Assembly: GCA_016284235.1 (NCBI GenBank)
Contig: JAEEOK010000091.1
Span: forward strand, 1-64,000
DNA from: Succinivibrionaceae bacterium
GTDB lineage: Bacteria; Pseudomonadota; Gammaproteobacteria; Enterobacterales; Succinivibrionaceae
DNA length: 64,000 bases
Direction: 5' to 3'
Part shown: piece after piece, positions 1-64,000 of the stretch
Numbering within the stretch: position 1 is the first letter of the stretch
How the letters are laid out: every line of letters begins with the position of its first letter
Notes under the pieces: generated by a model
Databases searched by the model: none
What the model was told of the DNA's origin: nothing
Seen by the model: the letters and a program-made list of their open reading frames with translations, nothing else
Translations under genes and position numbers: made by a program

Positions 1-276
1 ATTGCTTTATTAAACGAGAATAAACTGAAGTACCCAGACGGGAAATACTCAATTGAACAGATACTTCAGGCCTTGAAAGGTATAAATGTGACAGAGGTTG
101 ATAACGGCAATGGATATCAGCCTGACTTCAACAACTCAGAACTCATTTCTGAACTTTTGGAATGTTGTGAACTCACAGAACTGACCCATGAGGTAGTGAT
201 GAAAGACACAATGAAAAAAATTTTGAAAAAAATTTCAGTTGCCCCTAAAAAGCTAAAACAGCCTAAAAATACATAA
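1..276 (+). CDS. C-terminal fragment of a protein entering from the left edge; possibly a transposase tail
   Basis: Frame 1 is open from base 1 (IALLNENKLKYPDGKYSIEQILQALKGINVTEV...) to TAA at 274-276. The tail resembles IS1634/IS4-type transposase ends, but this is not certain. Confidence 0.3.
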   Translation: MALLNENKLKYPDGKYSIEQILQALKGINVTEVDNGNGYQPDFNNSELISELLECCELTELTHEVVMKDTMKKILKKISVAPKKLKQPKNT

Positions 277-513
277 CACTGCAAAAAGTCTTATCTGGTA
301 AGGATTGGCAGAACTCTATGTTACGCAAACTGCCGAACTCCGGCTATTTACACGACACATACAAGGCAACTTGTTTTAACTCGCATCTAAATTTCGTCAA
401 TAATTATGCTTTGCGTCGTGCAATGAGACATACCGACAGGGTTGATATGGTATGGAAGACTCCGGAAATTCTTGACACTCAATTCCGATGATTCTTGACA
501 ACAATGCTTATTA

Positions 514-2207
514 TCACAATTCTTTCTTACTTGATGGCCTGTTAAGTCGTTTATCCAGCTTTTCAATCAAGCACTGGTGATCTTTGGTCTTAGTGCTGTA
601 ATTTATTCCGACAATTATGATATTTCTGTATTGTCCGGTATAACGTTTAAAGTATTCCAGCGTTTTAATCTGTGCAATTGCCTCTTCTGCAGAGCCGTCA
701 TACTTAAACTCAATCAGGATCAGCGGCTGTTTTCCTGTTATCGGCTCATACACTAAATCAACCGTCCTTTTCCCGCCTGATCTTCACGATGACAGCTGTA
801 ATCATCAAGAGTTGACCATAAAAGTCCTGTCATCACACAGTGTGTAAGAGACTCCTCATCATTGTAATCAAGAAGTGCAACTGCCGAAGAATTGTGAATA
901 TTCTGAATCAGATTGGCGAACGCTACTCCGTCAAGTTCTTTGACGGCTTTGAGCAGACTTTCAGAACGCCTGACGGTTTCCATACGTTCGTACCAGTTCT
1001 GCTGCCTGGCAATATCCATCAGTACTGCTTTGATTTCGGTATTAGGAACATAGGCAACTTTTCGATATTTGTTTTTTATTTCTGAGCAACCGAGATATCC
1101 CAAACATACCAGGAGACTGAATACATCATTTTTATCTTTTATGTTTACCATGTCATTCTAGAAATTGGCACAGCTGAAAGTAACTTCATCACCTTCAATC
1201 AAATTGATAACATCTTCCCTTATACCCTGAAAATCAGTGTTGATGAGGTGCACAAATTCTTCATTGGATGATGTTCCACACCAGTAACTTATACATTCAT
1301 TTCGGCTGACTGCTTTACTCACTGAGTTTGGGTTGTAAATATCAACACCTTTGATTTTGTACCCCTCGTACCATTCCTTTAAATTCTGATGCGACACTTC
1401 GCAGTCTGGTGATCCTACAATATCTGCTACTTCATCTTCAGTAAAGCCGAAGTAGCGAGCATAATCACCAGGTGCAAGCATGTTATATTCGTCAAAGCAG
1501 TTCAGCGCCGACTGGGAGTTGTATTTTTTAATAGGAAGAATACCGGTAAGATAAGCAAATGAAAAACAGGCCTGTCCTGATTTTGATTTAAACAAACCTC
1601 GCAGAAATTCAATAAATTTTTTCTGTAAAGCCTCTTCATTCCGATAATCTCTGTATATCAGATCCCACTCATCCATAATAAAAATGAACGGTCTGCCGGT
1701 ATGTTTGCATATAGCTTCCAGCACCGAGGATAACGATTTTTTTCCAACCAGTGGCGCTTTATCTATCTGTTCAGCATAATTACTGTTTTCTTTCAGATCT
1801 CGAATAACCAGGTACTGCAAAAAATCTACGATATCATCTACGTCTTCAATATAAAGCGATCTATCGGATTTATACGAGAGATACTTATCATTTGCCGAGT
1901 TCATGTCAATATAAATGACATCATACTTATTTAAGTGCTCGGTGTAGTTTTGTTCTTTGGAAATTTTCAGATCATCAAAAATCTTTTGTCCGTCATATTC
2001 TTTGGAATAATAGGCCAGAAGCATATCGGCAGTTACGGTTTTCCCGAATCTGCGGGGACGGGTCAGAGACAGTAATTTTCCACCGGTATTAAGGCGTAAA
2101 TTTGTTTTGCTGATAAAATCAGTTTTATCAACAAATATTCCTGCATCTTTGGATTCCACCAAATCAACAAATGCGTTGCCATCGACAGGATTCAGAATAC
2201 TTCCCAT
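514..2207 (-). pseudogene. AAA-ATPase-like / PD-(D/E)XK (DUF1703-type) protein, disrupted by one in-frame TAG and one frameshift
   Basis: Three consecutive minus ORFs form one protein: GKLLSLTRPRRFGKTVTADML (P-loop region), ...CANF*NDMVNIKDKNDVFSLLVCLGYLGC, then AGKRTVDLVYEPITGKQPLILIEFKYDGSAEEAIAQIK. The first junction is an in-frame TAG at 1158-1160. The second is a frameshift near 765-780. Confidence 0.85.
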
Positions 2208-2414
2208 GACTTAGCATCCCCGAACTCAACATCATCGGCTGTCATTTTATCACAGCACCGATTTTTTTTATCCGTGATTGTAGAGAGCCATTTTTTTGAT
2301 CATCTCGGAGAGCTTCATAATGATTATCCCCTCACACCTTATAAACAGATCCCAGATCACATGCAGTATGTCTTAAATAACTTCAGCCAGTCAGACTTTA
2401 CTCGCTGAAATCAG

Positions 2415-2600
2415 GGATCAAGTTTAGTTCAAACATGAACTCAGTGCGGAAGAAGCCATGAAACAGATAGATTAAGGAAAAGGAATATTTCAGCAGATAC
2501 CGTGACGGTGATTATCCCAGCGACAAGCTTCTTATATGAATCAACAGCGATCCTAAAACGAAAAAGCATCAATGTCTGACTGAAAAACTAGATTAAACAC
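2415..2600 (+). pseudogene. Fossil of the C-terminal PDDEXK_9-like domain of another AAA-ATPase-like protein
   Basis: Broken reading FKHELSAEEAMKQID / KEYFSRYRDGDYPSDKLLI / INSDPKTKKHQCLTEKLD parallels EFKYDGSAEEAIAQIKTLEYFKRYTGQYRNIIIVGINYSTKTKDHQCLIEKLD of the 514-2207 pseudogene. Confidence 0.6.
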
Positions 2601-2623
2601 TCCAATCTATACTAAAATGGAGC

Positions 2624-2863
2624 ATGATCGCCGCCATTTGTAATCAATGGAGTAATTATATGTTCGATTTTTTTGATTTGTTTGATTTTTTCTCATTCAA
2701 ATTCTGGTTCAGGCTGGCCAGATTTACGCTGGTGTGTTCAGTTCTTGCATTAATCACAGGTTTTGTTACAGACAATCATGAGCTGATCATGTATTCCGGC
2801 ATAATTCTGCTCGTTTCTCTTATTCTGGTTATTGTCGATGCTGTTTTCCGCTTCAGTGACTGA
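2624..2863 (+). CDS. Small hydrophobic hypothetical protein (about two TM segments)
   Basis: 79-aa ORF with two hydrophobic stretches; no family recognised. Confidence 0.3.
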   Translation: MIAAICNQWSNYMFDFFDLFDFFSFKFWFRLARFTLVCSVLALITGFVTDNHELIMYSGIILLVSLILVIVDAVFRFSD

Positions 2864-3217
2864 ATGTCACAGAACAGACAAAGTTGTTTTCCTGGAGACA
2901 GACCTTTTCAAAATGACCTGAATGGAGGATTTTTTTTAAGACGGCTGACAGGTTCTTATAAGAGTCTTCTTGTTTTCTCTCTGCACCGTTTTTAAGTTTT
3001 TTACCATTGCGGCATATCATCCGCCGACACTGTCATACATTCATAATGCGACTCAGTAATCTGGCTACTGCTTCACGACAAGTTTGATACGGAAACTGCT
3101 CCGTGAGATGATTCCTGCACCGTCTCTAATGACAGGGTTAATCGTGATCTGATTTCCAACAAGCTGATCCTTAAATAAACCTGTACTAAGTTTAAAGTTC
3201 GAATGTACGGCAGTTTT

Positions 3218-4357
3218 TCAGTCATGCTTCAGCTCATCCGGTATCGGCAGATCCCTTGGCAGAGGTCTGGGTGCGCCGCCCTTTCTTGAACGGTACATTC
3301 TCAGCTGAAAAACATAGGCAAGAACCTGTGCAACCGCTGCAAACAGGCCTTCGGGGATCTGATGTCCCTCCTTTGTGTTATAGTAAATCGATCTGGCAAG
3401 TGCCGGAGACTCTATAATTTCAATTTTATTTTCCTTTGCAATTTCACGAATTTTAAGAGCCATTTCATCCACACCCTTGGCCACCACCTCGGGAGCGCTG
3501 TGTGCCTTTGTCTGATCATACTTGAGTGCAACGGCATAATGCGTCGGATTGGTTACAACCACGTCAGCCTTTGGCACCTCCTGCATCATACGTCTGGTAG
3601 CCATCTCATACTGAATTCTTCTGATACGGGATTTTACCTCAGGCTTTCCTTCAGTATCCTTCATTTCATCCTTGATTTCCTGCTTCGTCATTTTCAGCTG
3701 TTCAAGGTTGTGCCACTTCTGAAACCACATATCCAGAGCCGCGATTGGAACCATTGCCATAATTATTCCTATGGCCACCTTCAGCATGATGTACATGGTT
3801 TCTCTGATTACATCAGGCATCTGATACGAAGGAAGCGTAACAATGGCAGAAAAGGACGCCTTGATGAAAACATACGCAAGGGTTCCGATAAAAGCAACCT
3901 TCAGAATTGACTTAATAAGTTCAATCACGCTTTGAACGCCGAATATACGCTTGATGCCGTTGAGCGGATTGATTTTATTAAACTTCGGTGTGGCTGCCTC
4001 GATACTGAAATTAAATCCGCCCAGAATGATGTTGCCGATGAAGGCAAAGAAAAATACGAAAAATGCGAGAAGAAAAACCGGAAGCGACACAACAAAAATA
4101 GACGACATAAAGGTTTTCATCATATAGGAGGGATCGTAAATCATGCTCCTTTCAACAGAAAACCCCATCTTGAATATCTTATTGAAAGAGTCTGAAAAGA
4201 TCGGGGAAAAAACCCACAAACCTATGACTCCGCTCAGAAGAACAGAAAGGGTACCCATTTCCCTTGATCTTGGAATCTGACCCTTTTTTCGGGAATCCTC
4301 TATTCGTTTACCGGTGGGTTGTTCTGTCTTTTCCTGACCGTCGCTGTTTTCCGCCAT
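3218..4357 (-). CDS. flhB: Flagellar biosynthesis protein FlhB
   Basis: N-terminal EKTEQPTGKRIEDSRKKGQIPRSREM and autocleavage motif NPTHYAVALKYD. Confidence 0.97.
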   Translation of the reverse strand: MAENSDGQEKTEQPTGKRIEDSRKKGQIPRSREMGTLSVLLSGVIGLWVFSPIFSDSFNKIFKMGFSVERSMIYDPSYMMKTFMSSIFVVSLPVFLLAFFVFFFAFIGNIILGGFNFSIEAATPKFNKINPLNGIKRIFGVQSVIELIKSILKVAFIGTLAYVFIKASFSAIVTLPSYQMPDVIRETMYIMLKVAIGIIMAMVPIAALDMWFQKWHNLEQLKMTKQEIKDEMKDTEGKPEVKSRIRRIQYEMATRRMMQEVPKADVVVTNPTHYAVALKYDQTKAHSAPEVVAKGVDEMALKIREIAKENKIEIIESPALARSIYYNTKEGHQIPEGLFAAVAQVLAYVFQLRMYRSRKGGAPRPLPRDLPIPDELKHD

Positions 4358-4360
4358 AGT

Positions 4361-5155
4361 CTACAATCCTCCGCGACATTCATATCCTACCGCAGAGCAT
4401 ATCAGATCCACAGTGCGATCAAACTGGTAGATGAAGAATGACATGAAATGAGACACCGTAACCCAGAGAACAAAAATGCCCAGAATAAGAGAGACGGCAA
4501 AACCCATGCTGAAAATATTAAGCTGCGGGGCAGCCCTGGTCATTACACCGAACGTGAAGTTAATAATAAGCATTGTGCATATCGAAGCTATGGAAAAATT
4601 CACAGCCGTCTGAAACATCACTCCAAGAAAGCTGAACAGATTTCTCCATGTATCCTGGGTAATGAATTCAAGCCCCACCGGCAGGGTATAAAAACTTTTT
4701 CTGAGAAGATCAATAAACACCAGATGCCCGTCAATTCCAAAAAACACAAGACCGCAGAGCATGGTAAAAAACTGACCCACCACGGGAGTCTGCGCTCCGT
4801 TTACAGGATCTACAACCGATGCGAAACCGAGACCTGTCTGCATGGCAACAACCTGTCCGGCCATGACAAAGCACTGGGAAATCAGTTCTGTGCAGTATCC
4901 TATGGTTATTCCTATCAGGATCTGATTCACGGTGATCATGATACCGCTGACACTGAACATATCAATATGAGGATCTGCCGACGGAATAAGGGGGGCTATG
5001 GCCCAGGCCACCGCAATACAGACAACCAGCCGGATTTGCGGAGAAAGCAGTGCGGATCCAAGAATAAACATAGTTCCGATCATGGATGCAGTTCTGATAA
5101 ACGGCCACATATACGAAGCTACGTAGGCCATAATCATATTTTCCAGACCGTTCAC
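4361..5155 (-). CDS. fliR: Flagellar biosynthesis protein FliR
   Basis: FliR-like hydrophobic protein (QTGLGFASVVDPVNGAQTPVVGQF); gene order between fliQ and flhB. Confidence 0.95.
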   Translation of the reverse strand: MNGLENMIMAYVASYMWPFIRTASMIGTMFILGSALLSPQIRLVVCIAVAWAIAPLIPSADPHIDMFSVSGIMITVNQILIGITIGYCTELISQCFVMAGQVVAMQTGLGFASVVDPVNGAQTPVVGQFFTMLCGLVFFGIDGHLVFIDLLRKSFYTLPVGLEFITQDTWRNLFSFLGVMFQTAVNFSIASICTMLIINFTFGVMTRAAPQLNIFSMGFAVSLILGIFVLWVTVSHFMSFFIYQFDRTVDLICSAVGYECRGGL

Positions 5156-5424
5156 TAATTAATTACTCCCGGTATCTGCTCGATGATCATATAAAAAAAA
5201 CTGGATATTTTCTGAATACCCCAGTTTGTACCGAGAGCAATCGCAACAAGTGTGATCAGAAGACGTGGCAGAAAACTGAGGGTCTGCTCGTTAATGGATG
5301 TAGTCGCCTGAAAAACAGCCACGCACAGACCCACCAGAAGACTTGGAATAATAGCTGCCGATACAAGAACAGCAACAAGTCCGAACGTATCTCTGAGAAT
5401 ATCAATAAAACCGGAGGGATCCAT
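5155..5424 (-). CDS. fliQ: Flagellar biosynthesis protein FliQ
   Basis: 89-aa FliQ-type protein (VGLCVAVFQATTSINEQTLSFLPRLL) in canonical position. Confidence 0.96.
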   Translation of the reverse strand: MDPSGFIDILRDTFGLVAVLVSAAIIPSLLVGLCVAVFQATTSINEQTLSFLPRLLITLVAIALGTNWGIQKISSFFYMIIEQIPGVIN

Positions 5425-5427
5425 TAA

Positions 5428-6189
5428 TTATCCTCCTCCCGTCCCGATTCCGAAACTCGAAATCAGCGTTCCTATAATCATTGACCACCCGTCCACAAGA
5501 ACAAAGAGCATCAGTTTGAATGGTAGAGCAATCAGAACAGGCGAGAGCATCATCATACCCATTGCCATGAGAATACTTGCAACCACCAGATCTATAACCA
5601 GAAACGGAAGAAAGATCATAAAGCCTATCTGGAATGCAGTCTTCAGCTCGCTGACCATAAACGCGGGAATAATTACCTTCATGGACAGATCTTCAGGCTT
5701 ATCAGCCTTTTCTCCTGAATACTCCATAAAACTGTTAAGATCCTTCACCCTGGTCTGAGACAGCATGAAAGTCTTAAGAGGCTTCTGTGCAAGTTCAAAA
5801 GCCTGTCTGCCGCTTATCTGATCTTCATTATACGGTACAATGGCTGTGTCATAAATCTGATTAAAAACCGGAGACATGACGAACATAGTCATAAACAGAC
5901 TCATACCGACAAGAATCTGATTGGACGGAGCTGACTGCAATCCGATGGCCTGGCGCAGAATAGACATTACGATAATAAAGCGGGTAAATGAAGTCATCAT
6001 CATAACCAGCGACGGCAGAACAGTCAGAGCAGTCAGAAACAGCAGAACCTGCATGGAAAGACTGTATTCCTGCTCACCCGATGAATTCGTACCAACAGTT
6101 ACAGCAGGAAGACTGAAATCAGCGGCCGAACACGGCATAACTGATATTATCAGAATAAGCAGGATTGATATCAGACTAGTCCTTTTCAT
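5428..6189 (-). CDS. fliP: Flagellar biosynthesis protein FliP
   Basis: FliP signature ([40 protein letters not shown]); likely start [11 protein letters not shown] at 6189, overlapping the fliO end. Confidence 0.96.
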
Positions 6190-6667
6190 AATTCCCGCCC
6201 TTCTCATCTTTAAAACCGCTTTCATGCTCATCCTTCGCGCCCTGCGATATTTTTCCTTTCAGGGCATCGGCAAATTTAGACGCAAACCCGCCGTGATCGG
6301 ATGACGCAGGAGGTGAAGTGTATTTTTCAATATCCTCGGCAGAAAGTTCAGCAAGACAGGAGATATTCTGAGATGTCACGCCTATCAGAAAATACCGCTC
6401 TGCGGTTCTGACGACCATTATTCTTTCATGATTGCTGATCGACATGGCAGAAATCACCTGCATTACACCGTTGCGACCTCCGGGAACAATTCTTGCCTTC
6501 TTAAGAAACCACACCATGGCAAACATGAGTCCTATCACAGCAAGACAGCTGAGCAGCCACTGGCCGATGCCGACCGAAACGGCAGGGACACCGGAAGCGG
6601 TAGTTTCCTGTTCAAAGCAGAATGCGGGTGCGGCAGCAAGAACCCATAATGATAAAAATCTAAGCAT
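6176..6667 (-). CDS. fliO: Flagellar biosynthesis protein FliO
   Basis: Small single-TM FliO-like protein between fliN and fliP. Confidence 0.88.
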
Positions 6668-7137
6668 TATTTCAACTTCTTTATACGCTCGGTCTGACTT
6701 ATTACGTCAGTAAGTCTGATACCGAATTTATCATTTACAACGACAACTTCACCATGAGCAATAAGGGTTCCGTTGACAAGCACATCAAGCGGCTCTCCGG
6801 CAACGCGCTCCAGTTCGATAACTGATCCCTGATTGAGCTGAAGAAGATTTCGTATCGGGATCTGTGATCTTCCCACCTCCATGGAAATAACCACAGGTAT
6901 GTCCAGTATGGCGTCAAGGCGGCGCTTCTCCTCCTTTGAAATTGGAGTGGTTTCACCGAAATCCTCAAGCGGCACCTTTTCTGCGGAAACTGTTCCGCCG
7001 TCAATCACCCTTGATTTTTCATCCGCGGACGACGCGGCAGGCTCATCGCTGCTCTGCTCTTTCTCCTTTTCAGCGGAATCCTGTTCTCCAAGGGCGGCGG
7101 CCCACTGGGCCATTATGTCATCATCATCTGTACTCAT
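6667..7137 (-). CDS. fliN: Flagellar motor switch protein FliN
   Basis: C-terminal SpoA domain (IPVVISMEVGRSQIPIRNLLQLNQGSVIELERVAGEPLDVLVNGTLIAHGEVVVVNDKFGIRLTDV). Confidence 0.97.
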   Translation of the reverse strand: MSTDDDDIMAQWAAALGEQDSAEKEKEQSSDEPAASSADEKSRVIDGGTVSAEKVPLEDFGETTPISKEEKRRLDAILDIPVVISMEVGRSQIPIRNLLQLNQGSVIELERVAGEPLDVLVNGTLIAHGEVVVVNDKFGIRLTDVISQTERIKKLK

Positions 7138-8201
7138 TTAGACTCTCCGTCTTCAGATTCCTCATCAATTTCATCATCAAAAATAAGTTCGTTTCTGGCA
7201 CCTGTCAGTTCAGCAATCTCATTCTTGATTGATTCAGGTCTTTTCAGTTTCTCGGTAATTTTAAGTGCAACCATATCCTTCACGCGTCCGAGTTTTGCGT
7301 GAAATGAAGGAAGATCCTCGATAAACACAAGCAGAGATTCGGGCAGTTCAACCGGTATGATATCTCCCTCCTTCATATTCTGTATTTCTCTCAATGTAAG
7401 TGTAGTCTCAAGCAGTCTGGCTGACAGCTCCACATTGACGTCAAGAATTTCATCCCTCAGAGCCTTTGACCAGCGCATATCAGTATCGCCCTTGTCACTC
7501 TGCACGCCGGCATCAAGCAGTTCCCTGATAGGCTCAAGCATGGAATAGGGCATGGCTACATGGAAGTCACCGCCTCCGCCGTCAAGTTCAATATGAAATG
7601 AATTTATAACAATAACCTCGGTAGGACTTACAATATTGGCCATAGCCGGGTTGACTTCAGAATCCATATATTCAAATTCAACCGACATTACAGGCTGCCA
7701 TGACTCTGTATAATCTTCAAAAATGATGCGAAGGAGCATCTGTATAATACGTCTTTCAGTAGGAGTGAATTCACGTCCCTCAATCTTGGTATGACGCTTT
7801 CCCTCACCTCCGAAAAAATTTTCCACAAGTATGAATACAAGCTGTGCCTCGAGAGTTATCAAAGCAGTACCCTTGAGAGGCTTGAATCTGACCATGTTGA
7901 GACTGGTCGGAACAAACAGAGAGTGTACATACTCACTGAATTTGATCATCTTTACACCGTTGATGGAGACTTCAGCGGTACGGCGCATCATATTGAAAAG
8001 ACTGATCCTCAGATGCCTGGCAAATCTTTCATTCACCAGCTCCAGAGTCGGCATTCGTCCGCGGACAATACGATCCTGTGAGGAAAAATCAAAGGAGACT
8101 ATGCCATCCTGTTCCTGGGGCTGTTCCTCCTTGGGCAGCTCATCTTCATCGCTACCGCGCAAAAGAGCGTCAATTTCATCCTGCGTTAGAATATCGGTCA
8201 C
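7134..8201 (-). CDS. fliM: Flagellar motor switch protein FliM
   Basis: N-terminal LTQDEIDALLRG and conserved FliM core. Confidence 0.97.
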   Translation of the reverse strand: MTDILTQDEIDALLRGSDEDELPKEEQPQEQDGIVSFDFSSQDRIVRGRMPTLELVNERFARHLRISLFNMMRRTAEVSINGVKMIKFSEYVHSLFVPTSLNMVRFKPLKGTALITLEAQLVFILVENFFGGEGKRHTKIEGREFTPTERRIIQMLLRIIFEDYTESWQPVMSVEFEYMDSEVNPAMANIVSPTEVIVINSFHIELDGGGGDFHVAMPYSMLEPIRELLDAGVQSDKGDTDMRWSKALRDEILDVNVELSARLLETTLTLREIQNMKEGDIIPVELPESLLVFIEDLPSFHAKLGRVKDMVALKITEKLKRPESIKNEIAELTGARNELIFDDEIDEESEDGESK

Positions 8202-8218
8202 AGCAGCTACCTTAAAAT

Positions 8219-8719
8219 TTACTGAATTACAAATCCGTCATAAAGCACGGATTCAACAACCGGCTCCCGCTCAAGAGAGTTCATTTTGCCCTGAATGGCT
8301 TTGAGAATGCCGCTCTTGAACTTTTCCTTGCCCCTGCTGTCCACAATACTGGCAAACTGAACATCGGAAACATACTTTGTCACAGCACTCTTTATTGCAG
8401 GCAGATGATGAGTTGCAAGATCCCTGTTCTTTTCACCCTTAACCTCAATAACAAGTTTAATCTGCACCAGATGTCCCTTAGGTCTTGCATAGGCGGTAAA
8501 AAGAAAAGGCTCCTTAACGGGAATGTAAAAATATACATCCTTGACAACGGTCTCCTCCTCGGCTTCCGGCTCAGATCCGCCCTTGAGAAGAAAAAATCCC
8601 GCGGCTCCGGCAACAGCAAGGAGAACAACGGCAATCAGGATTATAAGTTTTTTCTTTCCTGCCTTCCCGCCTTTAGCATCAAGCTTTAATTCTGCGTTTT
8701 CCTTTTCATTTTCAGCCAT
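8219..8719 (-). CDS. fliL: Flagellar basal body-associated protein FliL
   Basis: Single N-terminal TM plus FliL periplasmic domain; position between fliK and fliM. Confidence 0.92.
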   Translation of the reverse strand: MAENEKENAELKLDAKGGKAGKKKLIILIAVVLLAVAGAAGFFLLKGGSEPEAEEETVVKDVYFYIPVKEPFLFTAYARPKGHLVQIKLVIEVKGEKNRDLATHHLPAIKSAVTKYVSDVQFASIVDSRGKEKFKSGILKAIQGKMNSLEREPVVESVLYDGFVIQ

Positions 8720-8730
8720 AAACTTAATCC

Positions 8731-11595
8731 CTAGGCGTAATAATCAACCTCACGATCAGAAACTTCAACCATGCGGACACCGCCGGCGGTAAAATCTGCA
8801 TCGTCGGCATCACCTCCGGATATTTTATCAGATGTAAACTCCTTTGTTGCGGACGAACCCTCATTTTGCGATCTGCCCCCCCATGAATTCTGCTGTTCCA
8901 CAGAACTTTCACCAAGGGATATGCCCTGCTGACCCAGGAGAAAACGAAGACGTGAAAGAGAGTCGCTTACCAGCTCCCTGGTTTCACTCTGCTGAACAAT
9001 CATGCTGACTCTTGCAATCGCATCATCGCTCATATTGACTGTAATCTTCATTTTACCAAGACCTGTCGGATCAAGATTAATTTCCGCCTCCCTTACATTT
9101 CTGGAAAGCATAATATTCAGTTTTTCTGCAACCTGCCGGGCATTTTCCTCATAATTTCTGGAAAGATGAACCGTCTTCTGCAGCTGCTGAACAACGTCGC
9201 CGCTTTCCTTCTGGTGATGCCCGGAACGGATCCCCGACACCGAATGAAGCTGATAAATCTGCTCTGCTCCGCGATCAGCGCCGCCATGCTCACCGGCGGA
9301 TGAACTGAAATCCGACGCGGCGGTCTGCCGGACAACACCTGAGGTCGAAAGTTCAGTTCCGATATAGTCGCTCTGCTCACCGGACTTAGAAAAATCCGCG
9401 GTTTCCTCCCGTACTGAAGAAGCGGCATATTCAGCTCTGCTCTGAGCCATGGCATGGAGCGTCTCGCTAAAGGTTACTGATGTATCTGCTCCGATACGAA
9501 TATGTTCAGAAAGAGAATCATCCGCCTGACTGCCAGATCCCTGCACAGCATTGACTGCTGTATTAACCTGATTGGCCGACATCTGCACGGAAACATTTGA
9601 AGACACCCTGGCTGATACACCTCTTGAAGTTCTTAATATATCCATCAGCTCTTCATTTTCAGCTGCCCGCTCCAGCGGCACTTCATCCTGTGCATAATAG
9701 TTCCACTCCGGATCTTCTGCCTGATCTGATCCTGCATTCAGATTATCCAGACGGTTCTGAAAACGCACAAAGCTGTATTCTGTTTTCAGCTTCCGATCCG
9801 GATTCGCTGAGGCTGAAACCAGTCCGCTGTTCACTCCAGAAACGTGAGCATCAAAATCAAAACCTTCACCATCTCCAGACTCATCCGGCACCGGTGCAGC
9901 ACTGATATCGGCAGCAGAAATGCGCAGATCATTTTTTATGTCCGGGGAACTTGCATGGTCTGAACGAAAACCGGCAGTCCGGACACGACTGACGTGCTGC
10001 AAAACTGTCTCACGGACATTTTCTGCCCTGTAAATACGGTTTGAAACACTGCGATCATCCTGTTCGGGAGCTACGAATATTTCACTTTCCTCAGCATCTG
10101 CAATCCGCACAGATTGTGCACCGGGGGCTCTCCCGTCTGTATGAGAATCCTGAATATTTTCAGTCCGTACGCTGCGCACAGATTCTGAAATTCTGAGATC
10201 TTCTGATTTGTCTGTCCGAACAGCACGCCGGACGGCATCATCCTGCAGTACAGCCGGACCGACCGGTTCTTCACGGCCGGCAGTAAGATTTTCAACCTCC
10301 ACACCGGCAGATGTCCGGCTCTGCGCATAGGATTCATTCTTCACAAAGACTTCAGAATTACTGCTGTTAACTTCACCTGTTTCAATTCCGGCAGGTACGG
10401 ATCCTGAAAATTCATTTCCGGTCTGAATTCCGGCGGATGCTGATTCTGAAATTTCTTTTCCGGTCCGAATTCCGGCAGGTACCGATTCTGAAATATCCTT
10501 TCCGGTCTGAATTCCGGCGGATGGTGATTCTGAAATTTCTTTTCCGGTCTGAATTCCGGCATCAGTGCTCTGAACGCCGGTATTTTTCAAATAACTGTTT
10601 TTTACATTCTCAGCAATTTCCACTGAAGCTTCTGATGACTGAACACGAACAGCACTGCTTACATCAGATTCAGCAGAATTTTCATTTGAATACATTCCAT
10701 CAGGATAATTTGCTCTGACAAGGTTATGCTCCGCTGAAGCATACCCGGCATTTCCGCCCGCAATACCGGATTTTGGCTCCTCCGGCGGAACGGACTCACT
10801 GTCAGACGAACGAACACCGTCATCCGCACTGAGAGAACCGGCAGGCTGTACCTGGATATATTCAGGATCTAAATCAGAAGAGAGATTACTTTCCCCGCCG
10901 TCTGAAACGGAGATTTGATTATCCGGAGCCGGCGCTTCGACAGAACCGTCAGAATGCTGTTCACTGCCGGAGCTGCAGCGGATCCGGCTTTCTGAAACAC
11001 CGGCTGATTCTGAAAACTCTGATAAATTCAGACTGTCAGGATTTTCCCGGGAACCGGTTGACAGTTCATCTTTATTCAGTGATGACTCTAAACCTTCATC
11101 CATGCTGCCGCAAGCTCCGGCATCAGTTCTTTTAGAAACACCGGAATTGTCAGCCTTTTCAGCTCTGCAGCCGTCTGCGCTGGTTTCATACCTTTGATCT
11201 TTTAGATCTGAAGCTTTCTCCGTCACTGCCGCTGATATTTTTCTTTTGTCAGCAGCAACTGCTCCTTCGGCTCCATGTCGCACCCTGCCGCTGCGGCTGC
11301 TGACTGATCCCTCGCTTCCTACAGGAGATGCTTTATTTTCTTCAGCAGGATTTCTATCTCTTTTCTGCACAGCTGATTTGGAGTCGCCGGTTTCACTTCG
11401 GCGTTTGACACAAATCTTATTTACTGAATCATTAACTCTGGCAGCATCGGTGGCATCAGTTTGCCGCACTGCTGACATTATTTTATCCAGAATATTGTCA
11501 AACACTGCCGATGTCTCCGTCGCCAATGAATCTTTTTTGGCAGAGACTCCGTCCGCAAAGTTACGAATCTGCTGATAATTTTCCGAAAGCTGCAT
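8731..11595 (-). CDS. fliK: Flagellar hook-length control protein FliK, very long N-terminal region with repeats
   Basis: C-terminal Flg_hook-like segment (REAEINLDPTGLGKMKITVNMSDDAIARVSMIVQQSETRELVSDSLSRLRFLLGQQGISL); Ser/Asp-rich N-terminus. Likely start MQLSENYQQ at 11595. Confidence 0.88.
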   Translation of the reverse strand: MQLSENYQQIRNFADGVSAKKDSLATETSAVFDNILDKIMSAVRQTDATDAARVNDSVNKICVKRRSETGDSKSAVQKRDRNPAEENKASPVGSEGSVSSRSGRVRHGAEGAVAADKRKISAAVTEKASDLKDQRYETSADGCRAEKADNSGVSKRTDAGACGSMDEGLESSLNKDELSTGSRENPDSLNLSEFSESAGVSESRIRCSSGSEQHSDGSVEAPAPDNQISVSDGGESNLSSDLDPEYIQVQPAGSLSADDGVRSSDSESVPPEEPKSGIAGGNAGYASAEHNLVRANYPDGMYSNENSAESDVSSAVRVQSSEASVEIAENVKNSYLKNTGVQSTDAGIQTGKEISESPSAGIQTGKDISESVPAGIRTGKEISESASAGIQTGNEFSGSVPAGIETGEVNSSNSEVFVKNESYAQSRTSAGVEVENLTAGREEPVGPAVLQDDAVRRAVRTDKSEDLRISESVRSVRTENIQDSHTDGRAPGAQSVRIADAEESEIFVAPEQDDRSVSNRIYRAENVRETVLQHVSRVRTAGFRSDHASSPDIKNDLRISAADISAAPVPDESGDGEGFDFDAHVSGVNSGLVSASANPDRKLKTEYSFVRFQNRLDNLNAGSDQAEDPEWNYYAQDEVPLERAAENEELMDILRTSRGVSARVSSNVSVQMSANQVNTAVNAVQGSGSQADDSLSEHIRIGADTSVTFSETLHAMAQSRAEYAASSVREETADFSKSGEQSDYIGTELSTSGVVRQTAASDFSSSAGEHGGADRGAEQIYQLHSVSGIRSGHHQKESGDVVQQLQKTVHLSRNYEENARQVAEKLNIMLSRNVREAEINLDPTGLGKMKITVNMSDDAIARVSMIVQQSETRELVSDSLSRLRFLLGQQGISLGESSVEQQNSWGGRSQNEGSSATKEFTSDKISGGDADDADFTAGGVRMVEVSDREVDYYA
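10384..10562 (-). repeat. 42-bp tandem minisatellite (about 4 copies) encoding 14-aa repeats in FliK
   Basis: AGIQTGKEISESPS-AGIQTGKDISESVP-AGIRTGKEISESAS-AGIQTGNEFSGSVP-AGIETGE; the DNA unit is visible as repeated ttccgg(t/c)ctgaattccggc. Confidence 0.9.
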
Positions 11596-11665
11596 AAAAA
11601 CTCCTGGCAAAAGTATTCCAACCCTTCGGAAAATATGCAAAAATTAAACCAGTTATACAAAAAAC

Positions 11666-11691
11666 AATAAAAAAAGCGGGCAATCCCGCCG
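11666..11691 (-). terminator. Rho-independent terminator between the 11750 ORF and fliK
   Basis: Minus strand GGCGGGATTGCCCGCTTTTTTTA: GC stem followed by a T-run. Confidence 0.75.
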
Positions 11692-11749
11692 TCCCCGCAT
11701 TTAAAATGATGATCCCTGTGAAGGAACCGTAGGATCATCCGATTCTGAA

Positions 11750-12910
11750 CTACTCAATGGTAAACAATTCATCAAAACTCAGACCTTCAAGCACTGACAC
11801 CGGTCCTTCATCCTGATTTATCGTAACCGAATGATCAAGAACAGCCAAATCCCCTGTCTGAGCAGATTTTAAAATCACCGAACCATCCTGAATTGTATAA
11901 TAGACAGAAGAAACATTCTCTATCAGGGAAGAGTCAGGCGCCGGATAGAATCTCTCAAAAATAAATGAACTCCCCGCCTTTTCATCAAGATATCCGTTTA
12001 TTACAAACTTCGAGTCATCAATATCAACCTTCTTCAGTCTCAAATCACGGTTCAGTTTCAACTGACTGTTTTCATGATAGAGATCGGTAAAATCGCAGAA
12101 AAAGGCCGACTCCTGAAAAATTCCTTCCGTCATTTCAGCAACACTGCTGCCTTCCCAAATGGTATTTCCCATGGCAATCTTGCGGCTGAATCTGATTTTG
12201 TCCTCCGATCCTCCTTTAATTGTTCCGGAGAAGAAACCAGCATTCTTGAATCCCTGGGGAGTCAGTTCCAGTACTGTTGAATCCTCCTTGAAATCCGACT
12301 GAATCACGCTGAAGGCAATAAAGATTTTCCCGTAGGCAAAAATCTGCCAGAAATCAGCCTTGACAACAGGAACAGAAAACTTCTGAGACCAGTGCTTGTC
12401 AGAGGCCTCTATAATGATAGACGTTGCATCAAGCTTTAAAAGAAACGGTATCTTTCCCTCTGAAGTTGTCAGAAATCTGGTTTCCGGATCCAGCGGGATC
12501 ATGTTAAAAGCGGCATCATCAACCACAGTTGTTCCGATCAGTCTCACTGGATGGTAGTTTTTGCTCACAATATCATAACGGTAGACAGTTCCCGAATGCA
12601 TACCGACAGCATAGGTGGTGGCAAGTTCAAAACCGTCCTTCAACGATTCCCCGGCAAGAATTGTGTAGCAGGACTCTCCGTTGACTTTCACATCGTTTGC
12701 TCCGCGGATGAGATTATGAGATCCGCCGTCAATACTGCCATTAATCGCACCGACAGCGTTGAAAGCTTCTTCCTCGGCAATACCGGGAACAGCTTCACAT
12801 GAATAAGGTCGACTCATGCAGCTTCCATCAGCTGAGTTGTACAGATAACCGGCATCCGCCATAACAGAAGAGCCGGCGGTCAACATTATCAAAGGCAACA
12901 GCTTTTTCAT
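11750..12910 (-). CDS. Hypothetical secreted protein embedded between fliK and fliJ
   Basis: Signal-like N-terminus MKKLLPLIMLTAGSSVMADA from 12910; not a recognisable flagellar protein. Confidence 0.75.
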   Translation of the reverse strand: MKKLLPLIMLTAGSSVMADAGYLYNSADGSCMSRPYSCEAVPGIAEEEAFNAVGAINGSIDGGSHNLIRGANDVKVNGESCYTILAGESLKDGFELATTYAVGMHSGTVYRYDIVSKNYHPVRLIGTTVVDDAAFNMIPLDPETRFLTTSEGKIPFLLKLDATSIIIEASDKHWSQKFSVPVVKADFWQIFAYGKIFIAFSVIQSDFKEDSTVLELTPQGFKNAGFFSGTIKGGSEDKIRFSRKIAMGNTIWEGSSVAEMTEGIFQESAFFCDFTDLYHENSQLKLNRDLRLKKVDIDDSKFVINGYLDEKAGSSFIFERFYPAPDSSLIENVSSVYYTIQDGSVILKSAQTGDLAVLDHSVTINQDEGPVSVLEGLSFDELFTIE

Positions 12911-13299
12911 AAAAATCCCGAAAACAATACACGCAACCTGCAATGCCGTATAAGACAGTCTGCAGACAACCCCGAAAGAGCTTTTAAACCGGCATCCGGT
13001 TAATATAAAATCCGTCAGAACAGAGTATTTTCTGTCAGAAATACTCATAACAGAAACCGGACATCAACCCGGTGCTCACCTCATTTATTTAAAATTGACG
13101 GACAATTGTACAAAAAACATCAGATATCTTTGTGTGATTCATTTCTGATTTCAGCAGAGGGGTTCCGAATAAAAAGACTGCACCTGAAAGAGAGTGCTAA
13201 AATTAAAGAAAGTTTTGCTCTTAACTCAAACCGGCAGGGAGTAGTCACTGTTAACATGATTTCTTTAACAGAACCATGAAGGCCGGGATGCATTCTGAA

Positions 13300-13746
13300 C
13301 TAGAATCCTTCACCCGTTCTTCTAAGATGAGAGTGAAGCGCTGCTTCATCCATCATCTTCTGCTCCGCCTTGGCTGCTGCAATCTGCTTCTCAAGAGCCT
13401 CCTTCTCCAGAAGCTTTTCTAGTCCCTTTCTTTTGGTCTGCAGAAGCTGATATTCATCCCTGCACCTTTGAACAAGCCCCTCAGCCTGTTTAAGATTTTT
13501 TGCCTGATCAGCAGAAGCCTGATCAAGACGGTTGATAAACCCGTTATATTGAGTAAGAGTCGATGTCTGCATAACACTTTTGCCGGCTTCATTCAGTTCA
13601 GATGAGTAAACCTCCCGGTAATCATTGATGGCATCAAGATTCTTCTGACAGATATTCATATCAGAAACAGCCTTCTGATATCGGAGTCTTGCATTCTCCT
13701 CCTGCTGCTTTACCGAATCAAGCAGCAGACTTATGGCTCTGCTCAT
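13300..13746 (-). CDS. fliJ: Flagellar export protein FliJ
   Basis: Small coiled-coil protein immediately downstream of fliI. Confidence 0.88.
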   Translation of the reverse strand: MSRAISLLLDSVKQQEENARLRYQKAVSDMNICQKNLDAINDYREVYSSELNEAGKSVMQTSTLTQYNGFINRLDQASADQAKNLKQAEGLVQRCRDEYQLLQTKRKGLEKLLEKEALEKQIAAAKAEQKMMDEAALHSHLRRTGEGF

Positions 13747-13756
13747 TTCTTACCTC

Positions 13757-15100
13757 CTAGCGCCGTCCCTTGGACAGCTCTATATACCTTTTCGCAAGCT
13801 GCTGCAGATGTGTCATACACTGCTCAAAAGGTACAACCTCCTTCATCTTCTGCTGAAGAAATCCGTCAAGATACGGTTTTATGGCAATAGCCGTGTCAAG
13901 CCGCGGATCTGCCCCCTGCTGATACGCTCCTATAGTAATCAGATCCTTGTTCTGCTCGTAAAGATCACAGCACTGTCTCATAGTTCTTGCCATCATAATA
14001 TGTTCTTCGGATGTGATCATCGGCATAACACGACTTATGGATTTTCTTATGTCTATGGCCGGATAGTGGCCGCCATCGGCAAGCGCACGGTTTAGAACAA
14101 TGTGACCGTCAAGTATGGCACGGGCGGAATCTGCTATAGGATCCTGAAGATCATCTCCTTCAGTCAGAACAGTAAAGAATGCAGTGATGGATCCCTGGGA
14201 TCCTCCTCCGTTTCCTGCCCGCTCAACCAGAGCCGGAAGTTTTGCAAATACAGAAGGAGGATACCCCTTTGTAGCCGGCGGTTCACCTATGGCCAGGGCT
14301 ATTTCTCTCTGCGCCTGGGCATAACGGGTCAGAGAATCCATGAGAAGAAGAACATCCTTGCCCTGATCCCTGAAATATTCAGCCACGGTAAGTGCAGTTT
14401 CACATCCCTTAAGACGCATGAGAGGAGAGGCATCAGCAGGTGCGGCAATAACCACAGATCTTGCTCTGCCCTCGGGACCGAGAATATCCTCTATGAATTC
14501 CTTGACCTCTCTGCCGCGCTCGCCGATAAGACCAACTACCGTAACATCCGCCACACTGCCTCTGGTCATCATACCGAGCAGAACAGACTTGCCTACACCG
14601 GAACCGGCAAAAAGTCCCATACGCTGACCCTTTCCCACGGTTATTATGCCGTTGATAGCCTTTACTCCGACATCAAGATACTCCGTTATTTTCCTTCTTG
14701 CCAGAGGGTTGAGACGCTTTGGAATATATGAAAGTCCTGACGGTGTAATAATTTCTCCAAGACCGTCAAGCGGAGTTCCGATACCGTCTATGACCCGGCC
14801 GAGAAGATGCGGCCCCAGAGGGATCTGAGTAACCTCCCCTAGCGGAATAACGCGAGCCCCCGGAATAACACCTGTCATCTGTTCAGACGGCATCAGATAG
14901 AGCTTGTCACCTGCAAAACCGATGACCTCGGCATCAAGAGAACCTGTAACGGATTCAACTCTGCACAGTGATCCCACCGCAGCTCTGCATCCGACAGCTT
15001 CAAGAGTAAGTCCCACCACCCTGGTCAGACGTCCTGCCACCATGGGAATAACCGAGTGAACATCAGTTTTCAAACCATCAAGATATTCGCAGAAATCCAT
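13757..15100 (-). CDS. fliI: Flagellum-specific ATP synthase FliI
   Basis: Walker [18 protein letters not shown], Walker [42 protein letters not shown]. Confidence 0.98.
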
Positions 15101-15157
15101 ATAGCCCAGCCTGAAAGATAAAATTCCGAAACGAAATTAAACTGATAAAAACAAAAA

Positions 15158-15198
15158 GTCCGAAAACCTGTATTGCACTCATTCAGATTTTCGGACTC
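15158..15198 (-). terminator. Rho-independent terminator between the 15226 ORF and fliI
   Basis: 10-bp perfect stem AGTCCGAAAA/TTTTCGGACT, followed on the minus strand by TTTTGTTTTT. Confidence 0.8.
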
Positions 15199-15225
15199 TT
15201 CTATCAGAAAAACTTAATAATCGTA

Positions 15226-15780
15226 TTATCTGACCAGTGAAATGGTTTTAATCCATACCACAAGCGCCCAAATTCTGACAGCTAATGCATATAACAGCAC
15301 CGCTACGAGACCGATACTTGCAACCCCGAGGAAACCCACTGCAGCCTGATCAGAAACCTGACCATTAGCAGCGGCACCGGCAGTCACCGCACCGACAATA
15401 ACAACCAAAATATAAACAAATATAAGAACCTGTGAAAGAATGTAGTTCACCATCAACGCAGAAAACGAACGGTTTCCAAATTCTCGGTGCATATTGAAGT
15501 AATTGTTAGCCTTCGACATACCAATCAGAACACACGCAATCTCCGCTATACCCGTGAACAGTCCTACCGCAGGAATAAAATTCGCGAATGAGTTCAAAAC
15601 CGCCAGCACAAGACCAACGATCATCCATGTCTTGAGACTGCTGCCCTCCGGTGAAAGAAGCAGAGGTTGCTGAACATTGCCTCCGTAGTTTGGCTGCATT
15701 CCCGCAGGATTCTGCTGCACTGAATTATTGCTCATCTGAACAGGATTCTCTGAATTCTGATTTTTTTCTAAATCAACCAT
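15226..15780 (-). CDS. Hypothetical multi-TM membrane protein between fliH and fliI
   Basis: Asn/Gln/Pro-rich N-terminus followed by about 3-4 TM segments; likely start MVDLEKNQNSEN at 15780. Confidence 0.7.
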   Translation of the reverse strand: MVDLEKNQNSENPVQMSNNSVQQNPAGMQPNYGGNVQQPLLLSPEGSSLKTWMIVGLVLAVLNSFANFIPAVGLFTGIAEIACVLIGMSKANNYFNMHREFGNRSFSALMVNYILSQVLIFVYILVVIVGAVTAGAAANGQVSDQAAVGFLGVASIGLVAVLLYALAVRIWALVVWIKTISLVR

Positions 15781-16018
15781 ATTTATGCTACCTTCAATAT
15801 TACAAAAAGCCGCCCGTAGTTTCACACGACTAAAAAACATACAATGACAGACCGGCATCTGAACCGCCTGCACACCATTCCGCATGATTTTAACACATCG
15901 GCAAAAATAATTATCCGGCTTTACCTAAAAAGTTTGCATACGAAAAACATAATCAGTATCGAAACAGCACATCTGTAAATTTTAAAATGCAACAGGAAAC
16001 ACGAACATTCCTCACTGA

Positions 16019-17239
16019 TCAGGTAAAATTGGCTCTTATAAATTCCCTTATAAGACTGTCTATCTGCCCCTGCATAGTCATGGAAATAGTTGAATCTCTG
16101 GATGTAACATGAATATCACCGTCACTCTGCTCCTTGTTCACCACTATCCTCCATCCCTTTTCGGTCCTGAATTCTTCAGAAAAATGCTTTCTGACAATAT
16201 CGGCATCATGCTCACTCAGAGTAATCTCCACACCCTCGCTGAAAACAGGAAGCTGCTCCACAGCCTGTCTTACAGCATTAGTCACAAACTGCGTGGAGTT
16301 TTTAGCAAGTTCGGGAATAAGCTGACGGGTAAGTCTTATACTCAGCTCAACCAGAGATGAAGCTATCTTCTCATCAAGAAGATCAAGCGGTTTTGCCAGT
16401 TTTTCTGCGGACTGACTGAAAAATGCAACGCTGTCCGCCATTTCGGCCTCTATTTTTTCCTGACCGTCAGCGTAACCCTCCTTGTAGCCCTGACTCTGCC
16501 CCTGGGCTATACCGGTTTTCATTCCGTCGTCATAGCCTTTTTGGCTTCCTTCGTCATATCCGGCCTTATACCCCTCATCATGAGCATTTTTCTTTATCTG
16601 TTCAATTTCCTCCTGGGTTATATGCGGTGCTTCCTCATTCTCCCTTTTCTTCGCCTCCTCCTCGGCAAGCCGTCTTTCAAACCAGTCTACCGGAATTCCA
16701 AGAGCATTTGTGGGAACATCCTCGGATAAGGGACGGCTGTGAAAACGAAGTGTTTCCGCCTGATCCTGAGGAATGCCGGATCTCTTTTCAGCCCAGTCAA
16801 CCGGAAGTCCGAGTGCATTGGTTGGTACATCAGAGGAGGAATAATCCGAGGCGGAGGCAAGCTGATTTTCTTCAGAAGCACCTAAAGAGGAAGCTTCCGC
16901 AGCTTCATCTCTCGGAGGCCACTCGCGCTTGAGTGCGGCAGAAGGAGGCATTTTTTTCGGAATTCCCAGAGCATTTGTCTCCCGGTAGGCAGCGTCAACA
17001 TCCCAGGAATCATCGATTTCAACGGATGGGTTTCTTATAACAGGATTTAGAACTTTTTTGGACGATTCGTCTTCATTTTTAGGACTGAAAGAACTGAGAT
17101 CACTTAAATTAGCCATTCTTGCATTGCCGCGTTTCTGATGCTCTTCAAAACGGCTGTCCATTGTTGAGACTGAATCCAGAGCACGCTTTCTGGCCGCCTC
17201 CTGCTCCTTTGTTTTACTAGATCTCTCGCCTATGTTCAT
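16019..17239 (-). CDS. fliH: Flagellar assembly protein FliH
   Basis: Gly-periodic helix DEGYKAGYDEGSQKGYDDGMKTGIAQGQSQGYKEGYADGQ and FliH C-terminal domain; position. Confidence 0.93.
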   Translation of the reverse strand: MNIGERSSKTKEQEAARKRALDSVSTMDSRFEEHQKRGNARMANLSDLSSFSPKNEDESSKKVLNPVIRNPSVEIDDSWDVDAAYRETNALGIPKKMPPSAALKREWPPRDEAAEASSLGASEENQLASASDYSSSDVPTNALGLPVDWAEKRSGIPQDQAETLRFHSRPLSEDVPTNALGIPVDWFERRLAEEEAKKRENEEAPHITQEEIEQIKKNAHDEGYKAGYDEGSQKGYDDGMKTGIAQGQSQGYKEGYADGQEKIEAEMADSVAFFSQSAEKLAKPLDLLDEKIASSLVELSIRLTRQLIPELAKNSTQFVTNAVRQAVEQLPVFSEGVEITLSEHDADIVRKHFSEEFRTEKGWRIVVNKEQSDGDIHVTSRDSTISMTMQGQIDSLIREFIRANFT

Positions 17240-17322
17240 CTACTATCCGGATTTTAGTTTAAGATACTGCCTGCAACGAATATTTATCGGTTCTTTTAAA
17301 TCTGATCAGATCTGATTTCCTG

Positions 17323-18357
17323 CTACACATAATTATCATTGCCTGCTGACAGCATAATCTCACCGGTATCGGCAAGTCTTCTGGCAATAGTCAGAATTTC
17401 CTTCTGTGCGGCCTCCACATCGCTGATACGGATAGGTCCCATGGCCTGCAAATCATCCTTGAGCATCTCGGCGGAACGCTTGGACATATTCTTGAAGAAT
17501 TTCTCCTTGAGAGCATCCTCACAGCCTTTAAGCGCCTTGCGAAGCAGCTCAGGGTTAACGTCGCGAAGCAGAGTCTGCACACCGCGATCATCAACATCAA
17601 TAAGATTTTCAAATACAAACATAAGATCCTGAATCTGCTGTGATATTTCCTCGTCAGTATCACGGATGGCATCCATAAGAGGACCTTCAATATTCGTATC
17701 CAGATAGTTCATTATGGAAGCGGCAGCCTTCAGACCGCCCATTTTTGCAGCCTGGGCTCCGGCGGAACCGGCAAACTGTTTTTCCATAATTTCATTTAAT
17801 TCCTGCAGCGCCGCCGGCTGAACCTCCTCAAGATCTGCAATTCTCATTATAAGATCCAGTCTTACAGGCTCAGGAAACTGACTGAGTATCTCGGCAGACT
17901 GTTCAGGTTCAAGATATGACAGCACTATGGTCTGAATCTGCGGATGCTCATTCTGAATAATACTTGCAACCTGACGCGCATCCATCCACTTGAGAGAATC
18001 AAGACCGTGAGCTCCGGATCCCATGATAATCTGCTCAACCAGGTTGCTCGCCTTATCCTCTCCGAGCGCCTGAACCAGAACATCCTTGATGAAGCCCGAG
18101 GCATCCAGACCGATGCTTGAATGTTTCTGAATATCATTGATAAAACAGCGGTGTACGGCATTGACCCTTTCATGCGAAAAATCGGATATCTGGGCCATTG
18201 TCATGCCAAGCTTCTGAACCTCCTTCGGCTCAAGATGGCGGAATACCTTGGCGGCATCCTCTTCATTGAGGCTGAGCATAAGAACGGCAGCCTTTTCATA
18301 ACCGGTCATGGACTCAAGAAGTCTTTTCTGCTCTTCCGTAAGTTCTGTATCAGCCAT
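17323..18357 (-). CDS. fliG: Flagellar motor switch protein FliG
   Basis: FliG core (GYEKAAVLMLSLNEEDAAKVFRHLEPKEVQKLGMTMAQI; DLMFVFENLIDVDDRGVQTLLRDV). Confidence 0.98.
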   Translation of the reverse strand: MADTELTEEQKRLLESMTGYEKAAVLMLSLNEEDAAKVFRHLEPKEVQKLGMTMAQISDFSHERVNAVHRCFINDIQKHSSIGLDASGFIKDVLVQALGEDKASNLVEQIIMGSGAHGLDSLKWMDARQVASIIQNEHPQIQTIVLSYLEPEQSAEILSQFPEPVRLDLIMRIADLEEVQPAALQELNEIMEKQFAGSAGAQAAKMGGLKAAASIMNYLDTNIEGPLMDAIRDTDEEISQQIQDLMFVFENLIDVDDRGVQTLLRDVNPELLRKALKGCEDALKEKFFKNMSKRSAEMLKDDLQAMGPIRISDVEAAQKEILTIARRLADTGEIMLSAGNDNYV

Positions 18358-20075
18358 TACTTAACCTCCGATTCAAGCCAATCCTTGACAACCTTTGCTG
18401 TAAGATTTGGTTCATTTGCCACCAGGGCGCGCACAGCCCTGAGAACATCCTCATCCTTGTGAATATCCGGCAGCACAACCTGACCGTTTTTGACATCGTA
18501 AATAGAATCTCCATGCTCGACAGACTGGGCAATAAGATGAAGATCGTCATCTCCCTCAAGTGCAAGCGAATCATCCAGATCCACAGCCGAATCCTCTGCA
18601 CTCTTGTCCTGGCTGCTCAGAAGTTTCATCACCATAGGTCTTATAACCATCATTATAATGACTACAGCCAGAATCACGGATGCAACAATCTTGAGAATGC
18701 GCCAGAACCAGTCCTGCTCATATACCTTGACCGTATCCTCGGCCTGCGGGATCACAACCTCATTGAACGGAACACTTACTACCTCGATGTTGTCTCCTCT
18801 TGTAACATCAATACCGAGTCCGCCTTCCAGAAGTTTGCGTATTTTATGGAGTTCTGTGTCACTGAGAGGAACCTTCTCTCCCCCATCCTTGGCAACATAG
18901 TCTATGCCTACAGATACGGAAAGTTTTGCTACTCCTCCGTAATTTTTAGACTTGTGGCTGATTACGGTGTCAATCTCATAATTTCTCGTCGCTTCGCGGC
19001 TCATATGTCCTGATACACCGGAAGAGCCGGCACCGCCGGTATTATTAACCGCCTTGATATCCTCGGGTATCTGGGAAGAGGCAGGAGGCTGATTGCTTAA
19101 AGAGCCGGGAACACCGCCCGGAGCTCCGGTGCTGTTGAGATCCTCCCTTGTAACCTCCGAACGCACAGTCGCGGCATCGGGATTATAGGTTTTTGCAGTA
19201 TGCTCCTCTTTTGTCAGATCCAGGACAACGTCCACCTCCGCCGTATATTTTCCTATACCGAGAACAGGAATGAGAATGGAATCTATTTTCTGCTTGTACT
19301 CCTGCTCCTTTCTCTGCTGAAGCTCAAACTCCTTCCTTGACGCCATGGCGGAAATATCCTGTGAACCAGAATTCAGGAGCCTGCCAAACTGATCAGTTAC
19401 AGTAACCCGGGAAGGAGAAAGATCATGAACCGCGGAGGCCACTATATTTACAACAGAATCAACATTCTCCTGTGTAAGAGTCGCTCCTCCCTTTACATTG
19501 AGCATGACTGTAGCAGAAGGTGATCTCTTATCCCTGGCGAACACATTGTCTTTGGGTATTGCAAGAAGCACGGTTGCCTTGGAAATTTTCTGATTTTCCT
19601 CTATAAGAGAGGCTAGCTGCTGCTCGCGGCTAAGCTTGAGTCTCTCAGTCTCAAGGCGCTGACTTACACCGAAACCTGAATCTTTGAGAATGAGTTCATT
19701 TCCGTTTTTGGTACTGCCGGATGTATCGACTCCCTCGCGGTTAAGGGTCAGAAGGATATCCTGATATGAATCAATGGGAACGTATATAGTTCCGCCGTTT
19801 CTGGTATTGTCCACCGTGTATTCAATCTTGTTTGAATCAAGAACATCAAGAACCTTGACAAGATCTGAAGGACTGTACTGTCCAAGAGGTCTCATTTCAG
19901 GAGCCTTGCTGAGAAAAAACACATAGACGATTACAACAAGACTGATAGCGAGAGATAAAACGATGATTATTTGACGGAACACATCCTTGCTTATGGACGG
20001 TTTGGACGTCAAACTTTCGACACTATCACTGGCGGCCAAATCATCGGCTGCAACCAGATCATGATTCTCTGCCAT
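18357..20075 (-). CDS. fliF: Flagellar M-ring protein FliF
   Basis: FliF signature regions (ERLKLSREQQLASLIEENQKISKATVLLAIP; YEIDTVISHKSKNYGGVAKLSVSV). Confidence 0.97.
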   Translation of the reverse strand: MAENHDLVAADDLAASDSVESLTSKPSISKDVFRQIIIVLSLAISLVVIVYVFFLSKAPEMRPLGQYSPSDLVKVLDVLDSNKIEYTVDNTRNGGTIYVPIDSYQDILLTLNREGVDTSGSTKNGNELILKDSGFGVSQRLETERLKLSREQQLASLIEENQKISKATVLLAIPKDNVFARDKRSPSATVMLNVKGGATLTQENVDSVVNIVASAVHDLSPSRVTVTDQFGRLLNSGSQDISAMASRKEFELQQRKEQEYKQKIDSILIPVLGIGKYTAEVDVVLDLTKEEHTAKTYNPDAATVRSEVTREDLNSTGAPGGVPGSLSNQPPASSQIPEDIKAVNNTGGAGSSGVSGHMSREATRNYEIDTVISHKSKNYGGVAKLSVSVGIDYVAKDGGEKVPLSDTELHKIRKLLEGGLGIDVTRGDNIEVVSVPFNEVVIPQAEDTVKVYEQDWFWRILKIVASVILAVVIIMMVIRPMVMKLLSSQDKSAEDSAVDLDDSLALEGDDDLHLIAQSVEHGDSIYDVKNGQVVLPDIHKDEDVLRAVRALVANEPNLTAKVVKDWLESEVK

Positions 20076-20097
20076 AAAAACAACCCTGTATTAAAAT

Positions 20098-20472
20098 TTA
20101 CACCTGCATCTGCATTATCGATTTATATGCCTCAACGCATTTATTTCTGATCTGCACTGTAGCCTCAAACGCCATGGAAGCCTTCTGGGAAGCTATCATA
20201 ACATCGGATAGGCTTACGGAATCATCCCCAGTATCAAATCTGGTTCTCAGATTATCCGCATCAACAATCGTATTATTGACATTATTCAGAGCATCCGTCA
20301 GCATGGATCCGAAATCACCGTGATGTACAGCATTCACATTATGACTCTGCTCTTTCAAACCCGCAGCCTCGGCCTGCAATGCCTGAAGCTCTCTTAAGAT
20401 AGAATTTCCGCCCTGTAAACTAGTTATCATTTTAAGCACCTCAGAATCAACTTTCTGAGACTTGTTCTGCAA
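20098..20472 (-). CDS. fliE: Flagellar hook-basal body complex protein FliE
   Basis: C-terminal DVMIASQKASMAFEATVQIRNKCVEAYKSIMQMQV. Confidence 0.95.
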   Translation of the reverse strand: MQNKSQKVDSEVLKMITSLQGGNSILRELQALQAEAAGLKEQSHNVNAVHHGDFGSMLTDALNNVNNTIVDADNLRTRFDTGDDSVSLSDVMIASQKASMAFEATVQIRNKCVEAYKSIMQMQV

Positions 20473-20783
20473 CTATGATGCCAAGTTAAAAAACAGACTG
20501 CGTGATCCAAGTCTGTACGGGATTTTTAAAACACCTGCGCAAATGCGCGATCAGACAGATTTCAAACTGAAATTATTTTCTGATCCGGATATGACAGTGC
20601 AGATCAGCATGAACTGAGCTTCTATTCACCTGCGGACCGGTGCAACGGCGCCCCGAGTTTTCCGCAGGCATACAGGTTAAAACTGTCTCTTTAATCTGAT
20701 CCGCCGCCGCTCGTATGCACCGTCTTCCAACTAAAACCTGTGAAACCGTCACTGAAAATTTAAATTCAGACCTGCGCCGGAGA

Positions 20784-21677
20784 CTACTTCAGATTACGAT
20801 ATTTGCGTACTGTTTCCCAAGCCTTTCCGATCTTCTGACTGAGTTCCGTGTACTTTTTAACCCCGTCTTCACCCAGCCCCTGCGCTATAGCCTTGTCCGG
20901 GTGATACCTTGACATAAGCTTCTTGTAGGCACGGCGGGCATCATTATCGGATGTTGAAGAATCAATGCCGAGTACGCTGTACGCATCCTCCAGTTCCTTC
21001 TGACTGCTGTATGTGCCGCCGTACCCGCTGTATCCGCTGTACCCGTTCTGCTGCTCATATTCCCCGCCGCTTCTCCGTCCGTAAGGAGAATAACTGTCAC
21101 TATCCGGATCATAGGTGAAATGCTTTAGACTTATGATCCTGTCGAGGATATCCTGGGCTTCAGCCCTGGTATAGTCATACCAGTCGGCAACTTCAAAAAA
21201 AAGACTGATTTCATCTCTCGTAAGAAGGTTGTCATAAAACAGAACGGATATCTGAGATAGAAATATCCTTCTTCTTGCTGAAGGATTCTCCCAATACTGG
21301 CGGTATTTCGAAATTATTCCCCTTACCTCTGCAGCTGACGTTCTGCTTCCCTGCAGAATAAACTCGCGGGCCTTCTGATAGCGGTCAGGTCTGATATCAA
21401 AATCGTGAAGCACGCTGTCAACATACATATACTGAAGATCACTGGCTGAAGATGATTTTGCCGTGATATAACCGAGAGGTATAAAAGTAAGGGAGAGATA
21501 GTCATCCGTCGAACGCCTGATCCTTCCCAGATATCTGTACAGTTTTCTGAGGACGTAAAAAAGAATTCCGCCGACAATAAGCACCGGCAGAATGTAAATA
21601 ATGAATACGTACAGCAGAACACCCAGTATTGCCAGTACGGCAACGGCTCCTATGACTTTATAGATGACTTTTTCCAT
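20784..21677 (-). CDS. DjlA-like J-domain membrane protein
   Basis: N-terminal TM, TerB-like middle region, C-terminal J domain with HPD (YSVLGIDSSTSDNDARRAYKKLMSRYHPDKA). Confidence 0.85.
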   Translation of the reverse strand: MEKVIYKVIGAVAVLAILGVLLYVFIIYILPVLIVGGILFYVLRKLYRYLGRIRRSTDDYLSLTFIPLGYITAKSSSASDLQYMYVDSVLHDFDIRPDRYQKAREFILQGSRTSAAEVRGIISKYRQYWENPSARRRIFLSQISVLFYDNLLTRDEISLFFEVADWYDYTRAEAQDILDRIISLKHFTYDPDSDSYSPYGRRSGGEYEQQNGYSGYSGYGGTYSSQKELEDAYSVLGIDSSTSDNDARRAYKKLMSRYHPDKAIAQGLGEDGVKKYTELSQKIGKAWETVRKYRNLK

Positions 21678-21865
21678 GTGTATCCAGGGTACATTGAATT
21701 ACGTAGCAGTTCACAATTCTAGCACATTTTCCATGATTTTGTTCCTTCGCATCAAAGATGTTCAGCCGGATACAGACGCCCCTCACTCATGATGATTGAA
21801 TCACTGGGGGAACCAAACATCAGCAGCGGCGTCTGTTTCAAAACTGCGGCTGAAAATTTATCTGT

Positions 21866-22432
21866 CTACTTGTCAAGATCCAGATCTATTTTTACGCTGT
21901 TCTTCTCCTTCTCTTCGACATGAAAATATTCAGCAGGATGAATATTCATTGAAGCGGCAAACATCACATATGGTATTTTCTCAATTGTCTGATTGAGTTC
22001 CCGTACACTTGCATTGTACTTGTCACGCGCATATGCTATACGGTTTTCGGTACCGGCAAGCTCGTCCATAAGGCCGACATATACCTTGTCAGATTTCAGT
22101 TCCGGATAATTTTCCGCAACGGCCAGAAGCCTTGAAAGAGAGCCTGACAGTTCAGCCGACGCCACCGATTTTTCCGACATGGTCCCTGCAGACATCATTC
22201 TCTCCCTTGCATCGGTTACAGATTTGAATACTTCATTTTCATGCTTTGCAAATCCCTTGACGGTTACGACAAGATTAGGAATAAGATCTGTCCGGCGCTT
22301 GAGCTGGGAATCAATGGCAGCCTCCTTTTCCTGCACGGAATGCTTCAGGGTTATCAGAGTATTGTAGGAAGTGAACAAGAATCCCCCGGCAAGCACGATA
22401 ATTGCCAAAAAAACAGCAAGAAATCCCTTCAT
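21866..22432 (-). CDS. lemA: LemA family protein
   Basis: YNTLITLKHSVQEKEAAIDSQLKRRTDLIPNLVVTVKGFAKHENEVFKSVTDAR. Confidence 0.93.
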   Translation of the reverse strand: MKGFLAVFLAIIVLAGGFLFTSYNTLITLKHSVQEKEAAIDSQLKRRTDLIPNLVVTVKGFAKHENEVFKSVTDARERMMSAGTMSEKSVASAELSGSLSRLLAVAENYPELKSDKVYVGLMDELAGTENRIAYARDKYNASVRELNQTIEKIPYVMFAASMNIHPAEYFHVEEKEKNSVKIDLDLDK

Positions 22433-22691
22433 AATGGATTAAAATCTCCTAAAAAATAAAAAAAACACACACCACCCGATCACATTCTTTGTCCATTGAT
22501 GATCCGTGACGGAACCGCGGTGATAACCGTTTCCAGAGAGATAATATCAAAAAATTGAAATAGATATCAGAATATGATCTTAAAAACATTCTTTTCTTTG
22601 CTATTGATTCATAATGAATATAACAGAGTGAGGGAGTGTTTCCCTGCTTTTTCTGCAGATTATCATAAATCAGATGGAGGTGGAGGCTATC

Positions 22692-23927
22692 ATGGGTTTT
22701 TTTGACAACTTTGCACGATCTATTGGTCTGAGAGACGAAAGTACCATTACATATTCCGATTGTGAACAGTTGTACAAGAACGGAAACTATAAAAAAGCTT
22801 TCGAAAGATGTCTTAAATTCACCATGGAGAACGAGGATCCGAGAATCTGGACCATGCTGGGGGATATGTACAAGACGGGAAAAGGCTGCATGGTCAACCC
22901 TGCCGAATCTTTCAACTGGATGTTCAAGGCGGCGTCAGCCGGAATACCGGAGGCCGAATACCAGATAGGAAAAATGTTTGAGGGCGGTTTCGGCACCAAC
23001 AGAGATCCGACAGAGGCTCTGATGTGGATAACAAAGGCTGCAAACCACAACTATCCTGAAGCTGCCTTTGAGCTTGGCGACATGTACGCCACGGGAGACA
23101 GAATAAAGGAGGATCAGAAAAAGGCCTATCACTACTATCTCATAGCCGCCAAGGCCGGCAATCCGCAGGCCGAGTGTGCGCTGGGACTGATATACTACAC
23201 GGAAAACGCCAGTGCAGCAAACTACTATCAGGCGATAAAATGGTTCAAAAAGGCAGCGCAGCACGGCATGACCGATGCGAACTACAATCTTGCCCAGGCC
23301 TATATTCAGAACAGATTTCCAGGCAGAAATCTTGACGAATACATAAAGAATATAACCATCGCAGCAAATGCCGGAATTGATGCGGCTGTAATGGAGCTCG
23401 GATGCGCATACTTTGACGGTTTCGGTGTTCCAAGAAACTACGCCAAGGCTCTTGAGTGGCTTGAAAATCCTATACTCAGCAATAATGTGGAGGCTCTCAA
23501 AAAGCTCGGGTTCATGTACGAAATGGGTCTTGGAACAGAGGTTAACCGCGACAAGGCGTACGAAAAGTATGTCCAGGCGGCAAATCTTGGTTCATCCTTT
23601 GCAAAATACAAACTGGGCTCATTCATGTACAGCAGCGGCAACAAGGCCGAAGCTTTCAAGTGGTACAGAGAGTCAGCTGATCACGCATTTCCTCTTGCCC
23701 AGGCAAGACTTGCTGAAATGTACTATCTGGGAGACGGAATAGCGGTGGATCATCAGCAGTCATATCTCTACGCGTATTTCGCCGCTAGACTTGGCGTTCC
23801 TGGTTTCACCGACAGCATTGACAAATACAAGCTGGGTCTTAGCGAAATAGATATAAGCAACATCGAAAAGAAGGTAAACAAACTCCTTGCTCCGGCTGTG
23901 GAAAGTGATATGACAGAAAGCAGTTAA
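22692..23927 (+). CDS. Sel1/TPR repeat protein (cytoplasmic)
   Basis: Repeated Sel1 units (AEYQIGKMFEGGFGTNRDPTEALMWITKAANH etc.). Confidence 0.9.
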   Translation: MGFFDNFARSIGLRDESTITYSDCEQLYKNGNYKKAFERCLKFTMENEDPRIWTMLGDMYKTGKGCMVNPAESFNWMFKAASAGIPEAEYQIGKMFEGGFGTNRDPTEALMWITKAANHNYPEAAFELGDMYATGDRIKEDQKKAYHYYLIAAKAGNPQAECALGLIYYTENASAANYYQAIKWFKKAAQHGMTDANYNLAQAYIQNRFPGRNLDEYIKNITIAANAGIDAAVMELGCAYFDGFGVPRNYAKALEWLENPILSNNVEALKKLGFMYEMGLGTEVNRDKAYEKYVQAANLGSSFAKYKLGSFMYSSGNKAEAFKWYRESADHAFPLAQARLAEMYYLGDGIAVDHQQSYLYAYFAARLGVPGFTDSIDKYKLGLSEIDISNIEKKVNKLLAPAVESDMTESS

Positions 23928-23977
23928 TCTGCAGAACAGGATTATTGAAAATGCCGGTTTTATGCCGGCTTTTTCAT

Positions 23978-26900
23978 TTATGACAGAATTGAAAGAAGCT
24001 CCTCACGGGACATATTCATCAAAGACTTCTGCTCTCCTTCAAGAATTGAATCAGCCAGATCCTTCTTGCCTTCCTGCAGTTTCATTATTTTTTCTTCAAT
24101 CGTTCCCTTCAGAATAAGACGGTACACGGTAACATTTCTTTTTTGACCCATGCGGTATGCCCGGTCTGTTGCCTGATTCTGTGCAGCAAGATTCCACCAC
24201 GGATCATAATGAATGACGGTATCGGCTCCGGTCAGGTTAAGACCGGTTCCTCCGGCCTTCAGAGAAATCAGAAAAACGGGGGTGGAGTCACCGTTAAACT
24301 GCTCTACAAGCTGTATTCTCTTTTCCTTAGGGGTGCTCCCGGTAATGATGTAGTAGGATATATGCCTGTCATTAAGCTCCTTCTCTATAATGGACAGCAT
24401 GGAAGTGAACTGTGAAAAAATCAGCATACGGTGCCCCGCCTCCATGGCTGATTCAACAAGTTCAATGCATATGTCAGTCTTTGCACTGTTTTTGGAATAT
24501 CCAGGATATACAAGAGAAGGATGACAGCAAAGCTGTCTCATTCTCAAAAGTTCGGAAAGTACAACAAAGGTATCAAAATTTTTCTGGGAGGATGAATTCA
24601 GAATCCTTTTGAGATTCAGAACCTGGGCATCATACAGTTTCTGCTGTTCACCGTCTATTTCTGCATAAACCACGTCTTCAATTTTTTCCGGAAGTTCCTT
24701 GAGAACATCCGCCTTTCTTCTGCGGAGTATAAACGGTGAAACCATATTTTTTAAATTGTCGGCAACATTCTTATCCTCAAGCATGGCTATAGGATATTCA
24801 AAATCATGAGTAAAATCCTCCACGGAATAGAGATATGACGGCATGATAAAATCAAAAATACTCCACAGTTCGGCAAGTCTGTTCTCTATCGGTGTACCGG
24901 TCATTGCAACCCTGTAGTCTGAATTGAGAAGCTTTACGGATTTCGCAGTCAGAGATTTGTAATTTTTTATCTTCTGTGCTTCATCAAGCACTACAAGACT
25001 AAAGTTCATCTCGCGAAGAAACGGAACATCCTTGACAAGAAGTTCATAGGAAATGACAAATACATCAGTGTCCGAACTTTTGTCTCTGAGCCGCTGTCTG
25101 GAGGCTACATTTCCCACCATCGGAAAAACCCTTACATCAGGTGCGAAACGGTTGAATTCCTGTATCCACTGATAAACAAGAGATGAGGGGGATACAACCA
25201 GAGCGAGAAAATTATTCTGTCCATCAGCCTCACTCTTCTTGCGATCTTCGATTTCCGACCAGATAAGACTTATCATCTGAAGAGTTTTTCCAAGTCCCAT
25301 GTCATCGGCGAGAACGGCACCGAAACCGGAATGAAGCATTGTCTTAAGCCATTTGAAACCGTATGTCTGATATTCACGCATAATTCCGTCAAGACCTGCC
25401 GGCACCGGGTAATCGGCGTTTCTTACATCAGCAAAGCGGGATATCAGGGCATCAAAATCCCTGTCCTTAGAAAAAACGATTTCATCACGGGCATTTATGA
25501 GCCGGTCAAGATACAGGGATCTGAATACAGGGATCTTTGCTCCGTTAAAGATTGCATCAGCCGGAAGAATGTCTAGTTTCTCAAGAAGGGAAAAGGCCTG
25601 ATTTAAACCGGGATCATCAAACAGTGATACATACTCACCGCTTGAAAGACGGTACCACTTCTTGTTCTCTCTGTAGCTTTGAAATATATCATTGAGTTCA
25701 TTGACATCCACATTGCTTGAGGTAAGCCTTAGATCAAGGAGATTCTGAGATTTTACTATATCAAAATCCAGAGAAACCCTCCTGCGTGTTCTTAGACGGT
25801 TGAATTCTGCTGAACCGTTAACCTGACCGAACACATGAAAACATTCCAGCTTTACAGTTAGAAAATCCTCAAGATCCTTGGACGGATCCAAATCCCATTT
25901 CCACATAGCTCCGTCTGTCTTTACACCGCCGCACTGTTCCTCAATAACCCTGATTACCCTGTTTTCATATGTCCTGTTGCCTGTATATATATCATCTCTT
26001 GTCTCATCTCCAAGATAATATTTTAATGAACCGTATGTTATCTCGCATTTAAGACTGATGGTTAAAGATTTGCGGGTTCTCTCAAGAACATCAAGGAAAA
26101 AGGTGAACAGTCCGTTGACTCCGGCTATTTTCTCAATATCATCGGAACTGATGTCGGTTGAAATATGAAAAAGAGGATCAGCAATAATAGCCGGATAGAT
26201 ATGGTAGAAAAATTCATAGGAGCCGGTTTCAGAAAAAGTCAGAGAAAAATCTCCGACTGCTGGTATCGCATTGACAAGTTTTTCAAGCGTTGCTATCTCA
26301 TCGGCATTTTTTCTAACCAGTGAATTTCTGGTTAAAAGATAGCGGTTTGCCCCTTCTCCCTTTAAAATGACAGGCATATAACCGGAAAACTCTACATACA
26401 TCAGAGTTTTTCTTCCGTTTCTTTTCGTCTGTCTGTTCAATGAAAATTCAAGAACCAGTTCCTCCGAACCGCCGACTCTGAAACTTCCGGTCTTATCCCT
26501 GGCAAAGTTCTCGGAATCTGTACTGAATTCAACGTTTGAATTAACGGCAGTATCGTAAAAATAATCAAGATTGTTGCCATTAAGGAGAATGCGCTCGAAA
26601 AATCCTGCAAAATCCTCATAATTTCTTCCGGAAGAGGAAATTGTAAAAATCTGCTTATGGAAGTCTGTTAAATACTTCATAAACTCCATAGCACCGTTTC
26701 CGACTCTTCCGATAAGTGTCATATAGCGCATTGTCCTCTCATCAGGAACAGACCTGGAAAAGTCCACTACCTGATTTCTGGGAAAATACATACAGCCTTC
26801 ATTTTCGAATTTAGTTACAAACTGAATAGGATCATAAAGAGGTATTTTTTTACCTGCGTCGGTCAGAATATTAAAGGACAGGAACAGCGAGATTTTTTCA

Positions 26901-27967
26901 TTTTCGGAAGTACAGTTCAGAATAATTTTCGGCAAAAGTGAAACTTTCGTTTTCTTATTATCCTGTGCGTCATTGAAAAGAAAGTTCAGTTCACTGTTTT
27001 TTACATACCAGTCATATCTTTCCTTTTCAATGGCACTCTGCATTTTATCGACAAACCTGACACCGAGAAGAGATGCCTTGATCTCAGAATAGGAGTTTGA
27101 ACTGTACCACCGCCACAGAAGTTCAATGGCGGCAATTTGATATTCATTCACAAACGTCTTATCCACCCACCTGAAATTCGGGTATGGAACCTCCACCGGA
27201 ACAGCAACCTGGGGATCCAGGTCCTTACAATTTTCATTTTCCCAAACAACAGAATCTGAATTAAGCAGAATCCTGAATGAATGCTTTTTTTCAAACAAAT
27301 CATAAAAGGTAACATCAGATGCAATACAGACTCTGTTGCTGTCATCAACCATGTACTCTGTATTCTCTAGCTCCATTGCTCCGTAATTCAGAATCTCTCT
27401 GACCCTGTTCTCTGTAGTTGGAAGGCTGACAAATTTTTTAATCAGACGGGGAAAATTGATAACATCATCTCCGTCCGGATACGTATGAGAGGAAAAAATA
27501 TTAAATTCCGCAATACAGTGGATATCAAACGTTACACCTCTTTCCTTGTTAATTTTATCGAGAACTCTCTGAATCTGCTGCTGCTTGAGTCTTTCGCTGT
27601 ACTGCTCTTCATTCTCCCGGATTGTAATTACACCGTTGACTCTTTCATACTTAAGGAGAAGGGCTGCCACATGGGGGCAGAATTTTTTTGATGATTCTGA
27701 ATGGTTACAGGAACATTTAAAATTCGATGAACTGAAATCCATATTCTGCATGTTAGGAAATCTCTCTATCGAAGTACTGTATTCGACTCCCTCGGATGAG
27801 ACTTTACCCTGCATTGATGCAACAATCTTCAAATGTTCATCATCATATTCAACCGTCAGATCATCAACTGAACAGCGGTGTGCTATCAGCATTTCATCAG
27901 AGGAAAAAAATTTCCTCCAGTGAAGCACGGTGAAGAGTTTTGATGACGATGAACTTGAATTATTCAT
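23978..27967 (-). CDS. SWIM zinc-finger SNF2-family DEAD/DEAH helicase
   Basis: SWIM motif FKCSCNHSESSKKFCPHVAALLL; helicase motifs GAVLADDMGLGKTLQMISLI, VVLDEAQKIKN, LISLKAGGTGLNLTGADTVIHYDPWWNLAAQNQATDRAYRMGQKRNV. Confidence 0.96.
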   Translation of the reverse strand: MNNSSSSSSKLFTVLHWRKFFSSDEMLIAHRCSVDDLTVEYDDEHLKIVASMQGKVSSEGVEYSTSIERFPNMQNMDFSSSNFKCSCNHSESSKKFCPHVAALLLKYERVNGVITIRENEEQYSERLKQQQIQRVLDKINKERGVTFDIHCIAEFNIFSSHTYPDGDDVINFPRLIKKFVSLPTTENRVREILNYGAMELENTEYMVDDSNRVCIASDVTFYDLFEKKHSFRILLNSDSVVWENENCKDLDPQVAVPVEVPYPNFRWVDKTFVNEYQIAAIELLWRWYSSNSYSEIKASLLGVRFVDKMQSAIEKERYDWYVKNSELNFLFNDAQDNKKTKVSLLPKIILNCTSENEKISLFLSFNILTDAGKKIPLYDPIQFVTKFENEGCMYFPRNQVVDFSRSVPDERTMRYMTLIGRVGNGAMEFMKYLTDFHKQIFTISSSGRNYEDFAGFFERILLNGNNLDYFYDTAVNSNVEFSTDSENFARDKTGSFRVGGSEELVLEFSLNRQTKRNGRKTLMYVEFSGYMPVILKGEGANRYLLTRNSLVRKNADEIATLEKLVNAIPAVGDFSLTFSETGSYEFFYHIYPAIIADPLFHISTDISSDDIEKIAGVNGLFTFFLDVLERTRKSLTISLKCEITYGSLKYYLGDETRDDIYTGNRTYENRVIRVIEEQCGGVKTDGAMWKWDLDPSKDLEDFLTVKLECFHVFGQVNGSAEFNRLRTRRRVSLDFDIVKSQNLLDLRLTSSNVDVNELNDIFQSYRENKKWYRLSSGEYVSLFDDPGLNQAFSLLEKLDILPADAIFNGAKIPVFRSLYLDRLINARDEIVFSKDRDFDALISRFADVRNADYPVPAGLDGIMREYQTYGFKWLKTMLHSGFGAVLADDMGLGKTLQMISLIWSEIEDRKKSEADGQNNFLALVVSPSSLVYQWIQEFNRFAPDVRVFPMVGNVASRQRLRDKSSDTDVFVISYELLVKDVPFLREMNFSLVVLDEAQKIKNYKSLTAKSVKLLNSDYRVAMTGTPIENRLAELWSIFDFIMPSYLYSVEDFTHDFEYPIAMLEDKNVADNLKNMVSPFILRRRKADVLKELPEKIEDVVYAEIDGEQQKLYDAQVLNLKRILNSSSQKNFDTFVVLSELLRMRQLCCHPSLVYPGYSKNSAKTDICIELVESAMEAGHRMLIFSQFTSMLSIIEKELNDRHISYYIITGSTPKEKRIQLVEQFNGDSTPVFLISLKAGGTGLNLTGADTVIHYDPWWNLAAQNQATDRAYRMGQKRNVTVYRLILKGTIEEKIMKLQEGKKDLADSILEGEQKSLMNMSREELLSILS

Positions 27968-28109
27968 AAAAAAATAAACCCTGGATCGAACGATTTAAAA
28001 ACACGGATCAAACTACAATTATCGGCACAATCTGGACAATTTTCAAGACGGCAAAACATTTCTACCGCAGCACCGGCATAATTTAAGCAGACAGATTTAA
28101 TGAATAAAG

Positions 28110-28970
28110 TCAGGATTGTTTTACATCCTGAGAAACAGGGACCTCGCTGTCGGGATCATAATGTCTGATACCATAAACAATAAATCCGATTCCGATCATG
28201 ATAAACGGAATACTCAAAAGCATCCCTACAGAAACCGTAAACGGAAGAGATACGTACTGGGACAGATAATTATTAAGCTCAACTTCATACTCAGCCTGGC
28301 CGGATTTTACGACCTCGAGCAGCATTCTTAATGTAAATGCCATCGCAATATATGTTCCGAAAATAAACCCCGGCCTGTTACCGAATCTGAATCTGTACAG
28401 GATCAGTGCAAGCAGACTGCACATGAGATAAGAAAAGGATTCATACAGCATGACCGGATGAAGCGGCTGACTGCCCAGTCTGTCAAAAACAATGCCATAA
28501 GTTCCGTCGGTAGGAATTCCGACAATTTCTGAATTCATAAAATTGCCAAGTCTGATACACGCGGCCCCTACACCGAAAGCAATAGACATGTGATCAAGCA
28601 TCCACAAAGGACTGAATTCCCTGTTTTTATAACAGAACCATGCAAATGCCAGCGCCGCTCCTACAACTCCGCCGTGACTGGCCAGTCCGCCCTGCCAGAT
28701 ATAAAGGATTTCAACAGGGTGCTCTAAAAAATACTGGGGCTGGTAGAATACAACATGACAAATGCGGGCGCCGAGAACCGTACCTGTAAACATTACAAGA
28801 AGCAGGGTATCGAGCTTATCAACCGGATAACCTTTTTTTCTGCAAAGAACTCGACTTATAAGATAGGCAAGAAAAAAACCTGTAGCAAAACATATTCCGT
28901 ACCAGTGAATATGAACATTAAGAAAATCGATACTTAAAGCAACAGGATCCGGATTCCAGTGAATAATCAT
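28110..28970 (-). CDS. lgt: Prolipoprotein diacylglyceryl transferase
   Basis: Lgt signatures (VHIHWYGICFATGFFLAY; GGLASHGGVVGAALAFAWFCYK; RLGNFMNSEIVGIPTDGTYG; HPVMLYES); start MIIHWNPDPVAL at 28970. Confidence 0.96.
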   Translation of the reverse strand: MIIHWNPDPVALSIDFLNVHIHWYGICFATGFFLAYLISRVLCRKKGYPVDKLDTLLLVMFTGTVLGARICHVVFYQPQYFLEHPVEILYIWQGGLASHGGVVGAALAFAWFCYKNREFSPLWMLDHMSIAFGVGAACIRLGNFMNSEIVGIPTDGTYGIVFDRLGSQPLHPVMLYESFSYLMCSLLALILYRFRFGNRPGFIFGTYIAMAFTLRMLLEVVKSGQAEYEVELNNYLSQYVSLPFTVSVGMLLSIPFIMIGIGFIVYGIRHYDPDSEVPVSQDVKQS

Positions 28971-29275
28971 AGCAGAACTTTCAACAACCAAAAAACAAGA
29001 GAGTCCCTGAAGGACCTTCAATAAAAATAATAAAAAAGGAGACACGAATGATTTTTCGCTGTGTCTTCAAATACACACGAAAATAAAATCTACTCACTGC
29101 CTGCCGCATTGTCAATGTATTTTCACATTTTGTTGAAAGTCATCCGCCGGCAGGCAGGGACAGGTGTGATAACCAATCATGAATGAGCGAAGGTGCTAAA
29201 ATTGTGACTGATAGAATTTTTACGACAGACTGATTCCCGTGGATCCGGAACTCTTTCTGACACTTTTGTCCATAC

Positions 29276-30346
29276 TCACTTGGAAACACCTGATGAACTC
29301 TCTTTCACATCTTCCGCCGCGATTTCATCATGGAATGCCTTCATTTCACTGACAAAACTCTCCAAAAACTCATCAAAACCATCAGGCGGAATACTCCCTT
29401 TAACTGAATACTCTCTTCTGTCACTAAAATAAATGTGAATTGAAATATATCCGGAATTACTGTTTTTACTGTCATTTACCGAATATCCGTTCCAGCGTTC
29501 GGCATGATAACGGGACATAATGTCGAGAAAACGTTTAAACGGCAAAGCTGCCGGGGAAATATCTCTTTTGAAATTTACAAATTCTGAGTTCTTTTCAAAA
29601 TATTTTCCTTCAGGATCTTTAATTTCCACAAGCCAGCGGGGAAAATTTCCGGAAATCAGTTCAAGTCTGAACGATGTTTTTCCTAAGAAATCACCTGTAA
29701 CGGAGAAATTTAGAAACAGACACTCCGCATCATTGAAATTCACCATTTCATAACGGCTGTAGTCCTTGTGCTCACTGAACAGATCAGCCACCTGCTTCAG
29801 CATATTTTCAAAACCTGCAGGCTGGGAATTATAACCGTCAACCTTAACTGTACTTCCGTCAGAAAATTCCATAAAAAGCCGATAGCTGGTACCGGCATCG
29901 CTCACTCCCCTCATTGCCAGGCGTTTGCTGAAGCCGTTCCATTTTACTGCACCGTTTTCTTCGATTATCTGTTCCAGTTTTTCAAGAACTTTCAGATCCT
30001 CAATTTTTACCAGACTTGCCTTTTCACAATCAAGGACACGATCACCGTAGGCATTAGGGACTGACTCTCTTGGAATTTCAGGTATTTCCCTTATTACAAA
30101 ATCATCCAGAAACCTCGGATCCCTGTCTGATATTTTAAAAAAGATTCCCTTATCAGTGGTGGTAACCATATAGTACGGCTCCATAGCCATCCCCTGGCGT
30201 GTTATCAGAAAATTTACCAGATGAGAATTTTCAGGTATTTTGACACTGCTATCATGATTATTATCCAGACTTATTGCATTACCGCCTGAAATCAATGCAA
30301 ACGACACAGCGGCAAACCTCAGCAGCAGAGAAAGACATTTAGACAT
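29276..30346 (-). CDS. Hypothetical secreted protein
   Basis: Signal-like MSKCLSLLLRFAAVSFALISGGNAIS; no recognised family. Confidence 0.7.
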   Translation of the reverse strand: MSKCLSLLLRFAAVSFALISGGNAISLDNNHDSSVKIPENSHLVNFLITRQGMAMEPYYMVTTTDKGIFFKISDRDPRFLDDFVIREIPEIPRESVPNAYGDRVLDCEKASLVKIEDLKVLEKLEQIIEENGAVKWNGFSKRLAMRGVSDAGTSYRLFMEFSDGSTVKVDGYNSQPAGFENMLKQVADLFSEHKDYSRYEMVNFNDAECLFLNFSVTGDFLGKTSFRLELISGNFPRWLVEIKDPEGKYFEKNSEFVNFKRDISPAALPFKRFLDIMSRYHAERWNGYSVNDSKNSNSGYISIHIYFSDRREYSVKGSIPPDGFDEFLESFVSEMKAFHDEIAAEDVKESSSGVSK

Positions 30347-30459
30347 AGCATTAACCATCAACAAAAAAAATCCAATGCAGCTTTCACATTGGACAAAATT
30401 AAAAAACAAATCACCACAACCGGCAGACTCAAAAAATCAGACCGGAATAACCCGAACTG

Positions 30460-31128
30460 TCAGCAGCCGTCGGTAACAAGTTCGTATATAGGGGTTCCCC
30501 CGGTATAAGCCTCTGCGGAAGTATACTTCAGATAGCAATTGCCGTTATATCCATAGCCCCTCGGTATAAACCGTTCCCCATCCCACTGATTACCGCTTAT
30601 ATTTTTTTTATCTCTGCACTGGCAGAAATCATGACCCTCACAGATCTTTCCCCTGACATCACTGTTGGTGCATTCCGTGTTGGAACCTCCTTTAATAGTT
30701 CTGTTAGGAACAATAATCATCTGCTGTGTTGCTTTGTTCTTTATCGACTTAGTCTCCTTGCCCCGTATATCAGCATCAACAGCAAATGCAACACAGTTAC
30801 GATCAAGATAAGCGAGTTTGAAATAGAGCCACACACCGCCGACTTCAACGCAGTTGTTCACCGAACAGTCCTCCTGCCATGAGCCGCCATTACCATGCTC
30901 AGTGTACTTCGTATTTATGCCCTTGAATATTGCCTTCGCATACACCATGTTGTTGGTGGATTTAAAACCGCCCTGAAGAGTTTTCAAGGATACAATAACG
31001 GCATCAGTCTTCAAATCAAGAAACTTAGGAGCTGCTGAAACAGCAAGAACCCCCAGGATAACAATAGTAACCACCAGTTCAACCAAGGTAAATCCTTTAG
31101 ACTTCACTGACCAATTACATCCTATCAT
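30460..31128 (-). CDS. Type IV prepilin, MshA-like (paralog 1)
   Basis: KGFTLVELVVTIVILGVLAVSAAPKFLDLKTDAVIVSLKTLQGGFKSTNNMVYAKA. Confidence 0.88.
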   Translation of the reverse strand: MIGCNWSVKSKGFTLVELVVTIVILGVLAVSAAPKFLDLKTDAVIVSLKTLQGGFKSTNNMVYAKAIFKGINTKYTEHGNGGSWQEDCSVNNCVEVGGVWLYFKLAYLDRNCVAFAVDADIRGKETKSIKNKATQQMIIVPNRTIKGGSNTECTNSDVRGKICEGHDFCQCRDKKNISGNQWDGERFIPRGYGYNGNCYLKYTSAEAYTGGTPIYELVTDGC

Positions 31129-31357
31129 GTCAAAACATCCACCAATCTCATTTATGCGTGATGCAGTAATTTTAACAAAAACAGCGTCAGTCGACACTCC
31201 CTCAATCTAAAGTTTGATTGGATTCCAGCTTCAACTACCGCGGTTATTGTCACATGAAACTCCCATCATACTTTCTTATCGGCAGATACATTAATTGCTT
31301 AACCGGCAATTTTCATAAGACCCATTCTCTCAATACAGTTCCTCACCATGGTGAACG

Positions 31358-32917
31358 TTATTTTTTCTGTTCTGCAAGTTTTTTAACCGTAAACTGCAGC
31401 AGACGGCTGTACTCATCATTTTCCAGAGACACACTGTCTTTTGCATTATCAAGCCATAAATACGCTGATTCAAAATCTTCCTTTCCTATATAGTATCTGA
31501 TCAGTTCCATGCAGGCATCATTAACACAGCCATTCTCTGCTGCAGCCTGCAGATATCCGACACCGTTAAGTTCATCGGCAAAACCGAACTCTCCCCTGAT
31601 TAAAGCCTTGCCCAGTTCAAATGAGGCATCCGCATTTCCCTCACCGGCACTCGCTGATAGCGCTTCATACGCGGCTTTGAGATCCTTTTCCCCGGCGTAC
31701 CCTTTAAGATAGATCATTCCAAGCCAGTACATTCCGCTGCTGTTTCCCTCCCTCGCAAGCTGCTCTGCAAAACTTAACGCCAGAACAGGATTCGGCTTTA
31801 CATACCTTGCCCCGCTTATAAGAAAGGGGATACACCTCAGTTTACCATCTGAGTTTCCGTGATTTGCTGCCGTCAGATACCACCGCATCATTTCTCCGGG
31901 ATTCTGTTTACTGTAAAGATCACCGATAGCTATCATTGCATCAGTGTTCCCTTGTGCCGCAGCCTTGTGATACCACTTGGCAGCGTAATCTATATTGCTG
32001 TTAACCGAGTACTGAAATATGCGGCCGAGGGCATACTGGGCTCTGGGTTCGCCCAGTTTTGCTGCTTTTGTATAGTACTCTCTTGCTTTATCTTCATTCT
32101 GATCGGTACCCTGTCCGTATTCATACATTTGTGCCAGATAGTACATGCCGATTGGGCTTTGCTGCTGGGCTGCCTTGCTAATCCACTCGAATGCAAGATT
32201 GTAATCAATAGGAACGTCAAGTCCGGTTGAATAAGCTCTCCCCAAGGAAAGCTGGGCTCCAATCACATTGTTTCTTGCCGCTGTCTTGTAGTAATCCATG
32301 GCAAGAGGAACATTCTTCTGAACTCCCCATCCATTGATGTAAAGCAACGCAAGATTTGTCAATCCTTCAAAATTATGATGCTCAATACCGGAAATTCTGC
32401 ACCAGGTGAATGCACGTTCATAATCCGGTTCTATATTCGTTCCAAAAAGATATATGGAACAAAGTCTGAATGCGGCATCAACACTTCCGCGCGAGTTTTT
32501 ATTCGTGGCCAGTTTAGACAGCCAGTAGATAGCATTTTTCATGTCTATTTTCTGCTTAACACCGCCGCCGGTCAGATAATATTCCGCAAGCTCCGACTGT
32601 GCTGAAGCAAGACCGCTTTCCCCGGCTTTTTTCAGCCAACCGATTCCTTCCTCAAGATTGGCTTTGGCGCCGATTGAATTTAGCTGCATATATCCAATAA
32701 AATACCACACAAGAGGATTATCGCTCCTGGCAGCCTTCAAACAAGTGGAAAAGGTTCCTGTTCTGTCTACATCCGATCTATTTTCTGCAACTATGGCAGT
32801 AGCGTTTTCTATGCATTTTTTTTCATTCAGCTCATCTTTTGTCTCGGCTGCGCAAATATCGCACAGACAAAGAAAAGCTAAAAGACATATAATCAAAACT
32901 TGTTGATTTCTTTTCAT
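31358..32917 (-). CDS. Secreted Sel1 repeat protein
   Basis: Signal peptide MKRNQQVLIICLLAFLCLCDICAAE, then many Sel1 repeats. Confidence 0.9.
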   Translation of the reverse strand: MKRNQQVLIICLLAFLCLCDICAAETKDELNEKKCIENATAIVAENRSDVDRTGTFSTCLKAARSDNPLVWYFIGYMQLNSIGAKANLEEGIGWLKKAGESGLASAQSELAEYYLTGGGVKQKIDMKNAIYWLSKLATNKNSRGSVDAAFRLCSIYLFGTNIEPDYERAFTWCRISGIEHHNFEGLTNLALLYINGWGVQKNVPLAMDYYKTAARNNVIGAQLSLGRAYSTGLDVPIDYNLAFEWISKAAQQQSPIGMYYLAQMYEYGQGTDQNEDKAREYYTKAAKLGEPRAQYALGRIFQYSVNSNIDYAAKWYHKAAAQGNTDAMIAIGDLYSKQNPGEMMRWYLTAANHGNSDGKLRCIPFLISGARYVKPNPVLALSFAEQLAREGNSSGMYWLGMIYLKGYAGEKDLKAAYEALSASAGEGNADASFELGKALIRGEFGFADELNGVGYLQAAAENGCVNDACMELIRYYIGKEDFESAYLWLDNAKDSVSLENDEYSRLLQFTVKKLAEQKK

Positions 32918-33225
32918 CGGACTGAACTGAACCTGAAACAATTAAACAGCGAAACAGAAACCTGGGAATTTATAACTTTACGCCGGCTGGCGATCAAAAC
33001 TCCTTACATTATAAAACTTAAGCAGTCATGCGGATCATCGGAACATCAAATTATCAGCAAAGGGCTCAATCCTGATTCAAAAAAAACGTAATGCGGATGC
33101 ATACCTTGAAGAAACTCTTGTTTTAGCTCCAAATTCATCACATACGCAAAAATAGGAACCAAAGGTAATAATTTTGCGAGAAAAAATAAAACGGATGCTG
33201 ATAAAATTAGATAAAGAGGAAACTT

Positions 33226-35354
33226 ATGAATCTTTATATCTGCGAAAAACCCAGTCAGGGAAGAGATCTGGCAAGAATTATTGGCTGTACGTCTAAAGGA
33301 AACGGCTGCATGTCCGGCGGTGAAAATACAGTAACATGGTGCGTAGGCCATTTATTGGAGCTAAAGGAGCCTTCCGAATATGATCCGCGGTACAAAAAAT
33401 GGAATCTTGACGATTTGCCTATAGTACCGGACAAATTCGCCTATAACGTTAAGAAAACCGCGTCAGATCAATATAAGATAATCAGAGATCTGGTTAAAAA
33501 AGCCTCCGCAGTATATATAGCAACTGACTACGACCGTGAAGGTGAAGCTATTGCAAGATCTCTTCTTGAAAGATTCAGATATACAGGACAGATAAAAAGA
33601 GTATGCCTTACCGCACTGGATGATGTAAGCATAAGACGGGCGCTCGGTTCTATAAAAAACGGCAGCGAAACAGAGCCGCTCTATCAATCCGCACTCGGCC
33701 GATCCAGAGCAGACTGGCTGGTCGGCATGAATCTTAGCAGACTGTTCTCTATCCTGGGACGCCAGATGGGGTTCAGCGAGCCGATTCAGATAGGAAGAGT
33801 CATAACCCCGACAGTAACACTTGTTGTTAACAGGGATCTAGAAATCGAAAACTTTGTGCCTGTTCCGTACTACGAATTATGGATAACAGCCTGTACAGAA
33901 AAAGGAAACTTTAAAGCCAAATGGCAGACTCCAGACGAATATGCAGATGAATCAGGAAGATGCCTAAATTATGAAAAAACTTTAGAAACAGCTGACAGAA
34001 TCAATAATCAAACGGGTACAGTCACAAAGGCAGAAACCAAAAGACAAAAAGAAGCTCCGCCACTGCCGTTTGATCTGACATCTCTGCAGCAGTATGCATC
34101 AAAGCACTGGGGATATACAGCTCAGAAGACTCTCAGCATAGCACAAAGTCTTTACGAAGTTCACAAGCTACTACCTACCCGCGCACCGATTCCCGTTATC
34201 TTCCGGAAAGCCAGCTGGCTGACGTCCCTGCAGTTTTAAATGCCGTCAGTTCATCAGATCCTTCAATGCAGCCGTTTCTTGAGGGACTATCCGTCAGAAA
34301 CCGGAAACCAAGATGCTTCTGTACGGCAAAGGTTGAAGCCCACCACGCCATAATACCAACCACCAAAGCCGTCAGTCTGGCAAATCTGTCCAGGGAGGAG
34401 CAGAACATCTACAGAGCAGTTGTCTGCTTTTATGTGATTCAGTTTCTTGACGATGCTGTCTATGATAAAACCGTTATAGAACTGTCTGTCTGCGGCGAGA
34501 AATTTACAGCAGGCGGAAGAACTGCAATAGACATAGGATACAAAAAACTACTCATTGCTTTTAACCTGCTTAAAGACGACGGAGACAAAGGCGGCAGTGA
34601 TCAAAAGGACGAACTTCAGCAGAGTCTGCCACCAGTAAAGGAAGGTGAAAAAGCACAGGCAGCAAATCCTGAAATCAGCAATAAAATGACTTCTCCCCCA
34701 GCTCATTTCACAGAAGCAACTCTGCTGGCGGCTATGGAGCACATAGCAAAATACGTCACCGAAGAAAAATTCAAAAAAATACTGAAGGAAACCGCGGGAA
34801 TAGGTACACCGGCAACACGGGCCGCAATCCTTGAATCAGCAATTAATCATAAATATCTCACGAGAAAAGGAAAAAACATTCTTTCAACCGACAAGGCCAA
34901 AACAGTGATACCGTCTCTGCCCGGAGGTATAAAATCAGCCGGTCTTACGGCGGCATGGGAGCAGGAACTGGATAAAATTGCACACAGCCAGTCAGATCTC
35001 AATGAATTCATACTCAACATTGAAAAATGGATAAGAAGCATCATACAGAAATATGTTCAGGATGGTGTTTTTAAACTGAACGGTTATTCAAAAATTCCGG
35101 AGCCGACTTCAGTGCAGCCGGTATCATGCAATATGAGCAAACCGGTACGCAGCGCTTCTGAAAACCTGTCCAGTGATGTACCCAAGTGCCCTAAATGCCA
35201 AAGAGCTATGGTTCGAAGAAAATCGTCAAAAACAGGCAATGAATTCTGGGGATGTTCAGGTTTTCCTAAATGCCGTGAAATCATAAACATAGCATCAGAT
35301 GAATCCGCAGGAAACAGAGCGGTAGAGAAAAGGTCAAAAAGACCGTCGAAATGA
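33226..35354 (+). pseudogene. topB: DNA topoisomerase III, split by a single frameshift near 34160-34170
   Basis: ORF1 (MNLYICEKPSQGRDLARIIG...IATDYDREGEAIARSLL) loses frame at HKL. The +2 frame continues TTYPRTDSRYLPESQLADVPAVLNAV...VEAHHAIIPTTKAV and ends in a zinc ribbon CPKCQRAMVRRKSSKTGNEFWGCSGFPKC. Confidence 0.9.
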
Positions 35355-35514
35355 CAGAAAAAACTGTAAACGCTTCCAGTCATCAGCTTTTTAAAAATCA
35401 GAGTTCATGTCAATACTGTTTCTGCAGCAGTATCCGCCGCAGCAGAACAGTCGAAATGTTCACCGCCGGAGCGCTTCATGACTCCTGAAAGTCTCTTTTC
35501 CGGAGGGAGTTATC

Positions 35515-35745
35515 TTCACACTCTATGCACCACATGAAACAGATCTTTACATACTCCTCTGCCTATAGGCTTGGGATTCCTGCCAGTTCCCGCAGCAAGC
35601 TTCGGCGGCTTTCTCTGCTGACCGACAATACGGTTCACTTCACACGTTCCGCGGCTATTTGCCGTAACTGAGAAAACCGAAGTCTATCTCTGTTAAAGGA
35701 AAATTATGCCTTATATCCCCTGCGGCGCACACAGGATCCGAAACA
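35515..35745. repeat. IS200/IS605-like end remnant (family E/F)
   Basis: Shares an exact 30-nt block (CTGCTGACCGACAATACGGTTCACTTCACA, 35615-35644) and flanking similarity with 41876-42125. Confidence 0.55.
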
Positions 35746-35951
35746 AATCAAAAACGGGGGAATCAATTATTTTGCAGCAGAGCATCGGTTGTAAAAGTCA
35801 CGTGCTTAAGCAGGACATCAAACTTCCTTCACGTTTTTATACAGAAGATACTTTTCTGCGGCATAGACTTTAATATAATGATCACGATGCAGGAATAGGG
35901 CATCATGATACATAATCATCAGATCTCATAAATTTTTGAAATTAACTGAAC

Positions 35952-36644
35952 ATGAGCAATATAGCTATTATACCTGCCCGCGGAGGCTCAAAAAGAATTC
36001 CTCACAAAAATATAAAATTGTTTCTCGGCAAGCCTATGATTAGTTATGCCATAGAAGCAGCAAAGGAATCTGGTATTTTTGAACATATCATAGTATCAAC
36101 AGATGATCAGAAAATAGCAGATACAGCCAAGTCGTTCGGAGCGGAAATATACAGACTGCGCCCGAAGGAGCTGGCTGACGACTTTACGGGAACATTCCAG
36201 GTAATCAGTAGCGAAACAATCTTTCTTAACAGTATCGGAATAAAAAGTGACTACGTATGCACTATCTACGCAACTGTACCGCTAATCAAATCGGAAGATA
36301 TCAAATCATGCTTTGAACAAATGAAATCAAGCGGAATGGAGCATGCATACACAATGTGCAGTTATCCTTTCCCGATATGGAGAAGCTGCTACATAAAAGA
36401 TCAGCATCCGACACCGATCTGGCCGGAAAACATGCCAAAACGCAGTCAGGATCTGCCTGAAGCCTTTCACGACGCAGGGCAGTTCTACTGGGATAATCAT
36501 GAATCTGTAATAACAGGAAAACAGGACTCGGACGGACAAAAAACTCTGGCCTATGTACTATCACGCAAATGCGTAATAGATATCGATACAGTTGAGGACT
36601 GGGAAACAGCTGAGGTTATGTACAAAGTTTTAAATCATGTCTAA
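35952..36644 (+). CDS. pseF: Pseudaminic acid cytidylyltransferase
   Basis: IAIIPARGGSKRIPHKNIKLFLGKPMISYAIEAAKESGIFEHIIVSTDD; followed by an 8-bp overlap with pseG. Confidence 0.92.
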   Translation: MSNIAIIPARGGSKRIPHKNIKLFLGKPMISYAIEAAKESGIFEHIIVSTDDQKIADTAKSFGAEIYRLRPKELADDFTGTFQVISSETIFLNSIGIKSDYVCTIYATVPLIKSEDIKSCFEQMKSSGMEHAYTMCSYPFPIWRSCYIKDQHPTPIWPENMPKRSQDLPEAFHDAGQFYWDNHESVITGKQDSDGQKTLAYVLSRKCVIDIDTVEDWETAEVMYKVLNHV

Positions 36645-37632
36645 GATATTTTTTATTCTCAGAGCTGACAGTCATATCGGTTCTGGTCACCTGATGAGAT
36701 GCAGCAGACTTGCCGCTCTTTTCAAACACGATGATATTACTTTTGTAACTCCTGCTCTCTCAGAAATACTTGGAAATACAATATCTGATTTCAGCAGGAT
36801 AGAAATAGCAGACTGGAATGAAGCTGTACAATCAGTTTCAGAATTAAAGCCGGATCTGGTAGTCGTCGACTGCTATGAACTTGACAGAGATTTTGAAACC
36901 CTGTGTATTCCTGCATGCAGAAAACTTGCAGTGATTGATGATTTACATAACAGAGTTCATAACTGCCACATTCTGATAGACGGGAACATAACATCCAGAC
37001 CCGAAGATTACAAAAACCTGGTACCTGAGACCTGCAAACTTCTGGTTGGTCAGCAGTACAACATGACGGACAAAAGATTTCTGAATTACAGAAAGAATCA
37101 TATCAGAGACTGTTTTGCAACCGGGCTGATCTGTTTCGGAGGAGCCGATCCTGTTCATGCGACTCTGAAGACAGTTAAAACCATAGCCCAATCCGAATAT
37201 CTCAAAAAAATGCACTATACTGTTATAACCGGTGCCGCCAATCCAGATTACGATAAAATCAAATTTTTTCTAGATAATTCGGAAATCAGACACAGTCTCC
37301 TACGCCACAGCACAGAAATCCCAAAACTTATGAATGAACATGATTTTGCCATCGGTGCATGCGGTGTGATGGGCAATGAAAGGCTCTGCATCGGGATCCC
37401 GTCGGTTAATGTATTAATAGCTGATAATCAGAAATCCATGATTGAGCTGTCACAGAAATACAACATTGGCAGACTTCTCAGCCATGACAATCTGAATAAT
37501 AAAAAACTGCTTGAAGAAGCAGTAGCCTACGCACAGCAGCATGGCGATGAAATCAGAAGAAACGGGCAGAAACTGATTGACGGAAAAGGTAACGAAAGGA
37601 TCACGGTCGAACTTAAAAATATGCTTGAGTAA
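36637..37632 (+). CDS. pseG: UDP-2,4-diacetamido-2,4,6-trideoxy-beta-L-altropyranose hydrolase
   Basis: FILRADSHIGSGHLMRCSRLAALF ... VVDCYELDRDFE ... AVIDDLHNRVHNCHILIDGN. Confidence 0.9.
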   Translation: MSKIFFILRADSHIGSGHLMRCSRLAALFKHDDITFVTPALSEILGNTISDFSRIEIADWNEAVQSVSELKPDLVVVDCYELDRDFETLCIPACRKLAVIDDLHNRVHNCHILIDGNITSRPEDYKNLVPETCKLLVGQQYNMTDKRFLNYRKNHIRDCFATGLICFGGADPVHATLKTVKTIAQSEYLKKMHYTVITGAANPDYDKIKFFLDNSEIRHSLLRHSTEIPKLMNEHDFAIGACGVMGNERLCIGIPSVNVLIADNQKSMIELSQKYNIGRLLSHDNLNNKKLLEEAVAYAQQHGDEIRRNGQKLIDGKGNERITVELKNMLE

Positions 37633-37752
37633 TGCAAAAAAAATGCAGACAGAAATCTGACAACTTCAATCTGCACTAGGCTGTACACAATATTTTTTCA
37701 ACAATGAATTCAAAGAATTCAGCACCACTAATCTTTCACACTGTACTCGCAC

Positions 37753-38046
37753 TCACTTGCCGGACAGGTCCTTGTCGTTCTTAAAATGATCTGTCTCAAC
37801 AGACTTCTTCTCACCTGCAGCGCAGACACCGTCAAGAGCATCATCGGAAAGTTCACGAATACCATTGCCGATCTCATCCCTGGTCTTAACCAGCTTATTC
37901 CAGACATCAGACCAGAATCCCTTCTTGGTTTCTGCAGCTTCATCCTTTATAGATGAAAAATCAGGGCAAGGCGGAGCTTTAACATTACAAAAGGCTTTTC
38001 TGACCAGTAAATCAATTTCATCTAATTCAATATCATTCTTTTTCAT
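37753..38046 (-). CDS. Small hypothetical protein downstream of the sigma factor
   Basis: MKKNDIELDEIDLLVRKAFCNVKAPPCPDFSSIKDEA; adjacent and co-oriented with the sigma factor. Confidence 0.6.
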   Translation of the reverse strand: MKKNDIELDEIDLLVRKAFCNVKAPPCPDFSSIKDEAAETKKGFWSDVWNKLVKTRDEIGNGIRELSDDALDGVCAAGEKKSVETDHFKNDKDLSGK

Positions 38047-38114
38047 AGTAATCAACCTCACGTTCTTTACTAGGATAACGTGAAAAACAGGAACAGGTTA
38101 CAAAAAAAATAAAA

Positions 38115-38627
38115 TTATAAGTTTTCCTTAAGGTAGGCAAGAGAAACTTTCAGTTTTTCCTTTGCCCTGTGAATTCTGACTTTAACTAGCGACTCAGAAA
38201 TATTAAGAGAAGCACTTATATCCTTAATGGACATCTGACCGAGATTGAACATGGTATAACAAACCCTAAGATCCTCTGGAAGTTCACCCAGGGCCTTTAC
38301 TATACAGTTTCTTATATACTGCTCATCCTGATCAGAATCAAGATTATCCTCAACAGTCGGAACAGTTGAATCTTCATACTCATCAACCAATACTTCTCGT
38401 TTATTCTTACGAAATGCATCAATACGAAGATTCTTTGCTATACGAAAAACAAGTCCGGAAACACTGTCCTCTTCAGTCAGCTGATCCCGCATTTTCCACA
38501 GTCTTACAAAGGTTTCCTGCACAATATCCGAAGCCTGATCATATCCGCACCCGTTCGCCAGCAAAAAGCTGGTAAGTTTAGGGGCTATATCTTCGTAATA
38601 TGAAGTCATTTCCTTTTGTGTAATCAT
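38115..38627 (-). CDS. ECF-type RNA polymerase sigma factor
   Basis: Region 2 ASDIVQETFVRLWKMRDQLTEEDSVSGLVFRIAKNLRIDAFRKNKRE and region 4 ELPEDLRVCYTMFNLGQMSIKDISASLNISESLVKVRIHRAKEKLK. Confidence 0.92.
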   Translation of the reverse strand: MITQKEMTSYYEDIAPKLTSFLLANGCGYDQASDIVQETFVRLWKMRDQLTEEDSVSGLVFRIAKNLRIDAFRKNKREVLVDEYEDSTVPTVEDNLDSDQDEQYIRNCIVKALGELPEDLRVCYTMFNLGQMSIKDISASLNISESLVKVRIHRAKEKLKVSLAYLKENL

Positions 38628-38718
38628 TTAGCAAACCCTGTAAAATTAAACACGCGAGACTGCGCAGTACAATTTTTGAAATTTGAACCTACGCTCTTAA
38701 TATCTTATCAGATCCGGC

Positions 38719-38800
38719 ATTGACACTCCACACGACTAAAGTCGCGGAATTACAGCTTCACAGATAGCTGCACGGCTGATTCTTAACATGCGGATCCTTA
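38719..38800. repeat. IS200/IS605-like end remnant (family A-D)
   Basis: CTCCACACGACTAAAGTCGC core shared with 42179 and similar to 42820. Confidence 0.5.
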
Positions 38801-38957
38801 TCTCCGCACTTTGATTATATTTTTCCGTACCGGTGCGCTTTGTATTCAAAAGTATCGAAGAACTTCGACCACGAAACACTGATATGTGAAAACCTTTCTG
38901 CAAAATTTAAAGCGCCATGAAAATTCGATGGCGCTTTCAGGACATAAACAGAAAAAA

Positions 38958-40238
38958 CTACTTTGTGGTTCTGGTTTCTGTAAACGTCCTCACAAATGCA
39001 TCACTGCTCTCCTGAGGTTCAAGTTCGCCGGCATAACCTTGAGCTATCGTCTGCTCTGCTACATTATTGTTTCCCGATACAATTATGGCATGTACAATAC
39101 CGCAAATCACAGCACAGGCTATAAAAGCTATAGAAAAGTCACTTAATGCACTGGTCTGAGCTTCATTAAGAATAAAGTGATATACTCCGCCGCCTATTGC
39201 TGTTAAAAGAATAGTAAAGAGACCCCAGCTGATACCTACCTTGGTGTAATCAACCGGCACGCTTCCTACAAACTTACCAGTCTGACCGTTCATGGCAAAA
39301 ACATAAGATTTGTTATTCCAGGATGTTTCCTGTATCCAGACTGGGAACAACGCGTACTTGATCACATTATTAGAGTAGGTATACCGAGCCTGCTTAACTT
39401 CTTTATGCTCATAATCTCTTAAAGTACTGAACACTGTATCAACTACAGAATTTTCCATACGTTTTCTGACGCGGCCAGTATTATCCTCCGCTCCCACATC
39501 ATAAAGCAAAGCACCGTAACCGGAAAGATAGGCTGAATTATAATTCTGTGCTTCATCGAGATTAAACGGCTCAAGAGAATCCATAAGCGCGTCATCCATA
39601 TCCTTGGAACCGTCAGCAGGAACATTTTCAAAGTCCATCTGAACATGACGATAGAGTTCATAAACATCATGCTTTATTTTTTCAACGTTGCCTGCACGGC
39701 TGCGGGTTACAATTTCACCGGATATCGTAAGTTCGGCATCAGTCTTACAACTGTAGAGCCAGAACGGGACGTATGTAGGTTTAATCGAATCGACATGAGC
39801 AGATGACTTAAAATCTGAAGGAACAAAATGACACTTGTTAACAAAATTAACATAAGTATTTTTGACATCCTTCTTATCAAGTTTAAACGGTATCATAAGA
39901 TCCGGAACCATCTGATCCTTAATTTTATCTGTTAGCACTATCGGTGCATCACAGAACGGACATTTTGTTGATGCAGATGTAAAACTCGGAGTAATTTCAC
40001 CGCCGCAGGAATTACAAACGTACTTGGCAGCGGCTCCAGCCTCAGCCTCAGGATCCTCAAGTCTTTGAGCACCGGCCTTTATATCAACATTATTTGCGGC
40101 CTTCTGATCTGCCATATTCTGATATTCGTCAAGTGCCATTTCTGTATCACAGAAAGGACACTTAAGATTCTGCGATTTGGCGTTAAATTCCATTGTTCCG
40201 CCACAGGACGGACACTTGTAACGATCGGTCTCACTCAT
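38958..40238 (-). CDS. TFIIB-type zinc-ribbon membrane protein
   Basis: Two zinc ribbons (YKCPSCGGTMEFNAKSQNLKCPFCDTE; YVCNSCGGEITPSFTSASTKCPFCDAP) and C-terminal TM segments. Confidence 0.85.
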   Translation of the reverse strand: MSETDRYKCPSCGGTMEFNAKSQNLKCPFCDTEMALDEYQNMADQKAANNVDIKAGAQRLEDPEAEAGAAAKYVCNSCGGEITPSFTSASTKCPFCDAPIVLTDKIKDQMVPDLMIPFKLDKKDVKNTYVNFVNKCHFVPSDFKSSAHVDSIKPTYVPFWLYSCKTDAELTISGEIVTRSRAGNVEKIKHDVYELYRHVQMDFENVPADGSKDMDDALMDSLEPFNLDEAQNYNSAYLSGYGALLYDVGAEDNTGRVRKRMENSVVDTVFSTLRDYEHKEVKQARYTYSNNVIKYALFPVWIQETSWNNKSYVFAMNGQTGKFVGSVPVDYTKVGISWGLFTILLTAIGGGVYHFILNEAQTSALSDFSIAFIACAVICGIVHAIIVSGNNNVAEQTIAQGYAGELEPQESSDAFVRTFTETRTTK

Positions 40239-40479
40239 TTTACTTATATTCCTTTTAAAAGACTTGTAGATCAATTTATGGATACTTCACTCTTGTATGA
40301 CAAACGAAGCGGGCGACTGAAATTATAAGCTTATATCTGTATCAGAGAGCCTCACCGAAAAATCTTCCGGCATCCAATAAACAGGCAAAAACAATACCCC
40401 ATATCAACAAGATCCCTTCAAAGCAGCAGCCAAGAAAGGATCTCTAATCAATAACATTTAATTGTTCAGCACAAAACAA

Positions 40480-41760
40480 TCATGAACGTGGTTTACCGCA
40501 GTTATTGCAGAAATTACCCTGATTAACGGTACCGCAGGCACATGTCCAGCCTGCTACCGGCTGAGGCTTGCCGCAGTTGGAACAGAATTTTCCTGAATTC
40601 TGTGTACCGCATTCACAGGTCCAGGCACCTGCAGGAGCCGGCTGTGGTTTGCCGCAATTTGCACAGAACTTGCCCTGATTCACAGATCCGCATGCACAGG
40701 TCCAGCCTGCAGCTGCCTGAGGAGCAGCTCCGAATCCTGCAGCCTGCTGTTGCTGCTGACCAGCGGCAAAGAGGTTACCGATCTGAGCGCCGCCCATAGC
40801 GTTAGCCATACCCATTCCAACAAAGCCGCCCATTGCTCCATTAGGATTGCTTGCCGCAGCCTGCATTGCTGCACCAGTCTGACCAGCCATAAAGCCGCCG
40901 GCCAGCATCGGATTGCTAAGAGCAGCAGCTCTCTGAACTTCCTTAAGCATCTGAGATTCTTCTTCAGGAAGCGTAACGCTGTTGATTGCAATGGAAGCAA
41001 CACTTATTCCTCGAGCCTCTCCCCACTTCTTGGACAGAACCTCGTTCATGCTTTCAGTAAGTTCATCAACGTGCTGTGGAAGGGCATAAGGTCTGATATT
41101 CAGATTGGATAACTTTCCGAAACCGCCGTTCAAAGCACTTACAAACTCTTGACGCATGGTGCTGATCAGGGTTTCCTTTTCATAGTCGCCCTGCACATTG
41201 CCGCAAATCTTTGTATAGAAAGTAACCGGATCCGTAATTCTGAAGGTATACATACCGTTGCAGCGAACAGAAAAATCCATATCCATACCGATTCTCTGAT
41301 CAACAATATGGAAAGGAATCGGATTCGCTGTACCGAATTTATTATCAAGAATTTCCTTCATATTGATATAGTAGACTCTCTGGTCTCTGCCAGTATCACC
41401 ACCATATTTGAATCGTTCCCAAGAAGTCTTTATGAGATCCTTGACACCCTGACCAAGACTTTCTGCAAACATAGAAGGCGAAGATCCCTTGTCATAGGTA
41501 AACAGTCCTGGTTCGGTAACAACATCACGAACCTCACCCTGATCTATAATCAGAACACACTGTCCGTCGGCTACCGCAATACCGGATCCATTGGAAATAA
41601 CATTATCATGACCGTTAGTGTTAGATGAACGCGACGAGGTCTGTTTTCTTCCCCTTGCCATCAAAGTATCATTATCCAGTGCATCACAGGTAAAAAATTC
41701 CTTCCACTGATCTGCCATGGTTCCTAAGGTTGCACCCAAAGCCGCCTTAATCAAGCCCAT
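40480..41760 (-). CDS. SPFH-domain protein with three C-terminal zinc ribbons (YdjI-like)
   Basis: MGLIKAALGATLGTMADQWKEFFTCDAL; C-terminal WTCACGSVNQGKFCANCGKPQP / WTCECGTQNSGKFCSNCGKPQP / WTCACGTVNQGNFCNNCGKPRS. Confidence 0.9.
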   Translation of the reverse strand: MGLIKAALGATLGTMADQWKEFFTCDALDNDTLMARGRKQTSSRSSNTNGHDNVISNGSGIAVADGQCVLIIDQGEVRDVVTEPGLFTYDKGSSPSMFAESLGQGVKDLIKTSWERFKYGGDTGRDQRVYYINMKEILDNKFGTANPIPFHIVDQRIGMDMDFSVRCNGMYTFRITDPVTFYTKICGNVQGDYEKETLISTMRQEFVSALNGGFGKLSNLNIRPYALPQHVDELTESMNEVLSKKWGEARGISVASIAINSVTLPEEESQMLKEVQRAAALSNPMLAGGFMAGQTGAAMQAAASNPNGAMGGFVGMGMANAMGGAQIGNLFAAGQQQQQAAGFGAAPQAAAGWTCACGSVNQGKFCANCGKPQPAPAGAWTCECGTQNSGKFCSNCGKPQPVAGWTCACGTVNQGNFCNNCGKPRS

Positions 41761-41875
41761 AATTTTCTCTCCATAACTTATACAGAAATACCCCAAACGG
41801 ACAAACCCGCACTCTTTAGCAGTAAACAAACATCATGCCGATACCAGATATTATCACACAAAGGGCGCGATCTCA

Positions 41876-42125
41876 CATTGACATCCTCCTCCGCCTAAAT
41901 GCAGAGGACTCCTACCAGCTCCAGCAGAAAGCTGCAGGATACTCTCGGTGGGTTCTTGCTGCTGACCGACAATACGGTTCACTTCACAAGCTCTACGGCT
42001 ATGCCCTAGCCTGATTTGCCGTCATTGAGAAAGCCGAAGTCTGTCTCTGTTAGCAAGAAAGATTATACCTAATTTTATGCCTCATATCCACGCCCTAAAG
42101 GACGCGGTTTTACGGCACAGCCAGA
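41876..42125. repeat. IS200/IS605-like end remnant (family E/F)
   Basis: TTGACATCCTCCTCCGCCTAAATGCAGAGGACTCCTACCAG start; exact 30-nt block 41959-41988 shared with 35615-35644; end hairpin CGCCCTAAAGGACGCG. Confidence 0.55.
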
Positions 42126-42169
42126 TAAAATTCAAAGTAAATCCATCAAATTTAAAAAAAAGTGAAAGC

Positions 42170-42330
42170 GATCACATTGACCTCCACACGACTAAAGTCG
42201 CATGATTCCGGCTTCACAGACAACTCATTGAGAAATACATCTACGATCTCCAGGAGAAACTTCTTACACCCGCCTTTTCATTCAGTACAACAAAATACCT
42301 GTCTGGTATAGCTCTTCATACTGTAACGTT
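42170..42330. repeat. IS200/IS605-like end remnant (family A-D)
   Basis: TTGACCTCCACACGACTAAAGTCGCATGATTCCGGCTTCACAGA. Confidence 0.5.
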
Positions 42331-42707
42331 ATTGATATCTCCGACTTTCTCTGACAGTTTTATTTTCACAAACCCGGTTTCTTGAGTCCAATCTGTGCGT
42401 ATTGAATTTTCTGATTTGCTGTTCTGTAACTCAGGCGGCATGGTTGTCTACTCCTGAGTACGGAATATTTTGAAAGTTTCTCAAAGAATCGAACAAAACG
42501 TTCTCTATGCCTCTAAGAGACTGTTGTAAAGCTATTGAATCAACTCCACCGAGAAAAGAGTATTTTTTCTCTTTCATCACGGAATTTTTCTCGCCCGCGG
42601 TATCTATAAAAGTAAGGTGTCCGCGGCTGCATACCTAAACAATGAAGATCGCAGATTTCTTGAACAAGAAAAGTCATCTGAATAAGGAAAAAGGAGGAAG
42701 GGAAAAG

Positions 42708-42796
42708 TGGCGGAGACGGTGGGATTCGAACCCACGTGACCCGGAGGTCAAACTGATTTCGAGTCAGCCCCGTTATGACCGCTTCGATACGTCTCC
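42708..42796 (-). tRNA. tRNA-Ser (anticodon CGA)
   Basis: Minus strand GGAGACG...CTGACTCGAAATCAG...long variable arm...GGTTCGAATCC...CGTCTCCGCCA; CCA is encoded. Confidence 0.95.
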
Positions 42797-42813
42797 GAAA
42801 AATCAAATATAAA

Positions 42814-43086
42814 TCGGCACTCCGCACGACCAAAGCCGCGGGATTCCTGCTTCACAGACCACTGCGCAGCAAACTGCGTCTTACACGGTCTCGGAAGAAT
42901 TGCTTACTCCATCTCTTCAGAGCAGGCTTATATTTCCGTATGCCCTGCGGTATTAGTCAGTTCAGACTGCTGACGAGGATTTATGTTATCAAATTTGCAG
43001 GTGTTCGTCCATACTTTATCTGAAAACACTAAAAGCAGAACAGTTGAAACCGCAGGTTTACCTCCTGCATTGATTGCAAATCACTT
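42814..43086. mobile_element. Internally deleted IS200/IS605-like element (fused right and left ends)
   Basis: First half matches 51405-51600 (AACTGCGTCTTACACG, GGCTTATATTTCCGTAT); second half matches the left end near 52190-52290 (TACTTTATCTGAAAACACT...CCGCAGG). No transposase between. Confidence 0.55.
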
Positions 43087-43250
43087 TAAGTATCAGCAAA
43101 TACGAAGAAAACAAGGGTTCAGACGAAAAATTTCTATTCAGAAAGGCTCTATATCCATCTGTCCCATACAAAAAAAATGCCGATGAAAAATTCAGTCATC
43201 TCATCGGCACACAAAACTCTAATCCGTCTTATTTGAACTTTATGAAATCA

Positions 43251-43940
43251 TCAGCATCCGCTTGTCTCTATCTTATAAAGCGGCACCTTACCCGTAGTTA
43301 TCTCCGCACTGGTATATTTAAGATAGCATTTAGAATTTTTATACGGCATACCCCGCGGGATCAGGAACTGCGAATCTGTGCAGATTTCTAGATTTTTTTC
43401 TTGTCCATTCACAACTACCTTCACTTTTTTACAAGGCTCGTCTTTCTTCTCACTCCGGCACTGACAGAAATCATGTCCTGTGCAAACTGCGCTGGCATTA
43501 TAGCTATTGCACGTTTTATTAAGACAGCCTTCACGCGTGCAACGATTAGGAATAGTTCTGCCGTTTTTGTCCTTCGCGGTCGTTTTACCGGATATATCAC
43601 CATCCAAAACAAAAGCAATGGAGTTTCGATCAAGATAGGCATACTTGAAATATACCCACACGCCATTTACTTCGACACAATTGTTTTCTTTGCATTCCTC
43701 CGACCAGTCAGTTCCAAGCTCTTTTTCTGAATAATTAGTATTTGCTCCATTGAACAATGCTTTGGCGTATACCATATTGTTTGCAGATTTAAGGCTACCC
43801 TTCATGCTGTTAAGCGTAGCAACTCTTGCATCGGACTGCATTCCCACAAATTTAGGCACGGCAGAGACAGCCAAAATGCCAAGAACTACAATAACAATAA
43901 CAAGTTCTATGAGAGAAAAACCACCAAATCTATTATTCAT
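43251..43940 (-). CDS. Type IV prepilin, MshA-like (paralog 2)
   Basis: GGFSLIELVIVIVVLGILAVSAVPKFVGMQSDARVATLNSMKGSLKSANNMVYAKALFNGANTNYSE. Confidence 0.88.
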   Translation of the reverse strand: MNNRFGGFSLIELVIVIVVLGILAVSAVPKFVGMQSDARVATLNSMKGSLKSANNMVYAKALFNGANTNYSEKELGTDWSEECKENNCVEVNGVWVYFKYAYLDRNSIAFVLDGDISGKTTAKDKNGRTIPNRCTREGCLNKTCNSYNASAVCTGHDFCQCRSEKKDEPCKKVKVVVNGQEKNLEICTDSQFLIPRGMPYKNSKCYLKYTSAEITTGKVPLYKIETSGC

Positions 43941-44374
43941 TCTTATACCTCCCATTTCCCTATGCCCTTACTCATGCACAGAGGCTGACAGTTAGGCTGT
44001 GACCTGCATTCTGCAGCCATATACAGAACGTTAACCGGATACTCAACCAACGCGATAACAGTACTAAACTGTTAAGAATACGCACCGTTACCAACACAAT
44101 GCAACTTTTTTTCTTATCTGCTAAAAATACACCATTTAAACGCAAAAAAGAAAACGATTTTTCAATACTCCATATTCATTGATTCTACCAATAATCTCAT
44201 AAATCCGCATTTCCTTTAACTGAGTTAATTCATCTCTGACCTACACCAGTCTGAGATCCAACAAACTCAAATCTGCATAAAAGAACAATCAAAGCATAAA
44301 CAGCTTTAGCAGCAGCCAAGCCTTCAGGCGGCACGTACCTGAAAAAAGCATCTAAAAGAAAGATGACAGAATAC

Positions 44375-44857
44375 TCAGTCCTTTAAAACCTCAGACTTAA
44401 GACCTGCACCGCACACACTTCTGTCAAGTTTAAAAAGGTTAACCGGTGTTACTTTGTCCGAACCTGTAACGATAAAATCAACCTTTTGAATAAAATCAAA
44501 GGGACGGAAAAAAACATCACACATAGTAGCTGAAGTAGCAGGAGGAAGTTGATCCGGTCCATACACAGAAACCTTAGAATCTGCATTAAGTTCTGCCGGA
44601 CTCCATACGTTAACTTCCATATGATCTGCACTGACAGCCTTACAATTTTGGAAATTCCACAAACTGTTCGAACTTCCAAGAAAGGCCTCTCTTATAACAC
44701 CGCATGCATCAGCCACCCTCACAGCACCGTCTTTGGATACCGTACTTTTCACATCTTCGGTTTCCCGAAGAGTATGATTATTCCATACCTTTACAATACA
44801 CAGAACAAGAAGTACAACTGCAATCAGTACAAAGAAATTTAAATAAATTTTATTCAT
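44375..44857 (-). CDS. Hypothetical four-Cys secreted/anchored protein
   Basis: N-terminal TM; C-x(18)-C and C-x(n)-C pattern shared with neighbouring paralogs. Confidence 0.7.
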   Translation of the reverse strand: MNKIYLNFFVLIAVVLLVLCIVKVWNNHTLRETEDVKSTVSKDGAVRVADACGVIREAFLGSSNSLWNFQNCKAVSADHMEVNVWSPAELNADSKVSVYGPDQLPPATSATMCDVFFRPFDFIQKVDFIVTGSDKVTPVNLFKLDRSVCGAGLKSEVLKD

Positions 44858-44871
44858 AACCAAAAAAAACA

Positions 44872-45306
44872 CTACATACAGACATTGCGGGTGACATGAA
44901 TCTTCTGTCTGGACTTCTTACCTACCCGTATATTCAAATCAAGACTATTTATCCGCACATGATCAAAAAACTCTGCACAGTAGTAGTCAAGCTGCGTTGA
45001 CGAAAGTTCATCCTCTGTAACATCAGGATCGGCATCATCAAAATAGTTTTCCATACCTTTCTTCACATCAAGCACGAGATAAATTGAGTCATCATTTTCA
45101 AGGCGGCAGCTCGAAAAGTCAAATGTATCGTTCATTTTGAAACTTTTTCCAAGTTCTGAACAAACATTTTCCGGACGTCCGTCAACAATTTTAAAAAACG
45201 TCCACACAATAACAAAACCCAGCACTGCACATACAAACGAATAACAGAACAACTTAAGCAAGTCAACAAAACCAAATTTTCCAGATCCGTTATTTTTCTT
45301 ATTCAT
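44872..45306 (-). CDS. Hypothetical four-Cys secreted/anchored protein
   Basis: TM then ENVCSELGKSFKMNDTFDFSSCRLENDDSIYLVLDV ... YYCAEFFDHVRINSLDLNIRVGKKSRQKIHVTRNVC. Confidence 0.7.
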   Translation of the reverse strand: MNKKNNGSGKFGFVDLLKLFCYSFVCAVLGFVIVWTFFKIVDGRPENVCSELGKSFKMNDTFDFSSCRLENDDSIYLVLDVKKGMENYFDDADPDVTEDELSSTQLDYYCAEFFDHVRINSLDLNIRVGKKSRQKIHVTRNVCM

Positions 45307-45606
45307 TTTCATCCAATCAAACTGCAAGATAAATACAGAACAAACTTCCGTTGCTTTATAGATGACAAAACATAGCTCTGCAGGCTTTTACGGTTTGTAC
45401 TGTAGAAACGAAAGTCTGCCGCATCCTCATCTATTGTATTTACCTTTTCTTAAAATTCCATAAAAAAACAGACAAATTGAGGCTTTTTCCCTTACAGAAA
45501 ACAAAAAAACTCTATTGTAAGAAACGAAACAGCCGGCGGAAAGATACAATCCTGCACATCAGCAGGATTTGAAATACACCATGCTCATACTGCCATGTAT
45601 TATCGG

Positions 45607-47358
45607 CTATCTGAAGATTTTTTGAAGTACAGATAAATTCTCAGACAGACATTGAGGAATTTTATGATGAATGAGCCATGATTTAGGATTGCGGATGAGC
45701 AGAAATTTTTTGAGCATTACCCCGTCGTATTCAAAAGGAAGGAACAGCACTGTTTCAACATTCTTAAAAACATTCTTTTCCAGCAGTTCATTACTTAAAA
45801 ATGATTTCATAATAATCTTGTTGGGAATTATTAAACAGTTATGATTCTTCATAGAATCAAGACATTTCTGCACATCGCTGCAGCTTAGGATAATAGGAGT
45901 CTCGCAATTATCCTTTTCAGAAAAATAAGAATATTCCGGATTTGCCGTTTTACCATCTTCAGAAATAGAATATTCGATTACAGTTGAATCCGTCTCCTTA
46001 GCGATCAAATCAACGATCTCACTAAACTTCGGCTGCTGCTTCTTGCCGTTTGCATCAACAGCAAATTCAGAAAGTTTCTGGATAAAATCAAAACCTTCCG
46101 TGTAATACTGCACAATTTCCTGAAGATTCTCAACTTTCTTCTCCGTATTTTTTTCATCCGTGTTTTCTATCATTGATCCATACAGCCACAGACGATCCTG
46201 TTTATCATGGGTAACATAGAGCCAGTCTCTCACAGCAACAACTGTTCCGTCATTTCGCTTGACAGAAAAATCAACAGCAACTCTCTTTCCCGTAGTCAGA
46301 GCCCGGCTGAACCCGGTATTGAATATTTTCACATCCTCGGGTGTGGCTAGAATACTCTGAAAAACACCGTCAAAGTTAATCTTAAGATCTGTCGCATCAT
46401 ACCCTGTCAAAACAGTGAACTCACGATTGACATATTCAGTAATACTTTTGCCGGCCATCAGACTGCGGTGCACAGCACAGGGAATAGCCTCGGTAAAATC
46501 CTTAAGTTCCTTTTTCAGATCCGAAAGAGCCTCTCTGCTGCTCTCAGTCTTACTTTCATCAATAAATATAATCTGAATGAATTTTCTGCCGTCGTCACTT
46601 ATACATAATTCCGCTTCGCCACCTATGGTAACAACATAGCCGGATCTGTTTATGACATGAAGATGAACATCTGAACGTTCTCCAATCTCGTTGAGACGCG
46701 AAACGAGATCTATAAAATTAGCAATATCATAAGGTGCTATGAGATCAATCTGCTGAGTTCTCATGCCCTCATAAAATTCATCGTGAGTGTAGCCGAAAAT
46801 TCTAAGAGCTTCGTCGTTGACATTCAGATAGGAAAATCTTTTCCAGCGGTTAAGACCGTCCGTATTTACAGCAAACTGCATGACTCCAAATAAGCTGCTT
46901 CTAAAATATCTCTGCTCACGCATCAGAACAGAACCGTTGATCTTCTCCTGAACAATCATTACCCTTTGAGGAATGCCCAGGTTGTCACTTTCAAGCAGCA
47001 CTACCTGAAGTTTCTGCCAGCACTCGCTGCTTGGAAGTTTTCTGTTGCGGTATGAAACAGAAATTGAAAAATGATGATCGTTCAGTGACTGCTTGATATT
47101 TTCAGGACTGAGCATCCACTTCATTCTTGACTGCTCGGGCAGTTCAATTTCTGTTTCGACAAAGATCTGCAGCCAGTCGGCATACGTCTCCTTTTCAGAA
47201 GGATCTTCCAGTGATGTATCCTCCATAGCTCTAAGACCGCAGCAGTAGCAGGAGCCATTCACCAAATCTACAACCATGCAGTTACGGTACTTCTGGGTAA
47301 TTCTGCTGGCAAAGTTTGCTATATCCTCACTCTGCTGTACTTGAAGACTCACATCCAT
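45607..47358 (-). CDS. PAS-domain protein
   Basis: PAS-type segments (FSYLNVNDEALRIFGYTHDEFYEGM; SITEYVNREFTVLTGYDATDLK; VDFSVKRNDGTVVAVRDWLYVTHD); no recognisable kinase, GGDEF or EAL domain. Confidence 0.75.
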   Translation of the reverse strand: MDVSLQVQQSEDIANFASRITQKYRNCMVVDLVNGSCYCCGLRAMEDTSLEDPSEKETYADWLQIFVETEIELPEQSRMKWMLSPENIKQSLNDHHFSISVSYRNRKLPSSECWQKLQVVLLESDNLGIPQRVMIVQEKINGSVLMREQRYFRSSLFGVMQFAVNTDGLNRWKRFSYLNVNDEALRIFGYTHDEFYEGMRTQQIDLIAPYDIANFIDLVSRLNEIGERSDVHLHVINRSGYVVTIGGEAELCISDDGRKFIQIIFIDESKTESSREALSDLKKELKDFTEAIPCAVHRSLMAGKSITEYVNREFTVLTGYDATDLKINFDGVFQSILATPEDVKIFNTGFSRALTTGKRVAVDFSVKRNDGTVVAVRDWLYVTHDKQDRLWLYGSMIENTDEKNTEKKVENLQEIVQYYTEGFDFIQKLSEFAVDANGKKQQPKFSEIVDLIAKETDSTVIEYSISEDGKTANPEYSYFSEKDNCETPIILSCSDVQKCLDSMKNHNCLIIPNKIIMKSFLSNELLEKNVFKNVETVLFLPFEYDGVMLKKFLLIRNPKSWLIHHKIPQCLSENLSVLQKIFR

Positions 47359-47632
47359 TTCTACCCCCTGAAAGAAAGTTCAAAAAACACATTCGTGAAC
47401 TGTCCGTCACAACAAAAAGCAACGTACTTCTAGCCGTGCGGCACTATTTGAGAAATCTGACACTCTGTTTCCACCTAAATATCAGGCAATTCCATTCCTG
47501 CAGGCGTGTCCACTCCGCCGCCGCTACCGTAAAGAAACACTTACATAAACAGCACTGCTTTTATGCATGACGCCAATTGTGTTCGCATCCAACACATCAT
47601 CACCCAGGAGCAGTAAAGAATAGAATCCCTAT

Positions 47633-48265
47633 TTATGAAAGCGACTTCAAAGCATTGCAGTTCTGCTCTGATATTTTCACTGTGTAACGAAGAATATTTT
47701 CCTGATAAAAAAGATAGTCAACCTCATTTATGCCCAAGTTTCTGTGAATTTTTTCAAGTCCGTCACTGCACAGAGACTGGGCAAGAAAATCCTTGCCTAA
47801 ATTCTTTACATCAAGAGGTGTCATTTCACCCTTAAAAACAGAATCAGCGTTTCTGATTGAAAATGAAACAAGAAATCTGTCATCGACAAACTTGAAATCT
47901 ATTACTGAATTGCTCGATGAGGAGGAAGTTTCACCATTTCTTTTAAGAGCATACTTCTTTTCAAAATAATTCAGATAAAGTTTCCTGTTTTTTTCTGTCA
48001 TTTCGGAAACATTTCCGTCATCCAGACTTGACGAAACAGAAAAAAACAAAGAAATAAAAACAACAACAGCAGTAACCGTTATGAGAATGACTGACTTTGC
48101 AATTCCGGATTTTCTCGCATCATCATCAATCATAAGATAACGATCCATCTCGATCTGTCTCTCTGCTTCCTTTACTTTTATCTCATGCAGTTCCTCCTCT
48201 GTCAGAGGAACTTCAACATTGTTCTTCTGATCCAGAGAATCAGCATCATTGCCTGACTTATCCAT
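47633..48265 (-). CDS. Hypothetical single-TM protein, probable member of the Cys family
   Basis: TM IAKSVILITVTAVVVFISLFF; C-terminal SLCSDGLEKIHRNLGINEVDYLFYQENILRYTVKISEQNC. Confidence 0.65.
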   Translation of the reverse strand: MDKSGNDADSLDQKNNVEVPLTEEELHEIKVKEAERQIEMDRYLMIDDDARKSGIAKSVILITVTAVVVFISLFFSVSSSLDDGNVSEMTEKNRKLYLNYFEKKYALKRNGETSSSSSNSVIDFKFVDDRFLVSFSIRNADSVFKGEMTPLDVKNLGKDFLAQSLCSDGLEKIHRNLGINEVDYLFYQENILRYTVKISEQNCNALKSLS

Positions 48266-48493
48266 ATCCGCCACAACCGCACTCCCGACAAAAATTCCAA
48301 TCAAAAAAAATCAAAAAATTTTATTCAAAGACACTATCAAGACTGATCAAGTTTACATGATAAAAACTAATCAAAACAGAAAACATCGAGATTTTTTTTT
48401 GAAAATTAGACTGAAAGCATAACTGCGGAAACTTCGACAGAATCCAAGGAAATCAGAAATTAAAATCGACCAGCAAAAACGTTCAAAATAAAT

Positions 48494-48507
48494 TTGATTT
48501 AAATCAC
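48494..48507. promoter_or_regulatory. FNR/CRP-like operator upstream of the 48630 gene
   Basis: TTGAT-TTAA-ATCAC, close to the FNR consensus TTGAT-N4-ATCAA. Confidence 0.4.
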
Positions 48508-48629
48508 ACAAATCAAACTATTTTTCAAAAATGCAATTAATTTCAAAAAAACGTACTGCCTATATGATTTCAAAAAAGAATAAAGGTAGAATTAGGGAAT
48601 CTAAAAAACTCTCTTGATTAAGGAATCTT

Positions 48630-49718
48630 ATGACAGCACAAATCGAGCCCACAAGTCGCAGCATTATCCTGAACGCAGCGCATGAAGTAACGTCCGAAGT
48701 TACAGCAAGGCTTGTGAACAATGATCTGGACACTCTGTTTCTGAATTATGATTTGGAACCGACTCAGTTCGTGGATAATCAAACCCAGTCGAACAGTCCG
48801 TTCTTCGGTCTTGGATTTCACCACGTAAATTTCAGAATAGTACTGGGCCCTACTGTTACAAAGCTTTTCGGTATGTTCCAGCAATGCACAGCACTTGAAG
48901 ATCTGCCTTCATTCAATACAGACAAGATCACCGACTTCAGAAATATGTTTAAGGACTGTTCTTCACTAAAAAGAGCACCAAAACTTGACGGTACATCAGC
49001 TATTAACATGCAGTCAATGTTTCATGGTTGCCAGGTTCTGACGGAAGTTCCAAAAATGAACACTCCTAAGGCTGCTGTAATGCAGGAGATGTTTGCCGGA
49101 TGCTACAGTCTAACTTCATTTGCCCTGCAGGACAGCTCGCAGGTCAAAAATATGCAGGGTATGTTTAACGGCTGTGCCGCAATCAAGCAGATAAAAAACC
49201 TGCAGATGAACAGTGTGACCACTGCACAGAATATGTTCCACGGCTGCATAGCTTTAGAGGAGGTAGGCGACTTAGATACTGAAAACGTCACCAATATGCA
49301 GGAAATGTTCAGAGGCTGCCGCAATCTGAAAACCCTGGGAGAGCTGAACACAGAAAACGTGACAAATATGAACGGAATGTTCTTCGGTTGCATGGAACTG
49401 ACAACTGCTCCGCTTTTTGATACATCTTCCGTTGAAACCATGAGTTCCATGTTTGAGAACTGCCGTAATCTATCCTTTGTACCTCTCTACGACACCATAA
49501 ATGTAACATCAATGGAATCAATGTTTAACGGATGCTTTCACCTGACTTCAGTTCCTTTTTTTGACACCCGCAACGTAACCAACATGCAGCAGATGTTTGA
49601 AGGATGCTCCAACCTTGCAACCGTACCCCACTTTAACACCGCAAGTCTGAAAAAATCCCAGGATATGTTCAGAGGTTGTCTGAAGCTGTCATCAATGCCT
49701 GCCTACTATGAAAGATAG
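48630..49718 (+). CDS. BspA-like / DUF285 repeat protein
   Basis: Repeats of the form LNTENVTNMNGMFFGCMELTTAPLFDTSSVETMSSMFENC. Confidence 0.93.
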   Translation: MTAQIEPTSRSIILNAAHEVTSEVTARLVNNDLDTLFLNYDLEPTQFVDNQTQSNSPFFGLGFHHVNFRIVLGPTVTKLFGMFQQCTALEDLPSFNTDKITDFRNMFKDCSSLKRAPKLDGTSAINMQSMFHGCQVLTEVPKMNTPKAAVMQEMFAGCYSLTSFALQDSSQVKNMQGMFNGCAAIKQIKNLQMNSVTTAQNMFHGCIALEEVGDLDTENVTNMQEMFRGCRNLKTLGELNTENVTNMNGMFFGCMELTTAPLFDTSSVETMSSMFENCRNLSFVPLYDTINVTSMESMFNGCFHLTSVPFFDTRNVTNMQQMFEGCSNLATVPHFNTASLKKSQDMFRGCLKLSSMPAYYER

Positions 49719-49954
49719 GCAAATCCTAATCAAACTGACGCGGATTCACAAAATGTTTTAGAAAAATCGTGTAGGCGGATAAAGCCGCCTACCGCATACC
49801 CGAACAAACAGATCAGTATTCGGATGTTCCCAACAAGTAGCCCCTGCCCTGCAGTATGTCAGGATTCCAACACAGAGAGCCAAATCCACCCTTCACTCTC
49901 CAGTTTGACGCTGGAGGTTCTCTCCTGTCATAGACATTCTGTTAAGTTATTCAA

Positions 49955-50050
49955 TCATAACCCTTAAACTCAATCCGAATAGTATCATCAGATTCAACCA
50001 TTACAGACAGACTGCTTCATCATTGCAGTGTGCTTACAATCAATGGCGAC
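49955..50050 (-). pseudogene. Fossil IS1595-like transposase fragment
   Basis: Minus-strand MVESDDTIRIEFKG aligns with IIESDETYFGLSFKG of the 57336 transposase. Confidence 0.45.
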
Positions 50051-50330
50051 AGTTACAGATTGCTCACTGCCAAGAAGGCAAATTTATTGGCAAAGAATGA
50101 AAGTTAAGTTAAAACCGGAGTGGTCAACTTCCGATCGTTTTGGTGGTAAACTTTTTCGATCGTTCTACACCGGTTAAATTACAGCTCAGAGATTGCAAAA
50201 TTAAAGAGAAAAACACGAAAGAATAAACTCTGATCGTCGTTATATTCTTAGTGATGATTACACCAACTTTGCAGCCAGATCAGAGTTCGGGACTTTCAGC
50301 ATTTAGAAAATGGTACATGCCAGAAACACA

Positions 50331-50376
50331 AGAACCGGTAAAATTCTTCTAAACTTTACCGGTTCTGTTATTTTTC
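50331..50376 (+). terminator. Rho-independent terminator-like hairpin
   Basis: AGAACCGGTAAA...TTTACCGGTTCT followed by GTTATTTTT. Confidence 0.65.
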
Positions 50377-50488
50377 AGTAAACAATACGCCGGCACCGGC
50401 GTCTTTACATTCAATCAGGATTACTTGCTGAAAGAAACTGCAGTTTCAGCTGTATTACTGAGCTCCTACAGCAAAATGAAACTGAATA

Positions 50489-51319
50489 TCATTTCCCCTT
50501 CGGCTGAAACAACATCAGTTGCTCCATATAACTTGTATAGGTTTTAAGTTCAGCCCGGTACTGCTCCATTTCCTTTCGGCAAGATGCAAATGAATCCTTA
50601 TCTTCCTTTCCATCCTGGAGATCTGAATCATTATTTACAAGTTTCATGTTGAATACCTGCATATCCTCAACAGGACCGTCAAATTTTATCTGCCCCATGT
50701 TATATCTGATATTGCATGTAAATTTGCCTATACCACCGCTTGGAACTGAAACAGGAGTAAAACACCGAACAAAATTAGCTCCGTCATATTTTCTCTCATA
50801 ATCAGGAGCTCCAAAAATTTCAATATCAAGATCAAACTGAAGAGCCGGGATTGTATAATTTGAACCATTAAACAAATCAAAGGAGAGTTCAACTCTGTTT
50901 TCCGGATCTATGGAACTGTTCTTCAGACGTTTGTTTCTGAATTCCAGTCCGTTTTCATAACTTTTGTAGCAAGCAGCAGAGGTCTGCATCGCCTTTGATG
51001 TGTCATTGACCTTTTCCTCGACCCATTTTTTGCAATCATCAACCAGCTGATCGACAGTTTTTCCGGAAAATATTTTGATGCGCATCTGATCCCTACTTGC
51101 AGTATCGGGAATTTCATTTATCTTTTCTCGAGCTTTATGAAATGCAAGATCAAAGGCTGTTCCATTTCTTTCAGAAAGTCCATTCTTCAGCTCTATATAT
51201 GATTTCATTAAAGCTTCATCACTTGATCCGTCAAGAACCGGATCTCCACAACCTGTCAGACTCATAGAAAGAGCCAAAAAGATTCCACAAGAGCGAATAT
51301 TCGACATGAAGTATTTCAT
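50489..51319 (-). CDS. Hypothetical lipoprotein
   Basis: Lipobox-like LSMSLTGCGDP after a hydrophobic signal. Confidence 0.75.
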   Translation of the reverse strand: MKYFMSNIRSCGIFLALSMSLTGCGDPVLDGSSDEALMKSYIELKNGLSERNGTAFDLAFHKAREKINEIPDTASRDQMRIKIFSGKTVDQLVDDCKKWVEEKVNDTSKAMQTSAACYKSYENGLEFRNKRLKNSSIDPENRVELSFDLFNGSNYTIPALQFDLDIEIFGAPDYERKYDGANFVRCFTPVSVPSGGIGKFTCNIRYNMGQIKFDGPVEDMQVFNMKLVNNDSDLQDGKEDKDSFASCRKEMEQYRAELKTYTSYMEQLMLFQPKGK

Positions 51320-51404
51320 AAAACAACCAAACTAAAAATACAAATTATACGAGGATACAAACACCCTCTATATCATAACAACACAAAAAAATAATTATTA
51401 GGCT

Positions 51405-52310
51405 ATGCTGACACTCTAACGACTGAAGCCGAAGGATTCATGCTTCAAAGAACGATGCACAGCGAACTGCGTCTTACACGATCTCCTTGATAATTGCTTA
51501 CTCCTGCTTTTCACGGCAGGCTTATATTTCCGTATACCCCTCGGTATGTCAGTTCAGTCTTCAGACAAACCTTTATTCAGGATATTCACACCGGTATTCA
51601 TATCTGTTACGGCCTGTCTTCCCCTTTTTGCATAACTCACTTTCTGATTGCCGGACCTTTGTTACAGACAAGGCATGAACATCCGGGAGTTTGCTGATAA
51701 ACTGCTGCGGCGATTCATTCGGATATGCTCGAAATATTACGCCTTTATTCATACTGATAGCATCGGTCTTTTTTTGTATCTACGTAACTTTCTATCGTTT
51801 CAGAACTGACACCGCCCGCTGTACTTATAAAACATTTATGAGTCCTAAGAGCCGGCATTGCTCTAAACTGAAGGAATGCTTCTCTTAACGCCAATCAACA
51901 ATGATGAGCAACCTTTGATTAATCTGCCTCATTATATTTGGGATACTCACGGCAGGCGTACACTTACATAAATATGTACATGATCAATATTACATCCGAG
52001 AGCAGGAATTTAAATACCCTGTTTACTGAATTCAATGTCAGTAAGCTCTTTACCCTGTATTCAACCTGCAATGATGAATATTTTTCTGCGGTTTCCCGGA
52101 AAACACAAAATGACAGTTAACCAACAATGCTATTGTATGTATTGGTATGCCCTTACTCATTTTTCATGAATATATACTATCATATTTGCTGTGTTAGTCT
52201 ACACTTTATCTGCACACTGAAAAAACAACAGCCACTCCTGCGGTTAAAACCGCGTGTTTCACGCCTGCAGGGATTACAAAAAGATAACCTCATTTCCTGC
52301 AGAAATACTA
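51405..52310 (-). pseudogene. Decayed IS200/IS605-family element (TnpA and TnpB-tail remnants)
   Basis: Minus-strand fragments IDHVHIYVS, RLIKGCSSL, AMPALRTHKCFISTAGGVSSETIESYVDTKKDRC (TnpA-like) and DMNTGVNILNKGLSE (TnpB C-terminus-like), with stops and frameshifts. Confidence 0.65.
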
Positions 52311-53187
52311 CAGTTTGCCATCATGATTTTTGGTGAATGAAGTTTTATTCAAATCAAGAATTGGTTTATACGGCGGATCAGAATAGTCCCCCGTTGAAGA
52401 ACTGTTTTCCGTAATTACAACTGTCTGATCTTTAAAAACAGGAAAACTCTCAAGGCTGTCGCAACCGTTGAATGCTCCGTTTATGTGCTTAATCCCGTTA
52501 AAATTAAAATCAGGAAGTCTGCGCAAAGATCTGCAGCCTTCGAACATTCCACAGAGATTTAAAACTCTTGATGTATCAAAATACGGTATTTTTTCCAGTA
52601 GACTGCAGCCGGAAAACATTCTGTCAACTACGCTGATTTTACGGGAATTGCAGATCTCACATACGGTAAGTGCCGAACAGTTCTTAAATAATGCTGCAGC
52701 AGTCTCAAGTTCAGGAACATTAAAGAACATTGCCTGTTTGAGACTGACACAGTTCATAAACACCCCGTCGGCATACGCAACCTTCGGTATGTTATAAAAA
52801 ACAGCACGTTCAAGGGATGTACAGTTGCTGAACATAAACTGTATATTTTCAGCATCCTGCATACCTACAAGGTTTGCTTCTGCCAGCGAGGTGCATCCGT
52901 CAAATGTTTTAGTAAAAATCTTAACTCTGGATGTATCAAGTTCCGGAAGTTCTTTCAGTGCGGAGCAGTTCTGAAACATTCCCTCAACATTAAATGTCAT
53001 TGAAGTATTAAACCGGGGGATCCTGCAAAGACTGACACAGTCGGCAAACATATAATCCATGGATACAACATTTTCCGTGTTGAAGTCTGGAACGTGCTGC
53101 AGTTTCCTGCACCCTTTAAACATTTCAGATGTAGATTTAACCTTTGAAATGTCAAAAAGTGAAACATTTCTGAGATTTTCACAATTA
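52308..53187 (-). pseudogene. 3' part of a DUF285 gene interrupted by the transposon
   Basis: FFNCENLRNVSLFDISKVKSTSEMFKGC...; rejoins in frame with 58673-60102. Confidence 0.93.
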
Positions 53188-53195
53188 AAAAACAA
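53188..53195. repeat. 8-bp target-site duplication, left copy
   Basis: AAAAACAA, identical to 58673-58680. Confidence 0.93.
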
Positions 53196-53232
53196 GGCTC
53201 TGTTCTGGAAAAGTGTTGATGCCGAAAAGTGA
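53196..53232 (+). repeat. Left terminal inverted repeat
   Basis: GGCTCTGTTCTGGAAAAGTGTTGATGCCGAAAAGTGA, the exact reverse complement of 58636-58672. Confidence 0.96.
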
Positions 53233-53257
53233 ACACGGTATCTATGACATAAAAAGT

Positions 53258-53310
53258 CCTCTCAAATTTTGATGCTCCATGTTTGATGTCATGTTTCAAG
53301 ATTTGAGAGG
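53258..53310. repeat. Hairpin in the left subterminal region of the transposon
   Basis: CCTCTCAAAT (53258-53267) and ATTTGAGAGG (53301-53310). Confidence 0.7.
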
Positions 53311-53465
53311 ATGTTAAATTTTATCAATATCACATAAGTTATCATTGTCATGATTTCTATCATTCTTTAATCAATCTAACATAATTATCAGATTTCAATT
53401 GAAGTATATTGTTCACAAATGTATCATTTGTATATTGTATAAATAGTGATACGTAATTCTAAATA

Positions 53466-56400
53466 TTGAGATATGCTATGACAGATAAAGATTATATTAA
53501 AAACCTTTTAGTGATAATGGGTTTGGCTAAAAATAATGTGTTACCAAATAATGAAAATCAATATGATATTCAACATGAAATATATGAAGATGCTATTAAT
53601 AATTATAAGATAAGGGTTAATCTTACAGATGAGGAAATAGATTATCCAAATGATATTAACGGTTGGGAACGTAATAACAATTTTAATCAACCAGAAAATT
53701 TTGTGGTTTTAGAATGTGTTCACAGATTGTTAAAAAAGGGTTATAGAGCAACTGATATTGAATTAGAAAAAGAATGGCACTTAGGGCATGATTCTAAAAG
53801 TGGAAGATGCGATATAATTGTTTACGAACCTATTCATTCTGAAAATAATCAAGAAACAAAAAAAGTTTTATGCATTATTGAATGCAAAACATTTGGAAAT
53901 GAATTTAATAAAGAATTAAATAATTTAAAAAATGATGGAGGTCAGTTATTTTCTTATTTACAACAAGAAAGATCATGTAAATGGCTAATTCTTTATGCAT
54001 CAAAATATGATGATACAGATAAAGAAATGAAATATCAAATAGCCACAATTAAATCAACTGATGACCAAAATTTGATATTATTATCAGAAAATAATAAAAA
54101 ATCAGATAAAAATTCAGATATAAAATTATATATAAATGCTGAAACAACAGATGGTTTATTTAATGTTTGGAAAAATACATATGATGGTCAAATTTTAGGT
54201 GATGTGATCTTCTGTCAAGATACTAAAGCATATGAAATAGGTATTAAACCTTTATTAAAACGTGAACTTAAAGATTTTGATGATTCCGGGAAAATTATTA
54301 ATGGATTTGAAGAAATATTAAGACATAATAATGTTTCTGATAAAGAAAATGCTTTTAATCGTTTAATTGCATTATTTATTTGTAAATTAGTTGATGAAAT
54401 AACGAAAACCGATGATGATGTAGTCGAGTTTCAGTATAAGGTTGGAACTGATACATATGAAACATTGCAAGATAGACTTCAAAGACTTCATAAAGAAGGT
54501 ATGGATAAATTTATGAAGGAAGAAATTCTTTATATATCAGATGATTATCCTGATAACATAATTCAGCAGTATACAAATAAATCTAATCGGGATGAATTGA
54601 TAAAAGATTTAAAACAAACTATAAGAATTTTAAAATTTTATACTAATAATGATTTTGCTTTTAAAGATGTGCATAATAAAGAATTATTCTATCAAAATGG
54701 TAAACTATTAGTTGAAGTTATTGAATTATTTCAAAATTATAAAATTATTGGTTCCAATAAACTTCAATTATTGGGTGATTTATTTGAAAAATTGTTAGAT
54801 AAAGGTTTTAAACAGAATGAGGGACAATTTTTTACTCCAACTCCAATAACAAGATTTATTTGGAAATCATTACCATTAGATAAAATTATTTTTGAGAATG
54901 GAAAGCATAAATACCCTAAAATTATTGATTATGCCTGCGGAGCAGGACATTTCTTAACTGAAGGTATTGAAGAAATAAAACAATTACTAACTAAAAAAAA
55001 TATAAAAGAAGAGAATTGGTATAAAGATAATATCTACGGTATAGAAAAAGATTATCGATTATCTAGAGTATCTAAGGTGTCTATGTATATGCATGGTGCT
55101 GGTGATTCAAATATTATTTTTGGTGATGGATTAGAAAATGATAAAGGTGTTGAAAATAATTTATTTGATATTTTAGTTGCTAATCCTCCTTATTCAGTTA
55201 AAGGATTTAAACCACATTTGAATCTGAAAAATAATAAACTTGATATTATTGACTATATTTCAAATGATGGCTCTGAAATCGAAGTTTGTTTTGTTGAACG
55301 TATATCTCAATTATTAAAACCAAAAGGAATCGCATCTGTAATTTTACCAAGTTCATTACTGTCAAATATTAGTAACAGTTATGTCAAAGCAAGAGAGATA
55401 ATTCTGAAGAATTTTTACATACGAGGAATAACTTCATTTGGAAATTTAACTTTTGGTGCTACTGGTACAAATACAGTAGTTTTATTTCTAGAAAAATTTA
55501 ATGAACCTCCTAAAAAGATGTATTTACATAAAGATAGTGTAAATGCAATTTTTAATAATGAAAACTTAGATGAATGGGAAGATAAAGAAATTTTAACTAA
55601 TTATCTTAATCAAATTGATGTTGATATTGATTTTTATAAATCGTTTATTTCACAGAAATTGTTATTGTCTAAACTAAAGAGAAATAAACATTTTAGTATA
55701 TATGTTCAATCTTATGGGAATTCATCTGATGTTGTAAAATTATTAAATTCAAAATCTTATAAAAAGTTAAATAAAAAAGAACAATATGCTAAATATTTGG
55801 AGAATCTTTATAAATACATATCTCCTATTGAAAGGGAGAAGGTTTTTTACTTTTCTTTAATATATAAACAAAAAACTATAATTGTTAAATCACCAACTGA
55901 TAATAAACCTCAACAGGAATTTTTAGGTTATAAATGGTCAAACAGAAAAGGTGCTGAAGGAATACAAATTATAAAAATGGGTGGAAAACTGTTTGATCCT
56001 GCACATAATGATTATGCATCTGATTATATCAGAAATTCTTTTAATTCTGATTATCTCCCTGATTCAGAATATTCTAAATGTGTAAACACAAAGAATATGA
56101 TTGATTTTTCCAGAGATACGTTTAATAAAGAATTTAATTTATCAAATAACAAGAGTACTAATATTTTTTCTAAATATCTAAAAGTTGAATTAAATACTGT
56201 TGCAAGTTTAAAGGGTGGTGATAATTTTGATCCTAATTATCAAGGTAATACAAATAACACTTATATTCCATTTTATAAAGTAGGAGATATGAATATATCT
56301 GGTAATGAATATTGGATGAATAATGCTAGTAATTATGTCGATTTTAATACATTAACAAATATATTAAAAGCAACAATATTTGATGTTAATACAATAATAT

Positions 56401-57290
56401 TTCCTAAAGTTGGAATGGCAATACATACTAACAAAAAAAGAATTTTGTCTAGACAATCTGCAATAGACAATAATACTATGGCAGTTTGGTCAAAAGATAA
56501 TAAAATACTTTTACCTTTGTATTTGTATGAGTATCTCGTTAATTTTGTTGAATTAAAAAATTATTCATCTGAATCAAACCCTCCATCAATATCGCAATCT
56601 AACTTTGGAAAATTATTAATTCCTCTACCACCATTACAAATTCAGCAACAAATAGTTGCAGATTGTAATAAAATTGAAAACAATTTTAAAAAAATTAAAA
56701 ATAAAATTAATAAATGCAATCGTATTATTGAAAAAATATTTAAACTTTTAGACAAACATTCTTCTCAAGGGCAATTATACAGATTAGATAATAATACTTA
56801 TTTTGACCTTTCCATAGGTAAGAGAGTATTAAATAAACAATTGGTTCAAAATGCTAATATACCTGTTTACAGTGCTAACGTAAAAGAACCTTTTGGATAT
56901 ATTAATCAATTATTATCTAATTTAACAAATTTTACTACTCCATCAATTTTATGGGGTATTGATGGGGATTGGATGACTAATTATATTCCTGCAAATTTAA
57001 AATTTTACCCTACAGATCATTGTGGTGTTTTAAGATGTAATACACCAAATATCAACCCATATTATCTTTGTCATATACTTGAAACTGAGGGTACAAAATT
57101 GGGATTCAGTCGTAGTTTAAGAGCATCATTAGATAGAGTTAAAAATATAACTTTTAAAGTATGTTCACGAAAATATCAAGATAAGATGATTGCTAGAATT
57201 GAAATTTTAAATCAAATGATTTTACAATTATCTAATTCTTTAAAATCATACGATCAGCAAATTAAAAAAGTTTTAGAAAAGTATTTATAA
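53466..57290 (+). CDS. Single-chain restriction-methylation-specificity protein (Type IIG / fused Type I-like)
   Basis: N-terminal nuclease-like RCDIIVYEP...VLCIIECKT; N6-MTase motifs GQFFTPTPITRFIW, DYACGAGHFL, NPPY; two C-terminal specificity-like domains ending LIPLPPLQIQQQIVADCNKIE and a second half. Confidence 0.9.
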   Translation: MRYAMTDKDYIKNLLVIMGLAKNNVLPNNENQYDIQHEIYEDAINNYKIRVNLTDEEIDYPNDINGWERNNNFNQPENFVVLECVHRLLKKGYRATDIELEKEWHLGHDSKSGRCDIIVYEPIHSENNQETKKVLCIIECKTFGNEFNKELNNLKNDGGQLFSYLQQERSCKWLILYASKYDDTDKEMKYQIATIKSTDDQNLILLSENNKKSDKNSDIKLYINAETTDGLFNVWKNTYDGQILGDVIFCQDTKAYEIGIKPLLKRELKDFDDSGKIINGFEEILRHNNVSDKENAFNRLIALFICKLVDEITKTDDDVVEFQYKVGTDTYETLQDRLQRLHKEGMDKFMKEEILYISDDYPDNIIQQYTNKSNRDELIKDLKQTIRILKFYTNNDFAFKDVHNKELFYQNGKLLVEVIELFQNYKIIGSNKLQLLGDLFEKLLDKGFKQNEGQFFTPTPITRFIWKSLPLDKIIFENGKHKYPKIIDYACGAGHFLTEGIEEIKQLLTKKNIKEENWYKDNIYGIEKDYRLSRVSKVSMYMHGAGDSNIIFGDGLENDKGVENNLFDILVANPPYSVKGFKPHLNLKNNKLDIIDYISNDGSEIEVCFVERISQLLKPKGIASVILPSSLLSNISNSYVKAREIILKNFYIRGITSFGNLTFGATGTNTVVLFLEKFNEPPKKMYLHKDSVNAIFNNENLDEWEDKEILTNYLNQIDVDIDFYKSFISQKLLLSKLKRNKHFSIYVQSYGNSSDVVKLLNSKSYKKLNKKEQYAKYLENLYKYISPIEREKVFYFSLIYKQKTIIVKSPTDNKPQQEFLGYKWSNRKGAEGIQIIKMGGKLFDPAHNDYASDYIRNSFNSDYLPDSEYSKCVNTKNMIDFSRDTFNKEFNLSNNKSTNIFSKYLKVELNTVASLKGGDNFDPNYQGNTNNTYIPFYKVGDMNISGNEYWMNNASNYVDFNTLTNILKATIFDVNTIIFPKVGMAIHTNKKRILSRQSAIDNNTMAVWSKDNKILLPLYLYEYLVNFVELKNYSSESNPPSISQSNFGKLLIPLPPLQIQQQIVADCNKIENNFKKIKNKINKCNRIIEKIFKLLDKHSSQGQLYRLDNNTYFDLSIGKRVLNKQLVQNANIPVYSANVKEPFGYINQLLSNLTNFTTPSILWGIDGDWMTNYIPANLKFYPTDHCGVLRCNTPNINPYYLCHILETEGTKLGFSRSLRASLDRVKNITFKVCSRKYQDKMIARIEILNQMILQLSNSLKSYDQQIKKVLEKYL

Positions 57291-57335
57291 TTAAACTTAT
57301 ATTTTGATACAATATAAACAACTATTTTGGTTCGT

Positions 57336-58394
57336 TTATACTGGAATCGCATCTCTCAAATTCACTTTATACCCTCTGGAATTGCAGAGGGTAGAACATA
57401 CAAACTCTTTAAGAATCTTTGCTTTTTCAATTATTGATTCTTTAGCGATATTAATAAAGTTGTGGTATACCACATAGTTGTTAAGATATTTGGTAGCCAC
57501 ACCTTTGAAAAGGTCGTTAATCATGCGTTTTAACTCGCTATGATAACTATTTATCTTTTGGATATTAAACATTCCGTTCTTATGTTTACCGTTTTCAATC
57601 TTAATATGAGTCAGATTGTTGTCTTCTGCAATCTGATCATAACTGTTTAAACTGTCAGTGACAAAGAATGAACCTTCTTCAATCCTACCTTTAATAAATC
57701 CTGATAATTCATCAGTAGTAGGTCTGCCCAGATTAGTTATTTTACCGATAGAAAGACCATCAAGATTAACTGAACATGGAACACAGACTAATTCATCTGA
57801 TATACCTCTAACGTGGTTAGAGCCACCTCTTTTATGTGGTAATCTGGTGAGTATATCAGGGTTTTTACAGCCTTTAAAACTCAATCCAAAGTAGGTTTCA
57901 TCAGATTCAATAATACCATTCAGCACAACTTCGTTGTGCATATTCTGGAGAGCATCTAAAATCTTATGTCTCCAATCAAAAGATGAAGATTTAGAAATTC
58001 TGCAACAGGTTGCACACTGTCTAATGGTCATTTTATGCATCATACAGTCACAGTATTTTAACAGGGTATCATAAGATATTTTCATTCCATAGAGAATAGT
58101 ATTATTAGTCCATGTATAAGTATGTTTACAGTCTTTACATATGAATCTCTGTCTACCGTCTTTATGACCGTTTTTAACTACTCTATGAGATTGACAATGA
58201 GGGCAATATGGTCTGTCACCTAATGATGTTGCTTTCCTTTTAAGTATTAGTTCTTTGAATGATTTAATTGGATCCACAATAACAGTTTCAGGTTTTGAAC
58301 CAGTAAGAATCATCATGACTTCAGTCAGTTCATCAACATTAAGGTTTCTAAGCATTTCTACTATCGGCTTTAACTTCATTTTCATATCATTCAC
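57336..58394 (-). CDS. IS1595-family transposase
   Basis: Zinc ribbon CPHCQSHRVVKNGHKDGRQRFICKDCKHTYTWTNNTILYGMKI; catalytic-region motifs ESDETYFG, VTDSLNSY, NSYHSELKRMI. Confidence 0.95.
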   Translation of the reverse strand: MNDMKMKLKPIVEMLRNLNVDELTEVMMILTGSKPETVIVDPIKSFKELILKRKATSLGDRPYCPHCQSHRVVKNGHKDGRQRFICKDCKHTYTWTNNTILYGMKISYDTLLKYCDCMMHKMTIRQCATCCRISKSSSFDWRHKILDALQNMHNEVVLNGIIESDETYFGLSFKGCKNPDILTRLPHKRGGSNHVRGISDELVCVPCSVNLDGLSIGKITNLGRPTTDELSGFIKGRIEEGSFFVTDSLNSYDQIAEDNNLTHIKIENGKHKNGMFNIQKINSYHSELKRMINDLFKGVATKYLNNYVVYHNFINIAKESIIEKAKILKEFVCSTLCNSRGYKVNLRDAIPV

Positions 58395-58635
58395 CTTTAT
58401 ATTGTCTTCTATATATCATTATATTCAGCAAATATAAATAACATAGGAAATAATATGAATTGTTTATGAAATTATGATCTAAATCACCGACAGTTAGTGT
58501 CTTTTATGTCTAATTTGATTTGTTATGGAGTATTTATATAGATAATGTATATAAAATATCATGTGTGTAGAATACGTTGATAAATAATTAGTAACATGAC
58601 AAATTATATACATTTAATGATTATGACGGTTTATG

Positions 58636-58672
58636 TCACTTTTCGGCATCAACACTTTTCCAGAACAGAGCC
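58636..58672 (-). repeat. Right terminal inverted repeat
   Basis: TCACTTTTCGGCATCAACACTTTTCCAGAACAGAGCC. Confidence 0.96.
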
Positions 58673-60102
58673 AAAAACAAACCGGATAGGTTTCTCACCT
58701 CAGAAGAATTGCAGAGATTTACCATATCAAGAGTCCGGCACCCCGCAAACATCCTCGTTATATTCCTCGCCGACGAAAGATCAATTTCACCGGTATTTTC
58801 AATACTCTGGCAGTTCACGTACATTTCTGACAAATCAACCGCATCAGCAGTATTGAACATAGGGACGGATACCAGAGAGGAACATTCCGCAAAAAAACCG
58901 GAAAGATTCCTGCATCTCTGCAGATCTAAAGAAGGGACAAACTTTAGACTTTTACAGCCGAGAAACATATGATGCATATCAGTAATCTGATTGGTATCAA
59001 ACCATTTAACTGATTTCAGTTCTGAACAGTTGAGAAAAAGTCCTGCTGCAGAATGGCATCTCTGACCGAAGGTAATAGCAAAATCGACATGCAGAAAAAC
59101 ATGCCTCTGCCCAAAAGGAAAGAACACATCAGCATTATTCCGATGCTGTTTTCGGAATTCCAGTTCGTAATATGTCCCGACAAAAGGAGAATTTGAATAC
59201 CATGTATTGCCGATCCTTTTGCATACAACATCGTAGTTGATAACAACTTCCTTTAACTTTCCCTCTATGATTGCTATCTGAATTTCATCTGTAAGATCAA
59301 GAATGCTGTTCAGCACAACAACACCATCTTCGGGAACGTTTCTTTTAACATACTCGATTTTAACGCCATCCTCACGATCTATTCTTGCCGAACAGACCGT
59401 AAGAACAGGGGCATTGTCTTCAGTTATAGATGTATCGACAACAAAATCTTTGATGTAGCAGACGTTGCTCATTTTAAATTTCGGCAGAGAATGCAGATTT
59501 CTGCATTCTTTGAACATACCCTCTGCCGTAATAACATTTTCAAGAAACATATCAGGAATGCACTCAAGTGCGGTGCATCCATGAAACGTATAATTAGCAA
59601 AAAGAAGACTTGATGTATCCATATGAGGTACTATTCTGAGATTAGTACAGCCCTCAAACAGATAGCTCATATCCAGAACCATGGATGTATTGAATGCAGG
59701 AACTTCAGTAAGAGAACTGCAGCCTGCAAACAAACCTGCCATATTCTCCACTCTGGAGGTATCAAGAAGCGGAACCTCGGTCAATCCGGCACAGTATGCA
59801 AATGCATAATTCATACTGCATACATGTCCTGTATCGAATTCTGGCACGCTGATGAGATTGGCACACCAATAGAAAAGATAATCGATGCTGTGACAGTCCG
59901 GTCCTATGACTATAGTAAAATCTATACTTTCCATTTCCTCTGTCAGAGAATAAAACGGAGAATCATAAGAACCCTTAAGATCATAATTGATCACAAGTGT
60001 AAAATTTCTGAAACTGCTGTTGTACACAGCAATAAAATTACATACATCACCAGGTGAATTCAAAATCACGCAAAGATGATTATCCTTCGATTCAGTTTCC
60101 AC
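58673..60102 (-). pseudogene. 5' part of a DUF285 gene interrupted by the transposon
   Basis: METESKDNHLCVILNSPGDV...NLSGLF; its natural continuation is at 53187. Confidence 0.93.
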
Positions 60103-60609
60103 ACTCTATCCAACATTCGACTGCACAAAAAACTCTACAAAATCCGATGAAAAAAGGTTCTTTGCAAAAACCGGCTGGAAATATCCGGGATGATTTATTC
60201 CATATAAGCAGAACTCATCGACATGGAATAATTATTTGCTGGAGCTCAGAATTAACCCAGCTGCTGTCGCGCATCCTCTAACCTTTTGTGTCCGTATAGT
60301 TAACTGCGTTACCGCTGAAATGCAATTTCTGCTGGAAGGAACACTCCGAGCCGGAGTTCAATAGTCCGGTCAACGTCATTCCAAATGGAATTTGCAAAGA
60401 CCCTTTTATCTTGAACAAAACAATCTAATTGAGACGGAATTGTGATAGTATCATAACTCATAAATGTAGTTCCTTTGTTGTTTCTAAATCATTTTAAAAT
60501 TAATTTTTAAAATGGAATCACATTTTTTACCCGTAGATGAAGAGGGAACAGATCTACCGGGAACATGTGCTATCACTATTTCCAGTTTAATTTTGTAAAG
60601 AACAAAAAA

Positions 60610-61980
60610 ATGAACAAACAGATTATCCGCGATTTTTCATACGGTCATATGTACACCTGCATTATCAGGATTCTGACGGTATGCATTCTCTTGGTTCTTC
60701 CGATAAATTCCAAAGCCGGCATACAGAACAAATGCATTGACAATTCAAAAACAGGAAGTGATCTTTCAGTCCTTAGATACTGCCGTGCTGCTACTGAAAA
60801 CACCGCATTTCAGAATTCCGATGTATATTTTACCTACGCCGAAATACTGAAAAAATCAATAAACAGAATGCCTCCCAATCAGGAACTTGCCAAGAAATTT
60901 TACATAATGGCGGAACTTCATAATCCTGATAATTCAGGTGCATTCTTCAATCACGGTATTCTTCTTCTCCGCCAGCATAGGTACGAGGAGGCTTTGAATA
61001 TATTTCAGCATGCTGCTCAGCTGAATCATCCTGACGGAACATACCAGCTGGCAATGATGATATCAAAGGGAAGCGAAACACAGAAAAAGTCAAAGGAAGT
61101 ATTTGATTTGCTTCTTAAGGCGGCAATGCAGGGTGAACCCAGAGCGCAGGTTGCACTTCGAGATTACTACAGTTCAGGAACTCCTGAACTCAATCTGAAG
61201 GAAAGTTACTTCTGGGCTCTGGCAGCAAGCACCAACGGAGACTATCTTGCAAAATCAAACATTGAATCAAATGCAAGGAGACTGTCACAGCAGGAGCAGA
61301 TAAACCAGCAGAACAGACTGAAAGAATGGCTGGATTCCTTTGGAAACAATGAGGAAGAGTGCGTAAGACTGTACAGAATAAAAAGCATGAACGCAGCTTT
61401 CGGTTTCTGTATCAGAGCGGCAAGAAGCTCATCATCTCCGTTCATCCACGAAATAATTGGAGATCTCTATATGTCGGAAACTGCAGGAAACTCGCCAGAT
61501 ACTGCTCAGGCATCCCGCTGGTATGAAATATCAGCGTCAGAAGGCAATACCGCGGCAGCGTACAAAATAGGCACAATCTATGACCAGCAGGTCAGAGGTC
61601 TTTCCGCATCAGAGAGTCAGAAAAGAGCCTTTGAGTACTTCTCTATGTCGGCAAAAAACGACCATCAAAATGCAACACTTAAACTCGGCATCGCGTATGA
61701 ATTAGGTCGCGGCACACTAAAGAGCAGAAAAGAAGCAATAAACTGGTTTAAAAAATCTGCGCTGCTGGGAAATGAAGAGGCGGCATACAGGCTCGGATGT
61801 GCATTAAATACAGCAGGGGAATACGAAGAGTCAGTATTCTGGCTTTCTGTTGCAGACATATGGGGATACAGAACAGCATCCGCTGCTCTTAAATCAGTGC
61901 AGCGAAAACTCAGTTCGTCGAAGCTTAATGAAATTAAAGATAACGTCGATAAATTTATCTCTCGCGACCTCTCCGACTAG
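60610..61980 (+). CDS. Secreted Sel1 repeat protein
   Basis: Signal-like CIIRILTVCILLVLPINSKAG, then Sel1 units (AAYKIGTIYDQQVRGLSASESQKRAFEYFSMSA). Confidence 0.88.
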   Translation: MNKQIIRDFSYGHMYTCIIRILTVCILLVLPINSKAGIQNKCIDNSKTGSDLSVLRYCRAATENTAFQNSDVYFTYAEILKKSINRMPPNQELAKKFYIMAELHNPDNSGAFFNHGILLLRQHRYEEALNIFQHAAQLNHPDGTYQLAMMISKGSETQKKSKEVFDLLLKAAMQGEPRAQVALRDYYSSGTPELNLKESYFWALAASTNGDYLAKSNIESNARRLSQQEQINQQNRLKEWLDSFGNNEEECVRLYRIKSMNAAFGFCIRAARSSSSPFIHEIIGDLYMSETAGNSPDTAQASRWYEISASEGNTAAAYKIGTIYDQQVRGLSASESQKRAFEYFSMSAKNDHQNATLKLGIAYELGRGTLKSRKEAINWFKKSALLGNEEAAYRLGCALNTAGEYEESVFWLSVADIWGYRTASAALKSVQRKLSSSKLNEIKDNVDKFISRDLSD

Positions 61981-62060
61981 CAGAAAATGGCCGTCATTTT
62001 CTGATATGGTACAAAAACTGCATAGGATTTAGCAGAAAAAAACAAAACAAGGAACCAGTC

Positions 62061-62504
62061 ATGAAACTTAAAACTCTGATTATAGTTCTGCTGAGTCTTA
62101 TCAATATGCAGAATGCATGTGAAGCGGGAATGATCATCGGAGGCAGGAATGCCGGAACGTCTGCAATGTCAGCGGCTGCGATGAATAAAATAGACACCGA
62201 AAATCGATGCACCAATGCTATATCCAGAACAAGTTCTGAATCAGTCACGGGACTGTTCTGCCGTCTGAACGGCACAACCATGAATATATATCTTGCACTT
62301 TCAGATGAAGCTATCATGGAAATAGCCACAGATCCTAATGCGGCAGCAAATCTGTCTGCAGTCCGGCAAAATCTTCTAGCACAGTCATGCCGCAGAAACT
62401 CGATGCTGCTTCAGGGTTCCTACACCACTGTCAAATATAATCTCGTGGACAAAAGCAAAAACGAAATAGCAAGCTACACAATCCACCGCACCGAATGCAG
62501 ATAA
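62061..62504 (+). CDS. Hypothetical four-Cys secreted protein
   Basis: Signal peptide; ENRC...GLFCRLNGTTMNIYL...QSCRRNSMLLQGSYTTVKYNLVDKSKNEIASYTIHRTEC. Confidence 0.75.
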   Translation: MKLKTLIIVLLSLINMQNACEAGMIIGGRNAGTSAMSAAAMNKIDTENRCTNAISRTSSESVTGLFCRLNGTTMNIYLALSDEAIMEIATDPNAAANLSAVRQNLLAQSCRRNSMLLQGSYTTVKYNLVDKSKNEIASYTIHRTECR

Positions 62505-62570
62505 TCAATGATCAACAGATCTATCTTCTGATGATATCTGATAGAATTGCAGTGTCAGAGGGAGATTGAT

Positions 62571-63056
62571 ATGTCCAGTGATTTCACATTAAAAAGAACA
62601 GTAAGACTGCTCCTCAGCATTGGAGCAATAATCGCCGGTACTTATTTTGTTATGAACCACTATACCTCACCAGGTTCATCCGAGGGCGGGGTACCTGAAC
62701 TCACGGCAAACTGCATAAAACTGAAAAAAATTATAGTTGACGAAAATATAACCGATGTAAACTGCAGTCATGAAAATAATACAGACAGATATTTTTTCTC
62801 TGTTTCCGACGATTACAAAAGTAAGGCAGAAAAGGAATTTCCTTTCACGAAACTAGTGATAAACTGCTCTACAAGAAAGCCGCTGACAGTGGTAAAAAGA
62901 AGCAGCAGTATCAGCGATGAAGAACTGAATACCTTCATATCCGAACGAAATTTCTGTACCAGTCAGAATTTTTTTACCAACAACACTGAATACTGTTATG
63001 TGGATAAAAACAACTCACCGTTTATTACCATCAACTTTGTTGTTGATCAAAACTAA
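62571..63056 (+). CDS. Hypothetical four-Cys single-TM protein
   Basis: TM, then TANCIKLKKIIVDENITDVNCSHENNTDRYFFSV...ERNFCTSQNFF. Confidence 0.72.
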   Translation: MSSDFTLKRTVRLLLSIGAIIAGTYFVMNHYTSPGSSEGGVPELTANCIKLKKIIVDENITDVNCSHENNTDRYFFSVSDDYKSKAEKEFPFTKLVINCSTRKPLTVVKRSSSISDEELNTFISERNFCTSQNFFTNNTEYCYVDKNNSPFITINFVVDQN

Positions 63057-63100
63057 AAGTTGAATCAGATTAAACAAATCCTCAACACAAAAGGAGAAAA

Positions 63101-63550
63101 ATGAATTCTAGTATTCTGGCGCTGCCATTATTTATTGCCCTGTCGGCAGCTGTCTTCGCTGGAGAAATTAAAACATCCGAACAATCGGAACTTACAGCAA
63201 AAAGAATCAGCTCCATGTGCGAAAAAATGAAACCAACAATCTATACGAAGAATGATGTGGGAACAATAACGCGCAAGGGATGTCGCTTCAAGGATCACTC
63301 ATATACAATAATTTATGAAGTTGACGGAGATAAAAAATATGTCACAGATATGAGGGAGAGCGGTATTTTAAATCAGAATGCCAAAAACGGCGACATGGAA
63401 GAAATGAAAAGATACTGCAAATCATATGCGTGGCTCTACAGAACAGGCAATCTTGCAAAAAAAATAATAGTTGAATACCAGGATACTTCAGGCAAAATTC
63501 TGGCTTCAAAATATATAGACTTAAAAGACTGCAAACAGTTTTTAGAATAA
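63101..63550 (+). CDS. Hypothetical four-Cys secreted protein
   Basis: Signal peptide; SSMCEKMKPTIYTKNDVGTITRKGCRFKDHSYTIIYEV...RYCKSYAWLYRTGNLAKKIIVEYQDTSGKILASKYIDLKDC. Confidence 0.75.
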   Translation: MNSSILALPLFIALSAAVFAGEIKTSEQSELTAKRISSMCEKMKPTIYTKNDVGTITRKGCRFKDHSYTIIYEVDGDKKYVTDMRESGILNQNAKNGDMEEMKRYCKSYAWLYRTGNLAKKIIVEYQDTSGKILASKYIDLKDCKQFLE

Positions 63551-63619
63551 CTGACACCGATATGATTAGTGCGGCAGAATAAAACAGAGTTATAGTCATC
63601 AGACAGGGAGATTGAATTT

Positions 63620-64000
63620 ATGGCTTTACTTGAAACAGGCGAAACTGTTGCAGACTTTAAACTTATGGATCAGGAGGAAAATGAACACTCTCTTTCAGAT
63701 CTGTGCGAAAAACTGACACTGCTGTACTTCTATCCTAGAGCTATGACTCCGGGATGTACAACTCAGGCATGCATAATCAGAGATTCAAGTGCAGAAATCA
63801 GCAAAAGAGGATTGACAGTAATAGGAATAAGTTGCGACGCACCGGCAAAACTGAAGAAGTTTAAAGAAAAAGAGCACCTTGATTTCATGCTGCTTTCTGA
63901 TCCGGATCATAAAGTATGCAGCTATTTTGGAGTCTGGGGAAAGAAAAAAATGGCCGGCAGAGAATATGAGGGCATATACCGCAGCAGTTTTATTATTGAT
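63620..64000 (+). CDS. bcp: Thioredoxin-dependent thiol peroxidase (Bcp-like), truncated by the window end
   Basis: MALLETGETVADFKLMDQEE...LTLLYFYPRAMTPGCTTQACIIRDSSAEISKRGLTVIGISCD. Confidence 0.92.
   Translation, partial: MALLETGETVADFKLMDQEENEHSLSDLCEKLTLLYFYPRAMTPGCTTQACIIRDSSAEISKRGLTVIGISCDAPAKLKKFKEKEHLDFMLLSDPDHKVCSYFGVWGKKKMAGREYEGIYRSSFIID

Follow-up and report, generated by a model that had tools for sequence, protein, structure and literature searches.

In the 64,000-nucleotide stretch of Succinivibrionaceae DNA analyzed here (hereafter, the window), a single gene of the DUF285/PARCEL-repeat type has almost certainly been split by one transposition of a 5,477-bp transporter insertion sequence (IS) of the IS1595 family. 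Between its own ends, this element carries a single-chain type IIG restriction-modification (R-M) enzyme, and it falls within an IS1595 transposase clade in which most members have R-M systems, of various types, as cargo. The interruption of a gene is ordinary as such, a transporter IS is a known kind of element, and the travel of R-M systems on mobile elements is likewise known; what may be new is a compact, single-unit transposon lineage with different R-M systems. Judging from the sequences, this lineage looks like a vehicle for R-M systems.

The element occupies positions 53196..58672 and was also recovered by a scan for terminal inverted repeats (TIRs) combined with target-site duplications (TSDs). 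It has a G+C content of 26.7%, compared with 41.4% for the window. Its ends form a perfect 37-bp inverted repeat (GGCTCTGTTCTGG...), in which the left TIR (53196..53232, plus strand) and the right TIR (58636..58672, minus strand) match at 37/37 bases, far beyond what is expected by chance. Exact copies of the 8-bp TSD AAAAACAA lie immediately outside these ends, at 53188..53195 and 58673..58680. An 8-bp TSD with a 37-bp TIR is consistent with the ends of IS1595-family elements, and A/T-rich target duplications of 8 bp are reported for ISApl4 (PMC12561309).

The element contains two genes that converge on one another. The first (57336..58394, minus strand) encodes a 352-residue DDE transposase with an N-terminal zinc ribbon, which matches PF12762 (E 8.5e-13), NF033547 (transpos_IS1595, E 1.7e-49) and NF050000, all above cut-off, as is required of the IS1595 (ISXO2-like) family. 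The second (53478..57290, plus strand) encodes the 1,270-residue passenger, of which residues 29-1270 match the PADLOC model PDLC03624 (REase_MTase_IIG) with an E value of 7.7e-283. In Pfam, N6_Mtase and Methylase_S score above cut-off and HSDR_N_2 scores just below it (24.3 versus 25 bits), and the protein has ECK and NPPY motifs. Nuclease, adenine methylase and target-recognition parts thus occur in one chain, which is the type IIG architecture. With an R-M gene between the TIRs of a single IS unit, the element is a transporter IS (tIS), a term used for a single IS unit with a passenger unrelated to transposition (PMC3129680, PMC5704250).

The transposase and the passenger are convergent and of unrelated origin, and on the Helicobacter pylori plasmid pY95 (see below) R-M genes occur on both sides of a related transposase, around which a TIR pair was not found. 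These observations are what might be expected if the R-M gene were a resident, beside which a transposase had inserted, and a TIR pair enclosed both by chance. We regard this scenario as extremely improbable, because the two 37-bp TIRs do not differ at any base and the exact TSD sits within a gene that three congeners carry intact; for the window, these uninterrupted orthologs refute it. We therefore conclude that the transposase and the R-M gene arrived as one unit.

The interrupted gene is encoded on the minus strand. Its 5' part (58673..60102) includes one TSD copy, and its 3' part (52308..53187) ends in the stop codon. Both halves match DUF285 (PF03382, E 3e-25 and 4e-27) and TIGR02167, the model for the PARCEL repeat, a 26-residue repeat of surface proteins. 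An earlier note on this DNA had claimed that excision of the element in silico restores one in-frame gene of 769 codons whose junction is a normal repeat unit, and this claim holds. When 53196-58672 and one copy of AAAAACAA are removed, 1,430 nt (60102-58673) and 880 nt (53187-52308) add up to 2,310 nt, a length divisible by 3, and the resulting ORF of 769 aa is open in both parts, with its stop codon at 52308. In this analysis, the halves were read separately and joined just over a short span at the junction, where the sequence is NLSGLFFNCENLRNVSLFD, a normal repeat. The start is a GTG at 60102, with an in-frame stop two codons before it. This GTG corresponds to the residue at which an ortholog in one congener (locus L036) starts, which supports the length of 769 aa.

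The window lies on contig C74 of genome G000; our collection contains five genomes from this genus, G000 included. With the 3' half as query, orthologs were found in G004 (71%), G001 (52%) and G003 (42%). In these three congeners (loci L035, L036 and L037), the gene is one continuous ORF that aligns without a gap across the insertion point, where the sequence reads YLSGIFLNCENLKKVSVFD in G004, LLAGLFRGCESLERVECFD in G001 and RLSGIFRGCSALESVPLFD in G003. All three orthologs share one flank with the window, namely the genes at 48618-49715 (DUF285) and 50492-51331. The gene of the other flank (60541-61977) is present in G001 and G003; in G004, the contig breaks off within the ortholog. The empty site with an intact ORF that the earlier note predicted for relatives is therefore borne out between species, and the arrangement that would have spoken against it, two separate genes, was looked for at all three loci and does not occur there. 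We also observed that the flanking DUF285-type gene at 48618-49715, which lies on the strand opposite to the interrupted gene, is conserved at 76-87% in the three congeners, a higher level than that of the interrupted gene.

The DUF285 gene family is large in the genus, and the host genome has many such repeat genes, some of them side by side. It is therefore conceivable that two neighboring paralogs flank an intergenic transposon and that their products, being repeat proteins, join in frame by coincidence. The probability of this is very small, since the exact 8-bp TSD lies within the coding frame of both halves and a single continuous ORF, with no gap at the site, occupies the equivalent place in three congeners; at the species level, the paralog explanation is refuted. 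Given the TSD, the TIRs, the frame and the uninterrupted syntenic orthologs, the ORFs 52308-53195 and 58636-60102 are to be annotated as one interrupted gene, as had been suggested, and the insert as a mobile defence gene and not a resident one.

The host gene is presumably inactivated, with a 5' half that now stops 16 residues into the element. The earlier note suggested that the insertion is recent, and this is a reasonable inference because the TSD and TIRs are perfect and the frames are open: neither half of the gene, nor the transposase, nor the passenger has decayed. Frequent, precise natural excision is not expected of a DDE element.

From sequence, we infer both transposition and R-M activity for this element. 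The transposase would act on the 37-bp ends and insert the element at an 8-bp target rich in A/T. The passenger would methylate host DNA and cut incoming unmethylated DNA, and it would thereby aid the cell against phages and make loss of the element costly. A close relative of the passenger was not found in 57 genomes of Succinivibrionaceae, which, together with the low G+C content, suggests that it arrived horizontally and is foreign to the bacterial family. A search of 399 genomes of the phylum plus plasmids yielded partial matches and one relative at 40% identity (L189), beside which a transposase was not found. The closest relative, at 57%, resides on the viral contig IMGVR_UViG_3300007961_000135 (L190:6001-9742), and neither a TIR pair nor a transposase was found around it.

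Other traces of the lineage are present in the host genome. Among the thirteen TIR-like ends that we inspected there, one belongs to a 480-bp right-end relic in which the start of the transposase is broken (G000:C126:31517-31996), and two belong to left-end relics of approximately 130 bp (G000:C3:33516-33647 and G000:C80:6349-6477). These relics are 89-95% identical to the ends of the element in the window. Several other TIR-like ends are the ends of elements whose first 25 bases are similar, and a second R-M copy was not found in the genome. The presence of relics of sister elements implies that the lineage visited this genome more than once.

To place the element among its relatives, transposases were gathered by transposase similarity, with cargo disregarded. 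The two closest full-length transposases in the same bacterial family belong to elements bounded by TIRs and TSDs that carry other R-M systems: one of 5,142 bp (L069, TSD AATCTCTT) has a type III pair, N6_N4_Mtase and ResIII, and one of 3,938 bp (L070, TSD TTTTTTTT) has a type IIG enzyme. A third clade element, of 4.4 kb (L191:7690-12127, on IMGVR_UViG_3300028886_000067), encodes a methylase and a specificity subunit. Its TIRs are identical over the 24 bases compared, its TSD agrees at 6/8 positions and its transposase frame is broken. The contig is viral, with T4-type baseplate, head and SbcCD-like genes, and the element lies between tail-fibre-like genes.

More distant hosts also carry such elements. 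ISCaje5 (L204), on a Campylobacter plasmid and with the TSD ATTAATTT, carries genes for a methyltransferase and a 188-aa protein together with an HTH gene. The 188-aa protein (L204:7859-8422), located beside the methyltransferase gene, has no Pfam or PADLOC match, but it contains a sequence, AIDAKYRIGSGDSG, that recalls a PD-(D/E)xK nuclease; the three genes may form a complete type II system. In the Neisseria gonorrhoeae chromosome NZ_CP119142.1, a bounded remnant of 2,654 bp (L210:3917-6570, TSD TTCTATTT) has a truncated transposase joined to a methylase that is also truncated, and a specificity subunit comes next. This remnant is possibly related to NgoAVIII, a BcgI-like system for which no methylated motif was reported (PMC6789123).

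On pY95, an AlwI-type nuclease and a D12 methylase lie on either side of a clade transposase, and in a Helicobacter heilmannii prophage a broken transposase adjoins a methylase-nuclease. TIRs were not found around these two loci, which therefore count only as R-M genes beside a clade transposase. A locus in a congener (L225:8093-10445, in G003:C16) has a transposase fragment 66% identical to the transposase of the window, and this fragment converges with genes for a D12 methylase and a type II nuclease. The layout is that of the element in the window, but the R-M system is another one; TIRs were not found there. Another candidate, L151, was not counted as an R-M bearer, because the type I genes near this element lie beyond its TIRs.

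A tree of 93 transposases took in the six bearers of R-M or methyltransferase genes known at that point. One branch (SH-aLRT 95) separates these six from all the others, and none of 500 label shuffles (0/500) gave a value as low as the observed R-M grouping. A smaller, careful tree, extended by the gonococcal copy and by two degraded ones of G003, supports the clade at 99/98. Clade hosts include gammaproteobacteria, Campylobacter, Helicobacter, the gonococcus and a T4-like phage contig, and the cargo includes type IIG, type III, type II and BcgI-like genes. The sister group is of the ISSag10/ISCco2 type, which adjoins lincosamide and other resistance genes.

Genes similar to the R-M genes of the clade were absent from 33 other bounded IS1595 elements, in a similarity scan with seven queries, of which six were R-M genes, that could miss a divergent R-M family in passengers outside the Pfam test. 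Among the passengers of these other elements, Pfam identified acetyltransferases and ankyrin proteins, for example. R-M cargo in 6/6 clade elements against 0/33 outside it corresponds to a Fisher p of ~3e-7, a value that ignores shared ancestry. One degraded clade member (G003:C28) has ~1 kb from the transposase to a right end, in which no R-M gene was seen; the cargo of another (G003:C40) is unreadable.

One possible explanation, which we hold tentatively, is that a single IS1595 lineage is a dedicated R-M vehicle: the lineage would persist while unrelated cargo types (IIG, BcgI-like, III, and II with D12 or N6_N4 methylases) are exchanged in gammaproteobacteria, Campylobacterota, Neisseria and a T4-like phage, with the element favored through R-M addiction or through the methylation that its cargo provides. 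Selection may thus favor R-M cargo in this lineage, or the cargo may simply be passed on and swapped. Alternatively, such elements might capture any nearby gene, that of the window happening to be R-M, and the cargo of the clade would then be a coincidence of sampling. R-M genes are indeed frequent on mobile elements (PMC4176335), sister IS1595 elements carry passengers as varied as lnu(C), acetyltransferases and ankyrin proteins, the known loci number only about nine, and G003:C28 shows no R-M gene. Moreover, although the cargo overall comes from several unrelated families, L070, L191 and L210 have a related methylase in common, and not every case is therefore an independent capture. Against coincidence stand the supported clade that unites the R-M bearers, with its shuffle result, and the absence of R-M genes from the 33 bounded elements outside it; on balance, we consider coincidence unlikely. 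If the lineage does repeatedly carry different R-M systems, it would be a tangible means by which they spread, and one could then test whether a transposon persists better thanks to R-M addiction or methylation. The copy on the phage contig shows one way in which such a unit could travel.

Among matching titles and abstracts, none describes an IS1595 element with R-M or methyltransferase cargo, which is weak evidence of novelty. The nearest known element is ISCaje5, which resembles that of the window in its transposase clade (50% identity), in being bounded by TIRs and a TSD, and in having a site-specific DNA methyltransferase as passenger. However, it is 2,899 bp long, and in place of a single-chain type IIG enzyme it has an N6_N4-type methyltransferase with the HTH gene and the 188-aa protein. 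The transporter ISs ISSag10/MTnSag1 and tISCpe8, of which ISSag10 was compared here, share an IS1595 transposase (48% identical for ISSag10), a related TIR, an 8-bp TSD and a single passenger (PMC5704250), but their passenger confers antibiotic (lincosamide) resistance, they measure ~1.7 kb, and ISSag10-type transposases form the sister clade of the R-M bearers in our tree. For the passenger, the best solved relative is RM.BsaXI (8w0p, E 2.4e-27), a type IIG/IIB enzyme that likewise has its nuclease, methylase and specificity parts on a single chain, with a similar methylase domain and an alignment restricted to the methylase stretch 415-675. Finally, PluTI and Rle39BI, described as R-M systems in composite transposons (cited in PMC3031569), are also mobilized by insertion-sequence machinery. 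In those transposons, the R-M genes lie between a pair of IS copies, whereas the element in the window is a single unit that has one transposase and carries its R-M gene within its own ends.

Follow-up and report, generated by a model that had tools for sequence, protein, structure and literature searches.

A complete Type IIG-like restriction-modification gene carried as passenger by an IS1595-family transposon in a Succinivibrionaceae genome

Insertion sequences (ISs) of the IS1595 family are known to carry genes unrelated to transposition: tISSag10/MTnSag1 and tISCpe8 hold a lincosamide resistance passenger, elements of the family have 25-bp terminal inverted repeats (TIRs) and 8-bp duplications, and a circular intermediate is known for MTnSag1 (PMC5704250). 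Other transporter ISs (tISs) with passenger genes have been described; in another IS family, the passengers include methyltransferases (PMC11891212). Restriction-modification (R-M) genes are themselves frequent as mobile cargo, and among the defence genes carried by Tn7-like transposons they are the commonest (Benler et al. 2021, PMC8649781), while their presence on insertion sequences and transposons has been noted in general terms (PMC4176335; PMC3031569) and composite-type movement of R-M genes flanked by IS copies was addressed in an experiment with PaeR7I (PMC3031569). Both R-M genes on transposons and ISs with passenger genes are already known. The movement of R-M genes is frequent, yet the usual vehicles are plasmids, prophages, or large transposons, or the movement goes unexplained. 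In the literature searched, which did not extend to ISfinder, REBASE, or key older papers, such that prior notice is possible, no paper was found that describes IS1595-family elements with R-M genes as cargo, nor any IS1595 lineage that has acquired R-M genes repeatedly.

Here, we describe an element in a 64,000-nucleotide stretch of Succinivibrionaceae DNA (hereafter, the window) that is very probably an IS1595-family tIS with a complete Type IIG-like R-M passenger, belonging to a clade repeatedly loaded with unrelated R-M types, i.e., a mobile carrier of restriction systems. The element is 5,477 bp long (53196–58672), and its features and those of the interrupted gene are as follows.

52308–53195, minus strand: 3′ part of the interrupted DUF285 gene (Pfam; in frame with the 5′ part)
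53188–53195, unstranded: left 8-bp target-site duplication (TSD), AAAAACAA (direct sequence, identical to 58673–58680)
53196–53232, plus strand: left TIR, 37 bp, beginning GGCTCTGTT (100% complementary to 58636–58672)
53239–53329, unstranded: subterminal hairpin, CCTCTCAAAT...ATTTGAGAGG (inverted repeat; minus-strand T-run; fold)
53478–57290, plus strand: putative single-chain Type IIG-like R-M protein, 1,270 aa from ATG (PADLOC, Pfam, RM.BsaXI match, motifs)
53712–53990, plus strand: HSDR_N-like nuclease region, D...ExK (GRCDIIV ... CIIECK) (Pfam HSDR_N_2)
54765–55619, plus strand: N6_Mtase domain with DYACGAGH (motif I) and NPPY (motif IV) (Pfam, motifs)
56181–56708, plus strand: first target-recognition (Methylase_S) region (Pfam Methylase_S)
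57336–58385, minus strand: IS1595-family transposase, 349 aa from ATG 58385 (NF033547; convergent to the R-M gene)
58636–58672, minus strand: right TIR, 37 bp (complementary to the left arm)
58673–58680, unstranded: right 8-bp TSD, AAAAACAA (identical to the left copy)
58673–60102, minus strand: 5′ part of the interrupted DUF285/BspA-like repeat gene (Pfam DUF285)

A preliminary description of this DNA had claimed perfect 37-bp TIRs, an exact 8-bp duplication on both sides, and convergent transposase and R-M genes, and all of these stood up to the present analysis. The 37-nt arms are the sole long perfect inverted repeat in the region, and the GGCTCTGTT start of the left TIR is common to the ends of other clade elements. 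The AT-rich shift that had also been pointed out is evident as a GC content of 26.7% for the element (24.8% in the R-M gene and 33.4% in the transposase gene) vs 42.8% for the rest of the window. By the ORF list, the element contains only two genes, with the TIRs and 8-bp direct target repeats that characterize the IS1595 family and, between the TIRs, a gene without a role in transposition (53478–57290), as in a transporter IS. A composite transposon was ruled out, as there is a single transposase gene with simple TIRs and no second flanking IS; a Tn7-like transposon was likewise ruled out, as the element has no tnsABC-type set and no substantial ORF other than those of the IS1595 transposase and the R-M protein.

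Compared with the described systems, the element shares its transposase family with tISSag10/MTnSag1 and tISCpe8 (43–48% identity for tISSag10), which have 25-bp TIRs beginning GGCTCTGT, 8-bp duplications, and the passenger directly after the transposase; unlike the element in the window, these carry a single resistance gene and measure 1.7–2.0 kb, and the tISSag10 transposase branches apart from the R-M clade. Tn7-like transposons also carry R-M genes as cargo; these are large, multi-protein, and often site-specific elements, whereas the present one has a single transposase and spans 5.5 kb. IS-linked R-M movement is common to the PaeR7I experiment, but there two IS copies flank the R-M genes, while here the R-M gene lies inside one IS-type unit.

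The interrupted DUF285 gene provides proof of insertion. Its two pieces (60102–58681, 474 codons, and 53195–52308, 296 codons including the stop) share one frame, and deleting the element together with one duplication copy preserves that reading frame. In two genomes of the same genus as the host, the orthologue is uninterrupted and its halves abut, at junction 2650/2649 of L172 in G002:C16 (70% aa identity) and at junction 3183/3182 of L173 in G003:C14 (52–61% aa identity). Because the gene is intact at exactly the insertion point in both, this is a genuine insertion rather than a chimera. The preliminary description had itself named a chimera as one outcome that would undo it, and an R-M contig misjoined to an IS might be suspected in an assembly of 133 contigs that is 90.7% complete; against this stand the perfect TIRs, the exact TSD, the frame-preserving insertion, the empty orthologous sites in the two relatives, and the same architecture in unrelated assemblies and complete plasmids, and an assembly chimera is excluded for practical purposes.

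By sequence, we assign the transposase to the IS1595 family, as had been claimed. It matches the IS1595 model NF033547 with 168.6 bits (cut-off 75) and DDE_Tnp_IS1595 (PF12762) with 49 bits (cut-off 27), and the zinc-ribbon models NF050000 and NF048018 also score above cut-off. Its best start is the ATG at 58385 (349 aa), while a 352-aa reading begins at GTG 58394. Four residues, D162, D244, N279, and K286, are invariant across the clade transposases (alignment A1), which we take to be the catalytic D-D-N/E-K/R set of the family.

The R-M gene is complete and intact and encodes a putative Type IIG-like enzyme, in line with the earlier claim of a complete single-chain R-M-S protein. From the N-terminus, the protein has a PD-(D/E)XK nuclease-like region, an N6-adenine methyltransferase, and two target-recognition regions, the second Methylase_S stretch sitting in the C-terminal part (Pfam). 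It matches the PADLOC Type IIG model PDLC03624 over its full length (940.6 bits, positions 16–1269 of 1271), and the model and motifs together place nuclease, methyltransferase, and target-recognition region in one polypeptide, as in Type IIG. The 1,274 aa previously reported correspond to a start at TTG 53466, with ATG 53478 (1,270 aa) being the likely start; protein searches used the sequence from 53484 onward. Type I R-M was ruled out, since no helicase domain (HsdR motor) was found in the protein and the element has no other large ORF, as was membership in MADS or BREX, for which partial matches fell far below cut-offs. The closest solved structure by sequence is RM.BsaXI (8w0p, E 2.4e-27). 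Like RM.BsaXI and other Type IIG/IIB enzymes, the protein combines nuclease and methylase in one chain; BsaXI works with a separate specificity subunit, whereas the target-recognition regions here are in the same chain.

Whether such a gene still restricts deserves consideration. It could be dead or non-restricting, in effect an orphan methyltransferase, with the element persisting by transposition only, and in favor of this the HSDR_N_2 match is slightly below the Pfam cut-off (24.3 vs 25 bits; E 3.4e-5), the cargo of a related Neisseria gonorrhoeae element is internally deleted, and the transposase of a related viral contig (L099) has two stops. We consider this unlikely, however, given that 1,270 codons stay open at 25% GC and that nothing has been lost from the nuclease D...ExK residues, which L123 and L122 share, or from methylase motifs I and IV, which relatives likewise retain.

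The R-M gene has a history separate from that of the transposon lineage. The nearest relative found, 57% identical over most of the length, is encoded on viral contig L123 close to a serine recombinase-like gene, and a second (G303) is about 32–40% identical; neither is accompanied by the transposase or the TIRs, and no full-length homologue was found within the host's bacterial family. That relatives occur outside such transposons shows that the gene is foreign, exchangeable, acquired cargo. The preliminary description had counted an R-M gene always found without these TIRs as evidence against its reading; this is borne out for the nearest relatives, and it is harmless to the reading of the element as a carrier, since it marks the gene as acquired.

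Relatives of the element were sought with the transposase, used alone in the host family, and in plasmid, phage, and viral collections as well. Within the host family, two intact relatives (44–48% identity) were recovered, both bounded by related ends and both with R-M genes. One (G009:C41) encodes Type III mod (514 aa) and res (704 aa) proteins between its TIRs, and its TSD, AATCTCTT, is exact; the other (G068:C31) has an 821-aa IIG enzyme with a fused specificity domain between perfect 26-bp TIRs, and lies in a low-complexity T-run that can be read as an 8-bp duplication. Beyond the family, ISCaje5 of Campylobacter coli belongs to the same clade (47–50% identity) and has TIRs, the TSD ATTAATTT, and a site-specific (N6_N4) DNA methyltransferase with an HTH gene and a 188-aa ORF, for which a PDB sequence search gave nothing meaningful; unlike the element in the window, it holds another R-M type and its methyltransferase is co-directional with the transposase. 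No paper naming ISCaje5 was found in the literature searched. The N. gonorrhoeae element has perfect 25-bp TIRs and the TSD TTCTATTT, and it holds a truncated transposase joined to a methyltransferase remnant, together with a specificity subunit, i.e., a deleted M+S unit. Viral contig L099 has a IIG methyltransferase and specificity subunit between near-perfect 38-bp TIRs, and Helicobacter pylori plasmid pY95 has an AlwI-type endonuclease and D12 methyltransferase beside the transposase, with one end left. Two weak remnants comprise a transposase fragment beside an 807-aa HSDR_N/N6_Mtase protein in a Helicobacter heilmannii prophage, and another (G004:C16) beside a D12 methyltransferase and a 293-aa endonuclease-like protein (PADLOC REase_II, 298.6 bits) for which a PDB sequence search gave nothing meaningful. 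Elements of the sort that had been proposed as support, with ends of the same kind but at different sites and with R-M cargo that is shared or varied, thus exist, bounded by TIRs and TSDs.

Across this clade, the cargo includes Type II pairs, Type III, and at least two unrelated kinds of Type IIG. Its usual place is past the transposase 3′ end, on the side of the distal end, and in most elements it is co-directional with the transposase; it is convergent in the window element, the second half of the ISCaje5 cargo is on the opposite strand, and in H. pylori the endonuclease gene is upstream of the transposase and divergent. Since three clade elements carry related IIG/M+S cargo, there were fewer cargo-acquisition events than elements.

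A maximum-likelihood tree of 28 IS1595-family transposases placed all tested R-M carriers in one clade (support 95/95). Among the clade members seen, R-M cargo is the rule: it occurs in 7/8 clade rows with readable cargo vs 0/19 other IS1595 rows (Fisher p 9e-6, with related rows treated as independent). The clade also includes a Desulfovibrio contig (L078) that stops just after the transposase, such that any cargo would be off-contig, and a decayed member (G004:C28) with small ORFs and no R-M gene. No R-M homologues of the types seen were found within about 4–5 kb of 29 non-clade IS1595 transposases; resistance genes accompany the tISSag10/ISCco2 branch, and the distant outgroup is largely plain ISs of ~1.05 kb with 8-bp duplications. 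The clade is small, with few independent members (nine, plus remnants). On the tree, the cargo state switches twice. New members for an out-of-sample test of the R-M rule were found in none of 369 class genomes and 356 order genomes, and 198 genomes from the phylum of the Desulfovibrio match yielded no further ones.

Such numbers could arise if an ordinary tIS took up an R-M gene once and the clade-wide association were a product of sampling, R-M genes being abundant in Helicobacter, Campylobacter, and Neisseria. In favor of that explanation, other IS1595 elements have passengers (tISSag10/MTnSag1 and tISCpe8; PMC5704250), R-M genes are frequent mobile cargo (PMC8649781), and the independent clade members are few. 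We nevertheless judge it quite improbable, as several elements hold R-M genes inside exact TIRs and 8-bp TSDs, which goes beyond mere proximity, as R-M genes occur in 7/8 readable rows inside the clade vs 0/19 outside, and as the transposase alone, with cargo disregarded, led to both host-family members and to the one on the viral contig.

How the preferred reading, a tIS from a clade repeatedly loaded with R-M genes, might work can be outlined. The transposase would recognize the GGCTCTGTT... ends and insert the unit, duplicating 8 bp of target, and the R-M passenger would methylate an adenine motif in host DNA and cut unmodified incoming DNA. The IS1595 clade, distinct from the resistance-carrying tISSag10/MTnSag1 branch, has been loaded repeatedly with unrelated R-M types, mostly in a slot running from the 3′ end of the transposase gene to the distal end, and the cargo would plausibly repay the cost of carrying the element, both as defence and because losing it is costly. 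The ends, duplications, empty sites, gene content, intact motifs, and the association of clade with cargo are observed directly; enzyme activity, defence, addiction, and current mobility, and with them the mobile defence or addiction unit proposed in the preliminary description, are what we infer. More tentatively, and as a possibility we would not yet favor, this monophyletic single-transposase lineage may be specialized for shuttling R-M genes among bacteria of the gut and mucosa, with a phage-like contig also involved, swapping whole R-M systems of different types in one slot, with R-M making loss of the otherwise dispensable element costly. A minimal transposon lineage with different complete R-M systems would offer a concrete small vehicle for R-M spread and makes the "selfish/addictive R-M" idea testable, by comparing the persistence of a single-transposase element with an R-M passenger vs a neutral gene.

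Within the host genome, the element is present as one full copy, and a search of the genome's contigs found no near-full second copy; C126 has a right end (91%) with a broken transposase, and C3, C80, and C131 each have a left end whose interior differs. The subterminal hairpin is kept in three other left ends within the same genome and may be an end-insulating terminator that halts transcription out of the element.

The element type transposed earlier within the window's own genome, as shown by a second, decayed right end whose transposase is broken and which lies on another contig of this genome, at a site other than the element's own. Just inside the element's left end lies a strong hairpin, possibly a terminator or a transposase-binding region, and three further left ends in the same genome have this hairpin and the first ~132 bp in common with the element, while the interiors behind them differ.

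Element ends, hairpin and MITE-like units in the window's genome (L, loci read)
G000:C126 (L034:5518-5996): decayed second right end, 91% identity over 479 bp
Window 53239-53329: subterminal hairpin
L035 from 3517: left end sharing the hairpin
L036 up to 4478, minus strand: left end sharing the hairpin
L037 from 3765: left end sharing the hairpin
L036:4136-4287 and L149:5118-5269: MITE-like units of ~150 bp

The MITE-like units have GGCTCTGTT-type ends, and one of them adjoins an element end. Separately, in a genome of the same genus (G002) a related end, GGCTCTGTTCAGGAAAAGTGTTGATT..., recurs ~12 times, mostly where contigs break (C63, C98, C200, C213, C229, C324, C348 and others; L133-L139); the seven copies read are near-identical on their inner side, and the repeated ends probably represent an IS1595-type element or MITE present in high copy number, its interior left unassembled.

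Elements with other or altered cargo
L104:6795-9303: IS1595-type element, 2.5 kb, TSD TAAAATTA
L089:6830-9483: TIR/TSD-bounded element, Neisseria gonorrhoeae NZ_CP119142.1

The former is a transporter IS whose cargo is neither R-M nor resistance: of its two small genes, one encodes a protein with a tRNA_anti-like domain and the other a short membrane protein. In the gonococcal element, of a type that sits in chromosomes which the collection files under plasmids, an internal deletion has fused a truncated transposase to what remains of an R-M methyltransferase; after this fusion comes a specificity gene with an open reading frame.

Among contigs from the viral collection, a 104-kb contig classed as viral (L099, IMGVR_UViG_3300028886_000067) contains an R-M-carrying element of the window transposase's clade, possibly an R-M transposon within a phage genome. 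The nearest relative found for the window's R-M protein (57%) is encoded on another (L123, IMGVR_UViG_3300007961_000135), with a frame break toward its C-terminus and a serine recombinase-like gene nearby; this locus is a further mobile setting for the R-M family.
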